NCBI RefSeq assembly: GCF_000378205.1
Contig: NZ_KB899412.1
Span: 1 to 64,000, forward strand
Reading direction: 5' to 3'
Source: Sediminispirochaeta bajacaliforniensis DSM 16054
GTDB taxonomy: Bacteria > Spirochaetota > Spirochaetia > DSM-16054 > Sediminispirochaetaceae
DNA: 64,000 nt
Below the pieces are notes generated by a model, which was not told the DNA's origin, did no database searches, and worked only from the letters and a program-made list of their open reading frames with translations. Shown piece by piece: positions 1 through 64,000 of the stretch; the stretch's first letter is position 1; every line of letters starts with the position of its first letter. Both the position numbers and the translations under genes were made by a program.

Positions 1-1
1 T

Positions 2-208
2 TTCCAGCTCATCAACACCCGGTATGAACGTGGATCTATCATCCTCACTTCAAATAAAACTTTTGGCAAGTGGGGTGAGATTATGGCTGATGATGCAGTC
101 GCCACTGCAACTCTGGATAGGCTCTTGCATCATTCCCATGTGGTGAGCCTTAAAGGCGATTCGTATCGTATGAAAGACAGAATGAAGATTGGAGCCGTTG
201 GCTTCTAA
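2..208 (+). CDS. istB: IstB-like ATPase of an IS21-family element, C-terminal end only
   Basis: The window opens inside an open frame of 68 residues ending at a TAA. It reads like the C-terminus of IstB, the AAA+ helper ATPase that works with the IstA transposase (segment INTRYERGSIILTSNKTFGKW, then a DRLLHHSHVV stretch and a short basic tail). IstB normally runs to about 250 residues, so the start, the Walker motifs and istA lie to the left of the window. Whether the element is intact cannot be judged from here. Confidence 0.85.
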   Translation, partial: FQLINTRYERGSIILTSNKTFGKWGEIMADDAVATATLDRLLHHSHVVSLKGDSYRMKDRMKIGAVGF

Positions 209-278
209 AGATTTTTGCCGGAACTCTGCAATTTAACTCCGATGAAAAACTGCAATTTCATTCCGGTGTTGACAGCAG
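209..278. mobile_element. Right end of the IS21-family element
   Basis: After the istB stop there are about 70 bases with two spaced copies of a short motif, CTGCAATTTAACTCCG at 217-240 and CTGCAATTTCATTCCG at 249-265. Short repeated motifs of this kind are typical of the multiple terminal repeats of IS21 ends. Homology to the IS256-type transposase resumes at about 279, so the boundary lies near 266-278. The exact terminal base is not determined. Confidence 0.55.
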
Positions 279-722
279 GTTCCGCCACTTCTCGATTTCT
301 TCGTAGATTTTCTTGTTGAGATTACTGATCGTTCCCGGTGACACCTTTGCTCCCCACAAGGCTTCTGTGATGTCTTCGACTCTCCGCACCGACACTCCTG
401 CCAAGTACATTTCCACCATCGCTTCCTCTACGGAAATCTCCCGGCGCTTATACCGTTCAATGATCGCCGTTTCGAAAGTGACCTTCTTCAGCTTTGGCAT
501 CTGAAAGGTAACTTCCCCCGCCTTGGTCAACAGCTTTCGGTCATAATGGCCGGCCCGATACCCTTTGCGCTCAGCTCTTCTTTCGTGTTTCTGGGCATTG
601 ACCAATTGCTCGGCTTCAGCTTCCAGCATGGCATTCAATGTTTCCTCTACCGTTTCTCTAACAAAATTCCCTAAATGGTTTTTGACTTCTTCCTCATTTA
701 TCTCGATAATCGTACCAGACAT
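258..722 (-). pseudogene. IS256-family (mutator type) transposase, N-terminal third, cut by IS21 insertion
   Basis: The 154-residue frame starts at 722 with the usual N-terminus of IS256-type transposases: a Glu-rich segment (ETLNAMLEAEAEQLV), the RAGHYDRKLLTKAGEVTFQMPK region and a helical segment ending in KIYEEIEKWRN. Full-length relatives are about 400 residues and carry the DDE core downstream, which is absent. The last few residues and the stop codon come from the adjoining IS21 end, so this is a gene interrupted by transposition. It should be inactive; any peptide would hold only the DNA-binding part. Confidence 0.85.
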
Positions 723-904
723 TTGGTCCTCTCTCTGATGTGGTTTTGGTTGTACTTAATCAATCGTCAGATTGAGGACTTTCTTTTTATCAAAATTAGA
801 ATTTGCGCAAGATATTATACGTTATCCATCGATAGAAGAAAGATGCGGAGGCATAGCGTGGATGCCGGAAAGAGGATGGCGTGGATATGCCATGAAAAAC
901 TGTG

Positions 905-1801
905 CTAAGCGGCGGCCGTGAAGAAATCAGTATAGAGGCCGAAGAGTACGGGCTTTTTTCTCACCGGCCCGGGAGTAGGGGGCGCACCGCATGGAAATGC
1001 ATTTGAAATGCCCTGGTGGGGCCGCCTGTGGTTGTAGTATGAAACATATGCTTTCATGATGGACCTGATGTGGCGGAGTGAGAAGGGTATGAAGAAGTTA
1101 AAGCATTCGCTTTCTGCCGATCGAACGAAGCGTTGGGCAAAGGCATTCAGGTTTGGCGAGTATGGAGGAAGTTTTACCTGAGTGATGGAGAGGGAGCGGT
1201 AGTCAAACCATGCGAGCTCGCCGGAGTTATCGTGGCTGAGAAGAACCTGCGTATCGATTCTGTCGAACATGAAGGCAGAGAGCTGGTTACGGATGAATGC
1301 CATGGAGGGATGAGCGGTAATGCCAAAGTGAACGATCATTCTTGTTTGCATGATGAAGAATACAAAGATGCGCTTGTGGAAGATGGTATCGACACAGAAA
1401 AAGTCGCAGCAAAAAAGAGAAGCCATGTGAGAGGTACCCCCAGAGTGGATTGTCTTTCTTGATCTCGATGATGAGGTTTCTGATGGAAGCGGAGCTGGGA
1501 GGTCTACCTGGCCTTGTACGATGGGGATAGGACCACCGGTGCTTGCAAAGCTTTTTCCATGAATAGAGGACGGTGTTGGGGGAGACGATGGTAAGGAGTT
1601 TTCGTGCCTTTGATAAAGGGAGAGGAGAAGGGTGAAAAAGTGCCTGTCTGCAGGGGAGACGTGGATCCTGCGTGAGTGTTGCCTGATCTGGGCCTTGAGG
1701 ATCTGGTTTTCCTTAACCAGCAGGGCAAACTTGAAAAAGACGGTGGATCGTTTTGAAAAGAAGAGCATGATGAATGTAAGAAAAAAGCGCATAAGGGCCA
1801 C
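905..1801 (-). pseudogene. Integrase-core (IS481/IS3-like, rve) transposase, frameshifted and internally deleted
   Basis: The C-terminal half reads as an rve-type catalytic domain: a first-Asp region (FFCVDTIFHKRIFV), a degenerate second-Asp region (LLSHDNSGE), then PPYSPNLNAFAQRFVRSAE and YVSYYNHRRPHQGI, which is the usual end of such enzymes. The N-terminus resembles the same family (LLVKENQILKAQIRQH). Between about 1440 and 1600 the family sequence moves to another frame (an IEIKKDNPLWG segment) and the stretch joining it to the catalytic domain is missing. The frame stays open by chance. Judged a dead transposase; which IS group it belongs to is uncertain. Confidence 0.7.
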
Positions 1802-1928
1802 ACCTTTTTACCTGGAATTGGGTGACAGATGAGAATGTACCACAAACAGCCGGTAGTATCAGGAAACTTTTTGAAATGGAGCAAGGCAAAGAGAGCAGCG
1901 GAGCGAGGGAAGAGAGAGGTCGTAATCC

Positions 1929-2828
1929 TCAATCCCGTAATGCCTGGATCTCCTGCTGCCTGAGGCCGGTAAGCTCGGATATTTCCTGAATGGAGTAGCC
2001 TTTGGCCAGCATCTTTTTTGCAGTAATGACCGCCCGCTGCTTTTCGCCCTGTTCGACACCCTGTTTGATGCCCTGCTCGAGCATCATCTGGTCATGCTCT
2101 TTCATTTTGGTAAGTAACATGGATTTTACCTCCACAATGTCGTTGATCCGGGACAAGACCGGCTGTTTTTGTTGTTCTTCGACGGAAGCAAAGAAGTTGT
2201 TCAGCCACTGAACCAGCAGCTGGACTGCCTCAAGTTTCTCTTCGGTAATAATGGAAAGGAAGATATCGATCTCAGCCTCAAGCTCTTCGGGAGAGGAGTT
2301 CTCGGCATAGAAGACCGCGGAAAGGGCGTTCTTGATCTTCGCGAGGCTCTGCTTTGGAATCTGGTTCTCGATAACCGGATAGTACTGGAAAGAAGGGATG
2401 TACTTTTCCGGGATGGACTGTTCGATGAGGTCCCGGCTGTTAAACGAAGCAGTCCACCTTCTGTCGCCGTTGTAGATGAGGATGGGAAAGACGGCAGGAA
2501 AGCGGCCGGAATCGGTTGTTTGATGAAAGCTTTGATAGAACTCGGTGATGTAGCGAAGGAACCTAAGCGGCATGGAGTGGTCGACGGTGGACTGGAACTC
2601 GATGAGAAGGAAGAGGTAAAGGGGTTTATCGGTGTAATTGATCTTCCAGATGATATCGGATTCCCTGGTTTTGAAGTCATCGGTAATGAAGCTTTTGTCA
2701 ACCCGTTCGAGGGAATCGAAGTCGAGTTTACGAACGAAACGTTCTTTGACAAAGGCCTCCATGAGGCGCTGAACAAAGATAGGGTGAGAGAAGAGGAACT
2801 TATAGCGTGTATCGTGCTCGCCTGCCAT
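1929..2828 (-). CDS. Rpn-family recombination-promoting nuclease / putative transposase (PD-(D/E)XK)
   Basis: This 299-residue frame matches the Rpn (RpnA-E, formerly transposase_31) family: N-terminal HDTRYKFLFSHPIFVQRLMEAFV, a PD-(D/E)XK core with ESD at residues 56-58 and EFQ at 77-79 (LFLLIEFQSTVD), and the region following (FPAVFPILIYNGDRRWTA). The C-terminus is a Gln/Glu/Lys-rich segment (EQGIKQGVEQGEKQ) followed by a short helix-turn-helix-like tail (GYSIQEISELTGL), a common ending in this family. Family members are DNA endonucleases linked to RecA-independent recombination and often spread like selfish genes. Length and motifs look intact. It lies alone among insertion-sequence debris and has no evident partner. 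Confidence 0.85.
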   Translation of the reverse strand: MAGEHDTRYKFLFSHPIFVQRLMEAFVKERFVRKLDFDSLERVDKSFITDDFKTRESDIIWKINYTDKPLYLFLLIEFQSTVDHSMPLRFLRYITEFYQSFHQTTDSGRFPAVFPILIYNGDRRWTASFNSRDLIEQSIPEKYIPSFQYYPVIENQIPKQSLAKIKNALSAVFYAENSSPEELEAEIDIFLSIITEEKLEAVQLLVQWLNNFFASVEEQQKQPVLSRINDIVEVKSMLLTKMKEHDQMMLEQGIKQGVEQGEKQRAVITAKKMLAKGYSIQEISELTGLRQQEIQALRD

Positions 2829-2885
2829 GAGGTAATACTACTACGGGAAGGGTGGTTTGGGCAATTGTAGGGAGTCTTTAACGAT

Positions 2886-3002
2886 GCGTTAAGGAGACGG
2901 AGGGCGCCGGAGGCGGTCCGAGGCGAGAAGCCGAGGACGGGAGCGAAGAGCGTACCCCGGAGTCGACTGGCCCGAAGCGAGGAACGAGCGAGGGTAACGT
3001 CC
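2886..3002. repeat. 117-bp G+C-rich dispersed element, diverged copy C
   Basis: Homologous along its length to the two identical copies at 10835-10951 and 17895-18011, sharing blocks such as CGGTCCGAGGCG, GCCGAGGACGG and TGGCCCGAAG, and the same total length of 117 bases. Its ends are GCGTTA and TAACGTCC, a weak inverted pair. It lies upstream of the minus-strand Rpn gene. On the minus strand it is an open frame of 39 codons, as are the other copies. Confidence 0.7.
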
Positions 3003-3162
3003 AAATGCCCTCTATACCATGGTTAGAGTAATTGAACAAAGGCTCGAATGGCAGAATATGTGAAATATCGTACTGCTATTTCGTTTCCCGGGAAGGCTAA
3101 TGGTTTCTGATCATCTAATGAACGCTGAAACCTGCCTTTGTTGTTCAATTTTTGTATTGCTT

Positions 3163-3184
3163 ACCACCAGGATTCCGAACACTA
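3163..3184. repeat. Solo end of the 148-bp MITE-like element
   Basis: Contains CACCAGGATTCCGAACACTA, the right-end terminal repeat of the elements at 20838-20985 and 40503-40650. No partner repeat was found about 148 bp upstream. Apart from this and the diverged repeat ending at 3002, the stretch 3003-3240 shows nothing recognisable. Confidence 0.6.
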
Positions 3185-3242
3185 TGATTTTTACAGAAAT
3201 AAATTGACAGCATTTACTTGTTAAGAAGATAGAGGAAACATA

Positions 3243-3392
3243 ATGGAAGATGCGGACATAAATCAGGATAATAGTAAGGTTCACAACAGATCATTAATAC
3301 TCAAGTTGACCGTGGTAAGGATAAAGCAGTTTTCTTAATGGAATTTCAGGACGAATCGCTGCAAATTCCCGTAGTTCTAAAGGCGCTTACGA
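3243..3392 (+). pseudogene. Probable remnant of a ROK-type (XylR/NagC-like) regulator N-terminus
   Basis: A short frame from the ATG at 3243 reads NSKVHNRSLILKL, resembling the start of ROK-family sugar repressors, and stops after 31 codons. Shortly downstream another frame reads NGISGRIAANSRSSKG, which resembles the ISR-EIA--TGLSK helix-turn-helix that normally follows. Both pieces are short, so the call rests on weak similarity and on the neighbouring sugar-binding protein remnant, with which ROK regulators are often linked. It is certainly not an intact gene. Confidence 0.4.
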
Positions 3393-3748
3393 GTGAATAC
3401 TGTACGTGAAGGGTGCAAAGCCGCCGGGGAAAAGTATGGTGTTATCGGTGCTTCTCGTCCGCCCTTGAAGCCGGTATTCCGGTACTTGCATTGGATACGG
3501 ATTTTGGTCTTAAAGGAAAAACAACCTTTGGTGGAACAAGTAATAAAACTGCCGAGGGATCGATCAAGGTGATGGATAGCGGTCAGATTAATGCTGCTTC
3601 CACTGTTGCACAGCAGCCGTACCTTATGGGGTATCTTGCCGTTGAGGCTGCCGTGAAAACGATAAACGGTGAAACGGTCTCTCCCGTCGTTGATGTTCCT
3701 GCAAACTTGATTACAAAAGAAAGTCTGAAGGATTTCTTGAAAGAATAG
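3393..3748 (+). pseudogene. Ribose-type sugar ABC transporter binding protein, decayed remnant
   Basis: Two pieces of a periplasmic sugar-binding protein of the RbsB type sit in different frames. The first, from about 3393, reads REGCKAAGEKYGV, the helix after the first strand of these proteins. After a deletion and frameshift a second runs to 3748 with ALEAGIPVLALDTD and then the C-terminal lobe (VAQQPYLMGYLAVEAA ... GETVSPVVDVPANLITKE). Family members are about 320 residues; roughly 110 remain and the signal peptide is absent. No permease or ATPase genes remain nearby. Confidence 0.75.
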
Positions 3749-3946
3749 TATCTCCTTACAGAAAGAGGGACGCCGTCTTTCGAGGGAGTTGATCGGACTT
3801 TATCCCTCTCTCTTCATTCGGGATTCAAGCCGATTGGATACAGATACTTATCTATCCCAAAGAGAGACAATTGCGATTGTTGAATCAAAAGCCTATCCTA
3901 TAAGCATAGCAGACGTAAATATCTGATTTAGGAGGAGGAGAAGGAT

Positions 3947-4168
3947 ATGGCCGAGTGTGAATGTCTTCCAACGTGTCCTTTTTTTCAGGATAGGATGGTG
4001 AATAAGCCGGTGACTGCAGATCTAATGAAGAGACAGTACTGTCTTGGAGACAATGCAAAATGTGCACGCCATATGGTAAAGGTAGCGGCGGGGGCAGAGG
4101 CGGTGCCGTCCGATCTTTTTCCATCGCAAACCGAGAAGGCTTCGAAGATTTTGGAATCTCGGAAATAA
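3947..4168 (+). CDS. Small Cys-rich protein of unknown function
   Basis: A 73-residue protein preceded by a strong AGGAGGAG site 8 bases before the ATG. Five cysteines lie at residues 4, 6, 10, 32 and 39 in an arrangement C-x-C-x3-CPFF ... YC-x6-C, which suggests a metal or iron-sulfur site. There is no signal peptide or membrane segment, so it should be cytoplasmic. I recall similar small proteins in other anaerobes but know no function. It stands as a single gene before the TRAP-like binding protein, with 176 bases between them, so joint transcription is possible but unproven. Confidence 0.7.
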   Translation: MAECECLPTCPFFQDRMVNKPVTADLMKRQYCLGDNAKCARHMVKVAAGAEAVPSDLFPSQTEKASKILESRK

Positions 4169-4344
4169 CTATTATCGTTAACAATGCATGAAGCCGAAGG
4201 CGATGCTTACAGGGCTCTTTACCAATCTGCTTATCGGTGGAAAATCGTGTGCCAGTATTTCCCATTTGCGTTGTCTCCAATGCTTGCTTATAGTGGGGTA
4301 TATGCAGATACCTATAATAGGGAATAGGGGTAGGTAGCCGTATC

Positions 4345-5343
4345 ATGAAACAAGTGCCCGTATGCATCAATATCCTTTTATTCTGTATCTTATGTCCCGG
4401 ATCTTTGTTCGCACAAAACCGACCGATATTGCGAATTTCTGTGGAGAATACAGAGACCCATGTGCAGGCCCAGTATGTTCGGCGTTTTTCCGAACTCCTC
4501 TCAGAGCGTTTGGAAGGTGCTGTCGAGGTACGTTTTTTTGATTCCGCACAGTTATTTCGCGATAGTGAAGTGGTTGGTGCCATTGCCCGGGGAGATCTGG
4601 AAATGGCGGTACCCGGCACCTGGCAGCTTAGTCGTTATGTTCCTGAGATCGGATATCTCCTGTTGCCGGATTTTTTTGGAGCGGAACGCATAGGGACGGA
4701 TCGTTTTCTCAAAAGCGATATGGGGCGTGAGCTTCTTGCACGAATCGAGTACAATCTTAACGTTATTGTACCGGGTAAATGGATGGATTTGGGTGCAGCT
4801 CATATCTTTACAACCCGTAAGCAAATACAACGTTTCGACGATTTTGTCGGCTGCCGTATTCGGGTCGCTGGTGGGATAGCGAACAAGATGCGGGTAGAGA
4901 TTTTCGGTGCCACCGGCGTTATTATTTCATGGCCTGATCTGCCTCCCCGTATTCGCGATGGAACGGTGGACGGCCTGCTTACCACTTTTGAAACGATACG
5001 AAGTGCTGCGCTTTGGAAAGACGGAATTCGATTTGCATTTCTTGATTATGAGTATTTTCCTCAATATGTGCCCATCGTATCCACACATTTCTGGGGGCTT
5101 TTGACCCCGCATCAACAGCGAATTTTTAGAGATACCTGGGATGAACTTGCTCTCCAACAACGGGGAGCCGCAGCCCAGGCGCAGACGGAAGCTATGGAAG
5201 TTGCCCAGAAAAACGGCATTATCATTACTGTGCCTTCGGACCTGGAAATAAATAAAGCGCATATGGACTTACAGGAGCATCGCTCTCAAATTATCCGTGA
5301 ATTAGGAATTGATCCTGATTTCATCGAACTTGAGGATCGGTAG
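4345..5343 (+). CDS. TRAP-type (DctP-family) extracytoplasmic solute-binding protein
   Basis: 332 residues with a classic signal peptide ending near SLFAQN (residue 24) and a DctP fold: RISVENTETHVQAQYVRRFSELL at the start, a DSAQLFRDSEVVGAIARGDLEMAV segment, the R-x-R strand (GCRIRVAGG) that in DctP proteins carries the ligand-contacting Arg, and WPDLPPRIRDGTVDGLLT. It normally delivers carboxylates to a TRAP permease, but no DctQ or DctM gene is near. Instead a membrane histidine kinase starts 12 bases downstream, so the protein probably serves as the ligand-binding part of a sensor. Ligand unknown. Confidence 0.85.
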   Translation: MKQVPVCINILLFCILCPGSLFAQNRPILRISVENTETHVQAQYVRRFSELLSERLEGAVEVRFFDSAQLFRDSEVVGAIARGDLEMAVPGTWQLSRYVPEIGYLLLPDFFGAERIGTDRFLKSDMGRELLARIEYNLNVIVPGKWMDLGAAHIFTTRKQIQRFDDFVGCRIRVAGGIANKMRVEIFGATGVIISWPDLPPRIRDGTVDGLLTTFETIRSAALWKDGIRFAFLDYEYFPQYVPIVSTHFWGLLTPHQQRIFRDTWDELALQQRGAAAQAQTEAMEVAQKNGIIITVPSDLEINKAHMDLQEHRSQIIRELGIDPDFIELEDR

Positions 5344-5355
5344 AGGGGTTTTGAG

Positions 5356-6921
5356 GTGACTATAGATGGGCGGTTCCATTTCCCTTCGATACTTTCTGTC
5401 GGTATTGGAATCATATTTGCACTTACAATAATCCTTGTGACCTTGATTTCTGCCCGTGAACGCCGTATGCAAATCGATAAACGTGCGGCCCTTGAAGCAG
5501 AGTATCAAGCAGGATTCACTGCCCAGTATATAAATGATAGTCTCGAACATATCGACTCTTTTTTACGTGTAGCAGCCAGTATGATCGAAGAAACCCCATC
5601 CGGTCTGGCTGTCGTGACAGATAAAAACGACCGGCGCATCAGAAGGGAACTGCTTTTGACTCCTCAAGTGGAATCTATGGTTGTTCTTGATCCTGAGGCT
5701 CATGAAATCTGGCGAAGCCCTTCTGCACAGGTCGATGCGCCTTGGCTTTCTCATATTGTAGCGGTTCATCGACAAACCGGGATCAGCTTTTCCATTATAA
5801 CCCGTAAACAAGACTCCGCTCATTATCACATCCACATCAGCCGGTCTATAAGCGACGAAAATGGGGATATCCGTGCGATTGTCGATACCATTGTTTCTCC
5901 TGCCTCTCTGCTGCCTTCTGTTGAGGACCCCCTTCTTCATAATCCTCTCCGTATAAGCATATATACCGCGGATCGTGAAGAAATTTTGCGACAACCCGAT
6001 GATGGTCCTGATGTTCCGTTACATGACTCCTGGTTGGACTCTCCTGATGGAGGAACGGCCGGCAAAACCAGAATTCTGGGCGGCGTGCATGTACATGTCG
6101 ATAAAAAGTGGGCAGCATCCCTCTATCAGGTGGCCTCCTTTCCCTTCTATGCCATGGTGGTTATTAATTTAGAAGATGAACTCATCTTCTGGCGTCGGCA
6201 GACGCTGCAAATCATCTTTGTCCTTCTCGGGCTCGGCCTGCTTGCAGGCGTTTTAGGGAAGATCATGCAACAACGTGGATATGCAAGACGGATGCGGGAA
6301 CATAATTTGGCTCTGAAAGAGGTAAATCAACACTTAGTGCAGACTAATGCTGAACGAGAATTACTGATCAAGGAAGTACATCACCGGGTAAAAAACAATC
6401 TTGCCCTAATTAGCGGAATAATCAGCCTGATTATCGACCGGGGTGGTCCCTATACTGAACAAACCCTGAAAGACCTAAGCGCCCGAATCCTTGCAATCCA
6501 GAAAGTTCACGATAGGTTGTATAAGAATGACGATTTTCATAGCATAGCTATTCAAGAGTACCTCACAGGCCTGGCCGAGACCATTGTGGAATCATTCTGT
6601 TCTTTCTCTGTTTTTATCGATGTACGAATTGCTCCCTTTTCGCTTTCCACAAACCAAGCGATCCCTCTTGGGATATTTGCCACGGAGGTCATTACCAATG
6701 CGATTAAATATGGGCTTCAGCCGGGTGGCACATTGAGAATTGTGGGGGAAATCACTACTGATGGTGTAGATCTTTCCTTTGCCAATGACGGCAAGCCATT
6801 CTCCGACGGGCCCAAGGGTTTGGGAAGTGAACTTATTTCTTCTTTGGCACAACAGCTTGATGCAACGCTTAATTTGGAAACTGGAAAGGAAACCTGTTAT
6901 CGATTACGATTTAAGCTTTAG
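5356..6921 (+). CDS. Membrane sensor histidine kinase (HisKA_2 type) paired with a DctP-like receptor
   Basis: 521 residues, starting at a GTG 12 bases after the binding-protein stop. A first membrane helix (residues about 12-32) is followed by an extracytoplasmic sensor region of about 240 residues, a second helix (QIIFVLLGLGLLAGVLG, near 290-305) and a cytoplasmic kinase. The kinase has the HisKA_2 box KEVHHRVKNNLALISGI with the His-His pair at residues 342-343, and a HATPase domain with EVITNAIKYG (N box) and NDGKPF. This kinase type is common in phosphorelay and general-stress control. No response regulator adjoins, so the output is unknown. Tight linkage to the binding protein suggests the receptor docks on the periplasmic domain. 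Confidence 0.85.
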   Translation: MTIDGRFHFPSILSVGIGIIFALTIILVTLISARERRMQIDKRAALEAEYQAGFTAQYINDSLEHIDSFLRVAASMIEETPSGLAVVTDKNDRRIRRELLLTPQVESMVVLDPEAHEIWRSPSAQVDAPWLSHIVAVHRQTGISFSIITRKQDSAHYHIHISRSISDENGDIRAIVDTIVSPASLLPSVEDPLLHNPLRISIYTADREEILRQPDDGPDVPLHDSWLDSPDGGTAGKTRILGGVHVHVDKKWAASLYQVASFPFYAMVVINLEDELIFWRRQTLQIIFVLLGLGLLAGVLGKIMQQRGYARRMREHNLALKEVNQHLVQTNAERELLIKEVHHRVKNNLALISGIISLIIDRGGPYTEQTLKDLSARILAIQKVHDRLYKNDDFHSIAIQEYLTGLAETIVESFCSFSVFIDVRIAPFSLSTNQAIPLGIFATEVITNAIKYGLQPGGTLRIVGEITTDGVDLSFANDGKPFSDGPKGLGSELISSLAQQLDATLNLETGKETCYRLRFKL

Positions 6922-7042
6922 ATGGTGATGATATGAAACCGTCTCACCCCGTAACCCGCCCAGAATGATTGACTGGGATTGAGAAAACAAAGCCTTCCTG
7001 CCTATCTATCGCAAGCCCCGACGAGATGCCTCTTGTATTATA

Positions 7043-7905
7043 TCAGGACTCCGCGGTTTTCCTGTGTTGGCTGGGTGTAATCTGAAAGGTACGTTTGAAG
7101 GCTCTGTTGAAATGGGACACATCATTGAATCCCCATCGGAACGCTATATCGGTGACAGTTTGTGCAATTTGTCCCGTTTTTGCAAGGTCCTGCCAGCATT
7201 GTTCCAGGCGACGTTTGGTTATCCATTGTGATACGGATGTATTCGTTGTGGAAAATATGCGATGCAGATGTCTCAGGGAGATGTTGCATCCGTCCGCTAT
7301 CTGTTGAGGTGTTAGGCCGGGATCCGCAAGATGCTGATCAACATAGGAGAGAATTCGGTCCAGCAACTCCCTCTGTGTCTTGTTCATCGACAAGGGATTG
7401 AGACTGTTCATCCAAAAGTGATGAGTTCCAGAGATAGATTTGCCGCCAGAGTGTATGAATCTCCTGTCAAGTTTTGTAATTGATCCCCTATCGTGGTTAT
7501 ATTGGCATTGACAAGCGCCCCAAGGCCTGTTCGTGCGGGTAGAACGGTTCCAACCAGTTCATCAACATGGATCAGCTGTCTTTGGAGATGAGTTTTGGGG
7601 ATGAACATGGTGGTCTTTTTGAGTCTATCAGGCAGGGCAAATTGTAAGGGGAGAGTGGAATCCCAGAAAAACACCTCTCCCGTATGAGCGATTACGTCAC
7701 TGTTTCGGTGGCGGATCAATTCACTCCCTTTCTGAATAAGCAAAAGGCCATAGTATTCTTCCGTGTCCCGGGCGACCTCGGCGGAATCCCGCTGCCCGCT
7801 GCATGGATCGCATGTACAATGTACAAATTGAACCTCACCTATGCGTTTCATGCGTAATTCTCCGGAAAAGCCTCTCTTTTCCGGTTTGTTCAGGCGCCAT
7901 CCCAA
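7043..7905 (-). pseudogene. AraC-family regulator split by a frameshift
   Basis: Two overlapping frames make one AraC-type regulator. The upstream frame (7905-7408) is the sensor domain of the AraC_binding_2 type (DTEEYYGLLLIQKGSE ... VFFWDSTLPLQFALP); the downstream frame (7411-7043) is the two-helix-turn-helix DNA-binding domain (LTPQQIADGCNISLRHLHRIF ... DIAFRWGFNDVSHFNRAFKR). The frames overlap as ATGA at 7408-7411, and one base separates them from a normal fusion. The sensor side continues in frame upstream to about 8055 (FDSWFSALSAFHLGW) but has no good ATG, so 7905 is only a TTG guess. It is either a broken gene or two coupled half-proteins; the first is more likely. No target gene is obvious. 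Confidence 0.7.
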
Positions 7906-8127
7906 ATGAAAAGCGCTCAGGGCCGAGAACCATGAATCAAATCGCTCGTTCGGTCTGACCTCATTTGATGACCATTTTGTCCAGTGGTCCTGAGTAGGGG
8001 CTTCATAGTTCTCATATTTTCTTTTGTACTCATATTCTTCCCGGTCTGGCAGATAAAGCTACTGGTCAGGATGTTATCGGCAATAGGCTGGTAGGAAAGT
8101 CCTAAAAAACCTTATCTTTTTATAATC

Positions 8128-9067
8128 AGGGCACCTCAAAAACTATCAGAATTTCCCCAAATTTGTAATTGTGATATTCTCCCTCCGGGAGGATGAGAGA
8201 TGGCGCAACAAAAAGGCTTTTTTGATGAAGATTTCCGTTTGGGAAAGGTCAGCAAACAGGGAGACCCGTTACGGAAGCTGGATGAATACATCGATTGGGA
8301 AATGTTTCGTCCGATTCTCAAGAAAGCCTTTCGTAAAGAAGCAAAAGGACCTGGAGGAAGACCTCCATTTGATTATGTGATGATGCTTAAAATCCTGGTA
8401 CTTTAACAATTGTACAATCTCTCCGATGCACCGATGCAGTTTCACATCTTAGACCGACTTTCGTTCATGAGATTTCTCGGTCTACAGATCAATGACACTG
8501 TACCAGATGAGAAGACCATTTGGGATTTTCGAGAAACCCTTACAAAGAAGGGTAAAATAGAAATTCTGTTCGAGAAGTTCCGCTCATTTTTTATGGAGAA
8601 TGGGGTCATCGTTCAAGGCGGAAATATCGTTGATGCCAGCTTCGCAGAGGCACCAGAACAGCGCAACAGTCGAGAAGAAAACGAAGAGATCAAAAATGGA
8701 AAAACTCCTGATAACTGGAATGAATCGAAGAAAAGTCAAAAAGATACCGATACTAAATGGACCACCAAGGGTGGAAAACCGGCATTTTGGCTTCATACAC
8801 AACAGTGTGAACGGGTCAACGATACGATCTATAGGAATAGAGAAAGCTGAGGCGATAATCGGACTGATGAATCTGGGCTACAATATGAACCCTTCCCTAC
8901 AGCTGCAAAGGATGTAAGAATGAATCCAAAGAGGAAAACGCTGCCTGAACAAGGTGAGTGTCAAAAAGAAAATATTACTTTAATCGGATATCGGACATGT
9001 TGTACCGATAATAACTTTGACCAAGCACCCAAAAAACTTATTTTTGAGTAGTTTTTAGAGGTGCCCT
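8128..9067. mobile_element. Dead IS5-type (DUF772 transposase) element with terminal inverted repeats
   Basis: The left end AGGGCACCTCAAAAACT (8128-8144) and the right end AGTTTTTAGAGGTGCCCT (9050-9067) form an imperfect inverted pair about 17 bases long. They enclose a defective transposase gene. The element is about 940 bp, shorter than usual because the transposase is internally deleted. Its right end abuts a LysE-type transporter fragment, so it appears to have inserted in or next to that gene. No clear target duplication was found. Confidence 0.75.
8200..8917 (+). pseudogene. IS5-family transposase with internal stop and deletion of the catalytic core
   Basis: From a well-placed ATG (GGAGG upstream) the sequence reads the N-terminal DUF772 region (GGRPPFDYVMMLKILVL), meets TAA at 8404-8406, and continues in frame with LYNLSDAPMQFHILDRLSFMRFLGL and the DASFAEAPEQRN segment containing the first catalytic Asp. 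After KGGKPAFW (about 8790) the frame shifts and jumps to the normal C-terminus (IRSIGIEKAEAIIGLMNLGYNM), ending at 8917. The middle, with the other acidic residues, is missing. It cannot encode an active enzyme. Confidence 0.85.
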
Positions 9068-9068
9068 T

Positions 9069-9239
9069 TTCATTATCTTAATTTTCATGTCGGTACTCGG
9101 CAGCTCTTTTGTTGCTTATGCCTATACTGCAAGTAGAGCTGGTTTTTTCTTCAAAGACCAGCGCAAAATCCGACTGATACATCGTACCGCAGGAACTATG
9201 TTGATCGGAACGGGGATTACTCTGGCTGTGAAGAAATAG
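9069..9239 (+). pseudogene. LysE/RhtB-family exporter, C-terminal fragment
   Basis: Directly after the IS right end an open frame reads FMSVLGSSFVAYAYTASRAG and then RTAGTMLIGTGITLAVKK before TAG at 9237-9239. This matches the last two membrane segments of LysE-type amino-acid exporters (usual ending G-x-LLIGLGL--A). About 57 of roughly 205 residues remain. The 5' part was not found on the left side of the IS, so more than a simple insertion occurred. The stretch from 9240 to 9434 shows nothing recognisable. Confidence 0.6.
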
Positions 9240-9434
9240 CTCCTGCTGAGATATCTGAGATTCTCCTGCCTTTGGCCTTTTGGGGCAGCAGATAGTATCC
9301 AGTATCAATCCCGATAATGCGGCAAGATTCCGAGAATCAAAGGATGTGGCCGAATTTTCTCTTGTTGCTTAGGAAGGCAAAGATATGCCTCCTATCAACG
9401 GGAGAGATGTTGTCTTTGCCGAACAGAAGGGCGC

Positions 9435-9477
9435 TTGACAAGGCTTTTATTTCTATATAAAATATACAAGCTTGAAT
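9435..9477 (+). promoter_or_regulatory. padR promoter with overlapping operator
   Basis: TTGACA (9435-9440), a 17-base spacer and TAAAAT (9458-9463) make a strong sigma-70-type promoter. Immediately downstream, over the expected start of transcription, is ATACAAGCTTGAAT (9464-9477), an imperfect version of the perfect palindrome found before the next gene at 10053-10070. This suggests autoregulation by the PadR protein. Confidence 0.65.
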
Positions 9478-9499
9478 AAGTAGAAAGGACCGTTGTGTT

Positions 9500-10039
9500 A
9501 TGTCAACACGATTAGTGATTCTCGGGCTGCTAAAGGAGCGGCCCTTGTACGGCTATGAACTCAAAGGGATTATCGAGCGGTATATGGGTGATTGGACTTC
9601 GATTGCCTTCGGATCCATTTATTTTGCCTTGAACAAACTCACCAAAGAGGGGCTTGTTCGGGAGATAGCGGTTCAGAAGGAGGGGAGCCGTCCTTCACGT
9701 CGGGTTTACGAGGTAACCGAGGCTGGTAGAGATGAGTTCACGCGACTCTTGCGCGATGTGTGGCTGAAGGATGAGCGTACATTTTTCTCTTTTGACGTGG
9801 GGCTTTTCTTCCTTAGGGAACTGCCTAAAAAAGAGCGGATTGAATACTTGCGAAATCGAATTGAATCGGCACGACGGTCCCTTAGCTACCTGGATGGACA
9901 TGAGACGGAAATGCTTGCGAATCCCATGGTACCTCCCCTCGCGTCTGCTATCTTTTCGCATTCCCGGTATCATGCTCAGGCCGAGCTCTCCTGGCTTGAG
10001 GAGCTTTTGCAGGGGATGCGGGAAGAGAAATATGAGTGA
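9500..10039 (+). CDS. PadR-family transcriptional regulator
   Basis: 179 residues. The N-terminal winged helix is characteristic: LVILGLLKERPLYGYELKGIIE, then SIYFALNKLTKEGLV and a wing ending RRVYEVTEAGRDEF. The C-terminal half is the helical dimerisation domain of the longer PadR subgroup (PadR_C), with a run of charged helices to the end. PadR proteins usually repress a nearby detoxification or efflux gene and release DNA on binding a small molecule. The only linked gene is the methyltransferase 54 bases downstream. Matching palindromes lie at both promoters, which supports control of both genes by this protein. Confidence 0.85.
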   Translation: MSTRLVILGLLKERPLYGYELKGIIERYMGDWTSIAFGSIYFALNKLTKEGLVREIAVQKEGSRPSRRVYEVTEAGRDEFTRLLRDVWLKDERTFFSFDVGLFFLRELPKKERIEYLRNRIESARRSLSYLDGHETEMLANPMVPPLASAIFSHSRYHAQAELSWLEELLQGMREEKYE

Positions 10040-10052
10040 TTTTTTTATGCTA

Positions 10053-10075
10053 ATATACAATCTTGTATATATAAT
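10053..10075 (+). promoter_or_regulatory. Perfect palindrome and -10 box upstream of the methyltransferase
   Basis: ATATACAATCTTGTATAT (10053-10070) is a perfect inverted repeat with 8-base arms and a 2-base centre. It overlaps the start of TATAAT (10070-10075). The arm sequence ATACAA/TTGTAT recurs at the padR promoter (9464-9477). Best read as a PadR operator over the methyltransferase promoter; no convincing -35 box was seen. Confidence 0.6.
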
Positions 10076-10093
10076 ATTGAATAGGAGTGCAAC

Positions 10094-10753
10094 ATGAAAC
10101 AGAAGAGAGTCATAGAGACAAACGAAGGCATTCAGGATCGGGTTACGGTAGAAGAATTTGATGCGATGCAACGTCATTTTCGGGACCGGGGAATACTGGA
10201 AACTGAAGAAATCATCAAAAGCGGTATTTGTACCGGACTTGTGGTGGAGATTGGTCCTGGTCCTGGCTATCTCGGACTGGAATGGCTCAAGGCGACCAGC
10301 GGGACACGCCTTGTCGGGGTTGAAATAAGCCCTGCGATGATTGCGCTTGCGAAAAAAAACTGTGCTGATTATGGTTTGGGCTCCCGGACTTCGTATCTGG
10401 AGGGTAATGCTGTATCCATCCCGCTGGAGGACAATTCCGCGGATCATGTTTTTTCCAACGGTTCCCTTCATGAATGGGAAGACCCTGCTGCCGCACTGAA
10501 TGAGATACATCGGGTTCTAAAACCGGGGGGTACGCTGTTCATAAGCGACTTGAAGCGGGACCTTAATCGCCTGCTCATGGCGTTTATGCGCTTTTTTGTC
10601 CCCGGGAAAAGGATAAAGCAGGGGTTTGTCACCTCGGTCCGGGCCGCATATACACAGGATGAACTTGTCGAGCTTATGCACCGTTCTCCCTTTGATGGCT
10701 TCAAAATACGAGAAACGGCTTTCGGTCTGACAATGCGCGGCATAAAAAGATAG
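10094..10753 (+). CDS. Class I SAM-dependent methyltransferase
   Basis: 219 residues with the standard class I motifs: motif I VVEIGPGPGYLGLEWL, the acidic end of strand 2 (VGVEISPAMIALAKKN), motif II/III GNAVSIPLEDNSADHVFSNGSLHEW and the post-motif ALNEIHRVLKPGGTLFISDL. It belongs to the ubiE/methyltransf_11 group that methylates small molecules or lipids; the substrate cannot be told. Linkage to PadR and the shared operators suggest an inducible function, possibly detoxification. A weak hairpin (CCCC-N7-GGGG) lies at about 10801-10816, followed by the 117-bp repeat. Confidence 0.85.
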   Translation: MKQKRVIETNEGIQDRVTVEEFDAMQRHFRDRGILETEEIIKSGICTGLVVEIGPGPGYLGLEWLKATSGTRLVGVEISPAMIALAKKNCADYGLGSRTSYLEGNAVSIPLEDNSADHVFSNGSLHEWEDPAAALNEIHRVLKPGGTLFISDLKRDLNRLLMAFMRFFVPGKRIKQGFVTSVRAAYTQDELVELMHRSPFDGFKIRETAFGLTMRGIKR

Positions 10754-10834
10754 CTTTTGCCGTACAGCGTCTCTTTCAGGCTACCTGTCGAAATGACGGC
10801 CCCGTTTTCAGGGGAAAGACACCGGCAGTAGATT

Positions 10835-10951
10835 GCGTCAGGGATGCGGAGAACGGCCGCAAGGCCGGTCCGAGGCGGAGCCGAGGACGGAAGCGAAGCG
10901 GACTTCGGAGCAAGCCCGACCCGAGGGCCTTTGGCCCGAAGGGGGACGCCC
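10835..10951. repeat. 117-bp G+C-rich dispersed element, copy A
   Basis: Base-for-base identical to 17895-18011 over 117 bases and clearly related to 2886-3002. It starts GCGTCAGGGATGCGG and ends AAGGGGGACGCCC, so the tips (GCGTC/GACGC) are inverted, with inner inverted blocks such as GGCCGCAAGGCC and GGGCCTTTGGCCC. It sits between convergent genes (methyltransferase and M20 hydrolase). On the minus strand it is open for exactly 39 codons. Just outside, GGACGCCC-AAAAAGA-GCGTCC could pair. Confidence 0.85.
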
Positions 10952-10993
10952 AAAAAGAGCGTCCGGGAAGGATGCATAACACGGGCGGCCTTT

Positions 10994-12133
10994 TTAGCAT
11001 TCGTTTTTCGGTGCGGCGGCATGAGGCGCTATTTGCTTAAAACAGTTGGTTACGGCTTCGATCAGAATGGCCGTTCCGATGGGTAAGCAGGAGTGGTCGA
11101 ACTGCATATCCGGCGAATGAAGACCGGGCACAAGGTCGGAGCCGAGACCGATGTAGGCGGTGGGAATGCCTCCGATCATGCTGTACGCATGGAAATCCTC
11201 GCTACCAGGAGTGTGAGTAGGCGGTTCGACCTTACCGAGGACTGTGGTGATTGCATTCCTGCATATGTCGACGAGTGAGGGATCATAGTTGGATGCATAG
11301 CCCGGATTTTCCTCAAAGCTGAGGGTTGTGCCGAATTGATCAGCTGCCTCTTTTGCAAGCGTTTTTATTTTTTGGGTGATGCTGCTTCCCAGCTCGTTGT
11401 TCTGGGATCGGATATCGAGGGTGACTGAGCAAAATTCCGGGATGATGTTGTGCTGATTTTGATGACTGTCGACGACGGTTGCTTTTGCGGACCAATCCTC
11501 TTCGGTGTCCCATGTGAGTGTGTCGACGGCATGTATCAGCATGGCGGCAGAGGAAACGGCGTTAATACCGAGAAAGGGCCGTGCGGCATGGGCGGCCTTG
11601 CCATGAAAGTGAACGGTGATAGGAAGCGATGCAGAGTGAAGGAGCGCGGGGGTTGCCGAGCCGAGCGGCATCTCGATTTTTGGACGTAGGTGGATGCCTA
11701 TCATGCCGTCGAGCCTGGGGAGCCCGTGCGCCAGAATTCTTTTTGCACCGAGCATGCTCTCCTCGCCAGGCTGGAACAAAAGATAGAGGATCCCTTCGTC
11801 GATGGTTTGAGCGGCGAAGTGCCTTCCTGCTGCAAGCACCATGGCACTATGGGCGTCATGGCCGCAGGCATGAAAATGTTGTACACTTCCGTCTTCTTTG
11901 TAAAAACTGAGTGCATCCATGTCGGCCCGTAACGCTATTGCTGCGCCTGGTTTCTTGCCTTCCATATGGGCAAGCAGTCCTGTATCGCCTATTTTTTTGA
12001 CAGAAAAACCGATTTTTTTCAATTCCTTTTGGATAAAGTCCGATGTCCGATGTTCCTGAAACGCGATTTCGGGTGTATCGTGAAGGTGTTCGAAATCATG
12101 ATAAAGTTGGTTTGTATCAAAATGATATTCCAT
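10994..12133 (-). CDS. M20-family metallo-amidohydrolase (hippurate / N-acyl amino acid hydrolase type)
   Basis: About 379 residues from the ATG at 12133, chosen because GAAAGGA lies 6 bases upstream; an earlier ATG at 12169 lacks a site. Metal-binding motifs of the M20D group are present: ALRADMDAL, HACGHDAHSAM, QPGEES, a lid domain starting at HSASLPITVHFHGKAAHA, and the C-terminal TPGSEDFH and GLHSPDMQF. Family members remove acyl groups from amino acids or hydrolyse small amides in the cytoplasm. It is divergent from the NIF3/isoaspartyl-peptidase genes across a 146-bp, very A+T-rich gap, which suggests a shared control region and a role in peptide or acyl-amino-acid use. Confidence 0.85.
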   Translation of the reverse strand: MEYHFDTNQLYHDFEHLHDTPEIAFQEHRTSDFIQKELKKIGFSVKKIGDTGLLAHMEGKKPGAAIALRADMDALSFYKEDGSVQHFHACGHDAHSAMVLAAGRHFAAQTIDEGILYLLFQPGEESMLGAKRILAHGLPRLDGMIGIHLRPKIEMPLGSATPALLHSASLPITVHFHGKAAHAARPFLGINAVSSAAMLIHAVDTLTWDTEEDWSAKATVVDSHQNQHNIIPEFCSVTLDIRSQNNELGSSITQKIKTLAKEAADQFGTTLSFEENPGYASNYDPSLVDICRNAITTVLGKVEPPTHTPGSEDFHAYSMIGGIPTAYIGLGSDLVPGLHSPDMQFDHSCLPIGTAILIEAVTNCFKQIAPHAAAPKNEC

Positions 12134-12279
12134 TAGTTCATCCTTTCTTTTATTGTTAATGTTATTCATACTTTAATAATATATATAATAATATCGTAAC
12201 ATATCTAATTTTTGTGTCAATACTAATAATATTGTAGAAAATTATAGTAAGTGATATAATTATCCAAGGAGGTCTTTAC

Positions 12280-13095
12280 ATGAATAGAAGTTTTGTATCG
12301 GCGGATTTTCTTTATGATCGTCTGGCGGAACAATTTAAGCCGGAGGTGTATACGGATGTGTTTCCAAAGGTAGGTGTACAGTTCCATAATACGGATCGAA
12401 TCGAGAAGGTGTATACGGCTACCTTTGCAGCCCCTGGGGTAATTGAAGAGATCCTCGGTCGCGACGAAAAAAATGTCATGCTTTTCTGTCACCACCCGGT
12501 GCCGCAAATGCCGAGCCTTGAGGCTGGATACGGGACTATTCCCGCTGAATTGGTAGAAAAGATGGCTGCCCAGGAAATTACGCTTTTTTCCTACCATATT
12601 CCTCTTGATGTGGCGGGCCCTTATTCCCCCGGCAACACACTGGCTCAGGCGATGCATGCCAACCCTTATGAATCATGGTATCCGCAAAACGGTGCACAGC
12701 TTGGGGCACTTTGTCAGACGGGTTTTACAACGGTGACAGAGCTGCAGGATTGTTTTGAAACGACGTTGGGACATGGGGTAAAGTGTTATCGCTATGGGAG
12801 CGAGAAGCTCAACAATGGGAAATTTGCCATCATGGCAGGTATAGCAAGAAGTACCGATGCCTATCGCTTCTTAAAAGAAAAGGGTATAAATGTGATGGTT
12901 ACCGGAGTGACGGCTCAAAGTGTGGAATGGGTGGAAAAGATACATGCGGCGGCAAAGGAGCATGGAATCACTCTTTTGGGGGGGACCCATTACTCTACCG
13001 AGAAGTTCGCACTAATGGCGCTTTGCAACTATTTTCGCAATCTCGGAATTGAGGCGGAATTTTTGGCGGAGAAGCCGAATATGGATGAGATGTAA
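12280..13095 (+). CDS. NIF3-like dinuclear metal-centre protein
   Basis: 271 residues with an AAGGAGG site 7 bases before the ATG. The metal ligands of the NIF3/YbgI family are visible: VMLFCHHPVPQMP near residue 70, YHIPLDVAGPYSPGNTLAQA (normally H-x2-LD) near 110, and a C-terminal GGTHYSTEKFA. The biochemical role of the family is unsettled; hydrolase activities have been proposed. Here it starts a run with the isoaspartyl dipeptidase 36 bases downstream, which suggests a catabolic hydrolase rather than a housekeeping YbgI. Compared with typical members (about 250-370 residues) it lacks the inserted PII-like domain. Confidence 0.8.
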   Translation: MNRSFVSADFLYDRLAEQFKPEVYTDVFPKVGVQFHNTDRIEKVYTATFAAPGVIEEILGRDEKNVMLFCHHPVPQMPSLEAGYGTIPAELVEKMAAQEITLFSYHIPLDVAGPYSPGNTLAQAMHANPYESWYPQNGAQLGALCQTGFTTVTELQDCFETTLGHGVKCYRYGSEKLNNGKFAIMAGIARSTDAYRFLKEKGINVMVTGVTAQSVEWVEKIHAAAKEHGITLLGGTHYSTEKFALMALCNYFRNLGIEAEFLAEKPNMDEM

Positions 13096-13131
13096 GCGTT
13101 TGATCGCTATTCTGGCCGGGGTGGAAGAAGT

Positions 13132-14253
13132 ATGCTGAAATTATTGTCCAATGTTCTCGTATATCGGGAAGGAAGATGGAAATCTTCTGAGATCTTGATT
13201 GCCGACCGGAGGATCGCCCGGATTGCCGAAGCGATAGTGTGCAGGTATGACGCAATGGAACGAATCGACGGCTGCGGATGTCGGGCTGTTCCAGGCTATA
13301 TCGATCAGCACGTACATATCACTGGGGGGGGTGGCGAAGGAGGATTTTCCACTCAGGTTCCTCCGCTTGCGGCCGGTGCATTGATGCAAGCGGGAACGAC
13401 CACCGTTGTAGGTCTTCTGGGAACCGACGGGACGACACGCAGCGTTGAAAGTGTGGTGGCGAAGGCAAAGGCACTAAAGGAAGAGGGCCTTTCTGCATAT
13501 TGCCTCACCGGGGCATACCAGTATCCATCTCCCACGGTTACCGGAAGTGTCCGGAAGGATATCATGATGATCGATGAAGTAATCGGAGTTAAGATCGCGA
13601 TCGCCGATCATCGATCTTCTGGTATCACGAAAGAGGAGCTCGTGCGACTGGCGGCAGACGCCAGACAGGCCGGGATTCTAAGCGGGAAGGCCGGGATTGT
13701 TCATCTTCATACGGGAAAAGGAGCTGATGGGCTTGCTCTGCTCTTCCGGATCATCAGGGAAAGTAACATCCCGGTTGGAACCTTTCGACCGACCCATTTG
13801 GGAAACAAGCTGGATGAGGCCCTCCGGTTCGCCTCTTTGGGTGGGTATATCGATTTTACGACGGGAGAGGAGCATGAGGGAACGGCACGCGTCGTTGCCG
13901 AGGCTTTGCATAGGGCTCCCAAGGGCCTTGTTACAATGAGTTCAGACGGGAACGGCAGCATACCTGTCTGGAATGACCGCCATGAGATGATTGGGCTTGG
14001 TGTCGGGAAGGTCGGCAACCTCCACGGTGTGGTTGAGGCGCTGGTAAAAAAAGAAAGCATTCCACTGGAAGAGGCTGTTCTCCCCTGTACGGAAAACGTG
14101 GCGAAAGCCCTTTTGCTCTACCCTCGCAAGGGGTGCCTACAGGAGGGAGCGGATGCGGATATCCTGCTTCTAAACGAGGAAATGCGGCAGGATAGCCTGA
14201 TCGCGGGAGGGAAGGTGGTGATGCGTCACGGAAGGCTTGTCTGTTCCATTTAG
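13132..14253 (+). CDS. iadA: Isoaspartyl dipeptidase (beta-aspartyl-peptidase)
   Basis: 373 residues of the amidohydrolase superfamily. The first metal motif HVH is at residues 60-62 within DQHVHITGGGGEGGF, nearly diagnostic of IadA. Also visible are GTTTVVGLLGTDG, YQYPSPTVTGSVRKDI, IVHLHTGKG, the RPTHLGN segment and SSDGNGS with the catalytic Asp. The enzyme splits beta-aspartyl dipeptides from damaged proteins or as food. It follows the NIF3-like gene and overlaps the stop of the opposite-strand RpiR regulator by 4 bases. Length matches E. coli IadA (390) apart from a slightly short N-terminus. Confidence 0.9.
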   Translation: MLKLLSNVLVYREGRWKSSEILIADRRIARIAEAIVCRYDAMERIDGCGCRAVPGYIDQHVHITGGGGEGGFSTQVPPLAAGALMQAGTTTVVGLLGTDGTTRSVESVVAKAKALKEEGLSAYCLTGAYQYPSPTVTGSVRKDIMMIDEVIGVKIAIADHRSSGITKEELVRLAADARQAGILSGKAGIVHLHTGKGADGLALLFRIIRESNIPVGTFRPTHLGNKLDEALRFASLGGYIDFTTGEEHEGTARVVAEALHRAPKGLVTMSSDGNGSIPVWNDRHEMIGLGVGKVGNLHGVVEALVKKESIPLEEAVLPCTENVAKALLLYPRKGCLQEGADADILLLNEEMRQDSLIAGGKVVMRHGRLVCSI

Positions 14254-15101
14254 AAGTGTGTATCTTCGATCATGGTTTTTAGGCTGTCCACTTTTTCTTT
14301 GTAGGCATCGAATCGCTCCTTATTTTCCAAGACGAAAAGAGAGGCGAGAAGGTTCACCAAAGAGGCGGGGGCGGTCATTGAGTTAAAAAAGATGGTTTGA
14401 TTGGTAATGCTCGTTAAAATGACATCGGCATCTTGTCCTATGGGACATGACACGCTATCTGAGAAGCATAGAACCTTGTTTCCCTCTGCATGGAGATGGC
14501 GGGCGAATTTCACCGGAGGCAGACTGTACGGTGCATAGGAGAACAGAACAATGAGGTCATCCGGTGTGCATAATGCCAGTCTATAGAGCGTATCAGGCAC
14601 GGAGAGTGAGCCCAGGCTGACGACATCCACACCGAGACGAATGAATCGTGCGGCGAAAAGATTTGCCACTGTGTTCGCAAAGTCATACGACAGCACATAG
14701 ACCCGTTTTGCCTCGCTCAGCAGACGAAGCGCTGCGTGAAAATCTTTGGCGCTAATATAATTGAAGGTCTGGACCAAGGCGTTTCGTTCTGCTTCAACAA
14801 TCTCGGTATGGATATCGTTGCTGCTTTTTCCCTGATGTATGGCCGTCTTTATCTTTTCATTTGGGGACATCCACATCGAAATGTAGTTTTGGAGCTCGCT
14901 CTTTAGGTCGAGAAAGCTCTTGTACCCCAGCTTTCGGGAAAAACTTAAGATGGTCGCCTCGGTGGTGTTGGCATTTTGTGCCAACTGCCTGAGAGAAGAA
15001 AAACAGCTGGTGTCGGGATGCTGAAGCAGATAATCGGCAATCCTCCGTTGGGTTTTGTTGAAGGTTGGGTAGCGATTGCGAATGGTATCCAATATGTCCA
15101 T
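14250..15101 (-). CDS. RpiR/MurR-family transcriptional regulator with SIS domain
   Basis: 283 residues: an N-terminal HTH_6 domain (PTFNKTQRRIADYLLQHP ... NTTEATILSFSRKLGYKSF, residues about 10-70) and a C-terminal SIS domain (RVYVLSYDFANTVANLFAARFIRLG ... DLIVLFSYAPY). SIS domains of these regulators normally bind phosphosugars, but several members control amino-sugar or amino-acid genes. It is divergent from the symporter operon (205 bp between starts) and convergent with iadA, so it probably controls this cluster. The intergenic region is A+T-rich and has short palindromic bits such as TTACGTAA (15253-15260), but no operator can be fixed. Confidence 0.85.
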   Translation of the reverse strand: MDILDTIRNRYPTFNKTQRRIADYLLQHPDTSCFSSLRQLAQNANTTEATILSFSRKLGYKSFLDLKSELQNYISMWMSPNEKIKTAIHQGKSSNDIHTEIVEAERNALVQTFNYISAKDFHAALRLLSEAKRVYVLSYDFANTVANLFAARFIRLGVDVVSLGSLSVPDTLYRLALCTPDDLIVLFSYAPYSLPPVKFARHLHAEGNKVLCFSDSVSCPIGQDADVILTSITNQTIFFNSMTAPASLVNLLASLFVLENKERFDAYKEKVDSLKTMIEDTHF

Positions 15102-15306
15102 AAAGTACTCCGATGTGAATATAGCAAGTAAAGAACAGTATTACATTAATTACGATTTTTCGCAATTAAGTGATTAAAAGATTATTTATGATATAAATCA
15201 AAATAAAATTATAGTATTTACTATTTACGAGCAAAAAAACTGGTGGTATTATTTACGTAATATGGAAGATTACTGAAAAATTGCTGCCAAACAAAGGGGG
15301 GTAAAA

Positions 15307-15558
15307 ATGAGAGGATTATTCACGAACCACTTTGAAGCAACGTGGCGTGCTATTTTCCTTGCGCTTTTTATCGGCATCATGTTGCCGATTCGTTGTTTCG
15401 TCAATCATGAGTATGATCCCGGCCTGTTCGGGGTCCCGAATTTCATCTGGAACTGGCTGGTCTATGGTGTGATTACGTATGCGCTTATTATCGTTTATTA
15501 CAAGATGTCGATGAAGCGTCCGGAAAACCATCGTTACGATGACAAGGGGGAAAACTAA
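15307..15558 (+). CDS. Small two-helix membrane protein, probable symporter partner
   Basis: 83 residues with a G-rich ribosome site (AAAGGGGGG). Two hydrophobic segments, AIFLALFIGIMLPIRCFV (near 15-32) and FIWNWLVYGVITYALIIVYY (near 46-66), are followed by a charged tail. The stop codon directly abuts the start of the sodium:solute symporter. Many SSS transporters have such a small companion (DUF997/YhdT or DUF3311 types); the match to either is by layout only. Its role in transport is not known. Confidence 0.65.
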   Translation: MRGLFTNHFEATWRAIFLALFIGIMLPIRCFVNHEYDPGLFGVPNFIWNWLVYGVITYALIIVYYKMSMKRPENHRYDDKGEN

Positions 15559-17049
15559 ATGGCTGAAGTTACACCTACTCCCGGTCCTTTTTTCCTCATT
15601 TTGGGGATCTATTTTGTTCTCATGGCCTGTATCGGCTGGTATGCCAGTCGCAAAACGAAAAGCCTGCGGGACTACTTCGTCTTAAACGGTAAGGCGGGCG
15701 TTATTATCAGTGGTATTGCCTATGCGACGACTCAGTACAGTATGGGAACCTTCCTCGGCACTCCCGGCATGTTATATAAGATGGGCTATGCCGGTATGGG
15801 CATTACCATTCCCGGTGTTGCCTTTGCCATGATTATTCCGACGGTCCTGATCGGGCGGAGGCTTGTTACCCTTGGTCACGAGCGGGGATTCCTTACCCTT
15901 TCCGATTATCTGTCTGATCGCTACGAAGATCACCGTATGAGTGGTCTCCTTGGTCTCATGATGTTATGCTTTCTCATTCCCATGATGGGAGCGCAAATCA
16001 TCGGGGCCGGTGTCATTGTGAATGTGTTCACAGGCCTTCCCGCCTATGTAGGCGTAATTGGAATGGGGGCCATTGTCATCATCTATTGTATGTCCGGAGG
16101 CATGCGCGGTGCAATGATGACCGACGTTCTCCAGGGAAGCCTCATGTTCATCACCGCTATTGTTGCCTTTACCTTAACATTACACCAGGGAGGGGGACTC
16201 TTGCACCTGAATTCCAGTCTGCATGGAATGAATTCGGCCTACATGTCCTTCCCGGGAGCAAACGGTACCATGACATGGACCTATTATGTCTCGAATATCC
16301 TCCTATGGTCCTTCTTTACCATGGGGCAGCCTCAGCTATTTACCAAGTTTTTTGCCATGAAGGATCACAAAACCATGTTTCGTGCGGTGCTTCTTGGCAC
16401 AGGCGGGATGATGATTACGGCTCTCCTGGTTCTTTGGTCCGGTGTGAATGGTATCTCTCTTGTTCCGAACCTGAAAAATTCAGATTACATCATTCCCATT
16501 ATCCTACAACGGGGCCTGAATCCTGTGATCGCTTCGGTCGTTATCGCCGGTATTGTTGCGGCCGGTATGTCAACCATCGACGGTCTGCTTATAACCACTA
16601 CCTCTGCCGCCACCCGCGATGTATACCAGAAATATATTAATCCGAAGGCATCGGACGATCAGGTCATGAAGCTTTCCAAGATCGTTACCCTTATCGTTGG
16701 TGTTGTGGTGATTATTTTCGGATGCTTTAAACCCGGCAGCATATTTATTATCAATACCTTCGCCTTCTCCGGCATGGCGATATTTGTTGTACCGATACTG
16801 TTCGGCATGTATTGGAAGGGAGCGACATTTCCCGCTGCTGTTTCGTCCGTCATCGCGGGAGTCCTTACCTTGATCTGCTGCACCAAAATAGCTGCCATGA
16901 AGGCGCTGATTCATGGATTCCATGCCGTGGTACCCGGCGTTGCTGTAGCTGCTCTTGCTATGGTGCTTGTGAGTCTATTGACAAAGGGCAAGCGCCCTTC
17001 GGAAGAGACCCTGGCGCGGCATATGCTGACAAAACAGGGGCGTGCTTAA
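15559..17049 (+). CDS. Sodium:solute symporter (SSS family)
   Basis: 496 residues with about 13 membrane segments. SSS marks: YASRKTKSLRDYFVLNGK near residue 30, then ATQYSMGTFLGTPGMLYKMGYAGM, and the core helix MSTIDGLLITTTSAATRDVYQKYI near residue 340, where Ser and Thr residues usually line the sodium site. It resembles the pantothenate/proline branch (PanF-like). It is co-transcribed with the small membrane protein before it and a creatininase-family hydrolase 3 bases after it. The neighbours suggest uptake of an amide, lactam or peptide-like compound; the substrate cannot be read from sequence. Confidence 0.85.
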   Translation: MAEVTPTPGPFFLILGIYFVLMACIGWYASRKTKSLRDYFVLNGKAGVIISGIAYATTQYSMGTFLGTPGMLYKMGYAGMGITIPGVAFAMIIPTVLIGRRLVTLGHERGFLTLSDYLSDRYEDHRMSGLLGLMMLCFLIPMMGAQIIGAGVIVNVFTGLPAYVGVIGMGAIVIIYCMSGGMRGAMMTDVLQGSLMFITAIVAFTLTLHQGGGLLHLNSSLHGMNSAYMSFPGANGTMTWTYYVSNILLWSFFTMGQPQLFTKFFAMKDHKTMFRAVLLGTGGMMITALLVLWSGVNGISLVPNLKNSDYIIPIILQRGLNPVIASVVIAGIVAAGMSTIDGLLITTTSAATRDVYQKYINPKASDDQVMKLSKIVTLIVGVVVIIFGCFKPGSIFIINTFAFSGMAIFVVPILFGMYWKGATFPAAVSSVIAGVLTLICCTKIAAMKALIHGFHAVVPGVAVAALAMVLVSLLTKGKRPSEETLARHMLTKQGRA

Positions 17050-17052
17050 AGC

Positions 17053-17805
17053 ATGTATTTACACAAAATGACAAGCGTCCAGGCTGAAGCGGTGTTGAAG
17101 CAGGATCCCATTATTGTCATTCCAACGGGTAGTACAGAACAACATGGACCTCAGTGTGCACTGGGTACGGATTTTCTGGTACCGCAGCATCTGGCCGATC
17201 GCATCAGTGGCAAAAATAATGTCATTGTAACTCCGGCAATACCCTTCGGCGTATGTCCCTACCATATGAGTTTCGCCGGCAGCATCGATATCGGTTATGA
17301 AGGCTTGTATATGCTGATGTCCGGCATTACCAGATCACTCATGCACCATGGGGCACGGCGATTTCTTGTGATAAACGGCCATGGGGGAAATAATCCTGCT
17401 CTCGATAAAGTTGCCCTGGATGTCTATCATGCCGGAGGCATTATGGCCGGCATCGATTGGTGGAGCGTCGTCGGTCAAATAGATGAACGATTTGCAAACG
17501 GCGGACACGGAGATATCTTGGAGACCTCCGCGATGATGGCGGTGGATGAGTCCTGTGTTGATCTATCTCTTTCTCGTGATATGGCTCCGGTACATCCGAC
17601 GGCCGAGATAAAGGCGCAGTACATACAAATGGTAAATTTCAAGGGGGGACTTATACGGTTGGCCAGGGACACGAAGGAACTTGCAACCAATGGCTGGTTC
17701 GGCCCTGGAGATCCCCGCGAATCGACAAAAGAGTTCGGTCAAGATATGCTGGATGTCTGTGTGGAATTTATTTCGGAATTCATTGAGGAGTATCGGAAGC
17801 TGTAG
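17053..17805 (+). CDS. Creatininase-family amidohydrolase
   Basis: 250 residues of the creatininase fold: PTGSTEQHGPQCALGTDF with the Glu and His metal ligands near residue 35, the Asp of GTDFLVP, VINGHGGNNPALD near residue 120, and a final GGHGDILETSAMM. Family members hydrolyse creatinine or formamide groups, and some open inosose rings, so the name does not fix the substrate. It is the third gene of the symporter operon and is followed by a good terminator. Its likely job is to cleave the imported compound. Confidence 0.8.
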   Translation: MYLHKMTSVQAEAVLKQDPIIVIPTGSTEQHGPQCALGTDFLVPQHLADRISGKNNVIVTPAIPFGVCPYHMSFAGSIDIGYEGLYMLMSGITRSLMHHGARRFLVINGHGGNNPALDKVALDVYHAGGIMAGIDWWSVVGQIDERFANGGHGDILETSAMMAVDESCVDLSLSRDMAPVHPTAEIKAQYIQMVNFKGGLIRLARDTKELATNGWFGPGDPRESTKEFGQDMLDVCVEFISEFIEEYRKL

Positions 17806-17846
17806 ATGATGTATGGTTTTCGATCAATGAAGAATGATTGATCGCT

Positions 17847-17880
17847 ACGGCGTGCAGTGCCTTTCTGTACGCCGTTTTTC
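17847..17880 (+). terminator. Rho-independent terminator of the symporter/creatininase operon
   Basis: ACGGCGTGCA pairs with TGTACGCCGT (one G-T) around a short loop and is followed by TTTTTC. A smaller perfect hairpin, CGATCAAT/ATTGATCG, lies just before it at 17821-17844. Confidence 0.75.
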
Positions 17881-17894
17881 GTACCTTTGCATAA

Positions 17895-18011
17895 GCGTCA
17901 GGGATGCGGAGAACGGCCGCAAGGCCGGTCCGAGGCGGAGCCGAGGACGGAAGCGAAGCGGACTTCGGAGCAAGCCCGACCCGAGGGCCTTTGGCCCGAA
18001 GGGGGACGCCC
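17895..18011. repeat. 117-bp G+C-rich dispersed element, copy B
   Basis: Identical over all 117 bases to copy A at 10835-10951. It lies between convergent transcription units, 15 bases after a terminator and 4 bases before the modC stop codon. Ends GCGTC/GACGCC are inverted. The minus strand is open for 39 codons. Confidence 0.85.
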
Positions 18012-18015
18012 GGAA

Positions 18016-19071
18016 TCAGAGCATGAGCGAGTGGGCCTTGAAGAGGCAATAGAGCTCGGTACCAACCGTTATGCCCAGACGTTTTTGAGAGTCGGCGGTG
18101 ATTTTTGCAATCAGGGGAACTCCGGCATCGATGATGCAGTAGTGTGAGTGTTCTTTCTTGATGAGGTTGAGGACCGTTCCCCTGAGCTGGTTTTGGATGG
18201 AGATGTTTGGAACGGGGGTGATGGAGAGGGCAATCTCCTCGGGATGGATGGTCATGGTAAAGGAGGCTGCGGGAGCGAAAGGGGTTCGTATGACGGTGCC
18301 GTTGTCGAGCCCTTCGATCTTGCATTGAAAAAGGCCTTCGTCGATCTTTTCCGGTTCGATGAGGTTGAGGGTGTTGACGACACCCTGTTCACCGGTGACT
18401 GCGGTGCCACTGTTGATGAGGTTGATGATTTCGCCGAAGCCGACGCAGCGTCCCTGTTCGATGAGGTATACCATATTGGTCAGCCGCTGGATGTCGGGCA
18501 GATCATGGCTGATGACGAGGAGTGGAATTTTCAGCTCGTCCCTGAGCCTTCTGAGGTAGGGAAGCATGGTCTTTCTCAGATTTGTGTCGACGGCATTGAA
18601 GGGTTCGTCGAGCAGCAGCATTTCGGGTGAGGTAAGAAGGGCCCTGGCAATGGCTGCGCGTTGCTGTTCGCCTCCGGAGACTCCGTTTGGCATGGAGTTC
18701 AGGAGGGGGGAGAGTTCTAGGAGTTCCACCACGTCGTCGAAGCGGATACGCTTTTCCTTCACATAGCGTTCTCCGAAGAGGATGTTCTCTTTGATGCTTA
18801 GGTGAGGAAAGAGCAGCTTTTCCTGAAAAACGACACCGATCTTTCTCTTGTTGGGAGGAAGGAAGATTTGCTTTTCGGTATCGGTTATTATCTTGCCGTT
18901 AAGGGCGATATTTCCCGCACTCGGCCGTTCAAGCCCGGCAAGCAGGCTGAAAAGTGAGGTCTTCCCCGCTCCGGATGGACCGAAAACGCCTATGGTTTGG
19001 TCGCCGAAATCCGCCTTGAGCTGCAGGAGGAAATTTCTCCGCGGTAGTTCGATGTCAAATGAGAGACTCAT
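18016..19071 (-). CDS. modC: Molybdate ABC transporter ATP-binding protein
   Basis: 351 residues: Walker A GPSGAGKTS (residues 31-39), ABC signature VSGGEQQRAAIARALL, Walker B LLLDEPF, and a C-terminal TOBE (molybdate-binding) domain from about residue 285 (LRGTVLNLIKKEHSHYCIIDAG). It powers uptake of molybdate or tungstate with ModB. The start overlaps the end of modB by 17 bases. Order modA-modB-modC on the minus strand is standard. No modE or molybdopterin genes are seen. Confidence 0.92.
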   Translation of the reverse strand: MSLSFDIELPRRNFLLQLKADFGDQTIGVFGPSGAGKTSLFSLLAGLERPSAGNIALNGKIITDTEKQIFLPPNKRKIGVVFQEKLLFPHLSIKENILFGERYVKEKRIRFDDVVELLELSPLLNSMPNGVSGGEQQRAAIARALLTSPEMLLLDEPFNAVDTNLRKTMLPYLRRLRDELKIPLLVISHDLPDIQRLTNMVYLIEQGRCVGFGEIINLINSGTAVTGEQGVVNTLNLIEPEKIDEGLFQCKIEGLDNGTVIRTPFAPAASFTMTIHPEEIALSITPVPNISIQNQLRGTVLNLIKKEHSHYCIIDAGVPLIAKITADSQKRLGITVGTELYCLFKAHSLML

Positions 19072-19759
19072 CGGGACTGTTTCTCCTTTTCTGGATTACA
19101 CGGGTGTAAAGGGAAGAAACGAACATTGCGGTAAAGGATATGATGATCGAAATGACCACAAGGATCGCCGATTCCCGCTCTTTTCCCGGAATTTGCAGGT
19201 AGGAATAAACCGAGAGCGGGATGGTACGGGTTTGCCCCTGTATATTGCCTGCAAAGGTCATGGTCGCTCCGAACTCTCCGAGGCTTCGCGCAAAGCCGAT
19301 GATAAGACCGCTTATGATTCCGGGAAAGATCAAGGGGAGGGTGACCCTGAAGAAGACACTCAGCTTTCCCGCACCGAGGGTGAGGGCCGCTTGTTCCAGT
19401 TTGGGATCGACCATTTCCATTGAGACCTTGATGTTTCGTGTCACAAGGGGAAAGGAGACGACCATGGAGGCGATAACGGCCGCCGTGGTGGTAAAGGCGA
19501 TGCGTATGCCGAACCAGGTGTAGAGATAGGAACCGATAAGCCCCTTTTTGCCGAGGATGATCAATAGGAGATATCCGGTGGTAACCGGCGGCATCACGAG
19601 AGGGAGATTGACAAGGCCGTCTACAAGGGTCTTTCCCCTGAAGTTGCAGCGGGTAAGGAGATAGACGACCGCCAAGGCCAGGGGCAGATTGGCGGCTGTT
19701 GATATACATCCGATCTTGAGTGACAGTAGTACGGTGTGGATGACATCAATTGATTTCAT
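19055..19759 (-). CDS. modB: Molybdate ABC transporter permease
   Basis: 234 residues with about five membrane helices and the EAA loop of binding-protein-dependent permeases (KLEQAALTLGAGKLSVFFRVTLP, near residue 150). The start LKIGCISTAANLPLALAVVYLL and segment LVNLPLVMPPVTTGYLLL are typical of ModB. It lies 6 bases after modA and overlaps modC. Tungstate or molybdate cannot be told apart by sequence alone. Confidence 0.92.
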   Translation of the reverse strand: MKSIDVIHTVLLSLKIGCISTAANLPLALAVVYLLTRCNFRGKTLVDGLVNLPLVMPPVTTGYLLLIILGKKGLIGSYLYTWFGIRIAFTTTAAVIASMVVSFPLVTRNIKVSMEMVDPKLEQAALTLGAGKLSVFFRVTLPLIFPGIISGLIIGFARSLGEFGATMTFAGNIQGQTRTIPLSVYSYLQIPGKERESAILVVISIIISFTAMFVSSLYTRVIQKRRNSPDESLI

Positions 19760-19765
19760 GGGCGA

Positions 19766-20560
19766 TTACTTTGATATCGAAAATCCGTATTTTTTGTAAA
19801 GTTCACCCACCTTCTCGTTTTCGAAAAGAAAGTCATAGAATTGTTTTCCGGCAGCATTGCTCTCCTTCAGGTAGGCGACGAAGTATTCTATCGGCTCATG
19901 TGATTCTTCCGGAAAACGGGAGACGATCTTAACCTTCTGAGATTTCATGGCGTCGGTTTCGTAAACAATGCCAAGCTCCGTTTCTCCTAATTCAACCACC
20001 ATAAGCGCCGCCCGTACATCGGCCGCAGGTTGTATCCTATCGGTCAGCGTATCGTACCAGCCGTAGTATTTCAATGCATCTTCGGCATATTTTCCGGCGG
20101 GAACATGGGCCGGGTCACCCATGGAAAGGCGTCCCTTGAAAATAGCCGGGAAGTCGGTGTTTCCCGTAAGTTCAAATGGCTCCATGGGAGAATCAAGAGG
20201 AGCGATCAGGACAAGACGATTTTTTACAAAGGGGCAGACCTCTTCGGTTATCCCGAGATCTTTCGTGAAATCCATCCACTTTTTTGAGGCCGAGATATAG
20301 ACATCGGCTTCGGCTCCCTGTTCCAGCTGGTGGGCAAGGGTACCACTTGATGCCGGGTTACTTTCTACGGCAATGCCTGTTGCTTCGGCAAAAAGGTCCG
20401 CAATGTCGTTTACCAGGTCGGTGGTGCTTGCTGCGTTGAAGACCACAACAGGGGAAGTTTCCGCTGCAGATGGTTTGGCGGATTCCTTTTGACCTCCCGC
20501 CGACAGAAGCATGGTTACTCCCACAAGGAGAACCAAGAGAGATAATGCCTTTTTTTTCAT
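19766..20560 (-). CDS. modA: Molybdate-binding periplasmic protein
   Basis: 264 residues. A signal sequence (ALSLLVLLVGVTMLLSAGG) precedes the ModA fold: VVVFNAASTTDLVNDIADLFAEA with oxyanion-binding Ser/Thr, SSGTLAHQLEQGAEADVYISA, GDPAHVPAGKYA near residue 150, and GIVYETDA. The usual lipobox Cys is absent (LLSAGGQ), so it is probably released or held otherwise rather than lipidated. First gene of the modABC operon; a good GGAG site lies before the ATG. Confidence 0.92.
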   Translation of the reverse strand: MKKKALSLLVLLVGVTMLLSAGGQKESAKPSAAETSPVVVFNAASTTDLVNDIADLFAEATGIAVESNPASSGTLAHQLEQGAEADVYISASKKWMDFTKDLGITEEVCPFVKNRLVLIAPLDSPMEPFELTGNTDFPAIFKGRLSMGDPAHVPAGKYAEDALKYYGWYDTLTDRIQPAADVRAALMVVELGETELGIVYETDAMKSQKVKIVSRFPEESHEPIEYFVAYLKESNAAGKQFYDFLFENEKVGELYKKYGFSISK

Positions 20561-20700
20561 ACAAAACTCCTTCTTCTCTGTGTCATTATAAAACTGTGCA
20601 GATACCGTGCCACAAAACGCACACAGCTTGTGTTATACCATAGAGGTTTTTGAGTGTCTACCATTGTATATTGTTATATATAAAGGTGCTCTCTTTTCTT
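20561..20700 (-). promoter_or_regulatory. Probable modABC promoter region
   Basis: On the minus strand a TATAAT box (20590-20585) lies 25 bases before the modA start; the -35 is unclear. Further up, at about 20664-20686, is an A+T-rich block (TATTGTTATATATAA) that faintly recalls ModE sites, but no clean palindrome was found. No gene is seen between 20561 and 21032 other than the 148-bp repeat. Confidence 0.35.
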
Positions 20701-20837
20701 TGTCGCTTCAGTTTCTTTTGGGTTTGCTTTTCGTTACTATGACAAGTGGTTTCACTGGCGATGGTATTCGACTGTTTTGGGGATAGGGGAGCCGGCAACC
20801 GGGACTCATACCAATATTGTAGGTGGGGGCAATTCAA

Positions 20838-20985
20838 AAGTGTTACGAATATTGGTGGTCTACAACATACAATTCTTTTTTTTATCGTCGATTACAAAGG
20901 TGCATGTATAAAAATTAAGTAAAAAGGAAAAAGTAAGGATATTTCCTGCGAAAAGAACAAATTATCACCAGGATTCGGAACACTA
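20838..20985. mobile_element. 148-bp MITE-like element, copy 1
   Basis: Left end (20839-20859) begins AGTGTTACGAATATTGGTGG; right end (20964-20985) contains CACCAGGATTCGGAACACTA; these are imperfect inverted repeats of about 22 bases. The element at 40503-40650 has the same length, the same kind of ends and recognisably similar inner sequence (ATTACAA-G-G, then GGAAA ... AAGGAT ... TTCC-G-GAAAA). It has no coding potential. It lies between modA and ogt. Confidence 0.75.
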
Positions 20986-21032
20986 TGTAAACGATAGATA
21001 TGGCTGACCGATAAAGGGGCAGAGAGCGTTTC

Positions 21033-21530
21033 TCAGAGCAGCTCCTGCTGCCTTGTCAAATATGTATGCTCCAATCTTAGAAGCTGGTCTTTGACCTCAA
21101 GACCTGCTCCATAGCCGACCAATGAGCCGTTCGCTCCGATCACCCTGTGACATGGAACGACGATAATGATGGGATTCTTGTTGTTTGCCAGCCCCACGGC
21201 GCGGAAACCCTTGGGAGAACCTACTGCTTCAGCAATTTGCCTGTAGCTTCTTGTTTCACCGTAGGGAATATCGAGCAATGCCTCCCAAACACGCTTTTGA
21301 AAGGGTGTGCCCTGGGAATCAAGAGGAAGATCGAAGCTCCTTCGTGTTCCTTCAAAATACTCTTTTAGCTCCTCGCCAGCCTTCTTTATAAGATTTGTTT
21401 CTTTATTTGTCTCTTCTGCTTTGTCGTAATTCTTTTCCCCGGAAACAAACGATATTTCGGTAATGGCATCTTCCGAAGCAACGATGCGAAGAGTTCCTAT
21501 CGAAAAATCGTACAGATAATAGTTTCTCAT
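21033..21530 (-). CDS. ogt: Methylated-DNA--protein-cysteine methyltransferase
   Basis: 165 residues. The active-site motif IIVVPCHRVIGANGSLVGY carries the acceptor Cys, and the helix-turn-helix core GTPFQKRVWEALLDIPYGETRSYRQIA and the GSPKGFRAVGLANNKNP segment are typical. It repairs O6-alkylguanine by transferring the alkyl group to itself. The N-terminal part is divergent and short, as in Ogt rather than Ada. It has a good AAAGGAGAAAC site and lies 10 bases downstream of the patatin gene, so the two are probably co-transcribed. Confidence 0.92.
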   Translation of the reverse strand: MRNYYLYDFSIGTLRIVASEDAITEISFVSGEKNYDKAEETNKETNLIKKAGEELKEYFEGTRRSFDLPLDSQGTPFQKRVWEALLDIPYGETRSYRQIAEAVGSPKGFRAVGLANNKNPIIIVVPCHRVIGANGSLVGYGAGLEVKDQLLRLEHTYLTRQQELL

Positions 21531-21540
21531 TGTTTCTCCT

Positions 21541-23760
21541 TTAGCGGTCGAAAAGTGTAGGCAACTTGTTGCGTAATCCTATGTAGCCGCTGAAACGGTA
21601 CTCATCGTTTATTGCCATGGAGATCTGAGCTTCTCCGATGATCGTATTGACAATGATCCCAAGCGCTGCACCACTATAGTATAAAGGATCTTCTCCTATG
21701 TCGGACCAATCCTCTTTCCATGATACTCCTCCGCTTGCCGCAAGCTGTGCATAGATTTCATTGCCGAAGCCCAGGGGAAGGTTGCCGATTTGGCGACGGA
21801 CTCTCAACCCTGTTGCAAAAAGATTTTCCGAGCGAATTTCCTGACGATAATAACCATCCAGGCTTCCTGTTCCGCCCATGGCTGGCAGATCAACGGAGCG
21901 GGGGGTGCCGTGAAGCAAATTCTTGCTCAATGCCCATGGATTGATCACCCACCGTGACGAGGGAGATAAGAAGGCATTGCCTTCGGCATCTATCCTGACA
22001 ATATCGTTCAATTCCTCTTCCGCACCATAATCGACTTCAATGGATGAATAGATTCCCCGTTTCGGGGTAAGGATACGATCAAGTGTATCTATCGAAAGGC
22101 TTCCATTTATACCGTAGCGGCTCCATCCTTCCTGTTCGAATAAACTGTCGCCTATAAAGCGATCCAGATAACGGTATTCTCCGTAGGGTCTAATTGTGAT
22201 GCCTGCGTGCCCTCGAAAAGGAAGGAGTATTGCGCAATCGCCCCCGAAACGCTGCAGACTGTAGATTGCCGATACCTCGTCATCGTCATAAAAATAGTGG
22301 GGATCCTGATGAATGTATCCTCCTATGCTCATAAGTGCATTCCAGAACAGGGCCCTTGCCAAACCTGCTTTAAAGGAAGGCATCTCCGATATCCATGTTT
22401 GCACCAAGGCAGCGGTGCGGAGATCATCACTGATAAATGAAATGTAGGCTGCCGACATTTGGGCGTATGAGGCACTGCGTTTCGTTACTGTCCCTTCTAT
22501 ATTCAGGCCAAGGCTTAGGAGCGATCTAGGAATTTGCTGTGGTTCCTCATCAATGATGAGCTGGTAGCCATCATCCTCTTGCAGAAGGCGATACCAGATG
22601 TGGGCATAGGAACCATCGTCATATAGGGCGTAGATTTTCTCACGTAGTTCCTTACGCGCAATCTCCTTGGTGATGTTCTGATCCAGATATTCCTTTAAAC
22701 GATTTCCCCTTTCCTCCGATAACTCTCCATTGATGGTTATGGAGGTGATGTGCAATTTTTGTTCGATATTCACAGGTGGTTTTGGGGCCTCTCTTTTGCT
22801 TCTCTGTAGGGCCGAAATCTTCCGTAATTCGGGTAAGAGGGGCTTTGCCGCTTCATAGCCCACAGCCACAAGTTCACTTCCCCGTTCAAAGTCGGCAGCC
22901 GTAAATCCCTGGAGATCAGGGGCGATGATAAGATCCGCTGCGGAAAGGCTCTCTTGTATCCGTTCCCTGATGCGAATCTGGTCGGCTTGCGAGCTCACAG
23001 CAGCGATGGTTTTCAACTCTTCGATGTCGTTTTTTAATCCCCCAAGTGGGACTACGATGATAATATCGGCTCCCATGGCCTTTGCAACCTGGGAAGGTGT
23101 ATTGTCCGCCCAACCTCCATCGATGAGGTACCGCCCCTTGTATTCAATTGGGGTGAAGATTCCCGGGACAGCCATGGATGCCCGTATCACCGTTTTTAGA
23201 TCCCCCTTATCATAGACGACCCGCTCTCCGGTCACAAGATCCGCTGCAACGGCCCTGAATTTTCGGGGAAGGGTATCGAAGTCAAGCTCTGCCGGATACT
23301 TCTCCAGAAGACGATCAAGGAGTTCTACAACATGCTGGGCATGAAAGGCGCCGGCCGTTGTGGCCTTTTGCGAAGGGGTGAGTGCAACAGAAAAATGGTA
23401 ACTTGAATAGAAAGCCTTTTGCCAGTACGGCAACTTACTCCGGTCGCGTTTGTCGAAAAAGGTATCCTTCCAGTCGTTCGTCGTGACCAACGTTTCCATC
23501 TCTTCGGCGTCATAACCTGCCGAATAAAGGGCGCCTACAATACTGCCGATACTGGCGCCTATGACAATGTCGGGGTCGACTCCGGCCTCTTCAATGGCTC
23601 TAATAACACCGATATGGGCAAAGCCAAGGGCACCTCCACCGGCTAAGACAAGGGCAACGCTTGGAGAATCGCCATCATCCGTCTGCCGTATCTGACTTTG
23701 GGCCGCGGCATGGAACATAAACGTGCTGAGAAGGAGGACGAGTATGAATGGCTTTTTCAT
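21541..23760 (-). CDS. Patatin-like phospholipase with POTRA and outer-membrane barrel (PlpD type, type Vd secretion)
   Basis: 739 residues in the layout of Pseudomonas PlpD. Signal peptide to about residue 21; patatin domain with the oxyanion loop AGGGALGFAHIGV (40-52), nucleophile motif GASIG with Ser70, and catalytic Asp in YLIDGGWADNTP near residue 215; a POTRA-like region near 335-410 (LHITSITINGELSEERG); then a bacterial surface antigen-type beta barrel (ERGIYSSIEVDYG-like strands and MGGTGSLDGYYRQEIRSENLFATG) to the end. The lipase would be exported through its own barrel. It is divergent from the TetR gene, 200 bp away. Substrate and whether the patatin is cleaved off are unknown. Confidence 0.88.
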   Translation of the reverse strand: MKKPFILVLLLSTFMFHAAAQSQIRQTDDGDSPSVALVLAGGGALGFAHIGVIRAIEEAGVDPDIVIGASIGSIVGALYSAGYDAEEMETLVTTNDWKDTFFDKRDRSKLPYWQKAFYSSYHFSVALTPSQKATTAGAFHAQHVVELLDRLLEKYPAELDFDTLPRKFRAVAADLVTGERVVYDKGDLKTVIRASMAVPGIFTPIEYKGRYLIDGGWADNTPSQVAKAMGADIIIVVPLGGLKNDIEELKTIAAVSSQADQIRIRERIQESLSAADLIIAPDLQGFTAADFERGSELVAVGYEAAKPLLPELRKISALQRSKREAPKPPVNIEQKLHITSITINGELSEERGNRLKEYLDQNITKEIARKELREKIYALYDDGSYAHIWYRLLQEDDGYQLIIDEEPQQIPRSLLSLGLNIEGTVTKRSASYAQMSAAYISFISDDLRTAALVQTWISEMPSFKAGLARALFWNALMSIGGYIHQDPHYFYDDDEVSAIYSLQRFGGDCAILLPFRGHAGITIRPYGEYRYLDRFIGDSLFEQEGWSRYGINGSLSIDTLDRILTPKRGIYSSIEVDYGAEEELNDIVRIDAEGNAFLSPSSRWVINPWALSKNLLHGTPRSVDLPAMGGTGSLDGYYRQEIRSENLFATGLRVRRQIGNLPLGFGNEIYAQLAASGGVSWKEDWSDIGEDPLYYSGAALGIIVNTIIGEAQISMAINDEYRFSGYIGLRNKLPTLFDR

Positions 23761-23842
23761 GTATCATATTGTAGGTATTTTCCGTGTTATATTCTATCCC
23801 TTTTTGTTTGATGTGCAGATTGAGGGCGGTGAGGGGAGGATG

Positions 23843-23864
23843 ACCACCAATATTCGTAACACTA
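23843..23864. repeat. Solo end of the 148-bp MITE-like element
   Basis: Contains ACCACCAATATTCGTAACAC, matching the left-end variant of the element at 20838. It lies in the 200-bp gap between the divergent patatin and TetR genes; no partner repeat was found at the expected distance. Confidence 0.55.
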
Positions 23865-23959
23865 CACAAGAAAAGCCTTGCACCTCCTCCGATACCAACG
23901 GTACACTCAATATGCTGGTAGAATATGCAATAATGAAACATATCTCAAAGAAGGAGAAA

Positions 23960-24640
23960 ATGGTGGAAGAAGAGTCTCGAGTTGAACAACGCAAACGAGC
24001 GACGCGCGACCGTATTCTAAGAATTTGTGAAGAACTGTTTATCCTCGAAAACGATTACGACAATGTAACCATGAGGGAGATCGCCCGCAGGGCAAAAGTG
24101 AGTGTTGGTGCCCTCTATCTTCATTTCAAAACAAAGGAAGATATTCTGGCAACCTTGATTGCCGGATTTACGACAAAGCAGCGGGAGGATTTGGAAGCCG
24201 CTGTTCCCAAAGATGGCAACGGTGCACAACAGCTCGATAAACTGCTTAACTTTTTCGACCAGCTGTGCAGTAATCCGAGGTTCGCTTTATACAGTCAGCT
24301 TCCTCTGCTTCATTTGCAAAATGGCCAAGCGATTGCAAATGCCATCCGACAAACCATTATTGATGATATGAACAACTTTGTGGATTTTGTGACTGAAATT
24401 TTCCGCGAAGGGAAGGCAGACGGATCTCTCAATTTTGACGTCGATCCCCATTTGGCGGCTGTTACCCTTATCGATGCTAGTGTATCCCTCATGCTTGGTA
24501 TTACGATGAGAAAGTCTTTTAGTAGCTTGCTTGCCTTTCCTTCCAGTGAATATAACATTGAATCCATTTTTTCGGTCTTTCGGGCCTTTCTGTCGAAGGC
24601 AATGATTCTTTCTCATCATAAATCAACAGAAACAGGTTGA
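23960..24640 (+). CDS. TetR-family regulator of the RND efflux operon
   Basis: 226 residues from the ATG at 23960, chosen for the AAGGAG just upstream; the longer open frame to the left runs into the promoter region. The N-terminal helix-turn-helix is standard (NVTMREIARRAKVSVGALYLHFKTKEDIL, near residues 35-63). The C-terminal ligand domain ends with a TetR_C-like helix set. An efflux operon starts 74 bases downstream, and a near-perfect double palindrome lies in that gap, so this is very probably its local repressor. Confidence 0.87.
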   Translation: MVEEESRVEQRKRATRDRILRICEELFILENDYDNVTMREIARRAKVSVGALYLHFKTKEDILATLIAGFTTKQREDLEAAVPKDGNGAQQLDKLLNFFDQLCSNPRFALYSQLPLLHLQNGQAIANAIRQTIIDDMNNFVDFVTEIFREGKADGSLNFDVDPHLAAVTLIDASVSLMLGITMRKSFSSLLAFPSSEYNIESIFSVFRAFLSKAMILSHHKSTETG

Positions 24641-24669
24641 CGCATGGATTGTTTTTTTTTACCTTTTTG

Positions 24670-24701
24670 TTGAACATTGTTCATAAATGAACACTGTTCA
24701 A
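24670..24701 (+). promoter_or_regulatory. Double palindromic operator before the efflux operon
   Basis: The 32 bases form a near-perfect inverted repeat made of two TGAACA-N-TGTTCA units (TTGAACATTGTTCA at 24670 and TGAACACTGTTCAA at 24688). This is the pattern of a TetR-type operator bound by two dimers. It lies 13 bases before the start of the membrane-fusion protein gene, between the regulator and its presumed target. Confidence 0.75.
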
Positions 24702-24714
24702 CAGGAGATAATTC

Positions 24715-25758
24715 ATGAAGATAAAACTGACACTTTTGGGTCTTGTGATGTGTGTTGTGTTCAGTGCTTGTTCCAAAGGAGAAACGGATGGAGCTTCAGA
24801 GCAAAGCATTACGCAGATATACAAGGAAGAGGGGTACCCTGTTCGGATTAGGGCCCTTGAACCGGAAAATTTTGCGGTCTATCTAAAATTCCCGGCAGAA
24901 TTCAAGGCAAGAACTCAGTCTACTGCATATGCCAAAATAAGCGAAGTGGTTCGAGAGATCCGCTTCACGGTTGGTGATTATGTAAAGCGTGATCAGGTTG
25001 TTCTTTCCTTTTCTCAGGACAATTCGGCATACCAGCAGGCAAAACTGTCATTTGAGAATGCCCAGTCTGCTTATGATCGGACAAAAAAACTCTATGCCGA
25101 TGCCGGTGTTTCCCAGCAGGAGTATGATAATGCCAGGACCCAGTACGAACTGGCCCGCGAAGCGTTCAAATCGGCTGGTAAAATGGTCGAAGTTGAGGCT
25201 CCCATCAGCGGTTTCATTACCCAGATAGACGTAAGAGAGTCTGCCAATGTTTCCCCTGGGGATCCTCTTTTCACCGTTTCAAACTTAGATGGGTACGAGG
25301 CTACTTTTTATGTCACTCCTGTGGATATCGATCAGATCAAGGCTGGAGCAAAGGCCGTTATTGCTACTCAAATCGAGACATTGACCGGACATATTTCAGA
25401 AGTTGCCCTCAATATGGATCTTCGGAAAAAAGCTTTTCTCGTAAAGGCATCTTTTGATGGTCAACCCAAAAGTTTGGTGAGTGGAATGAGTGTTGATATT
25501 TCTGTTCAGACGTATACCACTGATAAGGCCATTGTCGTTCGGCGAAGCGAGATCAAGCATTCAGGTGGAGAGTGGTTTGCCTTCGTCGCCGATGGAAATA
25601 AGGCAGTTCGGCGAAAGCTTACCATCGGCCATGAGCGTAATCTTGAGCTGGAGGTCATCGACGGTTTGTCTCCGGGGGATTTGTTTGTTTCCGAGGGTGG
25701 TGACAAGCTTACCGACGGAGCGCTACTGAAGATCATCGATGCCGACGAAAGCAAATAG
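24715..25758 (+). CDS. RND efflux membrane-fusion lipoprotein
   Basis: 347 residues with a lipoprotein signal (VVFSACSKG, Cys19). The membrane-fusion fold is clear: a barrel-sandwich half (AKISEVVREIRFTVGDYVKRDQVVLSF), an alpha-hairpin (AKLSFENAQSAYDRTKKLYADAGVSQQEYDNARTQ region), the second sandwich half (VEAPISGFITQID) and a beta-barrel domain. It bridges the inner-membrane pump and the outer-membrane channel. It is the first gene of the operon, with an AGGAGAT site, and the pump follows after 10 bases. Confidence 0.9.
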   Translation: MKIKLTLLGLVMCVVFSACSKGETDGASEQSITQIYKEEGYPVRIRALEPENFAVYLKFPAEFKARTQSTAYAKISEVVREIRFTVGDYVKRDQVVLSFSQDNSAYQQAKLSFENAQSAYDRTKKLYADAGVSQQEYDNARTQYELAREAFKSAGKMVEVEAPISGFITQIDVRESANVSPGDPLFTVSNLDGYEATFYVTPVDIDQIKAGAKAVIATQIETLTGHISEVALNMDLRKKAFLVKASFDGQPKSLVSGMSVDISVQTYTTDKAIVVRRSEIKHSGGEWFAFVADGNKAVRRKLTIGHERNLELEVIDGLSPGDLFVSEGGDKLTDGALLKIIDADESK

Positions 25759-25768
25759 GGAGTAGCTT

Positions 25769-28700
25769 ATGCACATAGTTGATCTCTCCATTAAGCGCCC
25801 CGTTATGATGCTGATGGTGATCTTTGCCCTCATCTTGTTTGGGGGAATGGCGTATATGTCGATGCCAATCAGCCTTTTTCCGAATGTAACGGTTCCTTAC
25901 ATTACAATTCAGACTGTGTATGCGGGAGCAAGTCCCGATGTCATAGAAACCCAGCTTACCAAGAAAATCGAAGATCAGGTCGCTTCGGTCAGCCAGCTTA
26001 AATCGCTGACCTCCTATTCGATGGATAGTGTTTCGGTCATTATTGCTGAATTTGAGATCAGCAAGGACGAAAATATCGCGGTACAGGAAGTGAAGGACAA
26101 GGTAGAAGTGATCCTTTCTGATCTTCCCGACGATGCAGAACGGCCTAAGATTTCAAAGGTCGATTTTTCAAGTGCCATGCCGGTAATGAATATCGTCCTA
26201 GAGGGTGATATGGAACCCTCGGAGCTCTATACATTCGGAAGCACCACGGTCAGTGATAGTTTTGCTCAGGTTTCCGGTGTTTCGTCGGTTGATCTTTCAG
26301 GTGGGCAAAAGCGGGAAATCAGGGTTGCGTTTGATCGATCCACGGTCTTTTCCCACATGGTCCCTCTTTCGCAGGTTGCCGGAATCCTGGGGGCGGCTAG
26401 TATTGATCTTCCCGGTGGAAATTTCCAGTTGGACGATCAGGACATTCCCGTCCGGCTGGAAGGGGAGTTTAATGATCTCGATCAGATTCGAAATCTGGAT
26501 ATCCCCACGGGAACAGGGACCTTCAAACTGCGTCAGCTTGCCGAAGTAGAAGATTCCAGTGAGGATGTTAGGGTTCGGACGGTTTTGCTGGACCAGAAGG
26601 CCGGTACACGGGAAGAGAATGCAATATTGCTTAGTGTGGTGAAAAATCCCAGCGCCAATACCGTTGATGTCGTCGACGGCGTCATGGAGAAGATCAAAGA
26701 AATTGAATCTTTGCATTCCGGGATACATCTGAAGGTCGTAAAAGAAGATGCTACCTATGTTCGCGACTCGGTGAGCGGAACCTTGATGAATGTCTATTTG
26801 GGGATCATCTTTACTGGTCTTGTTCTTCTTTTCTTTCTTCATGATCTTCGTTCTACCCTGATTGTTGTCCTGGCCATGCCCTTTTCGATCGTCTCTACCT
26901 TTCTCGTCATGAAAGCGGCGGGCATAAGTCTCAATATGTTGTCTCTCATGGGACTTTCCAGTTCTATTGGTACCCTGGTAGCCAATTCGGTGGTTGTACT
27001 TGAAAATATCTTTCGACACAAAGAGCTTGGTCATGATCGTCTCAATTCTGCATCTTTAGGTTCGAAAGAAGTTACCGTGGCCGTGTTCGCTTCGACCTTG
27101 ACCAACGTCGCGGTATTTGTACCTCTCGGTTCCATGTCGGGAATGATGGGCAAGATCCTCGCCAACTTTGCTTACACCATTGTAATTGCGACGTTGTTTT
27201 CGTTTTTTGTTTCATTTACCTTAACGCCGATGATGGCATCCCGAATTCTTCCGGAAAAGGCAAAAAAAGAACTTCCCATAAGCAAAGCACTGGAGGCCAT
27301 GTTTCGGAGATGGGAAGAGTCTTACGGAAGGATACTTGGAGGAATACTGAAGAATAAGGGACGCAGTGCCCTGGTCGTATTTTTTGTTATTGCCTTGTTT
27401 GGCTTCAGTATGCATTTAGGTGGGCATCTCAAATTTGAGAATCTGCCGCAGTCGGATGGCGGTAAAATTCAGGTGGATGTCGACCTCCCTCAGGGGTATG
27501 GTCTTGAGTCCACTGCCTCGGTACTGACGGAACTTGAGGGGCGTCTTAGCGGCCATCCCGAGATCGAATCGATATTGACGACATTGGGAAGCCAGGGGTC
27601 TATAGACCAGGATGTGAGCGTTGCACAGATGACCGTCTATCTGGTCCCGAAAGCAGAGCGTAGTCACAGCAACGCCGTTATGGCCTCTCAATTCGCCAAT
27701 GAACTTGCCGATATTCCCGGTGTAACTATCAGGGTCTCGCCGGTCAGTGAGACCGACAGTAGTGGCGGTTCTTCGGTTGTCGATCTTTATCTCAAGGGGC
27801 CTGATCTCACTGTTCTTCAGGAAACGGCCGAAGAGGTTGAATCCGTGATGGAATCGATCGAAGGTGTGTCCAATGTGGCCTTAAGTTCGAAGGCCGGAAA
27901 GCCTGAGCTGATTTTTCGGCCGAAACGCAAGCAGATTTCCGAAGACGGTATTTCTGTCCAGCAGGTGGCTATTTCCTTACGGGCCGCCGTAGACGGCATT
28001 GTTGCGACTAGTTACAAAGACGCAGGTGAGGAATACGATATTCTCGTCACGATGGCCGACAGCGAATTTACGGATATCGACGACCTTAAGAATATTCCCA
28101 TCTCTTCAGCAGCAGGCGTTTATCCTCTTTCGCGGTATGCAAATGTTTCCTTCGGTGAGGGGAATAGTAAAATCATGCGTTATAATCGGTTACGTACAAT
28201 AGAAATTACGGCCGACAACCTTCCCGGTTATGCCGGAGGCACACTCGTAAATGAGATCATGGCTGCTATAGAACAAGTCGATCTTCCCCCCGGTTACAGC
28301 ATCGATCAAGGCGGTAGTACCGAAATGCTCAATGAAACCGTTCATGATCTCATTGTGGTCTTTTTCATTGCCGTGCTCCTGACCTATATGCTTTTGGCGG
28401 CAATCCTTGAAAGTTTTGTTCAGCCTTTGTTCATTCTTTCTACCGTTCCTCTTTCCATGATCGGTATCGTTTTGATTTGTCTTGCTACCGGGACCGTGCT
28501 CAATGTTGTGGCAATGCTCGGTATCATCATGTTGGTCGGCATCGTGGTGAACAACGCGATCCTTATCCTTGATTATTACAATCAGCTTAAGGCAAAAGGG
28601 AAGAGTACCCACGATGCCTTGTTGGAAGCCTCGGTCGTGAAGCTGAAGCCGGTTCTTATGAGCAATATTGCGATTGTGCTTGGTATGCTTCCTATGGCAT

Positions 28701-28882
28701 TGGGGATCGGGGGATCGGGTGCCGAAATGCGTCAGCCCATGGGCATTGTCATTGTCGGGGGTATCATCTCCGCCATGTTCCTGACCCTTTTTCTCCTTCC
28801 CGCCCTTGAGTTTCTGGCCTCCCACCGATCCGGTGCTTCCTCAGCCCCCCTTCCGGCGTCAACAGAACAGAGAGGAGAATAA
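25769..28882 (+). CDS. RND efflux permease lacking the TM4 aspartates
   Basis: 1037 residues with the 12-helix RND plan: TM1 near residues 10-30, a large periplasmic domain, TM2-6 from about 335 (VYLGIIFTGLVLLFFLHD), a second periplasmic domain and TM8-12 from about 865. It extrudes drugs, lipids or other small molecules with its partners. In TM4, where AcrB has Asp407-Asp408 in GLLVDDAIVV, this protein has GTLVANSVVV, with Ala405 and Asn406. The AcrB Lys940 position is Asn928 (GIVVNNAILIL), as in several single-gene RND pumps. The proton relay is therefore not of the AcrB kind. Confidence 0.9.
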   Translation: MHIVDLSIKRPVMMLMVIFALILFGGMAYMSMPISLFPNVTVPYITIQTVYAGASPDVIETQLTKKIEDQVASVSQLKSLTSYSMDSVSVIIAEFEISKDENIAVQEVKDKVEVILSDLPDDAERPKISKVDFSSAMPVMNIVLEGDMEPSELYTFGSTTVSDSFAQVSGVSSVDLSGGQKREIRVAFDRSTVFSHMVPLSQVAGILGAASIDLPGGNFQLDDQDIPVRLEGEFNDLDQIRNLDIPTGTGTFKLRQLAEVEDSSEDVRVRTVLLDQKAGTREENAILLSVVKNPSANTVDVVDGVMEKIKEIESLHSGIHLKVVKEDATYVRDSVSGTLMNVYLGIIFTGLVLLFFLHDLRSTLIVVLAMPFSIVSTFLVMKAAGISLNMLSLMGLSSSIGTLVANSVVVLENIFRHKELGHDRLNSASLGSKEVTVAVFASTLTNVAVFVPLGSMSGMMGKILANFAYTIVIATLFSFFVSFTLTPMMASRILPEKAKKELPISKALEAMFRRWEESYGRILGGILKNKGRSALVVFFVIALFGFSMHLGGHLKFENLPQSDGGKIQVDVDLPQGYGLESTASVLTELEGRLSGHPEIESILTTLGSQGSIDQDVSVAQMTVYLVPKAERSHSNAVMASQFANELADIPGVTIRVSPVSETDSSGGSSVVDLYLKGPDLTVLQETAEEVESVMESIEGVSNVALSSKAGKPELIFRPKRKQISEDGISVQQVAISLRAAVDGIVATSYKDAGEEYDILVTMADSEFTDIDDLKNIPISSAAGVYPLSRYANVSFGEGNSKIMRYNRLRTIEITADNLPGYAGGTLVNEIMAAIEQVDLPPGYSIDQGGSTEMLNETVHDLIVVFFIAVLLTYMLLAAILESFVQPLFILSTVPLSMIGIVLICLATGTVLNVVAMLGIIMLVGIVVNNAILILDYYNQLKAKGKSTHDALLEASVVKLKPVLMSNIAIVLGMLPMALGIGGSGAEMRQPMGIVIVGGIISAMFLTLFLLPALEFLASHRSGASSAPLPASTEQRGE

Positions 28883-28887
28883 TAGCG

Positions 28888-30228
28888 ATGAGACGCATAT
28901 TTTTGTATACATTATTAATGACAATAATGCTGGTCGGGGGATCTTTGCCGCTTTTTGCCCTCGATTACGACCTTGCCTCCTATTTGGAGAAGGTCGAAAC
29001 CGATAACCGTGATCTTGAGCTCTCCAGGCAAAGGGTTGCCTCTGCACTGGAGAGCATAAAACAGGCACGTTCTGCCCTTTTGCCAACAATTGCCCTTGCC
29101 GGCGGTTATACGCGGAACTTTACCGACGTTGAACAGTCGACTGCCGTCGGCGCCGATACTTCTGCATCGCCGCTTGGTGCTGTTTCGCCCCTTGTCTATC
29201 AGGATGTCGACACCAATTTCGACAATGAAATGACTCTTGCGGCCAGCGTTAGCCAGAAAATCATCGATCCCGAGGCAACGGCTCGCTATGCGCAGGCAAA
29301 AAGAAATAGCCTCATACAGACAAGTGCCGATGATTATACCAGGAAAAGTATTCTGACGGCTGCGAAAAAATTGTATGCCCAGACCCAGCTCGCCTTTGCA
29401 GTTGCACAGGTGAGGGAAGAGTCTGCCGAGACATCCAAAGAGGTCTACGACAATATTGAGAAAAAATACAAGGCCGGTGTCTCTACGGAGCTTGACTTGA
29501 GAATGGCGGAGGTGGATTGGAAAAATGCCGTTACCCAGACAGCGGAAGCGAATAAGAATGCACAACTTGCCCTGATGTCACTGAAGACGCTTGCCGGGAT
29601 TCCCCAGGAGGAAGATGTGCATTTGATTGAAAAGATCGATGTGCTTCCCGAGCTGCCGGAAATTCCAGAGCTCGGGGGTGTGCTTTCCTCCCGCTCCGAT
29701 TATCAGGCCCAACTCTTAAGCCGCGATATTGCGGATATTGCCTACAAATCCGCTCTTGCCTCGTATCTGCCGAGTATCAGCGGCAGTCTGACCTATGCGT
29801 ATGGTGGTTATGGAAACGATTCGCTGAATGGTGATTATGATTATACCAGTGTACAGCTGGGGGTGAAGATAAGCCTTCCGGTATTTACCGGGGGCTATCG
29901 TCAGTCACTTGTTGAAAGCGCAAGGATCCAAAAGACCAATTCCGCGGTTGAGATCATGAAAAGTCAGGATAAGATAGAGCAGGAGCTCTCTTCCCTGCAT
30001 TTGCAGATGGAGGAGGCCAGAAAACGGCTTGATTCGGCCCATGCTTTGGTTGAAGCCTCGAGTCGGGCCGCATCCCTTGCCCGAACGGCGCTGTCCAGCG
30101 GCTTGGGAACCCAGCTTGCCGTGTCCCAGGCTACTTCGAATCTTGCCCAGGCTCAGGTAGGCCTGCAAAACGCTATCTACACCTATCGCGCCCTCTATTA
30201 CGACTGGCAGCTTGCAACCGGCAATTGA
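28888..30228 (+). CDS. TolC-like outer-membrane efflux protein
   Basis: 446 residues. Signal peptide MRRIFLYTLLMTIMLVGG...LFALD, followed by two OEP repeats with long alpha-helical coiled segments (LELSRQRVASALESIKQARSALLP and the EVYDNIEKKYKAGVSTELDLRMAEVDW region; second repeat EQELSSLHLQMEEARKRLDSA). Such proteins trimerise into the outer-membrane duct. Third gene of the operon, 5 bases after the pump; a terminator follows. Confidence 0.9.
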   Translation: MRRIFLYTLLMTIMLVGGSLPLFALDYDLASYLEKVETDNRDLELSRQRVASALESIKQARSALLPTIALAGGYTRNFTDVEQSTAVGADTSASPLGAVSPLVYQDVDTNFDNEMTLAASVSQKIIDPEATARYAQAKRNSLIQTSADDYTRKSILTAAKKLYAQTQLAFAVAQVREESAETSKEVYDNIEKKYKAGVSTELDLRMAEVDWKNAVTQTAEANKNAQLALMSLKTLAGIPQEEDVHLIEKIDVLPELPEIPELGGVLSSRSDYQAQLLSRDIADIAYKSALASYLPSISGSLTYAYGGYGNDSLNGDYDYTSVQLGVKISLPVFTGGYRQSLVESARIQKTNSAVEIMKSQDKIEQELSSLHLQMEEARKRLDSAHALVEASSRAASLARTALSSGLGTQLAVSQATSNLAQAQVGLQNAIYTYRALYYDWQLATGN

Positions 30229-30271
30229 GTCTTGATGTTTGTCTGTTTTGAAAAACGTATCGTTCTTACGT

Positions 30272-30303
30272 TACCGGGGAAGGGGGTATCTCCTTTCCCG
30301 GTA
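30272..30303. terminator. Bidirectional terminator between efflux operon and GntR gene
   Basis: TACCGGGGAAGG pairs with CCTTTCCCGGTA around GGGTATCT, between convergent genes. The flanks are A+T-rich on both sides, so it could serve both transcripts. Confidence 0.7.
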
Positions 30304-30306
30304 TTA

Positions 30307-31074
30307 TTATCGTGATTCTACCTGGACACGCAGACGTCGTTTAATGTTGTCGATATGCTCCATGCAGGATACCTGGGCAACCTCTCGGCTTCCGCTTGCA
30401 ATGGCATCGACGATGGCCTCATGTTCGTCGGCAATGACACGGGGATCGAGATAGTCATCCTGACTCAATCGAATTTCTTCGCGCATAAAAGCCCTGAGGG
30501 TCGAATATATCGACGTGAATATCTCGTTTCCACCGCTTTTAATTATGCTATTATGGAATTCGTAGTCGGCATCGATTCGGGATTCTTCCCGTGGCGTGCT
30601 GCCCGTCGCCCTCATCTGCCCGATGAGCTCGCGTAATTGTTCCAGTGTGGCGATTGCCTCCTGGTGACCGGCTGCAACGCTTTCGGATAGTTTGAGCGTA
30701 CTCCATAACTCCAGTGCGCCGCGGATATCAATGAGTTCGTGCAGTTCGTGAGAGCCAAGCAATACCGACCAGGTAAGGGCCTCTGTCGAGATTGAGGTGT
30801 GATCACAGAGATAGGTGCCTCGTGCGGTCCTCGATTCGAGGATCCCGAGGTAATTGAAGATTTTGATCGCCTCCCGAATAGAGGAACGACCAATGCCAAA
30901 TTGCTCCGCCAGCTGCTGTTCGGTCGGGATCTTATCTCCCGGCCGATATGCGCCGCTGGCTATCATCCGGCGAATGTGCTCCATTACCTGAGCTACTACT
31001 GTTCGTTGCCGTATTTTGTCATCGCCGTCATTCATTATATTTGTATGATAATCGAATCTATTATTTTTGACCAC
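30307..31074 (-). CDS. GntR-family regulator, FCD (FadR-like) subgroup
   Basis: 255 residues from a GTG at 31074 with AGGAGA upstream; an ATG at 31035 is the alternative. The N-terminal winged helix is standard (MIASGAYRPGDKIPTEQQLAEQF, then RSSIREAIKIFNYLGILE), and the C-terminal FCD domain (ELIDIRGALELWSTLKLSE ... DYEFHNSIIKSGGNEIF ... DEHEAIVDAIASG) has the His residues that bind metal and organic acid ligands. It is divergent from the split transketolase genes, which it probably controls in response to a sugar acid or similar carboxylate. Confidence 0.87.
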   Translation of the reverse strand: MVKNNRFDYHTNIMNDGDDKIRQRTVVAQVMEHIRRMIASGAYRPGDKIPTEQQLAEQFGIGRSSIREAIKIFNYLGILESRTARGTYLCDHTSISTEALTWSVLLGSHELHELIDIRGALELWSTLKLSESVAAGHQEAIATLEQLRELIGQMRATGSTPREESRIDADYEFHNSIIKSGGNEIFTSIYSTLRAFMREEIRLSQDDYLDPRVIADEHEAIVDAIASGSREVAQVSCMEHIDNIKRRLRVQVESR

Positions 31075-31175
31075 AGCTTTTCTCCTGATGCCGAGATTTT
31101 TGTAGACATTTTTGTATTAGTATAATATCATAATTTCAGACAAAGTTGAAATCTCGAATGAAAGGAGTTTCCGGC

Positions 31176-32018
31176 ATGCTGCAGGAAAGCGAGCACGAAG
31201 CGTTGAAACGGAAGGCTTTGGAAATTAGAAAGCTGACCATTGATGAAATTGGATACCTGGGGGTCGGCCATATCGGCGGGGCGATGTCTGTCGTCGAGGT
31301 TCTCACCCTTTTGTACGAAAAGTGGCTGAGGATCGATCCCTCCGATCCGAAAAAAGAAGAGAGGGACAGAGTAGTCCTTTCCAAGGGCCATGCAGGGCCC
31401 GCCCTTTATGCCGTGTTGGCCGATAAGGGCTATTTCCCTATGGAATGGCTTCATACCCTGAATAAGGGGGGGACACGGCTCCCGAGCCATTGTGACATGA
31501 AATTGACCCCGGGAATCGACTTTTCCACCGGTAGCCTTGGACAGGGCTCCAGTGCGGCCGTGGGGATTGCCCTCGGTCAAAAACTGCGTAAGCAGGAGTC
31601 GAGGACCTTCTTAATTCTTGGTGATGGTGAGAGCCAGGAGGGGCAGGTTTGGGAAGCCGCGATGTTTGCCGCTCATTACCACCTTGACAACCTCATCGCC
31701 TTTACCGACTACAATAAGCAACAGCTTGACGGCATGACCGGTGATATTATGAGCATAGACGACATCACCACAAAATATAACGGCTTCGGCTGGCATGTTC
31801 AGCGTGTGGATGGCCACTGTTTTCCTTCCATCAATCGGGCAATCGAGCGGGCCGTGGAAGAGAAGGGCAGACCCCACATGATCGTTTTGGACACCCTGAA
31901 GAGTAAGGGCTTTATTCCCGGAGAAGGGGTTCTTTCTAATCACAATATGAGCTTTTCCTATGAAACGGCAAAAGAAGCGATCGCCGAGCTCGAGCGGCGG
32001 GAAGGAGCTGCTAAATGA
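31176..32018 (+). CDS. Transketolase, N-terminal (ThDP-binding) subunit
   Basis: 280 residues from the ATG at 31176 (AAGGAG 9 bases before). The ThDP-binding motif GDGESQEGQVWEAAMFAAHYHLDNLIAFTDYNKQQ is clear, as is LSKGHAGPALYAVL near the start. Two-gene transketolases of this kind are common in anaerobes. The enzyme moves two-carbon units between sugar phosphates. A TATAAT box lies at 31121-31126. It overlaps the second subunit by ATGA. A separate catabolic use, apart from a housekeeping transketolase elsewhere, is likely given the dedicated regulator. Confidence 0.88.
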   Translation: MLQESEHEALKRKALEIRKLTIDEIGYLGVGHIGGAMSVVEVLTLLYEKWLRIDPSDPKKEERDRVVLSKGHAGPALYAVLADKGYFPMEWLHTLNKGGTRLPSHCDMKLTPGIDFSTGSLGQGSSAAVGIALGQKLRKQESRTFLILGDGESQEGQVWEAAMFAAHYHLDNLIAFTDYNKQQLDGMTGDIMSIDDITTKYNGFGWHVQRVDGHCFPSINRAIERAVEEKGRPHMIVLDTLKSKGFIPGEGVLSNHNMSFSYETAKEAIAELERREGAAK

Positions 32019-32974
32019 AACCCTTTGATGAGTATAAAGATATGCGGGCCGTCTATGCCGATACCTTAGTCGAGCTTGCTGCCGAAAATCCCAATATTCT
32101 TGTTCTTGAGGCCGATCTCATGGCTGCCAGTGGGACCAAGGCCTTTCGGGATGCCTATCCTGATCGTCTTCTGAATGCAGGTATCGCCGAAGCAAATATG
32201 GTCGGTGTAGCATCGGGGCTTTCATCTATGGGCTTTATTCCCTTTGCTAACACCTTTGCCTCTTTTGCCGGACGCAGAGATTTTGATCAGTTTTTCCTCT
32301 CTGCCAATTATGCCGGACAGAACGTTAAACTTGTCGGTAGCGACCCCGGTGTTACCGCCCAATTTAACGGTGGGACCCATATGCCTTTTGAGGATATCGT
32401 GCTTATGCGTGCCATTCCCGGTCTTGTCCTCGTTGAGCCCTCGGATACCGTTTCCATGCATGCAATCACAAGGCTCCTTGCCGAACACAAAGGGTCGACA
32501 TATATGCGGCTTCAAAGAAAGGGTGCGGTAACCCGGTATAAAGCCGATCAGAAGTTTGAGCTGGGAAAGGGAATCGTTCTCAGTGAAGGGGATGATGCGG
32601 CGATCTTCGCAAGTGGTATGGTGATGGTAAACGAGGCGGTAGAGGCGGCCAAGCTGCTGAAAGAAAAGGGCATTTCTGCTGCCGTGATTGATATCCATAC
32701 TGTTAAGCCTCTTGATGCGGACCTCGTTTTGGAGATGGCCGAACATACCGGTGCCATTGTTACTGCCGAAAACGGCCAGCGCTCCGGAGGGCTCGGGGCC
32801 GCAGTTGCCGAGCTTATCGGTGAGAATATTCCCACCCCCGTGGTCAGGGTTGGGGTCAAAAACCTTTTTGGTGAGGTTGGTACTCTCGACTATTTGAAAA
32901 AGAGGTTTGAGCTTACTGCGGAAGATATTGTCGCTGCAGTGGAGCGGGCCCTCTTTCTAAAAAAGAAACATTAA
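32015..32974 (+). CDS. Transketolase, C-terminal (pyrimidine-binding) subunit
   Basis: 319 residues: the Pyr domain (MRAVYADTLVELAAENPNILVLEADL, then RLLNAGIAEANMVGVASGLSSMGFIPFANTFASF with the catalytic Glu) and the C-terminal transketolase domain (FASGMVMVNEAVEAAKLLKEKG ... EVGTLDYLKKRF). It forms the active site with the preceding subunit. Transcription ends at the hairpin at 32983-33033. Confidence 0.88.
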   Translation: MKPFDEYKDMRAVYADTLVELAAENPNILVLEADLMAASGTKAFRDAYPDRLLNAGIAEANMVGVASGLSSMGFIPFANTFASFAGRRDFDQFFLSANYAGQNVKLVGSDPGVTAQFNGGTHMPFEDIVLMRAIPGLVLVEPSDTVSMHAITRLLAEHKGSTYMRLQRKGAVTRYKADQKFELGKGIVLSEGDDAAIFASGMVMVNEAVEAAKLLKEKGISAAVIDIHTVKPLDADLVLEMAEHTGAIVTAENGQRSGGLGAAVAELIGENIPTPVVRVGVKNLFGEVGTLDYLKKRFELTAEDIVAAVERALFLKKKH

Positions 32975-32982
32975 CCGCTTTG

Positions 32983-33033
32983 AGGAAGGCTCCGGTGGTC
33001 GGGAACGCAACTCCGACTCGGGGCCTTCCTTCT
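32983..33033 (+). terminator. Terminator after the transketolase genes
   Basis: AGGAAGGC (32983-32990) pairs with GCCTTCCT (33023-33030), with further pairing of CTCCGG-type bases inside, followed by TCTCTTCG. The run of T is weak. Confidence 0.55.
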
Positions 33034-33069
33034 CTTCGCTTATTATTCCATATTTATATTCGGTAGGAG

Positions 33070-33083
33070 TGCAAACGTTTTCA
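33070..33083 (+). promoter_or_regulatory. LacI-type operator, upstream copy
   Basis: TGCAAACGTTTTCA is a CG-centred palindrome of the LacI family and shares TGNNAACGTTTNCA with the site at 33221-33234. The centres are 151 bp apart, suitable for looping repression. Confidence 0.65.
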
Positions 33084-33181
33084 GATTTTGATACGTCATG
33101 ACGAATGCTTTTTTTCATAGTATCTCCTACCGGTGACCGAAATGAGTGGGGCTACAGCCTCACGTTTATTGAAATTATGCA

Positions 33182-33210
33182 TTGACAATCAAAAAGAATG
33201 GAGGGATAAT
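33182..33210 (+). promoter_or_regulatory. Inositol operon promoter
   Basis: TTGACA (33182-33187), 17 bases, GATAAT (33205-33210). It is the only good promoter in the 360-base gap before the first dehydrogenase gene, and the downstream operator begins 11 bases after its -10 box. The rest of the gap shows no coding sequence. Confidence 0.7.
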
Positions 33211-33220
33211 TTTAATGAAA

Positions 33221-33234
33221 TGACAACGTTTGCA
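33221..33234 (+). promoter_or_regulatory. LacI-type operator, downstream copy
   Basis: TGACAACGTTTGCA, a CG-centred palindrome placed over the early transcribed region, where a bound repressor would block initiation. Probably recognised by the LacI-family protein encoded at 34349-35374. Confidence 0.7.
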
Positions 33235-33334
33235 AATATCTTTATTGCTTGAAGTCGGGAGTCGAAAGAATGGAGAAGTTTTTTCTTGTTGCAGATGTGG
33301 GTAAGAAAGCAAAAGAAGGTGAGTGGAGCTACAT

Positions 33335-34348
33335 ATGGATAAAATAAGGATTGGTTCCGTCGGGCTGGGGCGATTGGGACTTAGGCACGCTGAAAACCTT
33401 GCTTCCAAGATCGTTGGGACACAATTGGTGGCGCTCTGCGACGTTGACGACCGAAAGCTTGAAGATACAGCGAATCGCCTGGGTGTTGCTCATCGTTTTT
33501 CCGACTTTGAAGCAATGCTCAAACTTCCGGAACTTGATGCCGTACTCATTGCCTCTCCTTCGGCTCTTCATACCGGGCAGATTGCTTCCGCCTTAGCCGC
33601 TGGCAAGCATGTATTTACGGAAAAACCCTTGGGGGTTACCGTAGAGGAGTGTAGGGCGGCCGAGAAGGCTGTCGAAAGACATCCCGACAGAGTCTTCATG
33701 ATCGGCTTTATGCGCCGTTTCGACGACTCTTACATGTACGCCCATGAGAAGGTGATTTCTGGGCAGATCGGTCGTCCGATTCTCTTTCGTTCATACAGCC
33801 AGGACCCTGAAAAGTTTATCGACGGGGCCATAGCCTTTGCTCCCCATAGTGGGGGGGAATTCCTCGACATGGCGGTTCACGATATCGATCTTGCCCGCTG
33901 GTTCCTGCAGGATGAGCCGGAAAGTGTCTATGCCATCGGCGGCTGTTATGCCCATCCTGAGTTTGCACAATATAAGGACGGCGATAATGTTTCCTGCCTG
34001 ATGAAATTCCGCAACGAGGCAATGGCTTTTCTTTTCGCCGGGAGAACCGCTCCCCACGGTTATAATGTGGAAACCGAGATCATCGGAACGAAGGGAACCT
34101 TGCGAATCGCATCTGTCCCCCAGAAAAATCTCGTGGAGGTTCTCGATTCCCATGGCGTTCGCAGAGAGTGCAGCGAAAATTTCCTTGAGCGATTTTCCGC
34201 AAGCTATGTAAACGAGGTGCAGGAGTTTATCGACTCCATTCGCTATAGACGAAAACCGGCGGTAACGGTGTATGATGGTACAAAGGTGAGCGAAATCGCC
34301 TACAGATGTAAAGAGGCATTTGAAAGTGGCGTTATGCTGAGGTTTTAA
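33335..34348 (+). CDS. Gfo/Idh/MocA-family dehydrogenase (inositol 2-dehydrogenase-like)
   Basis: 337 residues from the ATG at 33335, favoured over a GTG at 33323 because AGTGGAG lies 6 bases before it. Rossmann motif GSVGLGRLGLRHA, the EKPLG motif (HVFTEKPLGVTVEE) and FMIGFMRRFDDSY with the usual Lys and Arg, then DMAVHDIDLARWF with the catalytic Asp/His pair. It oxidises myo- or scyllo-inositol or a related cyclitol with NAD. First gene of the operon; its TAA is followed at once by the ATG of the LacI regulator. A second dehydrogenase ends the operon. Confidence 0.85.
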   Translation: MDKIRIGSVGLGRLGLRHAENLASKIVGTQLVALCDVDDRKLEDTANRLGVAHRFSDFEAMLKLPELDAVLIASPSALHTGQIASALAAGKHVFTEKPLGVTVEECRAAEKAVERHPDRVFMIGFMRRFDDSYMYAHEKVISGQIGRPILFRSYSQDPEKFIDGAIAFAPHSGGEFLDMAVHDIDLARWFLQDEPESVYAIGGCYAHPEFAQYKDGDNVSCLMKFRNEAMAFLFAGRTAPHGYNVETEIIGTKGTLRIASVPQKNLVEVLDSHGVRRECSENFLERFSASYVNEVQEFIDSIRYRRKPAVTVYDGTKVSEIAYRCKEAFESGVMLRF

Positions 34349-35374
34349 ATGGAAGATTCGCAGGTTACCATCAAAGACATTGCTAAAATAGCCGGAGTGA
34401 GTTTTTCTACGGTTTCCCGTTCCCTGAACAATAGTCCGCTGGTTGCGGAAAAGACAAGACGCCGAATTTCCGAGATAGCGGATGAACTCGGCTTCGAGTT
34501 CAATGCTTCGGCCCGCGGGCTGATTACAAAACAGGTGGGAACCGTAGGAATCATTCTTCCCGACCAATATACCGAAGTGGCGGTGAATGTCTATCACGGC
34601 ATGTTGATGAATAGCCTGCGGACGATTCTCGAAAAGAAGGATGTCGATCTTATCGTTTCCTACGAAAAGAATCATTTCACCGGGAAGAACAATATTGTAC
34701 GCCTGGTGACTCGAAATAAGGTCGACGGGCTTATTATTCTCGTAGAAACCATTCAGAAGGAGACTCTCGACTTTCTCGAATCGAAAAACATTCCCTTTGT
34801 CTGTACCCATTATCCCCCCATCGAGATACTCAAGGATCAGGATGTCGTGTACACCGATCATCTGGCCGGGGGCCGGATGATCGCCGAGTACTTTCTTGAA
34901 AGCGGCAGAAATTCTTTTCTGATTCTTGCCCAGGATATTGATCCACTTGAGTTTAAGATGCGGGAGGATGGGTTTAGAGATACGGTAGAGCGGGCAGGTA
35001 AACCGGTAAAAAGGTTGACCTGTAAAAAGGGATTCGACACGGCATACCTTGCCGTGAAACATTCCCCGGATCTCCTCGATGGTGTGGATGCGCTTTTTGC
35101 AATGAACGACATCATGGCCCTGGGGGCAATGAAGGGGCTCAAGGAGCTTGGTTTCAGAATCCCTGAGGATATTGCGGTGGTCGGTTACGATGACATTGAT
35201 TTTGCCAAATATAGTGATCCACCGCTCTCTTCCATCCACCAGCCGAGGGAAGAGCTTGCCGTTCTCTCTTGTGAACGACTCTTTTTTCAGATGGAGAAGC
35301 AGAAATCAGGCATGCCGATGATGAAAAAGCGTATCACCATTCAACCCGTACTCATTGTAAGGGAATCATCGTAA
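34349..35374 (+). CDS. LacI-family regulator of the inositol operon
   Basis: 341 residues. The helix-turn-helix and hinge are typical (VTIKDIAKIAGVSFSTVSRSLNN, residues about 6-28, hinge Ala near 56). The periplasmic-binding-protein-like effector domain follows (VGTVGIILPDQYTE ... DALFAMNDIMALGAMKGLKELG). It is embedded in the iol operon, and two LacI-type operators lie upstream, so it very probably represses its own operon until an inositol product binds. Confidence 0.9.
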   Translation: MEDSQVTIKDIAKIAGVSFSTVSRSLNNSPLVAEKTRRRISEIADELGFEFNASARGLITKQVGTVGIILPDQYTEVAVNVYHGMLMNSLRTILEKKDVDLIVSYEKNHFTGKNNIVRLVTRNKVDGLIILVETIQKETLDFLESKNIPFVCTHYPPIEILKDQDVVYTDHLAGGRMIAEYFLESGRNSFLILAQDIDPLEFKMREDGFRDTVERAGKPVKRLTCKKGFDTAYLAVKHSPDLLDGVDALFAMNDIMALGAMKGLKELGFRIPEDIAVVGYDDIDFAKYSDPPLSSIHQPREELAVLSCERLFFQMEKQKSGMPMMKKRITIQPVLIVRESS

Positions 35375-35395
35375 GAGAAGGATCGAACCAAAACT

Positions 35396-36211
35396 ATGAT
35401 AGTAAAGAACGAACATGAAAAGCATTATGGGTATACCCCAATTACCGAACGGAAAGGGAAGCATCAGGAACTGCTTCTCGATTTTGGAATCCTGCGGCTA
35501 AGGGCGGGAGAGCGTTGGAGCGATAGTTCCGATACCGAACGGGCCCTCCTCCTTATTGAAGGAGAGGTCGTGTTCGAATGGGAAGGAAAAAGCTTCCATG
35601 CAACGCGAAACTCCTGCTTTGACGAAACTCCGATTGTGCTCCATCTCCCTCGTTCGGTTAAGGCCTCTGTGACCGCAAAAAAGGAGAGCGAGATTGCCCT
35701 CGAGATGTGCGAGAATCCCCAGGCTTTCGAGCCCAAGCTTTACGACAAGGGAGATACGCGAAGCGACATCTTCGGAGGAGGGACCCTGAACGAAACCTCT
35801 ATCCGCACCGTCAGAACCGTCTTCGACGGTGAGATCGCTCCCTATTCAAATATGGTGATGGGAGAGGTAATAAACCATCCCGGCAAATGGTCGAGCTATC
35901 CCCCCCATGATCATCCTCAGCCAGAGATCTACTATTACCATTTCTTCCCGAAACAGGGGTTCGGTGTTTCTCTTCTGGAAGACGACGCCTTTATCGTGAA
36001 AGACGGAGACACCAGTCTGATCCACCCCGATAAAACCCACTCTCAGGTGGCGGCCCCCGGCTATGCCATGTATTACATCTGGATGATCCCCCATCTTCCC
36101 AATGACCGCTGGCTGCCGACCACCCGATACTATCGCCAGGAGCATCAGTGGCTTTTGGAAAAAGATGTGAAAATCTGGCCTGAACGAAAAAAAACGGAGG
36201 ATAAAGCATGA
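35396..36211 (+). CDS. iolB: 5-deoxy-glucuronate isomerase
   Basis: 271 residues of the bicupin IolB family. The N-terminal part (DFGILRLRAGERWS, LLIEGEVVFEW) and the metal-binding cupin SSYPPHDHPQPEIYYYHFFP near residue 165 with His and Glu ligands, followed by HPDKTHSQVAAPGYAMYYIWMI. It converts 5-deoxy-glucuronate to 2-deoxy-5-keto-gluconate in inositol breakdown. Overlaps iolD by ATGA. Confidence 0.92.
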   Translation: MIVKNEHEKHYGYTPITERKGKHQELLLDFGILRLRAGERWSDSSDTERALLLIEGEVVFEWEGKSFHATRNSCFDETPIVLHLPRSVKASVTAKKESEIALEMCENPQAFEPKLYDKGDTRSDIFGGGTLNETSIRTVRTVFDGEIAPYSNMVMGEVINHPGKWSSYPPHDHPQPEIYYYHFFPKQGFGVSLLEDDAFIVKDGDTSLIHPDKTHSQVAAPGYAMYYIWMIPHLPNDRWLPTTRYYRQEHQWLLEKDVKIWPERKKTEDKA

Positions 36212-38082
36212 AAACTGTTAGACTTACGGTTGGGCAAGCGATTGTTCGTTTTCTTGACAACCAGTATATTTCAACAGATGGAAAGGAAGAGAAGTACGTA
36301 AACGGAGTTTTCGGTATCTTCGGCCACGGTTGCGTCGTCGGCCTCGGCGAGGCCCTTCAGGAGCCGAACCACGGCCTGAAATTCTACCAGGGACACAACG
36401 AGCAGGGGATGACCCATGCTGCAATCGCCTACGCAAAGCAGAACAACAGGCGAAAGATCATGGCTGTAACCAGTTCCATCGGCCCCGGTGCCCTCAATAT
36501 GGTGACCGCCGCGGCCCTTGCCAGCGTCAACAGGATTCCCGTGCTTCTGATGCCCGGTGATGCTTTTGCCTGTCGTCAGCCCGATCCCGTCCTTCAGCAG
36601 GTGGAGCAGTTTCACGATTATACCGTCACGGCCAATGATGCCTTCAAAGCGGTCTGTCGCTATTGGGACCGTGTAAGCCGGCCCGAACAGCTTATGACTG
36701 CCCTTATGAACGCTTTCCGCGTCCTTACCGATCCGGCACAAACCGGGGCCGTTTGTCTGGCCTTGCCCCAGGATGTTCAGGCCGAGGCATGGGACTATCC
36801 GGAATCCTTCTTCCGCAAACGTGTTCATTATATAGAGCGGAGAACACTCTCTCCCGAAGCCCTTGATCGTGCGGCCAAGATTATCGCCGGTAAAAAGAAG
36901 CCTCTGGCGATCTGCGGCGGCGGTGTACGCTATTCGGAGGCTGGTAAGGCCCTGGCCGATTTCTGCAGCCGTTTGGGAATTCCCTTCGGGGAGACACAGG
37001 CCGGAAAATCGGCGGTGGTGTGGGACCACGAGATGAACCTCGGAGGTATCGGTGCAACCGGAGGGCTGGCGGCGAACCATCTTGCGCCCCAGGCAGACCT
37101 TATCATTGCCGTGGGGACCAGGCTTTCCGACTTTACCACTTCCAGTAAATGGATTTTTCAGAACCCCGATGCGGAATTCCTTTCTCTGAATGTTAACTCC
37201 TTTGATGCCCTGAAGATGGATGCCCATGCCTTTATCTGCGATGCCAGGGAAGGTTTGACCGCCCTGGAGGGTGCCTTGGTGAAAAAAGGCTACCATGCCG
37301 ATTGGGGAAGTGCCGTTGCCGATGCGAAAGCGGCCTGGAAAACGGAAGTAGACAAGCTTTATGCCGCGGAGCTTCCCGGCAATAGTTATTCTCAGCTGCG
37401 TGCCCTCGGCCTCCTAAACGAGGAGCTCTTGGACGATGATGCGATCGTCGTTGGTGCCTCCGGCAGTCTGCCCGGCGACCTTCAGCGGGTATGGCGTCCC
37501 AAAAAGAGTGAAACCTATCACATGGAATACGGTTTCTCCTGCATGGGATATGAGGTTTCCGGCTCCTTCGGTGTGAAACTTGCAGCCCCCGAGAGGGAGG
37601 TTTACGCCATGACCGGTGATGGAAGCTTTGTTATGCTCCATTCTGAACTTCTGACATCCATCCAGGAAGGACAGAAGATCAATGTTCTGCTTTTTGACAA
37701 CAACGGTTTCGGTTGTATCGATAACCTCCAGCGGAGCCAGGGAATCCCCAAGTTCGGCTGTGAGCTGAAATTCCGCAATCCGGAAACCGGACGGCTCGAT
37801 GAAGGAGGCAAGCTCGTACCCGTCGATTATGCCAAGATCGCCGAGGGTTACGGCTGCAAGGTGTGGACGGTACATAATTCTGAAGAGCTCCGCAAGGCCA
37901 TGAGCGAGGCGAAGAAGAGCACCGTTTCGACCCTTATCGATATCAAAGTCGATTTTGATTCGATGTCCGGTGACTATGAGAGTTGGTGGAGGGTCGGGAC
38001 TCCCGAGGTTTCCCTGAAGCAGTCGGTCCTTGATGCCCATGACCGACTGATAAAAGAGATAGCCAAAGCACGGCAATTTTAG
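36208..38082 (+). CDS. iolD: Trihydroxycyclohexanedione hydrolase (ThDP enzyme)
   Basis: 624 residues in the three-domain ThDP plan. The Pyr domain has YQGHNEQGMTHAAIAYAKQ with the catalytic Glu and GPGALNMVTAAALASVNRIP; the PP domain has MTGDGSFVMLHSELLTSIQ and NVLLFDNNGFGCIDN as the metal/diphosphate site. It opens the ring of 3D-trihydroxycyclohexane-1,2-dione to 5-deoxy-glucuronate. The first residues (TVGQAIVRFLDNQY) are typical of IolD. It lies between iolB and iolE, 29 bases before the latter. Confidence 0.94.
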   Translation: MKTVRLTVGQAIVRFLDNQYISTDGKEEKYVNGVFGIFGHGCVVGLGEALQEPNHGLKFYQGHNEQGMTHAAIAYAKQNNRRKIMAVTSSIGPGALNMVTAAALASVNRIPVLLMPGDAFACRQPDPVLQQVEQFHDYTVTANDAFKAVCRYWDRVSRPEQLMTALMNAFRVLTDPAQTGAVCLALPQDVQAEAWDYPESFFRKRVHYIERRTLSPEALDRAAKIIAGKKKPLAICGGGVRYSEAGKALADFCSRLGIPFGETQAGKSAVVWDHEMNLGGIGATGGLAANHLAPQADLIIAVGTRLSDFTTSSKWIFQNPDAEFLSLNVNSFDALKMDAHAFICDAREGLTALEGALVKKGYHADWGSAVADAKAAWKTEVDKLYAAELPGNSYSQLRALGLLNEELLDDDAIVVGASGSLPGDLQRVWRPKKSETYHMEYGFSCMGYEVSGSFGVKLAAPEREVYAMTGDGSFVMLHSELLTSIQEGQKINVLLFDNNGFGCIDNLQRSQGIPKFGCELKFRNPETGRLDEGGKLVPVDYAKIAEGYGCKVWTVHNSEELRKAMSEAKKSTVSTLIDIKVDFDSMSGDYESWWRVGTPEVSLKQSVLDAHDRLIKEIAKARQF

Positions 38083-38111
38083 TGCCGATGCGATTATATG
38101 TATAAGGACGG

Positions 38112-39008
38112 TTGAGTATGGACAGCAAAAAAGTCCGGCTGGGGATTGCTCCCATCGCCTGGACAAACGATGACCTTCCGGAGTTAGGAGGTGAAAACAC
38201 CTTCGAACAGTGTGTCAGTGAAATGGCCCTGGCAGGTTTTACCGGTTCGGAAGTGGGAAACAAGTATCCCAAAGATCCGGCTGTACTAAAAGAATACCTC
38301 GACATACGGGGAATCAGCATCTGTAATCAGTGGTTTAGCTCCTTTCTTGCTTCAAAACCCTATGCCGAGGTTGAAGCGCTTTTCAGAGAGCAACTGGATT
38401 TTCTTGGAAAGATGGGTGCCCGGGTGATTGGTCCGTCGGAACAAACCCGGTCCTGTCAGGGGCAGCCGTTGCCGATTTTCTCCAAGAAGGCTGTGTTTTC
38501 CTCAGAGGAATGGAAGCAATTGACCGACGGCATGAACCGCCTCGGTCATGTTGCCAAGGAAGAAGGGTTTCGCATGGCCTTTCACCATCACATGGGAACC
38601 GGTGTTCAAACCGTTGAAGAAACCGAACGATTCCTCAACGACACGAACCCCGAATATGTCTGGCTTCTCTACGATTCCGGCCACTTCGCTTTTTCCGGCG
38701 AGGACCCTGTAGCTGCACTGCGGAAATTCATCGGTCGGGTGGGCCATGTTCACCTCAAAGACGTACGTCCTCAAACATATGCAGAGGTGAAAAAGAAGGA
38801 CCTCTCCTTCCTTGATGCGGTTCGGCTCGGGGTGTTTACCATTCCCGGCGACGGCAGTGTCGATTTCCCGTCGATCTTTTCAATTCTCGAGGAGAATGAC
38901 TATCAGGGCTGGATGGTTGTTGAGGCGGAACAGGATCCTGCCAAAGCCAACCCCTTTGTCTATGCGAAAAATGCACGAAGCTATATTCGAAAGCATACCG
39001 GACTTTAG
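38112..39008 (+). CDS. iolE: Inosose dehydratase
   Basis: 298 residues, a xylose-isomerase-like TIM barrel. Typical features: LGIAPIAWTNDDLPELGGE at the start, MALAGFTGSEVGNKYP, MAFHHHMGTGVQT, LLYDSGHFAFSGED and VHLKDVR with metal ligands, and GWMVVEAEQDP at the end. It dehydrates 2-keto-myo-inositol. It starts 29 bases after iolD and ends 14 bases before iolG. Confidence 0.94.
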   Translation: MSMDSKKVRLGIAPIAWTNDDLPELGGENTFEQCVSEMALAGFTGSEVGNKYPKDPAVLKEYLDIRGISICNQWFSSFLASKPYAEVEALFREQLDFLGKMGARVIGPSEQTRSCQGQPLPIFSKKAVFSSEEWKQLTDGMNRLGHVAKEEGFRMAFHHHMGTGVQTVEETERFLNDTNPEYVWLLYDSGHFAFSGEDPVAALRKFIGRVGHVHLKDVRPQTYAEVKKKDLSFLDAVRLGVFTIPGDGSVDFPSIFSILEENDYQGWMVVEAEQDPAKANPFVYAKNARSYIRKHTGL

Positions 39009-39022
39009 AGCAGGAGCAGTAT

Positions 39023-40033
39023 ATGAAAGCAAAATTAAACTTAGGAATCATCGGTGCCGGCCGTATCGGTAAGGTCCATATCGAAAGTATTACTACCGGC
39101 TTTACCGATGTACGGATCAAGGCGGTTGCCGATCCCTATCTGAGCGATGAAACCCGTCAATGGGCCCTCGATCGAGGGGTTGAAGCGTGCTACAAGGATG
39201 TGGATAAGATCATCGGTGATGATGAAATCGATGCCGTTCTCATCTGTTCTTCCACAGACACCCATTCCCGATACACCATGGAAGCGGCCAGGGCCGGAAA
39301 GCACATTTTTTGTGAAAAGCCCCTGGACCATGACCTCGGAAGGATCGAAGAGGCCCTAAAAGTGGTCAAAGAGTGCGGCGTCAAGTTTCAGATAGGTTTC
39401 AACCGCCGTTTCGACCACAACTTCCGTTCCCTTCATCAGGCCGTCGTGGACGGTAAGGTCGGAGATGTCCATATGGTCAGAATCTCCAGCCGCGACCCCG
39501 AGCCTCCCGGCCTTGACTACGTGAAGGTCTCCGGCGGACTTTTCCTCGATATGATGATCCATGATTTCGATATGGTGCGCTTTCTCAGCGGAAGCGAAGT
39601 CGAAGAGGTCTTTGCCGCCGGCGCTGTCCTTGTCGATCCTGCTATCGGTAAGGCCGGAGATATCGATACCGCTATCGTCACCATGAAGCTGACAAACGGA
39701 GCACTTGCGGTTATCGACAACTCCCGTAAGGCCGTTTACGGTTACGACCAGCGTGCCGAGGTCTTCGGCAGCGGAGGTGCTGCATCAGTGGGCAACGACA
39801 GCCCATCCACCCTTTCGGTAAGCGGCAGCAACGGAGTCGTCGGAGAAAAGCCTCATTTCTTTTTCCTCGAACGCTATATCGATGCCTATCGCAATGAGAT
39901 CGGTGAATTCATTAAAGCGGTAGTGGAAGACAAACCCACTCCCTTAGGACCTGAAGATGCCTTGATGCCTATTCGTATCGCTCTCGCTGCAAAGCGCTCC
40001 CTTGAAACCGGCAAACCCGAAAAGGTACGGTAA
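39023..40033 (+). CDS. iolG: Inositol 2-dehydrogenase
   Basis: 336 residues. Rossmann GIIGAGRIGKVHIESI, EKPLDHD, FQIGFNRRFDHNF and DMMIHDFDMVRFL give the full Gfo/Idh/MocA active site (Lys, Asp, His). The close fit of the N-terminus and GFNRRFD to IolG supports myo-inositol as substrate, leaving the first gene of the operon for another isomer. The operon ends here with a terminator. iolC, iolA, iolJ and a transporter are absent from the window. Confidence 0.92.
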   Translation: MKAKLNLGIIGAGRIGKVHIESITTGFTDVRIKAVADPYLSDETRQWALDRGVEACYKDVDKIIGDDEIDAVLICSSTDTHSRYTMEAARAGKHIFCEKPLDHDLGRIEEALKVVKECGVKFQIGFNRRFDHNFRSLHQAVVDGKVGDVHMVRISSRDPEPPGLDYVKVSGGLFLDMMIHDFDMVRFLSGSEVEEVFAAGAVLVDPAIGKAGDIDTAIVTMKLTNGALAVIDNSRKAVYGYDQRAEVFGSGGAASVGNDSPSTLSVSGSNGVVGEKPHFFFLERYIDAYRNEIGEFIKAVVEDKPTPLGPEDALMPIRIALAAKRSLETGKPEKVR

Positions 40034-40068
40034 GGAGCAATAGCCTTTCGACGTGGAATGTTTATTTT

Positions 40069-40104
40069 CCGCATCGGTACAATGCGTACCGGTGCGGCCT
40101 TTCC
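40069..40104 (+). terminator. Terminator of the inositol operon
   Basis: CCGCATCGGTAC pairs with GTACCGGTGCGG across AATGC (one G-T pair), followed by CCTTTCC. Strong stem, weak T run. Confidence 0.6.
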
Positions 40105-40182
40105 CCCTATTCGTAACGCCAGCTCTTGTTCTCCTTGACCTGCAGGAAAAAGATTACGATATTTTCCTTCAGGAGAGATTTC

Positions 40183-40494
40183 ATGAATGAAAGACCAAAA
40201 TCGTTTTCAGAGCTCATTCGAACTTCCAGCATCCCCGTTTTAGTGGATTTTTATGCCGATTGGTGCGGTCCCTGTAAGATGGTCGGTCCTGTCGTCGCCC
40301 AAATCGCCGGCGAGTTGAAGGGGCGTATACTTACCGTTAAAATCAATATCGATAAAAAACCCGCACTTGCTACTCAGTGGCAGATCTCTTCGGTTCCGAC
40401 CATTATGCTCTTTTCTGCCGGCCAGTCTGTTATGCGGCTTTCCGGTGCCTATCCGTATGAAAGCCTCAAAGCGGAAATCCTCAAGCATCTTTAA
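40183..40494 (+). CDS. trxA: Thioredoxin
   Basis: 103 residues from the ATG at 40183 (AGGAGAG upstream; an earlier in-frame start would add an unlikely leader). Active site DWCGPCKMVGP near residue 27, then VKINIDKKPALATQWQISSVPTIMLF with the cis-Pro. A general disulfide reductase of the cytoplasm. Single gene; the MITE-like element starts 8 bases after its stop. Confidence 0.92.
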   Translation: MNERPKSFSELIRTSSIPVLVDFYADWCGPCKMVGPVVAQIAGELKGRILTVKINIDKKPALATQWQISSVPTIMLFSAGQSVMRLSGAYPYESLKAEILKHL

Positions 40495-40502
40495 TTTTTG
40501 TA

Positions 40503-40650
40503 TAGTGTTCGGAATCCTGGTGATCAAAGCCCCTCAACGTCTTTTCTGGCCGTTAATTACAAGCGTATAGGTACATAAGATCAAGCAATCCCGGAAACCC
40601 AAGGATTCTTCCGGGAAAATGATACAAAACCACCAGGATTCAGAACACTA
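40503..40650. mobile_element. 148-bp MITE-like element, copy 2
   Basis: Left end TAGTGTTCGGAATCCTGGTG and right end CACCAGGATTCAGAACACTA are inverted repeats with one mismatch over 20 bases. Inside is a hairpin, CCCGGA ... TCCGGG (about 40591-40617). Length equals copy 1 at 20838-20985, and inner blocks match it. No coding sequence. Confidence 0.8.
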
Positions 40651-40744
40651 CTAATGGCTTTGGGGGGAATGCCTTCGCCCCGGGCGAAGATCATCCTTCT
40701 TTTTCCGTTGACTATTGCGATACTTCCTTATAGAAGTAAAGAGT

Positions 40745-41563
40745 ATGGAAAACACACTATGGGCACAACGGAACATTATCGATGATCGTCCCCTCTATTG
40801 GCACGGCCCCGAAAAGGTGCTTTGTTTTGTAAAAGAGGGTGATGAGCTACTATTGGGAATATCAGTCATAGAAGATGAACGTGAGGTTTTGCCATGGGGC
40901 TTCACGTTTGTCTCGGCAGCTTTCGATGCGGAAGTGGCGATATGGCACCGTTTTGTCGTCGGTAAGGAGCAGCAGATAGAGCTTACGCCTTGCTTACCGG
41001 ACCGGCCTATCGTCGTCATCCCGGTTGTCGGAAGAGAATTACCTCCGGGGCGAAAGGGAGAGTTCTTTTTTTCGGTCCCGATGTGGGCCGCTCTTTATAC
41101 CGGAACAGGGGCTGCAAGGGTGCTTCTTACCGAATTCCCCTGTAAGACACTCACTTCGACCTGGTTCGGCGATATGGCAACCGGCGAACTTTGCTATGGT
41201 TTGTCGGCCGATCTGCATACCGTCGGGAGGGAAGAGGAGGTGGAGCGCCGCGACCCCTTTGAAGCCGAGGTTCGTTTGTATCTGCGCAATACATCACAGA
41301 CAATGCTTGATTTCTCCCGGATCTGTTTCCATGTTGAGCATCTCGCTCTCTACCGCGAACATGATCGATTTTTTACGAATGAGGTGTTTGTCATTTTTTC
41401 CGGGCCGGATCAGGTTAGTCAGGTTCGTTTTGCAAAGCGGGGCCCAAAAAGTGATGTAGAACACGGTCTTGTAAAGGAAAAGGTGACGCCTCCGCGCATC
41501 GAACCCGAAACGAGTATCATTAAGCGTAGTTTCTCCTTTTTGAAATCTCTCACGGAGATATGA
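40745..41563 (+). CDS. DUF432-family protein, partner of the MscS channel
   Basis: 272 residues from the ATG at 40745. The sequence fits DUF432: PLYWHGPEKVLCF, then FPCKTLTSTWFGDMATGELCYGL in the middle, and a conserved SRICFHVEHLALY segment. It has no signal peptide or membrane helix. DUF432 genes commonly lie next to small-conductance channels, as here: mscS begins 1 base after its stop. Function unknown; a regulatory or accessory role for the channel is a guess from linkage. Confidence 0.7.
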   Translation: MENTLWAQRNIIDDRPLYWHGPEKVLCFVKEGDELLLGISVIEDEREVLPWGFTFVSAAFDAEVAIWHRFVVGKEQQIELTPCLPDRPIVVIPVVGRELPPGRKGEFFFSVPMWAALYTGTGAARVLLTEFPCKTLTSTWFGDMATGELCYGLSADLHTVGREEEVERRDPFEAEVRLYLRNTSQTMLDFSRICFHVEHLALYREHDRFFTNEVFVIFSGPDQVSQVRFAKRGPKSDVEHGLVKEKVTPPRIEPETSIIKRSFSFLKSLTEI

Positions 41564-41564
41564 T

Positions 41565-42395
41565 ATGACCGGTATCGACTTTGATCAGTTTCTTGCATAT
41601 TTTACCACCGATAAGGTGATGCATGTGCTTCGAATCTTCCTTTTTGCCCTTGCCTCTTACCTGTTGGTCCGCATGATCGCAGTCATCGTTCGCCGGACCC
41701 TGACAAAAAATGCTTCAGAGCAATCGAAGGTTCTTATACATAAGATGATTATCTACACAGGAGTGGCGATCATCCTTATTGTTGTGCTGAACAGTTTTGG
41801 GGTAAGCCTCTCGGCACTTCTCGGAGCGGCCGGAGTTCTTGGTGTTGCCCTTGGTATCGCCAGTCAGAAAAGTCTTGGAAATGTCATAAGCGGCCTCTTT
41901 TTAGTCTCCGATAGAACCTTCGAGGTAGGGGATGCCGTCAAAATAGGCTCCTTTGTCGGTGTAGTCCATTCCCTGGATCTTCTTTCGGTGAAGCTCCGGA
42001 CCTTCGACAACACCTTCATCCGTATCCCGAACGATCAGATTATTTCCACTGAGATAACCAACATCACCAGGTTTCCAATACGGCGAATGGATTTCAACCT
42101 CAGGGTTGCCTACTCAGCCGATCTTGAGCTTGCCCGCGACCTTCTTCTTGACATAGCCGAAAAGAATCCTCTTTGCCTTCGTGAACCCGAGCCCTTCTTC
42201 TTGTTTAAGGAGTTTGGCTCTTCCGGCATTGAGTTTCTTTTTGCAATTTGGTTTGAAAAGAGCAGTTATGTCGCGGTCAAAAACAGTGTTTTTCTTTCTA
42301 TTCGTCAAGCATTTGCAGAACACGATATTGAGATTCCCATTATGCAGGTTAAGGTGTGGTATCCCGAAACAGAGGGGAGAGAGGCTGCTCTTTAG
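41565..42395 (+). CDS. Small-conductance mechanosensitive channel (MscS family)
   Basis: 276 residues with three N-terminal membrane helices (near 18-38, 60-82 and 85-110). The pore helix ALLGAAGVLGVALGIASQKSLGNVISGLFL with Gly/Ala packing and the beta-domain motif EVGDAVKIGSFVGVVHSLDLLSVKLRTFDN ... IRIPNDQII are diagnostic. It releases solutes on osmotic down-shock. Second gene of a two-gene unit with the DUF432 protein. Confidence 0.92.
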   Translation: MTGIDFDQFLAYFTTDKVMHVLRIFLFALASYLLVRMIAVIVRRTLTKNASEQSKVLIHKMIIYTGVAIILIVVLNSFGVSLSALLGAAGVLGVALGIASQKSLGNVISGLFLVSDRTFEVGDAVKIGSFVGVVHSLDLLSVKLRTFDNTFIRIPNDQIISTEITNITRFPIRRMDFNLRVAYSADLELARDLLLDIAEKNPLCLREPEPFFLFKEFGSSGIEFLFAIWFEKSSYVAVKNSVFLSIRQAFAEHDIEIPIMQVKVWYPETEGREAAL

Positions 42396-42404
42396 TCTGT
42401 GTTG

Positions 42405-42420
42405 ATTTGTACGTACAAAT
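42405..42420 (+). promoter_or_regulatory. Perfect 16-bp palindrome upstream of the hcn-like operon
   Basis: ATTTGTACGTACAAAT is a perfect inverted repeat just before the -35 box. Its GTAC-GTAC core fits sites of HutC/UTRA-type GntR regulators, two of which are encoded at the far end of this cluster. Confidence 0.7.
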
Positions 42421-42421
42421 A

Positions 42422-42450
42422 TTGACTTGCCATGATACCGCTTATATACT
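42422..42450 (+). promoter_or_regulatory. Promoter of the hcn-like operon, placed for a leaderless transcript
   Basis: TTGACT (42422-42427), 17 bases, TATACT (42445-42450). Transcription would start about 7 bases later, at or within one base of the ATG at 42457. No ribosome-binding site precedes that ATG. Confidence 0.7.
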
Positions 42451-42456
42451 ACATAT

Positions 42457-42783
42457 ATGGAACGATTCTTTTCCCACCCGATACTCGACGTGAAGGAAGA
42501 CCGGAAACAGATAACCTTTTTTTTCGAAGGCATTCCCCTGAATGCCTTCGATGGTGAGCCGATTGCGGTTGCTCTTGCTGCGGCCGGAATCCTTGATGTA
42601 CGCTATAGCCGCCGTTTTTCTCAGCCTCGGGGAATCTTCTGTGGCATTGGTCAGTGCCAGGAGTGTTCGATGCTTGTCGATGGTGTTCCCAATGTCAGGA
42701 CCTGCGTTACACCGGTTCGGGAAGGTATGCATGTTTCAAGGCAAAAGGGGCTTGGTGAGGTTATAAATGACGGTAGATCATAA
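42457..42783 (+). CDS. HcnA-like [2Fe-2S] subunit of an amine/imino-acid dehydrogenase
   Basis: 108 residues. The [2Fe-2S] motif GIFCGIGQCQECSMLVDGV with a last Cys in VRTCVTP is the small ferredoxin-like subunit fold of HcnA and of D-hydroxyproline dehydrogenase gamma-type proteins. It carries electrons from the flavin subunits. Its gene overlaps the next by 17 bases. The start has no Shine-Dalgarno sequence and coincides with the predicted transcription start. Confidence 0.85.
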   Translation: MERFFSHPILDVKEDRKQITFFFEGIPLNAFDGEPIAVALAAAGILDVRYSRRFSQPRGIFCGIGQCQECSMLVDGVPNVRTCVTPVREGMHVSRQKGLGEVINDGRS

Positions 42784-44254
42784 GCTTCCTGAGCAATGTG
42801 ATATTCTGATTGTAGGAGGCGGCCCTGCCGGCCTTGCCGCTGCAATCGAAGCTGCCGGTCGGGCTCTTCATGTCGTGCTGGTTGATGAGAATCCGGTTTT
42901 CGGTGGGCAGCTTATCAGACAAATTCATAAATTTTTTGGTTCCTCCTTCCATTATGCCGGGGTTCGGGGCATTCGCATTGCCGATATGCTATCTCGTGAG
43001 GCCTCGGAAGCTGGCTGCCTGATGGTTCCCGAATGCAGGGCCCTGGGGTTTCTTCGTGACGGAAGGGTGGCCCTTAGCCTTCGGGGAGCGGCATCGGCCC
43101 TTCGTGCAAAGCGGATCCTTCTTGCCGTGGGCGGGAAGGAGCATGGTCTGCCCTTTCCCGGCTGGACGCTTCCGGGGGTGATGACTGCCGGGGCCGCCCA
43201 GACCCTCTGCAACCTGCACCACCTGCTTCCCGGTCGCCATGTGCTTATGGTGGGAAGCGGCAATGTCGGCCTGATTGTCTCTTACCAGCTTATGCAGGCA
43301 GGTGCTTGTATAGCGGCCATCGTCGATACCGCGGATCGGATCGGCGGATATGCCGTTCATGCGGCAAAACTTCAGCGGGCCGGTGTTCCTTTCTTTCTCG
43401 GTGCTCAGATTCAGGAAGCCATTGGCTTGAAATCTGTTCAGCGGGTGAACATCGGTATCAACTCCACAGGGGAACACCTTTCTATTGACGCCGACGCAGT
43501 ACTTCTTGCGACAGGCTTGAGTCCTCGGACCGAATTAGCATCCATGTTCGGCTGTGAATTGACGTATGAGCCTCGCCTGGGGGGACATTTCCCCCGTCAT
43601 GACGATACTATGCGTAGCTCCGTTTCACACGTATTTGTCGCCGGCGACTCGGCGGGGGTGGAAGAGGCTGCTACGGCGATCGACGAGGGACGGCTTGCCG
43701 GACTTTCCATGGCCTTTGATATTAAAGGGGCCCATTGCGGAGACGAAAAAATGCGAGATGAGATAAGAAGCAGACTTAAGGCCTTTCGCAATAGAAAAGC
43801 CTCTTCTGGAAAAGAAAAACAAAACTGTTCGGCTGCTGCCGTCTCACCTGGGCTCGTACGCTATCCCGTATTCGAATGTGTGGAAAACATTGCCTGTAAC
43901 CCGTGTGCCGATGCGTGTCCTGCCGGGGCCATTACAGTAGAAACGATTACCTCTCCCCCTGTTGTGGATTATAGTCGCTGCACCGGATGCATGCGTTGCC
44001 TTTCCGTTTGCCCGGGCCAAGCCGTTTTCATGGTCGACAGGCGTGGGAGCCTCACGCTTGCGTGGGAATATCTTCCCGTCCCTTCCGTAGGTGAAAAGGT
44101 TATACTCTGCGGACGTAGCGGCGAAGCCCTTGGTATGGGAAATATTACCGCCTGCCGCCGAAATGTCGGGGACAAGACCATGCTGGTCACCCTTTCCATG
44201 GATTCCTCACTTGTCGATCGTGTTCGCAGTTTCAAGAGGTGCGGTGATGAGTGA
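42767..44254 (+). CDS. HcnB-like FAD/NAD(P)-binding oxidoreductase with two [4Fe-4S] clusters
   Basis: 495 residues. FAD motif DILIVGGGPAGLAAAIEAAG near residue 12, ENPVFGGQLIRQIHKFFG, a second nucleotide motif HVLMVGSGNVGLIVSYQL near 160, and FVAGDSAGVEEAATAIDEGRL. The C-terminus is a two-cluster ferredoxin (CNPCADACPAGAI and CTGCMRCLSVCPGQA). Usual HcnB proteins end instead with a BFD-like [2Fe-2S] domain, which here sits on the next gene. Overlaps that gene by 8 bases. Confidence 0.87.
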   Translation: MTVDHKLPEQCDILIVGGGPAGLAAAIEAAGRALHVVLVDENPVFGGQLIRQIHKFFGSSFHYAGVRGIRIADMLSREASEAGCLMVPECRALGFLRDGRVALSLRGAASALRAKRILLAVGGKEHGLPFPGWTLPGVMTAGAAQTLCNLHHLLPGRHVLMVGSGNVGLIVSYQLMQAGACIAAIVDTADRIGGYAVHAAKLQRAGVPFFLGAQIQEAIGLKSVQRVNIGINSTGEHLSIDADAVLLATGLSPRTELASMFGCELTYEPRLGGHFPRHDDTMRSSVSHVFVAGDSAGVEEAATAIDEGRLAGLSMAFDIKGAHCGDEKMRDEIRSRLKAFRNRKASSGKEKQNCSAAAVSPGLVRYPVFECVENIACNPCADACPAGAITVETITSPPVVDYSRCTGCMRCLSVCPGQAVFMVDRRGSLTLAWEYLPVPSVGEKVILCGRSGEALGMGNITACRRNVGDKTMLVTLSMDSSLVDRVRSFKRCGDE

Positions 44255-45788
44255 AAGGCTCGATACCATTATCTGTCGTTGCGAGGAAATCACCCTTGCA
44301 GAGGTACTTGAGGCCATTGATGCAGGCTGCAGCACGATTTCTGCGGTGAAACGCTATACACGTGCTGGCATGGGCCCATGTCAGGGACGAGGTTGTGCTC
44401 GTGCAATAGCGCAGCTGATTGCGCAACGGACAGGGAATATCCGAGCCGAACTGCGACCCGATAGGGCCCGGTTCCCCATTGTTCCGACCGAAATCTCGGG
44501 TTTCTCTTCGATAAGGGAAGAGCCTTTGGAAAAAGCGGAAACGATGATCCCTCAGCGCAAAGCCTGTACCTCCTCTCTCTCGATTGATACAAAGGAATCG
44601 TATGATGCAATCGTCATCGGCGGAGGCTACCATGGGCTTTCCATTGCACGGCAGCTTGCAGAAGCAGGGGTTAAGACAATCCTGCTTGAACGCAAAGAGA
44701 TCGGATCAGGTTCTTCAGGTGCGAATTTCGGCTTTGTGCAGCTGCAGGATTCCAATACCGGTATAAGTTTTGAGCTCAACAGACGTGGTTTTGAGCGCAT
44801 GGGTCAAATGGAAAAAGAATTGGCCGCAGATCTGGAGTACCGGAAGGTCGGGTCTCTGATTTTTGCCCAAACCGATGAGCAAATGGCGGCTCTTGAGGCC
44901 TTGTATCGGGAAAAACATGCGCTTGGGCTTGATGTGCGCTTTATTTCTCCCAGGGATATCACTTCACTTGAGCCCTATATGAATGTAAAGAGCATCAAGG
45001 GGGCAAGCTGGCATCTTCAAGCGCAGATTAATCCCTTCCGCTATCTTTTCGCCATGGTAAAAAAGGGAAAAGAGGCGGGACTTACCATCCGTGAGAATAC
45101 GATTGTGAGAGAGATCCGTGTCTCCGATACATCCTGTAAAGGGGTTGTGCTGGCAAATGGCGAATGCATCCGAAGCAACGTTGTGATCGTTGCCGCAGGT
45201 GCCTATACGGGTACGCTTTGTTCAACCTGTGGCTTAGAGGTTCCGATAGAGTATGTGATTGGTGAAGCCTTTATTTCCGAACCTGTTCGGCCCCACATTA
45301 TGAACTTCATCTCCTCTGCCTCGTTTTTTGCCACCGCTCACGATTCTACAGGGGCTGCGGCAAGCTTCACGGCTGGGCAAACGGCATCGGGAAATATATT
45401 GATTGGAGAAACAAGTGAGCCGGGACCGAGCAATCCCGAAGATGCCCTTCTTCTTACCAGTGCGGCCCACTGTGTTCGTATTCCGCGTATGCTCGAGGAG
45501 CTTTATCCGGATTTGAAGCGACTTACTGCTCTTCGCAGCTGGGCAACCTGCAGCCCCTCGGCTCCCGGTTTTGAACCCTTTCTTGGAGCAACGGAGATTG
45601 ACGGGCTTTTTCTCGCCGCCGGTTTTAAGAGCTCCGTTATTATTTCCTCCGTTGTCGGTCAGATCCTCACCGATCTCATCGTCCGGGGGAGGACATGGTG
45701 TGATATTTCCAGTTTCAATCGGGGACGGGTTAAATGGTCAGGAGCATCGAAAGATCGATCCGATCGGGATGAAAATAGATCGTATTGA
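44247..45788 (+). CDS. Fusion of BFD-like [2Fe-2S] domain with HcnC-like FAD amino-acid oxidoreductase
   Basis: 513 residues from the ATG at 44247. Residues 1-65 form a BFD-like domain (TIICRCEEITLAEVLEAI ... GMGPCQGRGCARAIAQLI) with four Cys as C-x-C and C-x4-C. After a linker, a DAO-type flavoprotein begins (YDAIVIGGGYHGLSIARQLAEAG near residue 117; GSGSSGANFGFVQLQ; ends GLFLAAGFKSSVIISSVVGQILTDLI). This subunit should oxidise the substrate, likely an amine or imino acid such as glycine, sarcosine or (hydroxy)proline. Its last 59 bases overlap the GntR gene on the other strand. Confidence 0.87.
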   Translation: MSERLDTIICRCEEITLAEVLEAIDAGCSTISAVKRYTRAGMGPCQGRGCARAIAQLIAQRTGNIRAELRPDRARFPIVPTEISGFSSIREEPLEKAETMIPQRKACTSSLSIDTKESYDAIVIGGGYHGLSIARQLAEAGVKTILLERKEIGSGSSGANFGFVQLQDSNTGISFELNRRGFERMGQMEKELAADLEYRKVGSLIFAQTDEQMAALEALYREKHALGLDVRFISPRDITSLEPYMNVKSIKGASWHLQAQINPFRYLFAMVKKGKEAGLTIRENTIVREIRVSDTSCKGVVLANGECIRSNVVIVAAGAYTGTLCSTCGLEVPIEYVIGEAFISEPVRPHIMNFISSASFFATAHDSTGAAASFTAGQTASGNILIGETSEPGPSNPEDALLLTSAAHCVRIPRMLEELYPDLKRLTALRSWATCSPSAPGFEPFLGATEIDGLFLAAGFKSSVIISSVVGQILTDLIVRGRTWCDISSFNRGRVKWSGASKDRSDRDENRSY

Positions 45789-46482
45789 AGCATATACGAT
45801 GATCGGAAAGATCGTAGAAGATTTCCTCCCAGACCACCATTGAGCGGTTTTGTTCTATCCCGAATCGATCGGCTACTGCTTCATCGACGGTACTGGAAAG
45901 CCATGTTGTGGTGTATGTGATGTGAACGCGGCAATGCCATTCCAAAAATGCCGAAAGTTTTTGTTCGTTTCCATCAAGGCTCGGTGGCGTTTGTAGATAT
46001 GCATGTGGCAATTCGACATCACAGATGATGACGGGACCTCTGCTGTCAAGATAGATCCAATCGAATGCCGTTACTTCCATTTCATCTACCTCGGGCATTC
46101 TCCTGAGCATTCGCTGTGAGGCCCTCTGGTTGCGCAGATTGAGCTTGAGTAGTTGCGGCTTCTCCCCCGAATCGGCGATAAGCTTGAGAAAGTCGCTGCT
46201 GATGTCGATCCTCATCGGCAGTTTTGTTAGCGCAGGGTGGCCGAAGTTTCCTTTCCCCTGCCAGCGGGTAATGTATCCCTCACGAATTAGCGAGGCCATA
46301 GCTTCCCTGATGGTCGCCCGGCTGGTTCCCAATTTCTCGGACAACGCTTCTTCTGTTTCAAGTCGATTATTGCCGGCTTGCATATTTTGAATCGCTTTTA
46401 GAAGGTATTCGCGAATTTTCAGGTAGAGAGGGGGACTTTTAGTCTGTCTCTTATTCATAGCAGACTCCTTTTCCATTAACAC
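45730..46482 (-). CDS. GntR-family regulator, UTRA (HutC-like) subgroup
   Basis: 250 residues. Winged helix at the start (LYLKIREYLLKAIQNMQAG, LETEEALSEKLGTSRATIREAMASLIREGYI) and a UTRA ligand domain (DEMEVTAFDWIYLDSRGPVIICDVELPHAY). It ends inside the 3' end of the convergent dehydrogenase gene, overlapping by 59 bases. Probably controls the hcn-like operon; the perfect palindrome at 42405 suits this subgroup. Confidence 0.87.
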   Translation of the reverse strand: MLMEKESAMNKRQTKSPPLYLKIREYLLKAIQNMQAGNNRLETEEALSEKLGTSRATIREAMASLIREGYITRWQGKGNFGHPALTKLPMRIDISSDFLKLIADSGEKPQLLKLNLRNQRASQRMLRRMPEVDEMEVTAFDWIYLDSRGPVIICDVELPHAYLQTPPSLDGNEQKLSAFLEWHCRVHITYTTTWLSSTVDEAVADRFGIEQNRSMVVWEEIFYDLSDHRICFNTIYFHPDRIDLSMLLTI

Positions 46483-46531
46483 AGTGTGATGGGAAAGGAA
46501 GAAACCGTCAATGGGAAAATAGTTGTTATGG

Positions 46532-46560
46532 TTGACAGCTCATCAGACCTATAGTATCAT
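46532..46560 (+). promoter_or_regulatory. Promoter of the second GntR gene, placed for a leaderless transcript
   Basis: TTGACA (46532-46537), 17 bases, TATCAT (46555-46560). The ATG at 46567 lies exactly where transcription should begin, and no ribosome site precedes it. Confidence 0.7.
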
Positions 46561-46566
46561 GATTTC

Positions 46567-47316
46567 ATGAGAAAAACTCGATCAATAAGAGTAGAAGCGA
46601 CCCCTCTTTATGTAAAAACGAAGGAAGCCTTGATCCAGCTCATCCTCAGTCGTAATTTTTCGGGGAATCGGCTTCCGTCTGAGACGACCCTTTGTGAGAT
46701 GTTGGGGGTTGGGAGAACGACCCTGAGGGAAGCGCTGATGGCGTTGAATCGTGAAGGCGTCATCACCAAAAAACATGGCTTGGGTAACCTTATCCACAGG
46801 ACTACCCTTAATGCGAAGATGCGGATCGATACGATTCATGGCTTTCGAAAGCTCCTTGAAGACGGCGGCTACCGGGTTTCCTGCAAGAGGACCTCTCCCC
46901 GATGGGTCACTTCAATTGATGTTAAAGGGATTGACTGCAGTAACTGTTTTGAGGAACGCTTTCTTCTTGTAGAAAATCGTTACTTCGCAGATGGGCATCC
47001 TGCAATTTACGGCCATAACTATCTGTGCGGAAGCTTTGTTCGGGAGAGTGAAGCGCAGGATATCCTTTCGTATCAGGGCAGTTTCTATGATTTACTGGGG
47101 CAATTCCTTACCGAAGAAGTTGCCAATTCCATCAATACCTTTCGTCCTGCTATCGCAACGGCCCCTTTGGCGGAGATTCTTGACGTTGCGGTAGGGGATC
47201 CCCTGATTCAGTGGCAGGAAAGTTTTATAGGAATTTTCGACCATATTGTATGCAGAAGTCTCATATCGTTTAATCCTGCTTACGTCGATCTTACCTTACT
47301 ACGAAAATGGACATAA
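46567..47316 (+). CDS. GntR-family regulator, UTRA subgroup
   Basis: 249 residues, a distant paralogue of the neighbour on the other strand: winged helix (PLYVKTKEALIQLILSRNF, RLPSETTLCEMLGVGRTTLREALMALNREGVI) and UTRA domain (ERFLLVENRYFADGHPAIYGHNYL). Twelve bases separate it from the UbiD gene, which it probably controls. Its start shows no ribosome-binding site and coincides with the predicted transcription start. Confidence 0.87.
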   Translation: MRKTRSIRVEATPLYVKTKEALIQLILSRNFSGNRLPSETTLCEMLGVGRTTLREALMALNREGVITKKHGLGNLIHRTTLNAKMRIDTIHGFRKLLEDGGYRVSCKRTSPRWVTSIDVKGIDCSNCFEERFLLVENRYFADGHPAIYGHNYLCGSFVRESEAQDILSYQGSFYDLLGQFLTEEVANSINTFRPAIATAPLAEILDVAVGDPLIQWQESFIGIFDHIVCRSLISFNPAYVDLTLLRKWT

Positions 47317-47328
47317 AGGAGTTCCTTA

Positions 47329-48669
47329 GTGGGAAACATCAAGGATTTAAGAGATTTTTTATCGGCCCTGAAGAAAGCCGGTCAACTTGCGGATATTGAG
47401 CGGGAGGTCGATCCCGTTCATGAAATCGGGAGTGTAATTGCCACACTCGAAAAGGAACGTGGACCTGCCGCCCTCTTTCATAGGGTCAAAGGCCATAGCG
47501 TTCCTGTTGCCGGGGGATTGCTTTCCGATTATGCCAAAATTGCTGTTGCACTTGAATGTGGACAATCGGATGTAACCGATAAGATGGAAGCCGTTCTTGA
47601 TCATCCCATTGTGCCCCGGGAGGTGAAAAACGCTGCTTGTCAGGAAGTGATACTGACGGGCGATGAGATCGATCTCGGGAATATACCTATCCCTATTCAC
47701 GCCCCCGGAGACGGAGGGGCCTTCATTACTGCGGGCGTTACCGTTGGTCGTGATACAGAGACGGGTATGCAGAACCTGAGTTTTCAGCGGATGCACATCA
47801 AGGGGCCGCGAAAGATGGGGATCATGATTAATGAGTGGCGTCATCTTCGTGATTTCTTGAAGAAGGCGGAAAAGAAAGGACAGGCTCTTCCCATTGCGGT
47901 TGCCATTGGTGTTGATCCTGTAGTAATGATGGCGGCCGGATTTCGTTACGATGGCGATGAGGCGGAAATAGCTGGTGGTTTACGGGGAACGGCCTTGGAA
48001 CGGGTTAAGTGCATCACCAGTGATATCATGGTTCCCGCCTGGAGTGAGTACATCATCGAAGGTGAAATCCTGCCGGGCGTGAGAGAAGAAGAGGGGCCCT
48101 TGGCTGAATTTACCGGGCATTACGGACTCTTGTGGAAAAGTCCCGTCGTCGAGGTCAAAGCCGTTACCCATAGGCGTGATCCCATTTGGCAAACCCTCAA
48201 CGGAGGAAGCTTTGAACACATCAATTTAGGTAATGTTTTGCCCCGGGAACCTCTTCTCCGCAGACATACCAGATATGTTTCGAAAAACGTCAAAGCGGTA
48301 CATATTCCGCCCTATGGTTCCGGTTTTCTTGCACTTGTACAACTCGAGAAAAGTAATGAAGGGGAACCGAAAAATGTTGCACTGGCTGCAATGACTGCAT
48401 ATGTAAACATTAAAAATGTGATTGTCGTTGATAGCGATGTCGATATATATAATCCGGCCGAAGTACTCTGGGCTGTCAACAACAGAGTTAATCCTCGGGA
48501 GGATGTCTTTGTAATACCGAATAGTCAGGGACACGAGCTTGACCCCTGCAGCGACGAGACCGGCGTCCAGAATAAGATGGGAATCGATGCAACGCTACCC
48601 GCTAACCGAAAGACCCTGAAAAGGGCGGTGTATCCTTCGGTTGACCTATTACGCTATCTGAGCGAGTAG
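47329..48669 (+). CDS. UbiD-family (prenylated-FMN) decarboxylase
   Basis: 446 residues starting at a GTG with AAGGAG upstream. Family marks: DLRDFLSALKKAGQLADIEREVDP at the start, PIPIHAPGDGGAFITAGV, NLSFQRMHIKGPRKMGIMINEWRH in the cofactor region and EGPLAEFTGHYG with the catalytic Glu residues. UbiD enzymes (de)carboxylate aromatic or conjugated acids using prenyl-FMN made by UbiX, which is not in the window. Substrate unknown. The UTRA regulator upstream suggests an inducible catabolic role rather than quinone synthesis. Confidence 0.9.
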   Translation: MGNIKDLRDFLSALKKAGQLADIEREVDPVHEIGSVIATLEKERGPAALFHRVKGHSVPVAGGLLSDYAKIAVALECGQSDVTDKMEAVLDHPIVPREVKNAACQEVILTGDEIDLGNIPIPIHAPGDGGAFITAGVTVGRDTETGMQNLSFQRMHIKGPRKMGIMINEWRHLRDFLKKAEKKGQALPIAVAIGVDPVVMMAAGFRYDGDEAEIAGGLRGTALERVKCITSDIMVPAWSEYIIEGEILPGVREEEGPLAEFTGHYGLLWKSPVVEVKAVTHRRDPIWQTLNGGSFEHINLGNVLPREPLLRRHTRYVSKNVKAVHIPPYGSGFLALVQLEKSNEGEPKNVALAAMTAYVNIKNVIVVDSDVDIYNPAEVLWAVNNRVNPREDVFVIPNSQGHELDPCSDETGVQNKMGIDATLPANRKTLKRAVYPSVDLLRYLSE

Positions 48670-48691
48670 CTACTGTTTGGAATCCTGGTGA
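48670..48691. repeat. Solo end of the 148-bp MITE-like element
   Basis: TACTGTTTGGAATCCTGGTG follows the UbiD stop codon directly and matches the left end of the element at 40503 with a few changes. No partner repeat is visible about 148 bases downstream. Confidence 0.5.
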
Positions 48692-48800
48692 TACATAAAA
48701 GAGGATCTCCTCGCCATCTTTTCATATGCTTGTCCGGATAGTAATAAAACTTTCCCGTAGCGTGTGCAATTCATGGTTTCCTTTTTTATACTACAAAGTG

Positions 48801-50510
48801 ATGTCGATTCACGATGACTGTCAGGAGCTTTTACTTGCCAGAGAACGGGAACTCGATCTCCTGCGAAAGATCATCTCTAGTATTTTCTCATCTCCAGACT
48901 ATTTTGTCGCTCTGGAACGGGTGCTTGGCGAGGTAGTCCGAGCAACCGGATGGAAATTTGGCGAGGCATGGATCCTTTCCGAAGATGAATCGGCACTTGT
49001 CAATAGCAGGATCTACTATACCGAGGAGCCGTCGCTCAACGGTTTTTTTGAAGAAAGTCTCGTATATTCGTTTCCTTACGGAGTCGGTCTTCCGGGAAAA
49101 GCTCTCGAACGAAGGGAGGCCGTTTGGTTTCAGGATGTAAGCACCAATAAGGAGTTTCTCCGCGCTGCCATTGCTGCCCGCTACGGATTAAAGGCAGGGT
49201 TCTCGATACCGGTATTTAGCGGTAAGCGAGTATGGGGCGTGCTTGTTTTTTTTGCCTATGAGGCCAGACGGCAGGAACCGGGGATGATTCGGCTTGTTTC
49301 CGCCGTTGCAGCCCCCTTGGGAGAGGTTATCCAGCGGAAAGAACTTGAATATCGACTGCGACAGGAACAGGAACGCTCACGTCAGCTTGAGACCGCAAAG
49401 AATCTTTTCTTTCAAAACATCAGTCATGAACTACGAACACCTATGAACGGAATCCTCGGGCTTACGCAACTCCTTACCGATGAGATAGATAATCCGGAGC
49501 AGCGTGAACTTCTTGGTTTGATAACCGAGTCGGGCAATCGATTACTTCATATCTTTGAAAAGATGCTGCATTTGCTTCAGCTGAATCGCCCGGTGAGCGA
49601 CGAAATCAACACCGAGGGGAATATTCTTGTGGTTGATCCTCTTGTTGATGAAGTGGTGCAGCGATATCGTATGAGCGCGATTAAAAAGAAACTCTCTTTT
49701 GAATTCATCATGGGGGCATCTCAGGCCCAAATCACGGGAAATGCGGACTTTTTTCGACAAGCGATTGATTATCTTCTCGAGAATGCATTCAAATTTACGT
49801 GCAGCGGTGGCATTAAGGTTTTAACAGGCCTCGCCGGGCGGGGGCAAAAACGACGCGTCTATATCAACGTTGTTGATACGGGAATCGGGATAGTACCTGT
49901 AAAGCAGCGGCTTATCTTCGAAGATTTTCGACAGGCTGATGAGGGGATCGACAGACCCTTCGAAGGGATCGGCCTTGGCCTCTCTTTGGTAAAACGGATT
50001 GTCGGCATGATGGATGGGAATATTGAGCTTCAAAGTGAAGAGGGGGCAGGTTCCTCCTTTACCATCTCCTTTCCACTTGTTGCGGGTTTGCACGAGTACC
50101 ATGGCATGCTCGCACCTCGACAGGGGGGGTATCGGAATGATGCAGAAGGGGAAAAGCGGATACTACTTGTAGAAGATAATTTCATCAACCTTTTGGTTAT
50201 CGAGAAGCATCTGGAACATGATTTTGCGGTTACGCGTGCTTCTTCCGGAGAGAAAGCCCTTGAGGCGGCACAGAAAAAGCGATTTGATCTTGTTTTGATG
50301 GATATCAATTTGGGGCGGGGCATCGACGGGATCGAAACGACCAGACAACTGAGGTCAATGGAACCGTATCAGTCGACTCCCATCATTGCTGTCACCGGTT
50401 ATGCAATGGATAAGGATCGTGAGTCGCTGCTTGGTATCGGTTTTAACGAATATATTGCAAAGCCATTCTCAATGGAGATGCTGGATATGGTTATTACCAA
50501 GGTTCTCTAA
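48801..50510 (+). CDS. Hybrid histidine kinase: GAF, HisKA, HATPase and receiver
   Basis: 569 residues from the ATG at 48801; an in-frame ATG at 48726 would add 25 residues. No site precedes either, though TATACT at 48787-48792 would place the transcript start next to 48801. A GAF domain (near 35-185; GVGLPGKALERREAVWFQDVS), a HisKA helix with NISHELRTPMNGILG, a HATPase with DYLLENAFKFT and GIGLGLSLVKRIVG, and a receiver (ILLVEDNFINLLVIEKHL, LVLMDINLG, PIIAVTGYA). No membrane helix, so it is a cytoplasmic sensor. No HPt or output gene is linked. Confidence 0.88.
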   Translation: MSIHDDCQELLLARERELDLLRKIISSIFSSPDYFVALERVLGEVVRATGWKFGEAWILSEDESALVNSRIYYTEEPSLNGFFEESLVYSFPYGVGLPGKALERREAVWFQDVSTNKEFLRAAIAARYGLKAGFSIPVFSGKRVWGVLVFFAYEARRQEPGMIRLVSAVAAPLGEVIQRKELEYRLRQEQERSRQLETAKNLFFQNISHELRTPMNGILGLTQLLTDEIDNPEQRELLGLITESGNRLLHIFEKMLHLLQLNRPVSDEINTEGNILVVDPLVDEVVQRYRMSAIKKKLSFEFIMGASQAQITGNADFFRQAIDYLLENAFKFTCSGGIKVLTGLAGRGQKRRVYINVVDTGIGIVPVKQRLIFEDFRQADEGIDRPFEGIGLGLSLVKRIVGMMDGNIELQSEEGAGSSFTISFPLVAGLHEYHGMLAPRQGGYRNDAEGEKRILLVEDNFINLLVIEKHLEHDFAVTRASSGEKALEAAQKKRFDLVLMDINLGRGIDGIETTRQLRSMEPYQSTPIIAVTGYAMDKDRESLLGIGFNEYIAKPFSMEMLDMVITKVL

Positions 50511-50513
50511 TGC

Positions 50514-52259
50514 CTATTCTTCAAGGGGAAAGAGGATTGTCACTACCGCTCCATTACTATTCGATATATCGATCTCTCCACCTATCTGTGCGACAAGGGT
50601 AAGTATCAGTTGCATTCCCAGTGAAGTACTTTTGTGAGGGTCGAATATATCGGGAAAACCCGATCCCCGATCTGAAACGATAAGCATGGCTTTTTCTGCT
50701 TCGACGAAGAAGGTGATGTGTATGCTAACATAGCCATTGGCATCTTTTCCATATTTTACGCTATTTATGATTAGTTCGTTTGTTATCAGGGAGATTGTTA
50801 TGGCCCTTTCAAGAGAAAGGGGACAGGACTTAGCATCTACTTTAATTGTTACATTATCGTATGAATAACCTCCGAGGATCGAAAGCCGTTCGAGAAATGA
50901 ACGCATGTCGATCGCCTTAAGGGAATGAGACTGGTACATCATCTCATGTATGCTGGACATTGCCCTGATACGGTGCTCTATTTGTCGGGAAAAGGTTTCG
51001 ATATCCCTGCTGTTCTCTTTTTCAAGATGAATAATGCTAAGAATGAGTTGGAGGTTGTTTTTGACTCGGTGATGTACCTCTCTCAGCAGCATTTCCCGTT
51101 CTTCGATGGCCTCGGAGAGCTTCTTTTCGTTTCGATCTCGCTCGTCGTTTCGCTGTTCAAGGGTCTCTGCCATATCGTCAATCGCTTTGGATACCATACC
51201 GATTTCGGAGTTTTCTTCCTCAAGTTGCGTCCTTGCAGACAGTTTTCCGTTTCTTATATCGGTGACTGTTTTTGCCATGCGCAGTAATTTTGAGCCGATG
51301 GTAACATAGCCGATAAAAGCAGCCATGATCATGCTGAAGAGCGCGACGGCTGCCATAAGGAGCAGGTTGCGTATCAGTATCCTTGTCGCCGGATAACGAG
51401 CACTCTGTTCCGGTATGCCGATGACGATATTCAGATAGGGTTCCTTTCCCTCTCCTGTCCTGATGCGCTGAAAGGCATAATATCTGCTTATCCCATCCGA
51501 TCCCGTCGTTACCATTGTTCCCGATTCGTCGCCGGAGCCGATCACCTTCCATACATCGGCCTTAATTGGTTTCCCAATGGGATTGGTTGATTTCTCGGGA
51601 TAGAAAAATATGCGAATTCCGTATCGGTCGGTGATGCCAAGAAACGATTCTTCCGGCAGGTCGAAACTCCTGAAAAATTCACGATAGGTGCTGAGACGAT
51701 AGATTGCGGAGAGTACTCCTATGATGTTTCCTGTATTGTCCTTGATCGGTACGGCAAAGGGAAAGGCCGCTTCATTGTTTACTTGGGCGATGATGAATTC
51801 TCCGGCGGTAAAGTCTTCTCCACTTATAGCCCGTTGTATGTGGTTCCTTTCGCTAAGATCGGTCCCAGGCTCGAGCTTTGCGGACACGGTCACAATACCC
51901 TTTGTGTCTGTCACGGTGATGTTGACATATTCCGGGTTTTCTTCGAGGACCTGCCTGAGAATACGTTCCTGCCTGCTCTTTTCTCCTTCCGTAAATGCCG
52001 GAAGGAGTGCAAGGGTCGATAGTGTGTGATGGACGGTTTCCATTATGGTATTCTGAACCATTGCCAGGGTTTCCACTTGCCGCACCGCTTTTGCCCGTAC
52101 CTCTTGTTCAAGGACGGATCCATATTCGATTCCGGTAAAGATAATGATGGCAAGAGAGGGAATCAGTGCAATCGCGACGATGAGTAAAAGCAACTTCCGA
52201 AAGGATGAAGCAAATATTCGTTTTACCATATGCTTTTTATTATACTTCGATTCTTTCAT
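50514..52259 (-). CDS. Membrane histidine kinase: Cache sensor, HAMP, HisKA_2
   Basis: 581 residues. First membrane helix near 19-39 (LLLLIVAIALIPSLAIIIF), a double-Cache-like extracytoplasmic region (LSERNHIQRAISGEDFTAGEFI, AFPFAVPIKDNTGNIIGVLSAIY), second helix near 310-330, HAMP (LLRMAKTVTDIRNGKLSARTQ), HisKA_2 box LREVHHRVKNNLQLILSII and a HATPase with ELIINSVKYG and SDRGSGFPD. It faces the hybrid kinase tail to tail with 3 bases between stops. It lies 11 bases after lhr on the same strand. Confidence 0.88.
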   Translation of the reverse strand: MKESKYNKKHMVKRIFASSFRKLLLLIVAIALIPSLAIIIFTGIEYGSVLEQEVRAKAVRQVETLAMVQNTIMETVHHTLSTLALLPAFTEGEKSRQERILRQVLEENPEYVNITVTDTKGIVTVSAKLEPGTDLSERNHIQRAISGEDFTAGEFIIAQVNNEAAFPFAVPIKDNTGNIIGVLSAIYRLSTYREFFRSFDLPEESFLGITDRYGIRIFFYPEKSTNPIGKPIKADVWKVIGSGDESGTMVTTGSDGISRYYAFQRIRTGEGKEPYLNIVIGIPEQSARYPATRILIRNLLLMAAVALFSMIMAAFIGYVTIGSKLLRMAKTVTDIRNGKLSARTQLEEENSEIGMVSKAIDDMAETLEQRNDERDRNEKKLSEAIEEREMLLREVHHRVKNNLQLILSIIHLEKENSRDIETFSRQIEHRIRAMSSIHEMMYQSHSLKAIDMRSFLERLSILGGYSYDNVTIKVDAKSCPLSLERAITISLITNELIINSVKYGKDANGYVSIHITFFVEAEKAMLIVSDRGSGFPDIFDPHKSTSLGMQLILTLVAQIGGEIDISNSNGAVVTILFPLEE

Positions 52260-52270
52260 GAAAAAAACGC

Positions 52271-55200
52271 CTATCCTCTCGCCTTCGCGGCCCGCGGATC
52301 ATATCGCAAGCCTTTGATTGCCGGCATGAAGCCAAAGGTCTCCATATCGTTGGCGAAGGGACTTTGGTCCGCCGGGAATGCATTGATGCTTTCGACCACA
52401 AGGGAGTGGGGCGGACGAATATCTCTCTGTGCGAGGTCTTTAAAGATTTCCAGGTAACGCTGAATCTCTGGTGCCCCCGGATGGGCCTCCAACGTCATCG
52501 AACGTCCTCCATGTTCGAGGGTGAGTACAAGGCGAGATCCGTGAAATACAAGAAAGTTGGAACGTTTCCGCGATGGAAGTTCATAGGGTAACTCCTCTAT
52601 GGATAGGCCGCAGGGGGATGCGGGATCGACGGCATTCATCCAGAAGACCTCATCGAGTTCCCTTTCCTGCCAGGAAAGTAATTCCTGGATCGCTTGGCTC
52701 AGGACAAATTGTATACCGCCGAGGCCACGAAAAAAGTATCCGCCGACCATCTCTCCCGAGAGTTCCATTCTCCTGAGGCTTGGGAGCAACGCTTTCCATT
52801 GAAACGACTCGGTTTCCCGATCGAGCAGGGGCTTGGCAACCACTCCGTAGCGGTCGCTAAGCGTGAAAATTTTCTCCCGTATCCGTTCTTCCCGATCGAG
52901 GGGATCTTCTCTCCTCTTTTTTTCACCAAGAAGATACCAATTACCGGCAAGCGGCCTGGAATTTCTCCATTGGTGATAGGCCCCGTGGGAGCGGTAACGA
53001 TGTCTGTTTTCGGAAAGCGGAGCGGCCTTAAATTGTGTGTTAATGCCGTTTCGCAATGCTGCAAAGGAGTCGTTGGCAATCTGTGTTTCCCATACCAGTT
53101 CCCAGAGCTGTTGTGTAAGTTCTGCCGAATCGAGTCCACTGGCCTCTTTTAGGTCGAAAAAAGTATAGCGCCCTCTCCCTTCATTGACTGAAAACGGGAG
53201 AGGCGTTTTTCTTTCTGCCGCTTCAGAACGTGAAAACAGCTCCGTCTGTTCGGGGTAGGCAAGGAATATCTGTTTTTTCCCTGCGCCGAACCAGGATAAG
53301 TCATGACTTTGGGAGAGGGCATCGATCCATTCATGGTAGTATGGGGACATCCTCGCCGGAAGGATCCACTCTTCAAGCGCGTCGGCGGGAAGCCTGTATC
53401 CAAGGAGCGAATCGATTCTGCTCGCAAGCTCCTCAGATCCCTTACCCCGGTTAATCATTCCCTGGCATGCAGCCATAAAGGGCACGATTAGGGATGATGC
53501 CATCGGTTCTATAAAGCGACGTTGCTTGTAGCGTCGCATTCTCAAGAGACGATCAAGGTTTTCCTTGTCGCAAAGCTGCGGCCCGGGGGCATCGAGGCAT
53601 ATTCGGGCCTTTACAAGATCTCCCTTTGTCAATAATTCGGCGATTGCTTTATTACGCTGTTTGACCGGGAGCGGTACGATCACGTCGATTTCCTCTGCGG
53701 TCAGCGGACCGTAAAAGCGGAATAATTCCGAAAGTGCCGCAGTCATGGTCTCGGAATGCATCAGGCGTTTATATTGATGCTCATGGCAGCGGTGGGTAAC
53801 CGGTCCCTTTTCCGAATAGAGCAGGCGCAGCTTTCCGTCGATCGAGTTGAGAATTTCAGCCCTGTCCATCCCGCTCTCCGCAGCGACGGCATCGATGAGC
53901 CGCTGGTATTGATCTTCCGGAATGATGACGCGTTCGTCAATCCAGCGCAACAGTTCCTGCGGATCGGCAGGAGCATAGCCTTCTGCAGTTCTCTGCAGTT
54001 TTTCATTGAGTTCTAAAACTAAAGAGGGATCAATGGGCGCGAGTCGATCGGGATCGTCGAGCAGGTGGTCAATGAGATCATCATCCAATCCGCTTTTACC
54101 CGAGGCTTCCGGTGTGTCGTCGGCATACATAAAGAGGTTAATCTGCCGCCAAACCAGTCCGTCGCAAAATGGAGAAGGAATTGCCGTTCTCACCTCACAT
54201 ATCTCGGTTACACCGTCGGCAAGCTCTTCCAGCACCATGGCAAGATTGGCAAGGTCAAAGTAATCCTGCAGACAACTCCGCCATGTTTCAATCATGATGG
54301 GGAAATCCGCAAGGTCGAAGACCGTCTGAAGCAATTTACGTGACCGCAGCCGCGTAAACCAGAGCGGCATCCGTTTCCCGAAGCTTTGGCGGGGCAGCAA
54401 AAGAGCTCTACCCGCATTCTCTCTGAAAAAGGCCCCGAACAGTGCACTATTTTCAAGTCGTTCTCTGATTGTTTCTTCCAAGGGAAGGGTGGCAAGCATG
54501 GGAAGATACGGGGCCACTCTTGTATCATCGGGTACGATGATAAGAAGCGCATCGTTTGAAGCAATGGTTCTCGGTGTATAACCAAAGCGGCTCTTCCAGA
54601 ACCCTTCGATCAAAAGTGCAAGGGGTTTATTGACAGCCGCCCCCCAGAAGGTGTGAAGCACAATCCGCTGCAAGCCTTCCGGCCCAAAGGATTCGGCGAT
54701 ATGTTCGACAATGATGCGATGTTCTCCTGGCAAGGGAGCTCCTGTGTGTTCTCTTTGACGCGTAAGAAATCGCATAAGGCGGATGGCAGAAGCCTCATCA
54801 AGCCCCCATTCCTCCTTGGTACTCCCTTTTGCCTGAACGTGATCAAAGAGTCGGAGGATTGCCCGTGAAAAGGTGAAGTCACGACTGCGATCTTCAGCCC
54901 TCCAGAATGGAATGATATTCGGAGGAGCATTGGTCGGCATAACAACGACGTTGTTGTGATCGATGCTTGTAATCTCCCAGGTCTGAGTACCCAATTCAAA
55001 TCGATCCCCCACCGATCGTTCCCAGACAAACTCCTCGTCAAGGGTACCGATGTTGTTCAGGCCGTCGGCAAGCTTCATATTGTATTGCCCCCGATCGGGG
55101 ATGGTTCCGCCTGAGAGGTAGAGAAGGTAGCGGACTCCCTTTGCGGGGGAGAGTAGCCCTTTTGATTCGTCCAGAAAGAGTCGGGGGCGCAGTGCCCGAA

Positions 55201-56689
55201 TTCTGGTTCCCTCATATTTGCCCGTAAGCATTTCGACAACAAGATTAAAAAGGCGGCGAGGTAGGCTTGCAAAGGGTTCTGCTGTTCTGATGCTGTTGAA
55301 AAGGGATTCAATAGTTTGCTCTTTTATCACTATCAACGATAGGATGATTTGAGCGAGAATATCGAGGGGATTGCGCATCGGCCGCAGGCTTTCGATTTCA
55401 TGGTTTTGCATGGTCTCGATCATGGCTGCGCCTGATGCAATATCAATACCGTGACTGGGAAAGAGGATTGCCCGGCTGACCGCATCGACCTGGTGGCCGG
55501 CACGACCTGCTTTTTGGATCGCCGACGAGATGGTGAAGGGTGTTTGAATAAGCACGACGAGATCGAGTTCTCCGACATCGATGCCGAGCTCGAGGGAGTT
55601 TGTGGCAATGATCGCTTTCAACTCACCCCGCTTGAGGCGTGATTCCACCGTCAGCCTGATCTCCTTTGAGAGGCTGCCGTGATGGGCGTAGGCGATGCGC
55701 TTTCCCGCAATCTCGTTCATCAGGCGTGCAATTTTCTCGACAAGACGACGGCTGTTTGCAAAGACGAGGGTGGAACGATATCTTTCGGTTAGGCGGAAGA
55801 TTTCGGCGGCCATTCCCCGCCATATCGAATCCTGCTGTGCCCCCTGGGAAAGCATCCCGCTTCCCGTGTCGGGCAGCAGTTCGGGGCTAAGGACAGAGAG
55901 GTCGTATCGTTTCGTGAGAGGGGCAGTGCAGATTCGTACGGGCCTCTGCCGATGTTCTATCTTGCTTTCCCGACAGATCATCCGGTACCCACCGATGAAG
56001 GCGGCTACCGCTTCAGCCGGGCGGACCGTCGCCGTCAGGGCTATTCGCTGGAATTCTCCCCACTCAAGGGCGGCCTGCTCCACCATCGACATAAGCAGTA
56101 CTCCCCGCTTGGTTCCGTAAAGCGAATGGATTTCATCAAGAATAACACAAGCGATGGAGCCGAAAAGGGTCCGGCCTCCCTCCGAGAGCATCATGATGGT
56201 AAAAGATTCGGGAGTGGTTATCAGGATTTCGGGCTGGTGGCGGAGCATGCTCCGTCGTTCGCTCTGGGGGGTATCCCCGCTGCGGGTCATGACGCGAATA
56301 TCGGGAAAGCGCTCCCCTTGCTCACGGAACCTGAGGCGTAAGGTCTCTATTGGAGCTATGAGGTTTTTTTGAACATCGCTGCCGAGGGCTTTGAGGGGAG
56401 AGATGTAAAGTACGGAGAGTCTATCCTCCGGAAGCCGCCCTGTTACCAGGCCGTCGATGGCCCAGAGAAATGCGGTTAAGGTTTTTCCGCTCCCCGTGGG
56501 GGCCGTGATGAGACAATGATCCCCAGCCGCGATAGCCGGCCAGCTTTGCCTCTGAATCGGGGTTGGTGCTGGATAGGTATCCCGGAACCACTGAGCTATG
56601 AGCGGGTGAAACAGGGACAATCCCTCTATTTCCTTGGGGGCACCAAGCTGAGACATAGAAGTAGTATAGTGATTATTCGTCTCAGACAA
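52271..56689 (-). CDS. lhr: Lhr-family large helicase (full-length type)
   Basis: 1472 residues. Helicase motifs: Q motif region PTPIQRQSWPAIAAG, Walker A APTGSGKT (63-70), Ib ISPLKALGSD, DEIH, SAT-like LTATV, VFANSRR, TNSLELGIDVG and QKAGRAGHQ. The winged-helix and Lhr-core domains follow, and the C-terminal part found in bacterial full-length Lhr is present to the usual end (ESINAFPADQSPFANDMETFGF ... KGLRYD). It is a 3'-5' DNA translocase/helicase with a role in repair. The C-terminal domain of E. coli Lhr has been tied to uracil-DNA glycosylase activity; that is not tested here. A later start at 56656 is possible. Confidence 0.93.
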   Translation of the reverse strand: MSETNNHYTTSMSQLGAPKEIEGLSLFHPLIAQWFRDTYPAPTPIQRQSWPAIAAGDHCLITAPTGSGKTLTAFLWAIDGLVTGRLPEDRLSVLYISPLKALGSDVQKNLIAPIETLRLRFREQGERFPDIRVMTRSGDTPQSERRSMLRHQPEILITTPESFTIMMLSEGGRTLFGSIACVILDEIHSLYGTKRGVLLMSMVEQAALEWGEFQRIALTATVRPAEAVAAFIGGYRMICRESKIEHRQRPVRICTAPLTKRYDLSVLSPELLPDTGSGMLSQGAQQDSIWRGMAAEIFRLTERYRSTLVFANSRRLVEKIARLMNEIAGKRIAYAHHGSLSKEIRLTVESRLKRGELKAIIATNSLELGIDVGELDLVVLIQTPFTISSAIQKAGRAGHQVDAVSRAILFPSHGIDIASGAAMIETMQNHEIESLRPMRNPLDILAQIILSLIVIKEQTIESLFNSIRTAEPFASLPRRLFNLVVEMLTGKYEGTRIRALRPRLFLDESKGLLSPAKGVRYLLYLSGGTIPDRGQYNMKLADGLNNIGTLDEEFVWERSVGDRFELGTQTWEITSIDHNNVVVMPTNAPPNIIPFWRAEDRSRDFTFSRAILRLFDHVQAKGSTKEEWGLDEASAIRLMRFLTRQREHTGAPLPGEHRIIVEHIAESFGPEGLQRIVLHTFWGAAVNKPLALLIEGFWKSRFGYTPRTIASNDALLIIVPDDTRVAPYLPMLATLPLEETIRERLENSALFGAFFRENAGRALLLPRQSFGKRMPLWFTRLRSRKLLQTVFDLADFPIMIETWRSCLQDYFDLANLAMVLEELADGVTEICEVRTAIPSPFCDGLVWRQINLFMYADDTPEASGKSGLDDDLIDHLLDDPDRLAPIDPSLVLELNEKLQRTAEGYAPADPQELLRWIDERVIIPEDQYQRLIDAVAAESGMDRAEILNSIDGKLRLLYSEKGPVTHRCHEHQYKRLMHSETMTAALSELFRFYGPLTAEEIDVIVPLPVKQRNKAIAELLTKGDLVKARICLDAPGPQLCDKENLDRLLRMRRYKQRRFIEPMASSLIVPFMAACQGMINRGKGSEELASRIDSLLGYRLPADALEEWILPARMSPYYHEWIDALSQSHDLSWFGAGKKQIFLAYPEQTELFSRSEAAERKTPLPFSVNEGRGRYTFFDLKEASGLDSAELTQQLWELVWETQIANDSFAALRNGINTQFKAAPLSENRHRYRSHGAYHQWRNSRPLAGNWYLLGEKKRREDPLDREERIREKIFTLSDRYGVVAKPLLDRETESFQWKALLPSLRRMELSGEMVGGYFFRGLGGIQFVLSQAIQELLSWQERELDEVFWMNAVDPASPCGLSIEELPYELPSRKRSNFLVFHGSRLVLTLEHGGRSMTLEAHPGAPEIQRYLEIFKDLAQRDIRPPHSLVVESINAFPADQSPFANDMETFGFMPAIKGLRYDPRAAKARG

Positions 56690-56736
56690 AAGACGGAAGT
56701 CACGATACCATGATTTTGGCCGTCAAATAGTGATCT

Positions 56737-57375
56737 TTATTGTCGCTCCTTCATCATGCTGGGAAGTACGTTATATATGCCTGCAAGAAGGCCTGCTAAG
56801 CTCTGTTCTTTTGGTACGGCATGAATGAAGAAGTTGTTATTGTCACGATAGCAACAGAAGTGGAGAAGATCCTCAATCCCTTCGCTACTCTCAAGAAGGG
56901 CTTTCATCATCGGTTCCAATTTGGGATTATCCCAGAGTAGGATGAATTGCCTGCCTTCGATTTCGAACTCCTCGCGTTTTAATGTTTCGATCCCCGCGAT
57001 ATCGACCCGCATCTTCGGAAAGTAACGTTTGGCAATGATATGTGCCTCCCCCTTTAGTTGCCGGCTTGTAAAGATGTGGAGATAGAAACGATCGTATCGC
57101 GTAATAAGAAAGGAAAAGGGGAGGTACAACAGCGAATGGCGGGGAAGGAGCGTGAAGGTCCCCTTTGCCTGACTAAAAGGCTCTTCAAGCTGGTAGGTGA
57201 AGTTGTGACCAAGTACGCCGCCGATATTTACATATGTCGTATCCTTCGGCTGTAACAGCTTTTCACACACCTCACCGATCATAACGCTTAACTGTTTGTT
57301 TCGCTTTCTGCCGTGTAGGTATCCCATGCTCGTTGCAAAGGCCAGGGCTATGAGAAGATAGATGTAGGAGTTCAT
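56737..57375 (-). CDS. Membrane-anchored protein of unknown function, third gene of the ArsA-like module
   Basis: 212 residues. One N-terminal hydrophobic segment (YIYLLIALAFATSMGYLHG, residues 4-22) could be an anchor or signal; the rest is soluble and mixed alpha/beta (YVNIGGVLGHNFTYQLEEPF, LPRHSLLYLPFSFLITRYDRFYLHIF). I recognise no domain. It overlaps the ATPase gene by ATGA, so the two are translationally coupled. Its role may be to tie the ATPase to the membrane or to be its target; that is inference from linkage only. Confidence 0.7.
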   Translation of the reverse strand: MNSYIYLLIALAFATSMGYLHGRKRNKQLSVMIGEVCEKLLQPKDTTYVNIGGVLGHNFTYQLEEPFSQAKGTFTLLPRHSLLYLPFSFLITRYDRFYLHIFTSRQLKGEAHIIAKRYFPKMRVDIAGIETLKREEFEIEGRQFILLWDNPKLEPMMKALLESSEGIEDLLHFCCYRDNNNFFIHAVPKEQSLAGLLAGIYNVLPSMMKERQ

Positions 57376-58301
57376 TGCGGATTTTCCTCCCGCTGAATAT
57401 GGACTATGAGGTCGTCGATATAGATTTGACCAAGCTGCTGCCTGGAGGTGATTCCTCCGGCGATTGAGATGAATTTAAAAATGGGAAATTCGGCGAAGGT
57501 TCGCTCTATCGCCTCGTGAGGATCATCCAGTGAAAGTACCTTATTCAGACAAAGACTGTTGAGGGTGATATGAAGCCTTCCCAGCTCGGTTCGTATCCGT
57601 TCCGATTCGGCAATACTCAGTTTGTCGTCGTTGATGACAACCGACACATAACTCTCCTCGGTAAAAAGACGATAAAGCTTTTCAAGTCGCGAGGAAATGG
57701 CTCCCAGCTGCAGTGAGACCTTATCGTCTTCTTTTTTACGTGCCCCCTTTAGGCTTGCCGCATCGGGGTTGAGTCTGGTGAGGGTCTGCCGCTTTTTGAG
57801 TATTTTTTCCCGCATGGCACTTAACTCTCCAACCCATAATCGTGTGATGGACGGCATAGCGAGAAAGCGCAGGGTGAGGGCCGTGGGCGGCGTATCGAAG
57901 ACGATATAATCGTACTTATCATGCCATCGGTCGTAGAGGCTCTCTATGGCCCAAAGTACGGCATACTCTTCGGTTCCGGGAGAGTATTTCAGGATATTGA
58001 TATAGGAATCAAGATTGATGGTAAGGTTGTAGTTGTAATTTGAAATGATCTCGTCTCGACTGCTTTTCAGGTAGTGCTGGACCCAATACTGAAGGTCGAT
58101 CTCTATGGCGTCGAGCCCCTCAATAACCGAGCTCCTCTTATCGGAAAGTTCCATCTCATAGATATCACCGAGGTTATGTGCGGGGTCAAGACTGATAATG
58201 AGAACACGATAGCCGTTCAGGGCGAGTCGATAGGCAGCGGTCGAAGAGATTGTAGATTTTCCGACCCCTCCCTTTCCCAGAAAAAAAAGCATCCGCTTCA
58301 T
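57372..58301 (-). CDS. ArsA/Get3-family ATPase
   Basis: 309 residues, one ATPase domain (eukaryotic and archaeal Get3 type, not the double ArsA). Deviant Walker A GKGGVGKST (9-17), switch I DPAHNLGD (39-46), switch II region DTPPTALTLRFLAMP near 137-151, and an ending typical of the family (SIAGGITSRQQLGQIY). No Cys pair for zinc dimerisation and no arsenic-binding Cys are visible. Get3-like proteins carry tail-anchored membrane proteins or power anion export. It is the middle gene of a tight trio with two unknown proteins and no arsenic genes. Confidence 0.88.
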   Translation of the reverse strand: MKRMLFFLGKGGVGKSTISSTAAYRLALNGYRVLIISLDPAHNLGDIYEMELSDKRSSVIEGLDAIEIDLQYWVQHYLKSSRDEIISNYNYNLTINLDSYINILKYSPGTEEYAVLWAIESLYDRWHDKYDYIVFDTPPTALTLRFLAMPSITRLWVGELSAMREKILKKRQTLTRLNPDAASLKGARKKEDDKVSLQLGAISSRLEKLYRLFTEESYVSVVINDDKLSIAESERIRTELGRLHITLNSLCLNKVLSLDDPHEAIERTFAEFPIFKFISIAGGITSRQQLGQIYIDDLIVHIQREENPQ

Positions 58302-58591
58302 CAGTCGATCTCCAGCATGCCGAGAAGGTTTCCAAGAGGATCCTGTGCAAGATCGGCTCTGGAGATCATTAGCTTGATCTCTTCTTCCATATAAGGCATC
58401 AATTCGAAAGCCATGGCTGTGGGTGGAGTGGGCAGGCCCACAAAGCTACCGAAAAGCAGCATGACGAAGATGTTTTCCAGCTCCTTCAATTCAAATTCGA
58501 GCATGCCGGTTGCCTTGTCCCGCTGGACTTGACTCGCGACTCTCCATATCTGCCGAAGGAGACGAACAAAGCGGCCGAGTAATGACTTCAT
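58301..58591 (-). CDS. Small protein of unknown function, first gene of the ArsA-like module
   Basis: 96 residues from the ATG at 58591 (AGAGG upstream; a start at 58618 is possible). A basic helical N-terminus (MKSLLGRFVRLLRQIWRVASQVQ) is followed by a central hydrophobic stretch (NIFVMLLFGSFVGLPTPPTAMAFELMPYM) and an acidic C-terminus (ADLAQDPLGNLLGMLEID). It shares one base with the ATPase start (TGATG overlap). It may be a partner that binds the ATPase. Not recognised as any named family. Confidence 0.7.
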   Translation of the reverse strand: MKSLLGRFVRLLRQIWRVASQVQRDKATGMLEFELKELENIFVMLLFGSFVGLPTPPTAMAFELMPYMEEEIKLMISRADLAQDPLGNLLGMLEID

Positions 58592-58619
58592 GGGGAAACC
58601 TCTTGCTCTTGAAACCATT

Positions 58620-58652
58620 CGGCCTGTGGGTCCTGAAAAACCGCACAGGCCG
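58620..58652. terminator. Hairpin between cstA and the ArsA-like module
   Basis: CGGCCTGTG pairs perfectly with CACAGGCCG across a 15-base loop. It lies after the cstA stop and before the small gene. The U run is weak on the minus strand, so it could be an imperfect terminator or a processing site. Confidence 0.45.
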
Positions 58653-58681
58653 ATAAGGATGAAAAAATGATAAGACGGGCT

Positions 58682-60370
58682 TTAGGCCTTTACTGCTTTA
58701 TCTTTTCCGAAATTCTTAAAAAAGGTCACAACCATAGCGATGTTGATAATGATCATAATGATATTCATGAGCCCGACCAAGGTCCCTGTGATAAGATTCT
58801 TGATGTTCGCAGGATCCGCAAAATGGGCGGGGACAATTGCAATCTGATACCAAATGATGGCGGCGGTGACGGTTATCCAAAGAAAAACAGCAGGAATAAA
58901 TACCAGATTGGTATATTTCTCATTCAGCTCCTTTTTCACCCACATTGCCACGGTCAGCATGACAATGGAAGCAATGAGCTGGTTTGCGCCGGAAAATGCG
59001 GGCCAAAGGATGGTGTAGTTTCCGCTCCAGGCAAGGCCGATACCGAAGAATGCAACGACAAGGGAACCTACCCATTTGTTGTTGAAAAACTTATAAAGGC
59101 CGGGACGCTTATCCTTTGCAGGAAGCGAAAGCTCGCTGACAATGTATCGTCCCAGGCGATTTGTTGTATCAAGGGTAGTGAGAGCGAAAGAACTGACCCA
59201 GATAGCAGCGAAGAGCTTCATAAATTTTGCCGTGAAAAAGGGCATTGCAGATGCGACCATTGCCCCGTAGCTTGCCGTAAAGCGTGCCAAGGGCGGGGTG
59301 GCGAGGACCTTTCCTTCGCCGAGGGCCTGCACACCGAAAGCGGCAATGGCAATAACGGAAATCGTGGCAAGGAAGCCTTCGGTCAGCATTGCACCGTATC
59401 CGACAAAGAGGCCGTCTTTCTCATCACGAAGCTGCTTGCTGCTCGTGCCCGAAGCAATGAGTGCGTGAAAACCGGAGAGGGCACCGCAGGCGATAACAAG
59501 AGGAACGGTAGGCCAAAAAGGTGAGGGTTTTCCTCCGATAACCTTTGCGCTGAAACTTGTGAAAACAGGCACGGAATCGAAACCTTTTGCCGCCAAAATA
59601 GCGCCGATTGCTCCGGTAATCAGCCCGAAATAGAGGAGAAAACTGTTCAGGTAGTCTCTGGGCTGAAGAAGAATATTCACCGGCAGGGAACTGGCGATGA
59701 TGATGTAGATAAAAATAACCAAAAACCAGACATCCTTACTTGCCGAAATCCCCACATGCTTACCAATGACAAAGGAAGCAATGAGCAATACGATGCCGAT
59801 AAGGGTGCTTACGATCATCGGCAATTTTGTCCGATACATCAGAATTCCGAGCACAATGGCGGAGGCGCAAAAAAGAAAAAAGGTTGATGCTACAGCCCCA
59901 TCTCCTGCAAACTGTCCTGCTACGATATCACCGAACGCCGCGACAACAAGGAAGCATAGGAAAAGGACAAACCAACCGAAAGATTTTCCTGCCTTTTTGC
60001 CGATCAGTTCCTGAGCAACGAACTGTACCGAGCGTCCGTCATACCTAACAGAGGCAGTCAGCGCAAGATAGTCATGAATAGCACCAATAAAGATGTTCCC
60101 AAACCATATCCACAGAAGGCCGGGAAGCCATCCCCAGGCAATGGCAATTGCGGGACCAACGATAGGCCCTGCTCCTGCGATGGATGCAAAGTGATGGCCG
60201 AAAAGGACATATTTACTTGTTGGAATATAGTCCACGCCATCTGAGAGCCTTTGCGAAGGGGCAGCAGGTGCTTCTTGAGATTTGAGCAACTTTGTTTGAA
60301 GCCCTTTACCGAATGAGAAATAGAAAATCAGGTAGATCGCCAAGGCAACTACAAGAACCAGAGTTGTCAT
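58682..60370 (-). CDS. cstA: CstA-family transporter (peptide/pyruvate type carbon-starvation protein)
   Basis: 562 residues with about 16 membrane segments. CstA marks: VDYIPTSKYVLFGHHFASIAGAGPIVGPAIA near residue 45, RYDGRSVQFVAQELIGKKAG, PTVPLVIACGALSGFHALIASGTSSKQL and LTTLDTTNRLGRYIVSEL. E. coli relatives take up peptides (CstA) or pyruvate (BtsT). At 562 residues it is of the shorter clostridial/spirochaete type. A strong AGGAGGAG site precedes the ATG. No LytS/LytT-type sensor adjoins. Confidence 0.93.
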   Translation of the reverse strand: MTTLVLVVALAIYLIFYFSFGKGLQTKLLKSQEAPAAPSQRLSDGVDYIPTSKYVLFGHHFASIAGAGPIVGPAIAIAWGWLPGLLWIWFGNIFIGAIHDYLALTASVRYDGRSVQFVAQELIGKKAGKSFGWFVLFLCFLVVAAFGDIVAGQFAGDGAVASTFFLFCASAIVLGILMYRTKLPMIVSTLIGIVLLIASFVIGKHVGISASKDVWFLVIFIYIIIASSLPVNILLQPRDYLNSFLLYFGLITGAIGAILAAKGFDSVPVFTSFSAKVIGGKPSPFWPTVPLVIACGALSGFHALIASGTSSKQLRDEKDGLFVGYGAMLTEGFLATISVIAIAAFGVQALGEGKVLATPPLARFTASYGAMVASAMPFFTAKFMKLFAAIWVSSFALTTLDTTNRLGRYIVSELSLPAKDKRPGLYKFFNNKWVGSLVVAFFGIGLAWSGNYTILWPAFSGANQLIASIVMLTVAMWVKKELNEKYTNLVFIPAVFLWITVTAAIIWYQIAIVPAHFADPANIKNLITGTLVGLMNIIMIIINIAMVVTFFKNFGKDKAVKA

Positions 60371-60453
60371 AGCTCCTCCTCATATAAATAGATTATTGCC
60401 CCATACTAATTCGAAGGTCTGAAGAATGCAACACTTATCGTTATAAAGTGTTA

Positions 60454-61605
60454 TCACTCTATAGGGAATTTCCTTTTAAAAAAACGAGGTGAATCCCCCC
60501 ATGCATTGAGCCCGACGCTTCTTCCCGTTGATGCAATGCGCCCCGCAAGGCAGGCCTCACATGCCTCTTTTCGTTCGTTCATGCACGGCTTGTCTTTGTA
60601 GAGCCTGTAGGCTTTCCGTACGCGAAGGGGAGTAATATTGGGCATGGTTACGTTTGCCCCGAATCGAAGGCCCCGTTCTCTTCCGTCCGGCACAAGGGCC
60701 TGAAGAGCGGTGGTTGCGGCAATATTTGCATCGGGCAATGCAAGCCGTGTCGCCGCAATCATGAGAAGCGAAAGGTGCAGCAACGCTTCCTTCTCCATCA
60801 TTCCCTGCACTGCCATGGGTGTATCCGGATGGGTAATATACGGCCCCATGCCGATCATATCAACATCGATATCCCGGAAAAAGAGGATATCGCGTGCGAG
60901 CATATCGATGCTCTGACCGGGAATGCCGATCATCACCCCGGTACCAACCTGAAAACCTGCTTTCCGCAGGTCGTGCAAAGCCTGGAGACGGGTTTCAAAA
61001 CGTTGCTCAGGCGGATGGATGGCAGAAAAGAGCTCGGGGTTGCTGGTTTCGATTCTCAAAAGATATCGATGTGCTCCCGCATTGTAGAATCGGCGATAGG
61101 TCTCAAGGGTTTGCTCCCCCACGCTTAGGGTAATGCCCACTCCGTCCGGAAGTTCCGTGCTGCGAGAACGTTCCTTTATGGTTTTGACGATCCTTTCCAC
61201 AAGACCGATGAAGGCTTCGTCTCTCCTCTCTCCGGACTGGAGTACCACCGATCCGTAGCCCCTTTCCGCACACCAGAGAGCCGATTCGACGATCTCCTCC
61301 TCATCGAGAAGGTAGCGACTGGAGACATGGGTATTACTTCTGCGTATGCCGCAGTAGCGACAATCCTGGGTACAGATATTCGAGAATTCCACTATACCTC
61401 GGTAATAGACGAGGTTCCCGACCTCCCGTTCCATCACCTCCGTTGCCGTAGATCGAACCTGCTCCACCAGGGCCTTTTCACGATAAGGGATAGAGAGAAT
61501 AGCCCGAAGCGCTTTTTCGCTGGGTATGGCTCCATGACGAAGCGTATGTATGTATTCTTCTTGTGCGAAATCCGGGGCTGTGACGTCAATCGATGTGTGC
61601 ATCAT
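60454..61605 (-). CDS. hydE: [FeFe]-hydrogenase maturase, radical SAM protein
   Basis: 383 residues. The radical-SAM motif CTQDCRYC (Cys78, 82, 85) sits in IVEFSNICTQDCRYCGIR, and the BATS domain follows (YLLRIETSNPELFSAIHPP, GTGVMIGIPGQSIDMLARDI, MGPYITHPDTPMA). HydE helps build the dithiolate bridge of the H cluster. A C-terminal Cys cluster (CMNERKEACEACLAG) may hold the second Fe-S site. It follows the TM1266-like regulator by 6 bases. HydF and HydG are not in the window. Confidence 0.93.
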   Translation of the reverse strand: MMHTSIDVTAPDFAQEEYIHTLRHGAIPSEKALRAILSIPYREKALVEQVRSTATEVMEREVGNLVYYRGIVEFSNICTQDCRYCGIRRSNTHVSSRYLLDEEEIVESALWCAERGYGSVVLQSGERRDEAFIGLVERIVKTIKERSRSTELPDGVGITLSVGEQTLETYRRFYNAGAHRYLLRIETSNPELFSAIHPPEQRFETRLQALHDLRKAGFQVGTGVMIGIPGQSIDMLARDILFFRDIDVDMIGMGPYITHPDTPMAVQGMMEKEALLHLSLLMIAATRLALPDANIAATTALQALVPDGRERGLRFGANVTMPNITPLRVRKAYRLYKDKPCMNERKEACEACLAGRIASTGRSVGLNAWGDSPRFFKRKFPIE

Positions 61606-61611
61606 ACCGCG

Positions 61612-61860
61612 TTACTTTTTCGCCAGACTCGATTTCACCGAAACACCCTCTATGGCACCCAGTTTTCCGGTGAGGCTGCCAAGAGCATCCGTGGTTGTGT
61701 CGACGATCAGGGTGATGACCGATAGCCCCTTTTCCCGATACGGAACACCGGTTCTGCAGACAATCTGATCTCCGAAATCGGTTAAAAGCTCCTGAACCTT
61801 TCCTGCTGTCTCGTTTCTGTTTTCGATGATGATACCGATAAAGCCGAGCCGTTTTTCCAT
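61612..61860 (-). CDS. TM1266-type iron-only hydrogenase system putative regulator (ACT-like)
   Basis: 82 residues from the ATG at 61860, chosen because GGAGGGAGG lies 8-16 bases upstream; the frame remains open further up but without family sequence. RLGFIGIIIENRNETAGKVQELL and GVPYREKGLSVITLIVDTT(T)DALGSLTGKLGAIEGVSVK match the small ACT-fold proteins found in hydrogenase-maturation clusters. Probably a regulator that senses metal or a cofactor. Directly upstream of hydE. Confidence 0.85.
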   Translation of the reverse strand: MEKRLGFIGIIIENRNETAGKVQELLTDFGDQIVCRTGVPYREKGLSVITLIVDTTTDALGSLTGKLGAIEGVSVKSSLAKK

Positions 61861-62041
61861 CCGAGTGCCTCCCTCCTGCAACAGGGAAGGAAGGCGCAGG
61901 CAGATCGTATCTATAAGCGTCTCCCTTGGTTTCGGTCTTACCCTTGCCGCAGGTTGATATTTCAGTACATACTTTACCGTGTGAATAATCTTTTGTATAG
62001 ATTGAATACCGCTTCCGAAAAGGATGGTAAAGGAGTCGGCC

Positions 62042-63202
62042 ATGGATGAAAGAACAGAAATAGCGGGAGAACCCTCTTTCGGACTGATGAATAGCTTGGT
62101 AGAACTATTTGTTACCGAACGAGGGGCCCAGATGGCGCCGGTACATTTCTTTCCAAAGGATGCTAACCCGGTTCAGCCCTATCACCTGAGCCCCTGGCAG
62201 GGAGAATCTCGCGAGCAGACGGTAGATCAGCCTGCGGTGCTTCGTCCCCTTCGGGGGGATTTTTTCTGCATGCCTTTTGGGGACAACGATGAGCTGCCGG
62301 ATGGGATCGGTGAGCATCATCCCCCTCACGGGGAAAGCGCAGGCTCAAAATGGAACCTTGTGTCCCGACAGGAGTCTGCCGATGGACGGTCCACCTTGGA
62401 GCTTGAGCTTAGCACTTCCGTCCGACCAGGCTCGATTCGGGCGACGTGGCAGCTGACGGGAGGCGACAGTTGTATCTACACCAGGCACCGCATCGCCGGG
62501 AACAGGGGGCCTGTCACACTCGGCCACCATGCCACCCTAACGGGACAAAACGGGCAGCTGCAGATAAAAAGCTCTCCTCTCCTTTTTGGGATGACCAACG
62601 CCTACCAGCCCCCCTTCTGTCATGATCGAGAGTATTATTCCCTTGCTTCCGGTGCCTTCTTTGACGACCTGTCGCATGTCCCGACGATCTGGAAAGATCC
62701 AGCCTTTACCGATTGTTCTCACTTTCCCGCCCGGGAAGGGTTTGTCGACATCCTGCAGCTCTGTCAGCGGCCGAGCGAAGAACCCGGCTGGATGACCGCC
62801 CTCTGCCGTGAGGGGGGCTATCTCTGGTTTTCTTTCAAGAATCTTCGGCTTCTTCCCTCCACCGTCATATGGATGGAAAACCGGGGGCGTCACATGGCTC
62901 CCTGGAGCGGCAGGAATGTTTGTATCGGCTTGGAAGATGTGTGCGGTTATCTTGCCCAGGGCCTTGATGCTTCGGCCGCTGATAATCCGCTGAGCCGACG
63001 CGGCCTTGCAACCACCCTTTCCCTTGAGGGAAAAGAGGCGCTTTCTGTTTCCTATATACAAGGGGTGATCCGGCTGTGCGATGGCTTTGATGAAGTCGAT
63101 ACAGTCCTCTTTTCCCCCGAGGGTGCCACCTTTCTTGCAAAATCGGGGAAGCGGCTCTTTTCTCCGGTCCGCTGGCGTTTTTTATTTGGTGAGGATCTTT
63201 GA
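62042..63202 (+). CDS. Conserved-looking protein, possible aldose-1-epimerase-like fold
   Basis: 386 residues from the ATG at 62042. I recognise no named domain. The text has several Trp- and His-rich beta segments (VHFFPKDANPVQPYHLSPW; CMPFGDNDELP; IYTRHRIAGNRGPVTLGHHATL; FSFKNLRLLPSTVIWMENRGRHMAPW; NVCIGLEDVCGYL), much like the carbohydrate-binding DUF4432/aldose-1-epimerase group, where a His, Glu and Trp face sugar. There is no signal peptide. It converges with a LacI-family regulator gene, which fits a sugar role. Function not assigned. Confidence 0.6.
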   Translation: MDERTEIAGEPSFGLMNSLVELFVTERGAQMAPVHFFPKDANPVQPYHLSPWQGESREQTVDQPAVLRPLRGDFFCMPFGDNDELPDGIGEHHPPHGESAGSKWNLVSRQESADGRSTLELELSTSVRPGSIRATWQLTGGDSCIYTRHRIAGNRGPVTLGHHATLTGQNGQLQIKSSPLLFGMTNAYQPPFCHDREYYSLASGAFFDDLSHVPTIWKDPAFTDCSHFPAREGFVDILQLCQRPSEEPGWMTALCREGGYLWFSFKNLRLLPSTVIWMENRGRHMAPWSGRNVCIGLEDVCGYLAQGLDASAADNPLSRRGLATTLSLEGKEALSVSYIQGVIRLCDGFDEVDTVLFSPEGATFLAKSGKRLFSPVRWRFLFGEDL

Positions 63203-63208
63203 TTTCCT

Positions 63209-63230
63209 TACTGTTACGAATATTGGTGGT
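63209..63230. repeat. Solo end of the 148-bp MITE-like element
   Basis: CTGTTACGAATATTGGTGGT follows the preceding gene by 8 bases and matches the left end of the element at 20838. No partner end is seen within 200 bases. Confidence 0.55.
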
Positions 63231-63254
63231 GAAAGGGCATAATGCTCTTTTGGC

Positions 63255-64000
63255 TTACCCTGCTTCACAGACGATGTGCTGTGAGGGAAGATCCGGCTGA
63301 CGGATGACATCGAGAAGAAGTTTGGATGCTGCTTCCCCCATCTTCTTATGGGGATGGGGAATATCCTCCATGGAAGCCTCGACCCACCGGGGAGTTTCGC
63401 CAAATCGAATGATCCTTGCATCGAAGTGGTGAGTACGCAGGATCCAGGAAAGCTTATCCGCCAGACCGCTGGTCGTGACGAAAAAGGTGTCGACCGGTGA
63501 AGCGCTTCTCATCACTTCCACTGTCTGCTTCTCGAGATCATCACTTTCGGGATTGAGAGAAAAGAGGGAGATGATCGTTTCTGCCATTCTCGCTGCTCGT
63601 ACCGCTTCCCGGTAACCGGCAAGTCGGGCATCGATGGATGATGCAGCAAGGGCAAGGGAAACGCAGCACACATTCCTGGCCCCCTGACGTATCGCTTTGC
63701 TGACCGCGTTTCTCGCAGCTTTCCGGTCGTTCTGGAGAACCGTATGGGTTTCAAGCCCCTCGATGGTGCGATCGACAACGACGAAGGGATACCCTTGTCT
63801 CAGCAAGCCCTCAATATGGGATCCGTCGTAAGGCGCCGCTCCATGGAAGGGCATGGTCGGGATGAGAATGATACCATCGACTCCCTGCCACACCATCTTT
63901 TCGATCACGGAACATTCCCGTTTGTTGTCGAAGCGACTGGTCGAGATCATAAGGGAATATCCCCGCTCGTAGAGCACCGATTCGATGCCCCGAATGATGT
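63255..64000 (-). CDS. LacI-family regulator, partial (start beyond the window)
   Basis: The frame is open to the window edge and holds about 248 C-terminal residues: the effector domain of a LacI/PurR-type repressor (ESVLYERGYSLMISTSRFDN, WQGVDGIILIPTMPF, GYPFVVVDRTI, GARNVCCVSLALAASSIDARLAGYREA ... MGEAASKLLLDVI). The DNA-binding head is to the right. The ligand is likely a sugar, but the closing pocket residues do not identify it. Confidence 0.87.
   Translation of the reverse strand, partial: IIRGIESVLYERGYSLMISTSRFDNKRECSVIEKMVWQGVDGIILIPTMPFHGAAPYDGSHIEGLLRQGYPFVVVDRTIEGLETHTVLQNDRKAARNAVSKAIRQGARNVCCVSLALAASSIDARLAGYREAVRAARMAETIISLFSLNPESDDLEKQTVEVMRSASPVDTFFVTTSGLADKLSWILRTHHFDARIIRFGETPRWVEASMEDIPHPHKKMGEAASKLLLDVIRQPDLPSQHIVCEAG

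Follow-up and report, generated by a model that had tools for sequence, protein, structure and literature searches.

Three overlapping genes in the window, the whole 64,000-nucleotide stretch of Sediminispirochaeta bajacaliforniensis DSM 16054 DNA analysed here, make up the accessory part of cstA-cstX-arsA-cstY, a four-gene unit that was already known. It is a solid conclusion that the unit provides a CstA-family carrier with an accessory system of its own. New points are that related loci across many phyla share the linkage to cstX and cstA, that the 212-residue protein of the unit is CstY, which is widespread in bacteria, that CstY has a predicted fold similar to that of the membrane-protein assembly factor CCDC47, and that the ATPase and CstX have moved jointly between CstA lineages. 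CCDC47 is a subunit of the PAT complex of the ER multipass translocon. This translocon is seen as eukaryotic, and here a predicted CCDC47-like fold is found beside a Get3-like ATPase in bacteria. Our leading reading, at less than even confidence, is that this ATP-driven accessory system takes part in the assembly of CstA.

The unit was described by Castillo & Saier (2010; PMC2963123), so the arrangement itself is known and the window provides one more member. That paper describes cstA with cstX (~90 aa) and a single-domain arsA (~330 aa), and reports cstY (~210 aa) from five archaea only. It also proposes that ArsA energises CstA with CstX as a linker, and presents co-evolution of ArsA, CstA and CstX. 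Our literature search found no later paper on CstX or CstY.

Genes of the window

The features of the unit are listed in Table 1. The original prediction had placed the three accessory genes correctly, and its description of the products holds; the genes are on the minus strand and overlap by 1 nt (cstX/arsA) and 4 nt (arsA/cstY). The ATPase is a single-domain member of the ArsA/Get3 family (PF02374, E 6e-49; TIGR00345, 172 bits, cut-off 135) and has one Cys, no CxxC and no arsenic-type Cys. The basic/hydrophobic/acidic character given for the 96-residue protein is borne out: the net charge is +6 in residues 1-30, residues 41-59 are hydrophobic and the remainder carries -9. The membrane anchor of the 212-residue protein is one long helix that opens CstY. 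The two partners had been called unknown, but both are the CstX and CstY of PMC2963123. A module of three genes was also incomplete: cstA, which had been missed, lies upstream on the same strand, separated from cstX by 90 nt.

Table 1. Features of the cst unit in the window
Feature	Position	Strand	Description
cstA	58682..60370	-	562-residue CstA-family carrier, probably the client or partner of the other three products; Pfam PF02554, E 8e-125
RNA hairpin, strong	58619..58653	-	between cstA and cstX; fold z-score -4.15
cstX	58301..58591	-	96 residues; modelled as a helical hairpin and distantly related to NCBI cory-CC-star
arsA-like single-domain ATPase	57372..58301	-	309 residues; PF02374, TIGR00345
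cstY	56737..57375	-	212 residues; N-terminal membrane helix and alpha/beta domain, CCDC47-like predicted fold

Genes for hydE and a TM1266-type hydrogenase regulator (60454-62043, same strand) immediately precede cstA. The immediate neighbours include no ars gene, in line with the earlier observation that arsenic genes are absent nearby. Arsenic resistance was rejected as a function on this ground and because the ATPase belongs to a separate clade.

Linkage to cstA across genomes

We scanned a genome collection with the ATPase as query; the best 80 loci were listed, which is a selection and not a census, and many of them come from metagenome-assembled genomes. Among the 39 closest of the matches listed (L074-L112), cstX and cstA precede the ATPase in all 34 loci with at least 900 nt upstream. 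Represented among these loci are Spirochaetota, Thermodesulfobacteriota, Myxococcota, Synergistota, Calditrichota, Ignavibacteriota, Caldisericota, Thermococcus and Desulfurococcales. Farther out among the matches listed, Bacillota, some Pseudomonadota, one actinomycete and haloarchaea have cstX-arsA-cstA with neither cstY nor cstZ, the latter being a 4-helix-like membrane gene inserted between cstA and cstX at other loci.

Within the spirochaete class (60 genomes, among which G001, of the same genus, is the nearest relative of the window's genome in the set), a CstX-like gene lies directly upstream of every ATPase match with E <1e-50 and an uncut upstream contig. Where at least 900 nt of upstream sequence is present, cstA comes before cstX, or before the inserted cstZ, in 17 of 18 spirochaete loci. 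The linkage that the original prediction proposed to look for thus holds in other spirochaetes and in other phyla. At the single exception (L069, 4934-7850), an NhaC-type Na+/H+ antiporter (PF03553, E 4e-53) precedes cstX-arsA in a genome in which no cstA was found; the Walker A motif there reads GKEGSGKT and the branch is long, which suggests a new or decaying use of the pair.

Two cstA genes are present in the window's genome, and each is accompanied by a separate cstX and arsA. The second module (contig C6; L051, 8362-11765) reads cstA-cstZ-cstX-arsA; its cstZ encodes a multi-helix protein of 149 residues, and there is no cstY.

Several loci carry additional genes. Tandem single-domain ATPases stand behind cstX and cstA in a Pyrobaculum (L148, 5666-8194), which also has a second cstX, and in an Acetobacteraceae genome (L126, 5513-7726); these tandem ATPases are possibly a split heterodimer. 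Downstream of the module at L104 (8414-10137) are two Cys-rich P-loop ATPases with CxxC and an Mrp/NifH-like appearance. At L055 (8423-8707), L056 (5135-5404), L074-L078 and L091, cstY or the ATPase gene is followed by a small gene of DUF59/MIP18 type (PF01883, below cut-off); many relatives have this gene, often encoding a Cys pair, and the window is without it.

Evolution of the unit

Loci with cstY are referred to as Y-type and those with cstZ as Z-type, and each tree was a single run. In the ATPase tree, both types fall in one clade (58 rows, 100/100) with Z nested inside, and the two-domain arsenite ATPases are apart (100/99). The grouping with arsenite pumps that the original prediction had named as evidence against itself is therefore not what is found. 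In the CstA tree, the Y and Z carriers are two clades (100/100 and 100/99), with Z sister to the Bacillota type, and the AU test rejects a tree that unites Y with Z (p 0.00017). Mean identities follow the same division: Z loci are nearer to Y than to Bacillota in 15/15 cases for the ATPase and CstX and in 0/15 for CstA. The discordance of the trees, together with these identities, indicates that the ATPase and CstX moved jointly to another transporter lineage without CstY. This comparison of sequences shows the ATPase and CstX to be one evolutionary unit, mobile between transporters, whereas CstY stays with its own CstA lineage.

CstY occurs in 18 of 151 Thermoproteota genomes, in several of which cstY adjoins cstA with no ATPase within ~1.5 kb. 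Since CstY was left behind in the transfer and can sit beside cstA without an ATPase, it is primarily a partner of CstA. The Get3-like motor with a membrane receptor that had been proposed for the window is partly supported; the membrane work in that proposal fits the CCDC47-like fold of CstY, but the cargo gene cstA was missed, and because CstY tracks the transporter rather than the ATPase, it is not simply an ATPase receptor. CstY-family genes with neither cstA nor an ATPase within 1.5 kb were also seen (L168, 1486-2139; L173, 1477-2112; L180, 1486-2172) and are possibly free-standing members.

A residue of switch I (G or H after DPAHNL) was considered as a marker of the Y and Z types and rejected, as it fails outside spirochaetes.

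CstY and CCDC47

An HMM built from spirochaete CstY proteins only matches the proteins encoded at the corresponding operon position in L081 (Thermococcus MAG, 1e-45) and L100 (Desulfurococcales MAG, 5e-38), which places the window's protein in the archaeal CstY family. Its AlphaFold model, made without templates, has a pLDDT of 94.8 and a pTM of 0.89. A Foldseek search of the PDB gave three matches below E 0.001, all chains of eukaryotic ER translocon structures: 7tm3_4 (E 2.5e-9, TM 0.68), 9i78_4 (1.8e-7) and 6w6l_7 (1.1e-4). When PDB sequences were searched with a fragment of human CCDC47, which scored 462 bits to the deposited chain, 7tm3_4 and 6w6l_7 proved to be CCDC47; 9i78_4 is presumed to be the same protein from the paper on the complex. 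The next-best fold match, which is marginal, is TtfA (E 2.7e-3, TM-score 0.36).

By sequence, the Pfam CCDC47 family (PF07946) is matched by 13 of 23 CstY members, and other families by at most two each. The best match has an E of 1.3e-5 over residues 15-198, and the top member (L095) reaches 24.9 bits against a cut-off of 27.7; no CstY member, and none of 247 genomes, has a PF07946 match above cut-off. The window's own CstY and most archaeal members have no PF07946 match, and a CstY profile found nothing among PDB sequences or in one human CCDC47 fragment.

The similarity of fold between CstY and CCDC47 is thus established at the level of prediction, the sequence evidence for the link is only suggestive, and homology is likely, though not proven. 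A larger claim, which we consider less likely than not, is that CstY is a true prokaryotic CCDC47 homologue and that, across bacteria and archaea, the CstA modules are a transporter-dedicated assembly machine for membrane proteins, in which a Get3-like ATPase is paired with a PAT-like factor. Smalinskaite et al. (2022, Nature; PMC9630114) describe PAT components as absent from prokaryotes.

The ATPase and CstX

The ATPase carries the P-loop, switch I (DPAH) and switch II (DTxPT) motifs of Get3 (alignment A1), and its nearest full-length solved structures are the archaeal single-domain homologues 3zq6 and 3ug6. The CxxC zinc motif is present in 0 of 81 cst-linked ATPases; in Get3 this motif is not universal (PMC10248533). 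In pairwise alignment, the stretch aligned to the Get3 client-binding motif is hydrophilic, with a mean hydropathy of -1.28 versus -0.69 and -0.65 in two archaeal homologues.

The NCBI cory-CC-star model (NF041419) is matched by CstX of all lineages. CstX proteins at the same gene place in Bacillota, Actinomycetota and Pseudomonadota score 124-137 bits, above the cut-off of 80, and the others score below it; the window's CstX (E 5.6e-6, 26.3 bits) ends in LEID rather than Cys-Cys. From these matches, we take the CstX proteins (alignments A3, A6, A8) to be one family, with a Cys-Cys tail in part of it only. CstX is modelled as a long hairpin of helices (pLDDT 89, pTM 0.57), with no match in the PDB by sequence or by fold. 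The Cys-Cys C-terminus is found in Bacillota CstX proteins (L113-L142) and in E. coli YbdD (L193, 3683-3877), two apparently unrelated small partners of CstA with the same ending. YbdD itself was rejected as a partner in the spirochaetes: PF04328 was undetected in 59 of 60 genomes and below cut-off in the remaining one.

Expression and substrate

Strong perfect hairpins occupy the gap between cstA and cstX in 21 of the 39 loci where it is at least 40 nt long, as judged against a background of single-base shuffles and with a perfect-stem scan that misses interrupted stems, including the window's own. In all, 14 hairpins are followed by a T-rich stretch. These terminator-like hairpins suggest that the accessory genes may be made in smaller amounts than the carrier.

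The window's CstA scores below threshold against the model of the E. coli pyruvate/proton symporter CstA. A LytS/LytTR sensor pair lies directly upstream of the cstA module in two relatives (L061, 9639-12082; L065, 3873-6337). The pairs of this kind in E. coli respond to pyruvate and regulate a carrier of the CstA family (PMC5431176, PMC10653868). Judging from the family and these neighbouring sensors, CstA probably carries pyruvate or another small organic acid like it.

Proposed role of the unit

In the assembly reading, CstY would use its membrane helix and CCDC47-like domain to dock on CstA at the membrane, CstX would link the ATPase dimer to this dock, and cycles of ATP hydrolysis would aid the insertion or assembly of the multi-span CstA or the maintenance of its shape. 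The predicted CCDC47-like fold of CstY, the relation of the ATPase to Get3 and the hairpin lead us to favour it. Counted against it are that the CCDC47 link is below the Pfam cut-off in every member and absent for the window's own CstY, that the profile found nothing in the human CCDC47 fragment, that CstY has no ribosome-reaching coiled coil, that the stretch aligned to the Get3 client-binding motif is hydrophilic, and that a single ATPase for each transporter resembles a subunit more than it does a general assembly factor. Many CstA carriers, moreover, function with no such module.

The proposal of PMC2963123, in which the ATPase couples ATP hydrolysis to CstA to give an ATP-driven pump, with CstX as linker and CstY as accessory subunit, is a serious possibility, placed second. 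The published co-evolution is reproduced by our distance correlations (A-C 0.66, A-X 0.79, X-C 0.59), the window's genome has one ATPase per CstA, ArsA-ArsB is a precedent, and a hydrophilic stretch replaces the Get3 client-binding motif; TtfA, the marginal fold match of CstY, is likewise an accessory protein of a transporter, MmpL3. However, E. coli CstA is proton-driven without an ATPase (PMC7730263), a hairpin or terminator that would lower the ATPase relative to the carrier is odd for a fixed stoichiometry, and the CCDC47-like fold is left unexplained.

A role in gating or quality control, in which the module would respond to energy or redox state by switching, protecting or removing CstA and would drive neither transport nor insertion, is improbable: the DUF59-like proteins after cstY in many loci, some with paired Cys, and the Cys-Cys C-terminus of some CstX families fit such a role, but the ATPase and the window's CstX have no conserved Cys and the window has no DUF59-like gene. 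General delivery of tail-anchored or other membrane proteins, with cstA merely the commonest neighbour, is very unlikely, for although the ATPase is closest to archaeal Get3-type structures, cstX-arsA stands without a nearby cstA at L069, L128 and L153, and a few cstY genes are free-standing (L168, L173, L180), cstA linkage is almost invariable throughout the 58-row ATPase clade, with one module per cstA.

The four-gene system is small and genetically tractable, and offers a way to learn what a CCDC47-like fold does and whether Get3/ArsA ATPases act on carriers by assembling or by driving them. Proteins now named hypothetical or cory-CC-star also gain a function-bearing context.

Comparison with known systems

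Like Get3/TRC40, the ATPase has Walker A, switch I and switch II and full-length similarity to archaeal Get3-type structures, but it has no CxxC zinc motif, no hydrophobic client-binding motif and no Get1/Get2. The ArsA-ArsB arsenite pump shares the ATPase family and a carrier beside the ATPase, whereas here the ATPase is single-domain, without metalloid Cys and in a separate clade, there are no ars genes and the carrier is unrelated. E. coli CstA also needs a small partner, YbdD, which ends in Cys-Cys as Bacillota CstX does, but has no ATPase, CstX or CstY, and the YbdD family was not detected in the window's genome. The sensor pairs at L061 and L065 recall the pyruvate-sensing BtsS/BtsR of E. 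coli. TtfA resembles CstY as a single-helix membrane protein serving one transporter, MmpL3, although the fold match is marginal, with a TM-score of only 0.36, and no ATPase is involved.

CstY resembles CCDC47 in its single membrane helix, in the predicted alpha/beta fold that comes after this helix and in having a cytosolic domain. It is much shorter (~212 versus 483 residues), without the lumenal domain and the C-terminal coiled coil that reaches the ribosome, as the chain ends at 212 after the fold; it is tied to one transporter family, and the sequence similarity is below the Pfam cut-off.

The operons of Castillo & Saier are the closest precedent, with a single-domain ArsA homologue of ~300-330 residues, CstX of ~90, CstY of ~210, CstA and no ars genes. 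There CstY was reported from archaea only, whereas here its range takes in spirochaetes along with numerous other phyla of bacteria; a second lineage has CstZ (~150 residues) as its membrane protein instead; and CstY acquires a predicted CCDC47-like fold that was not previously known.
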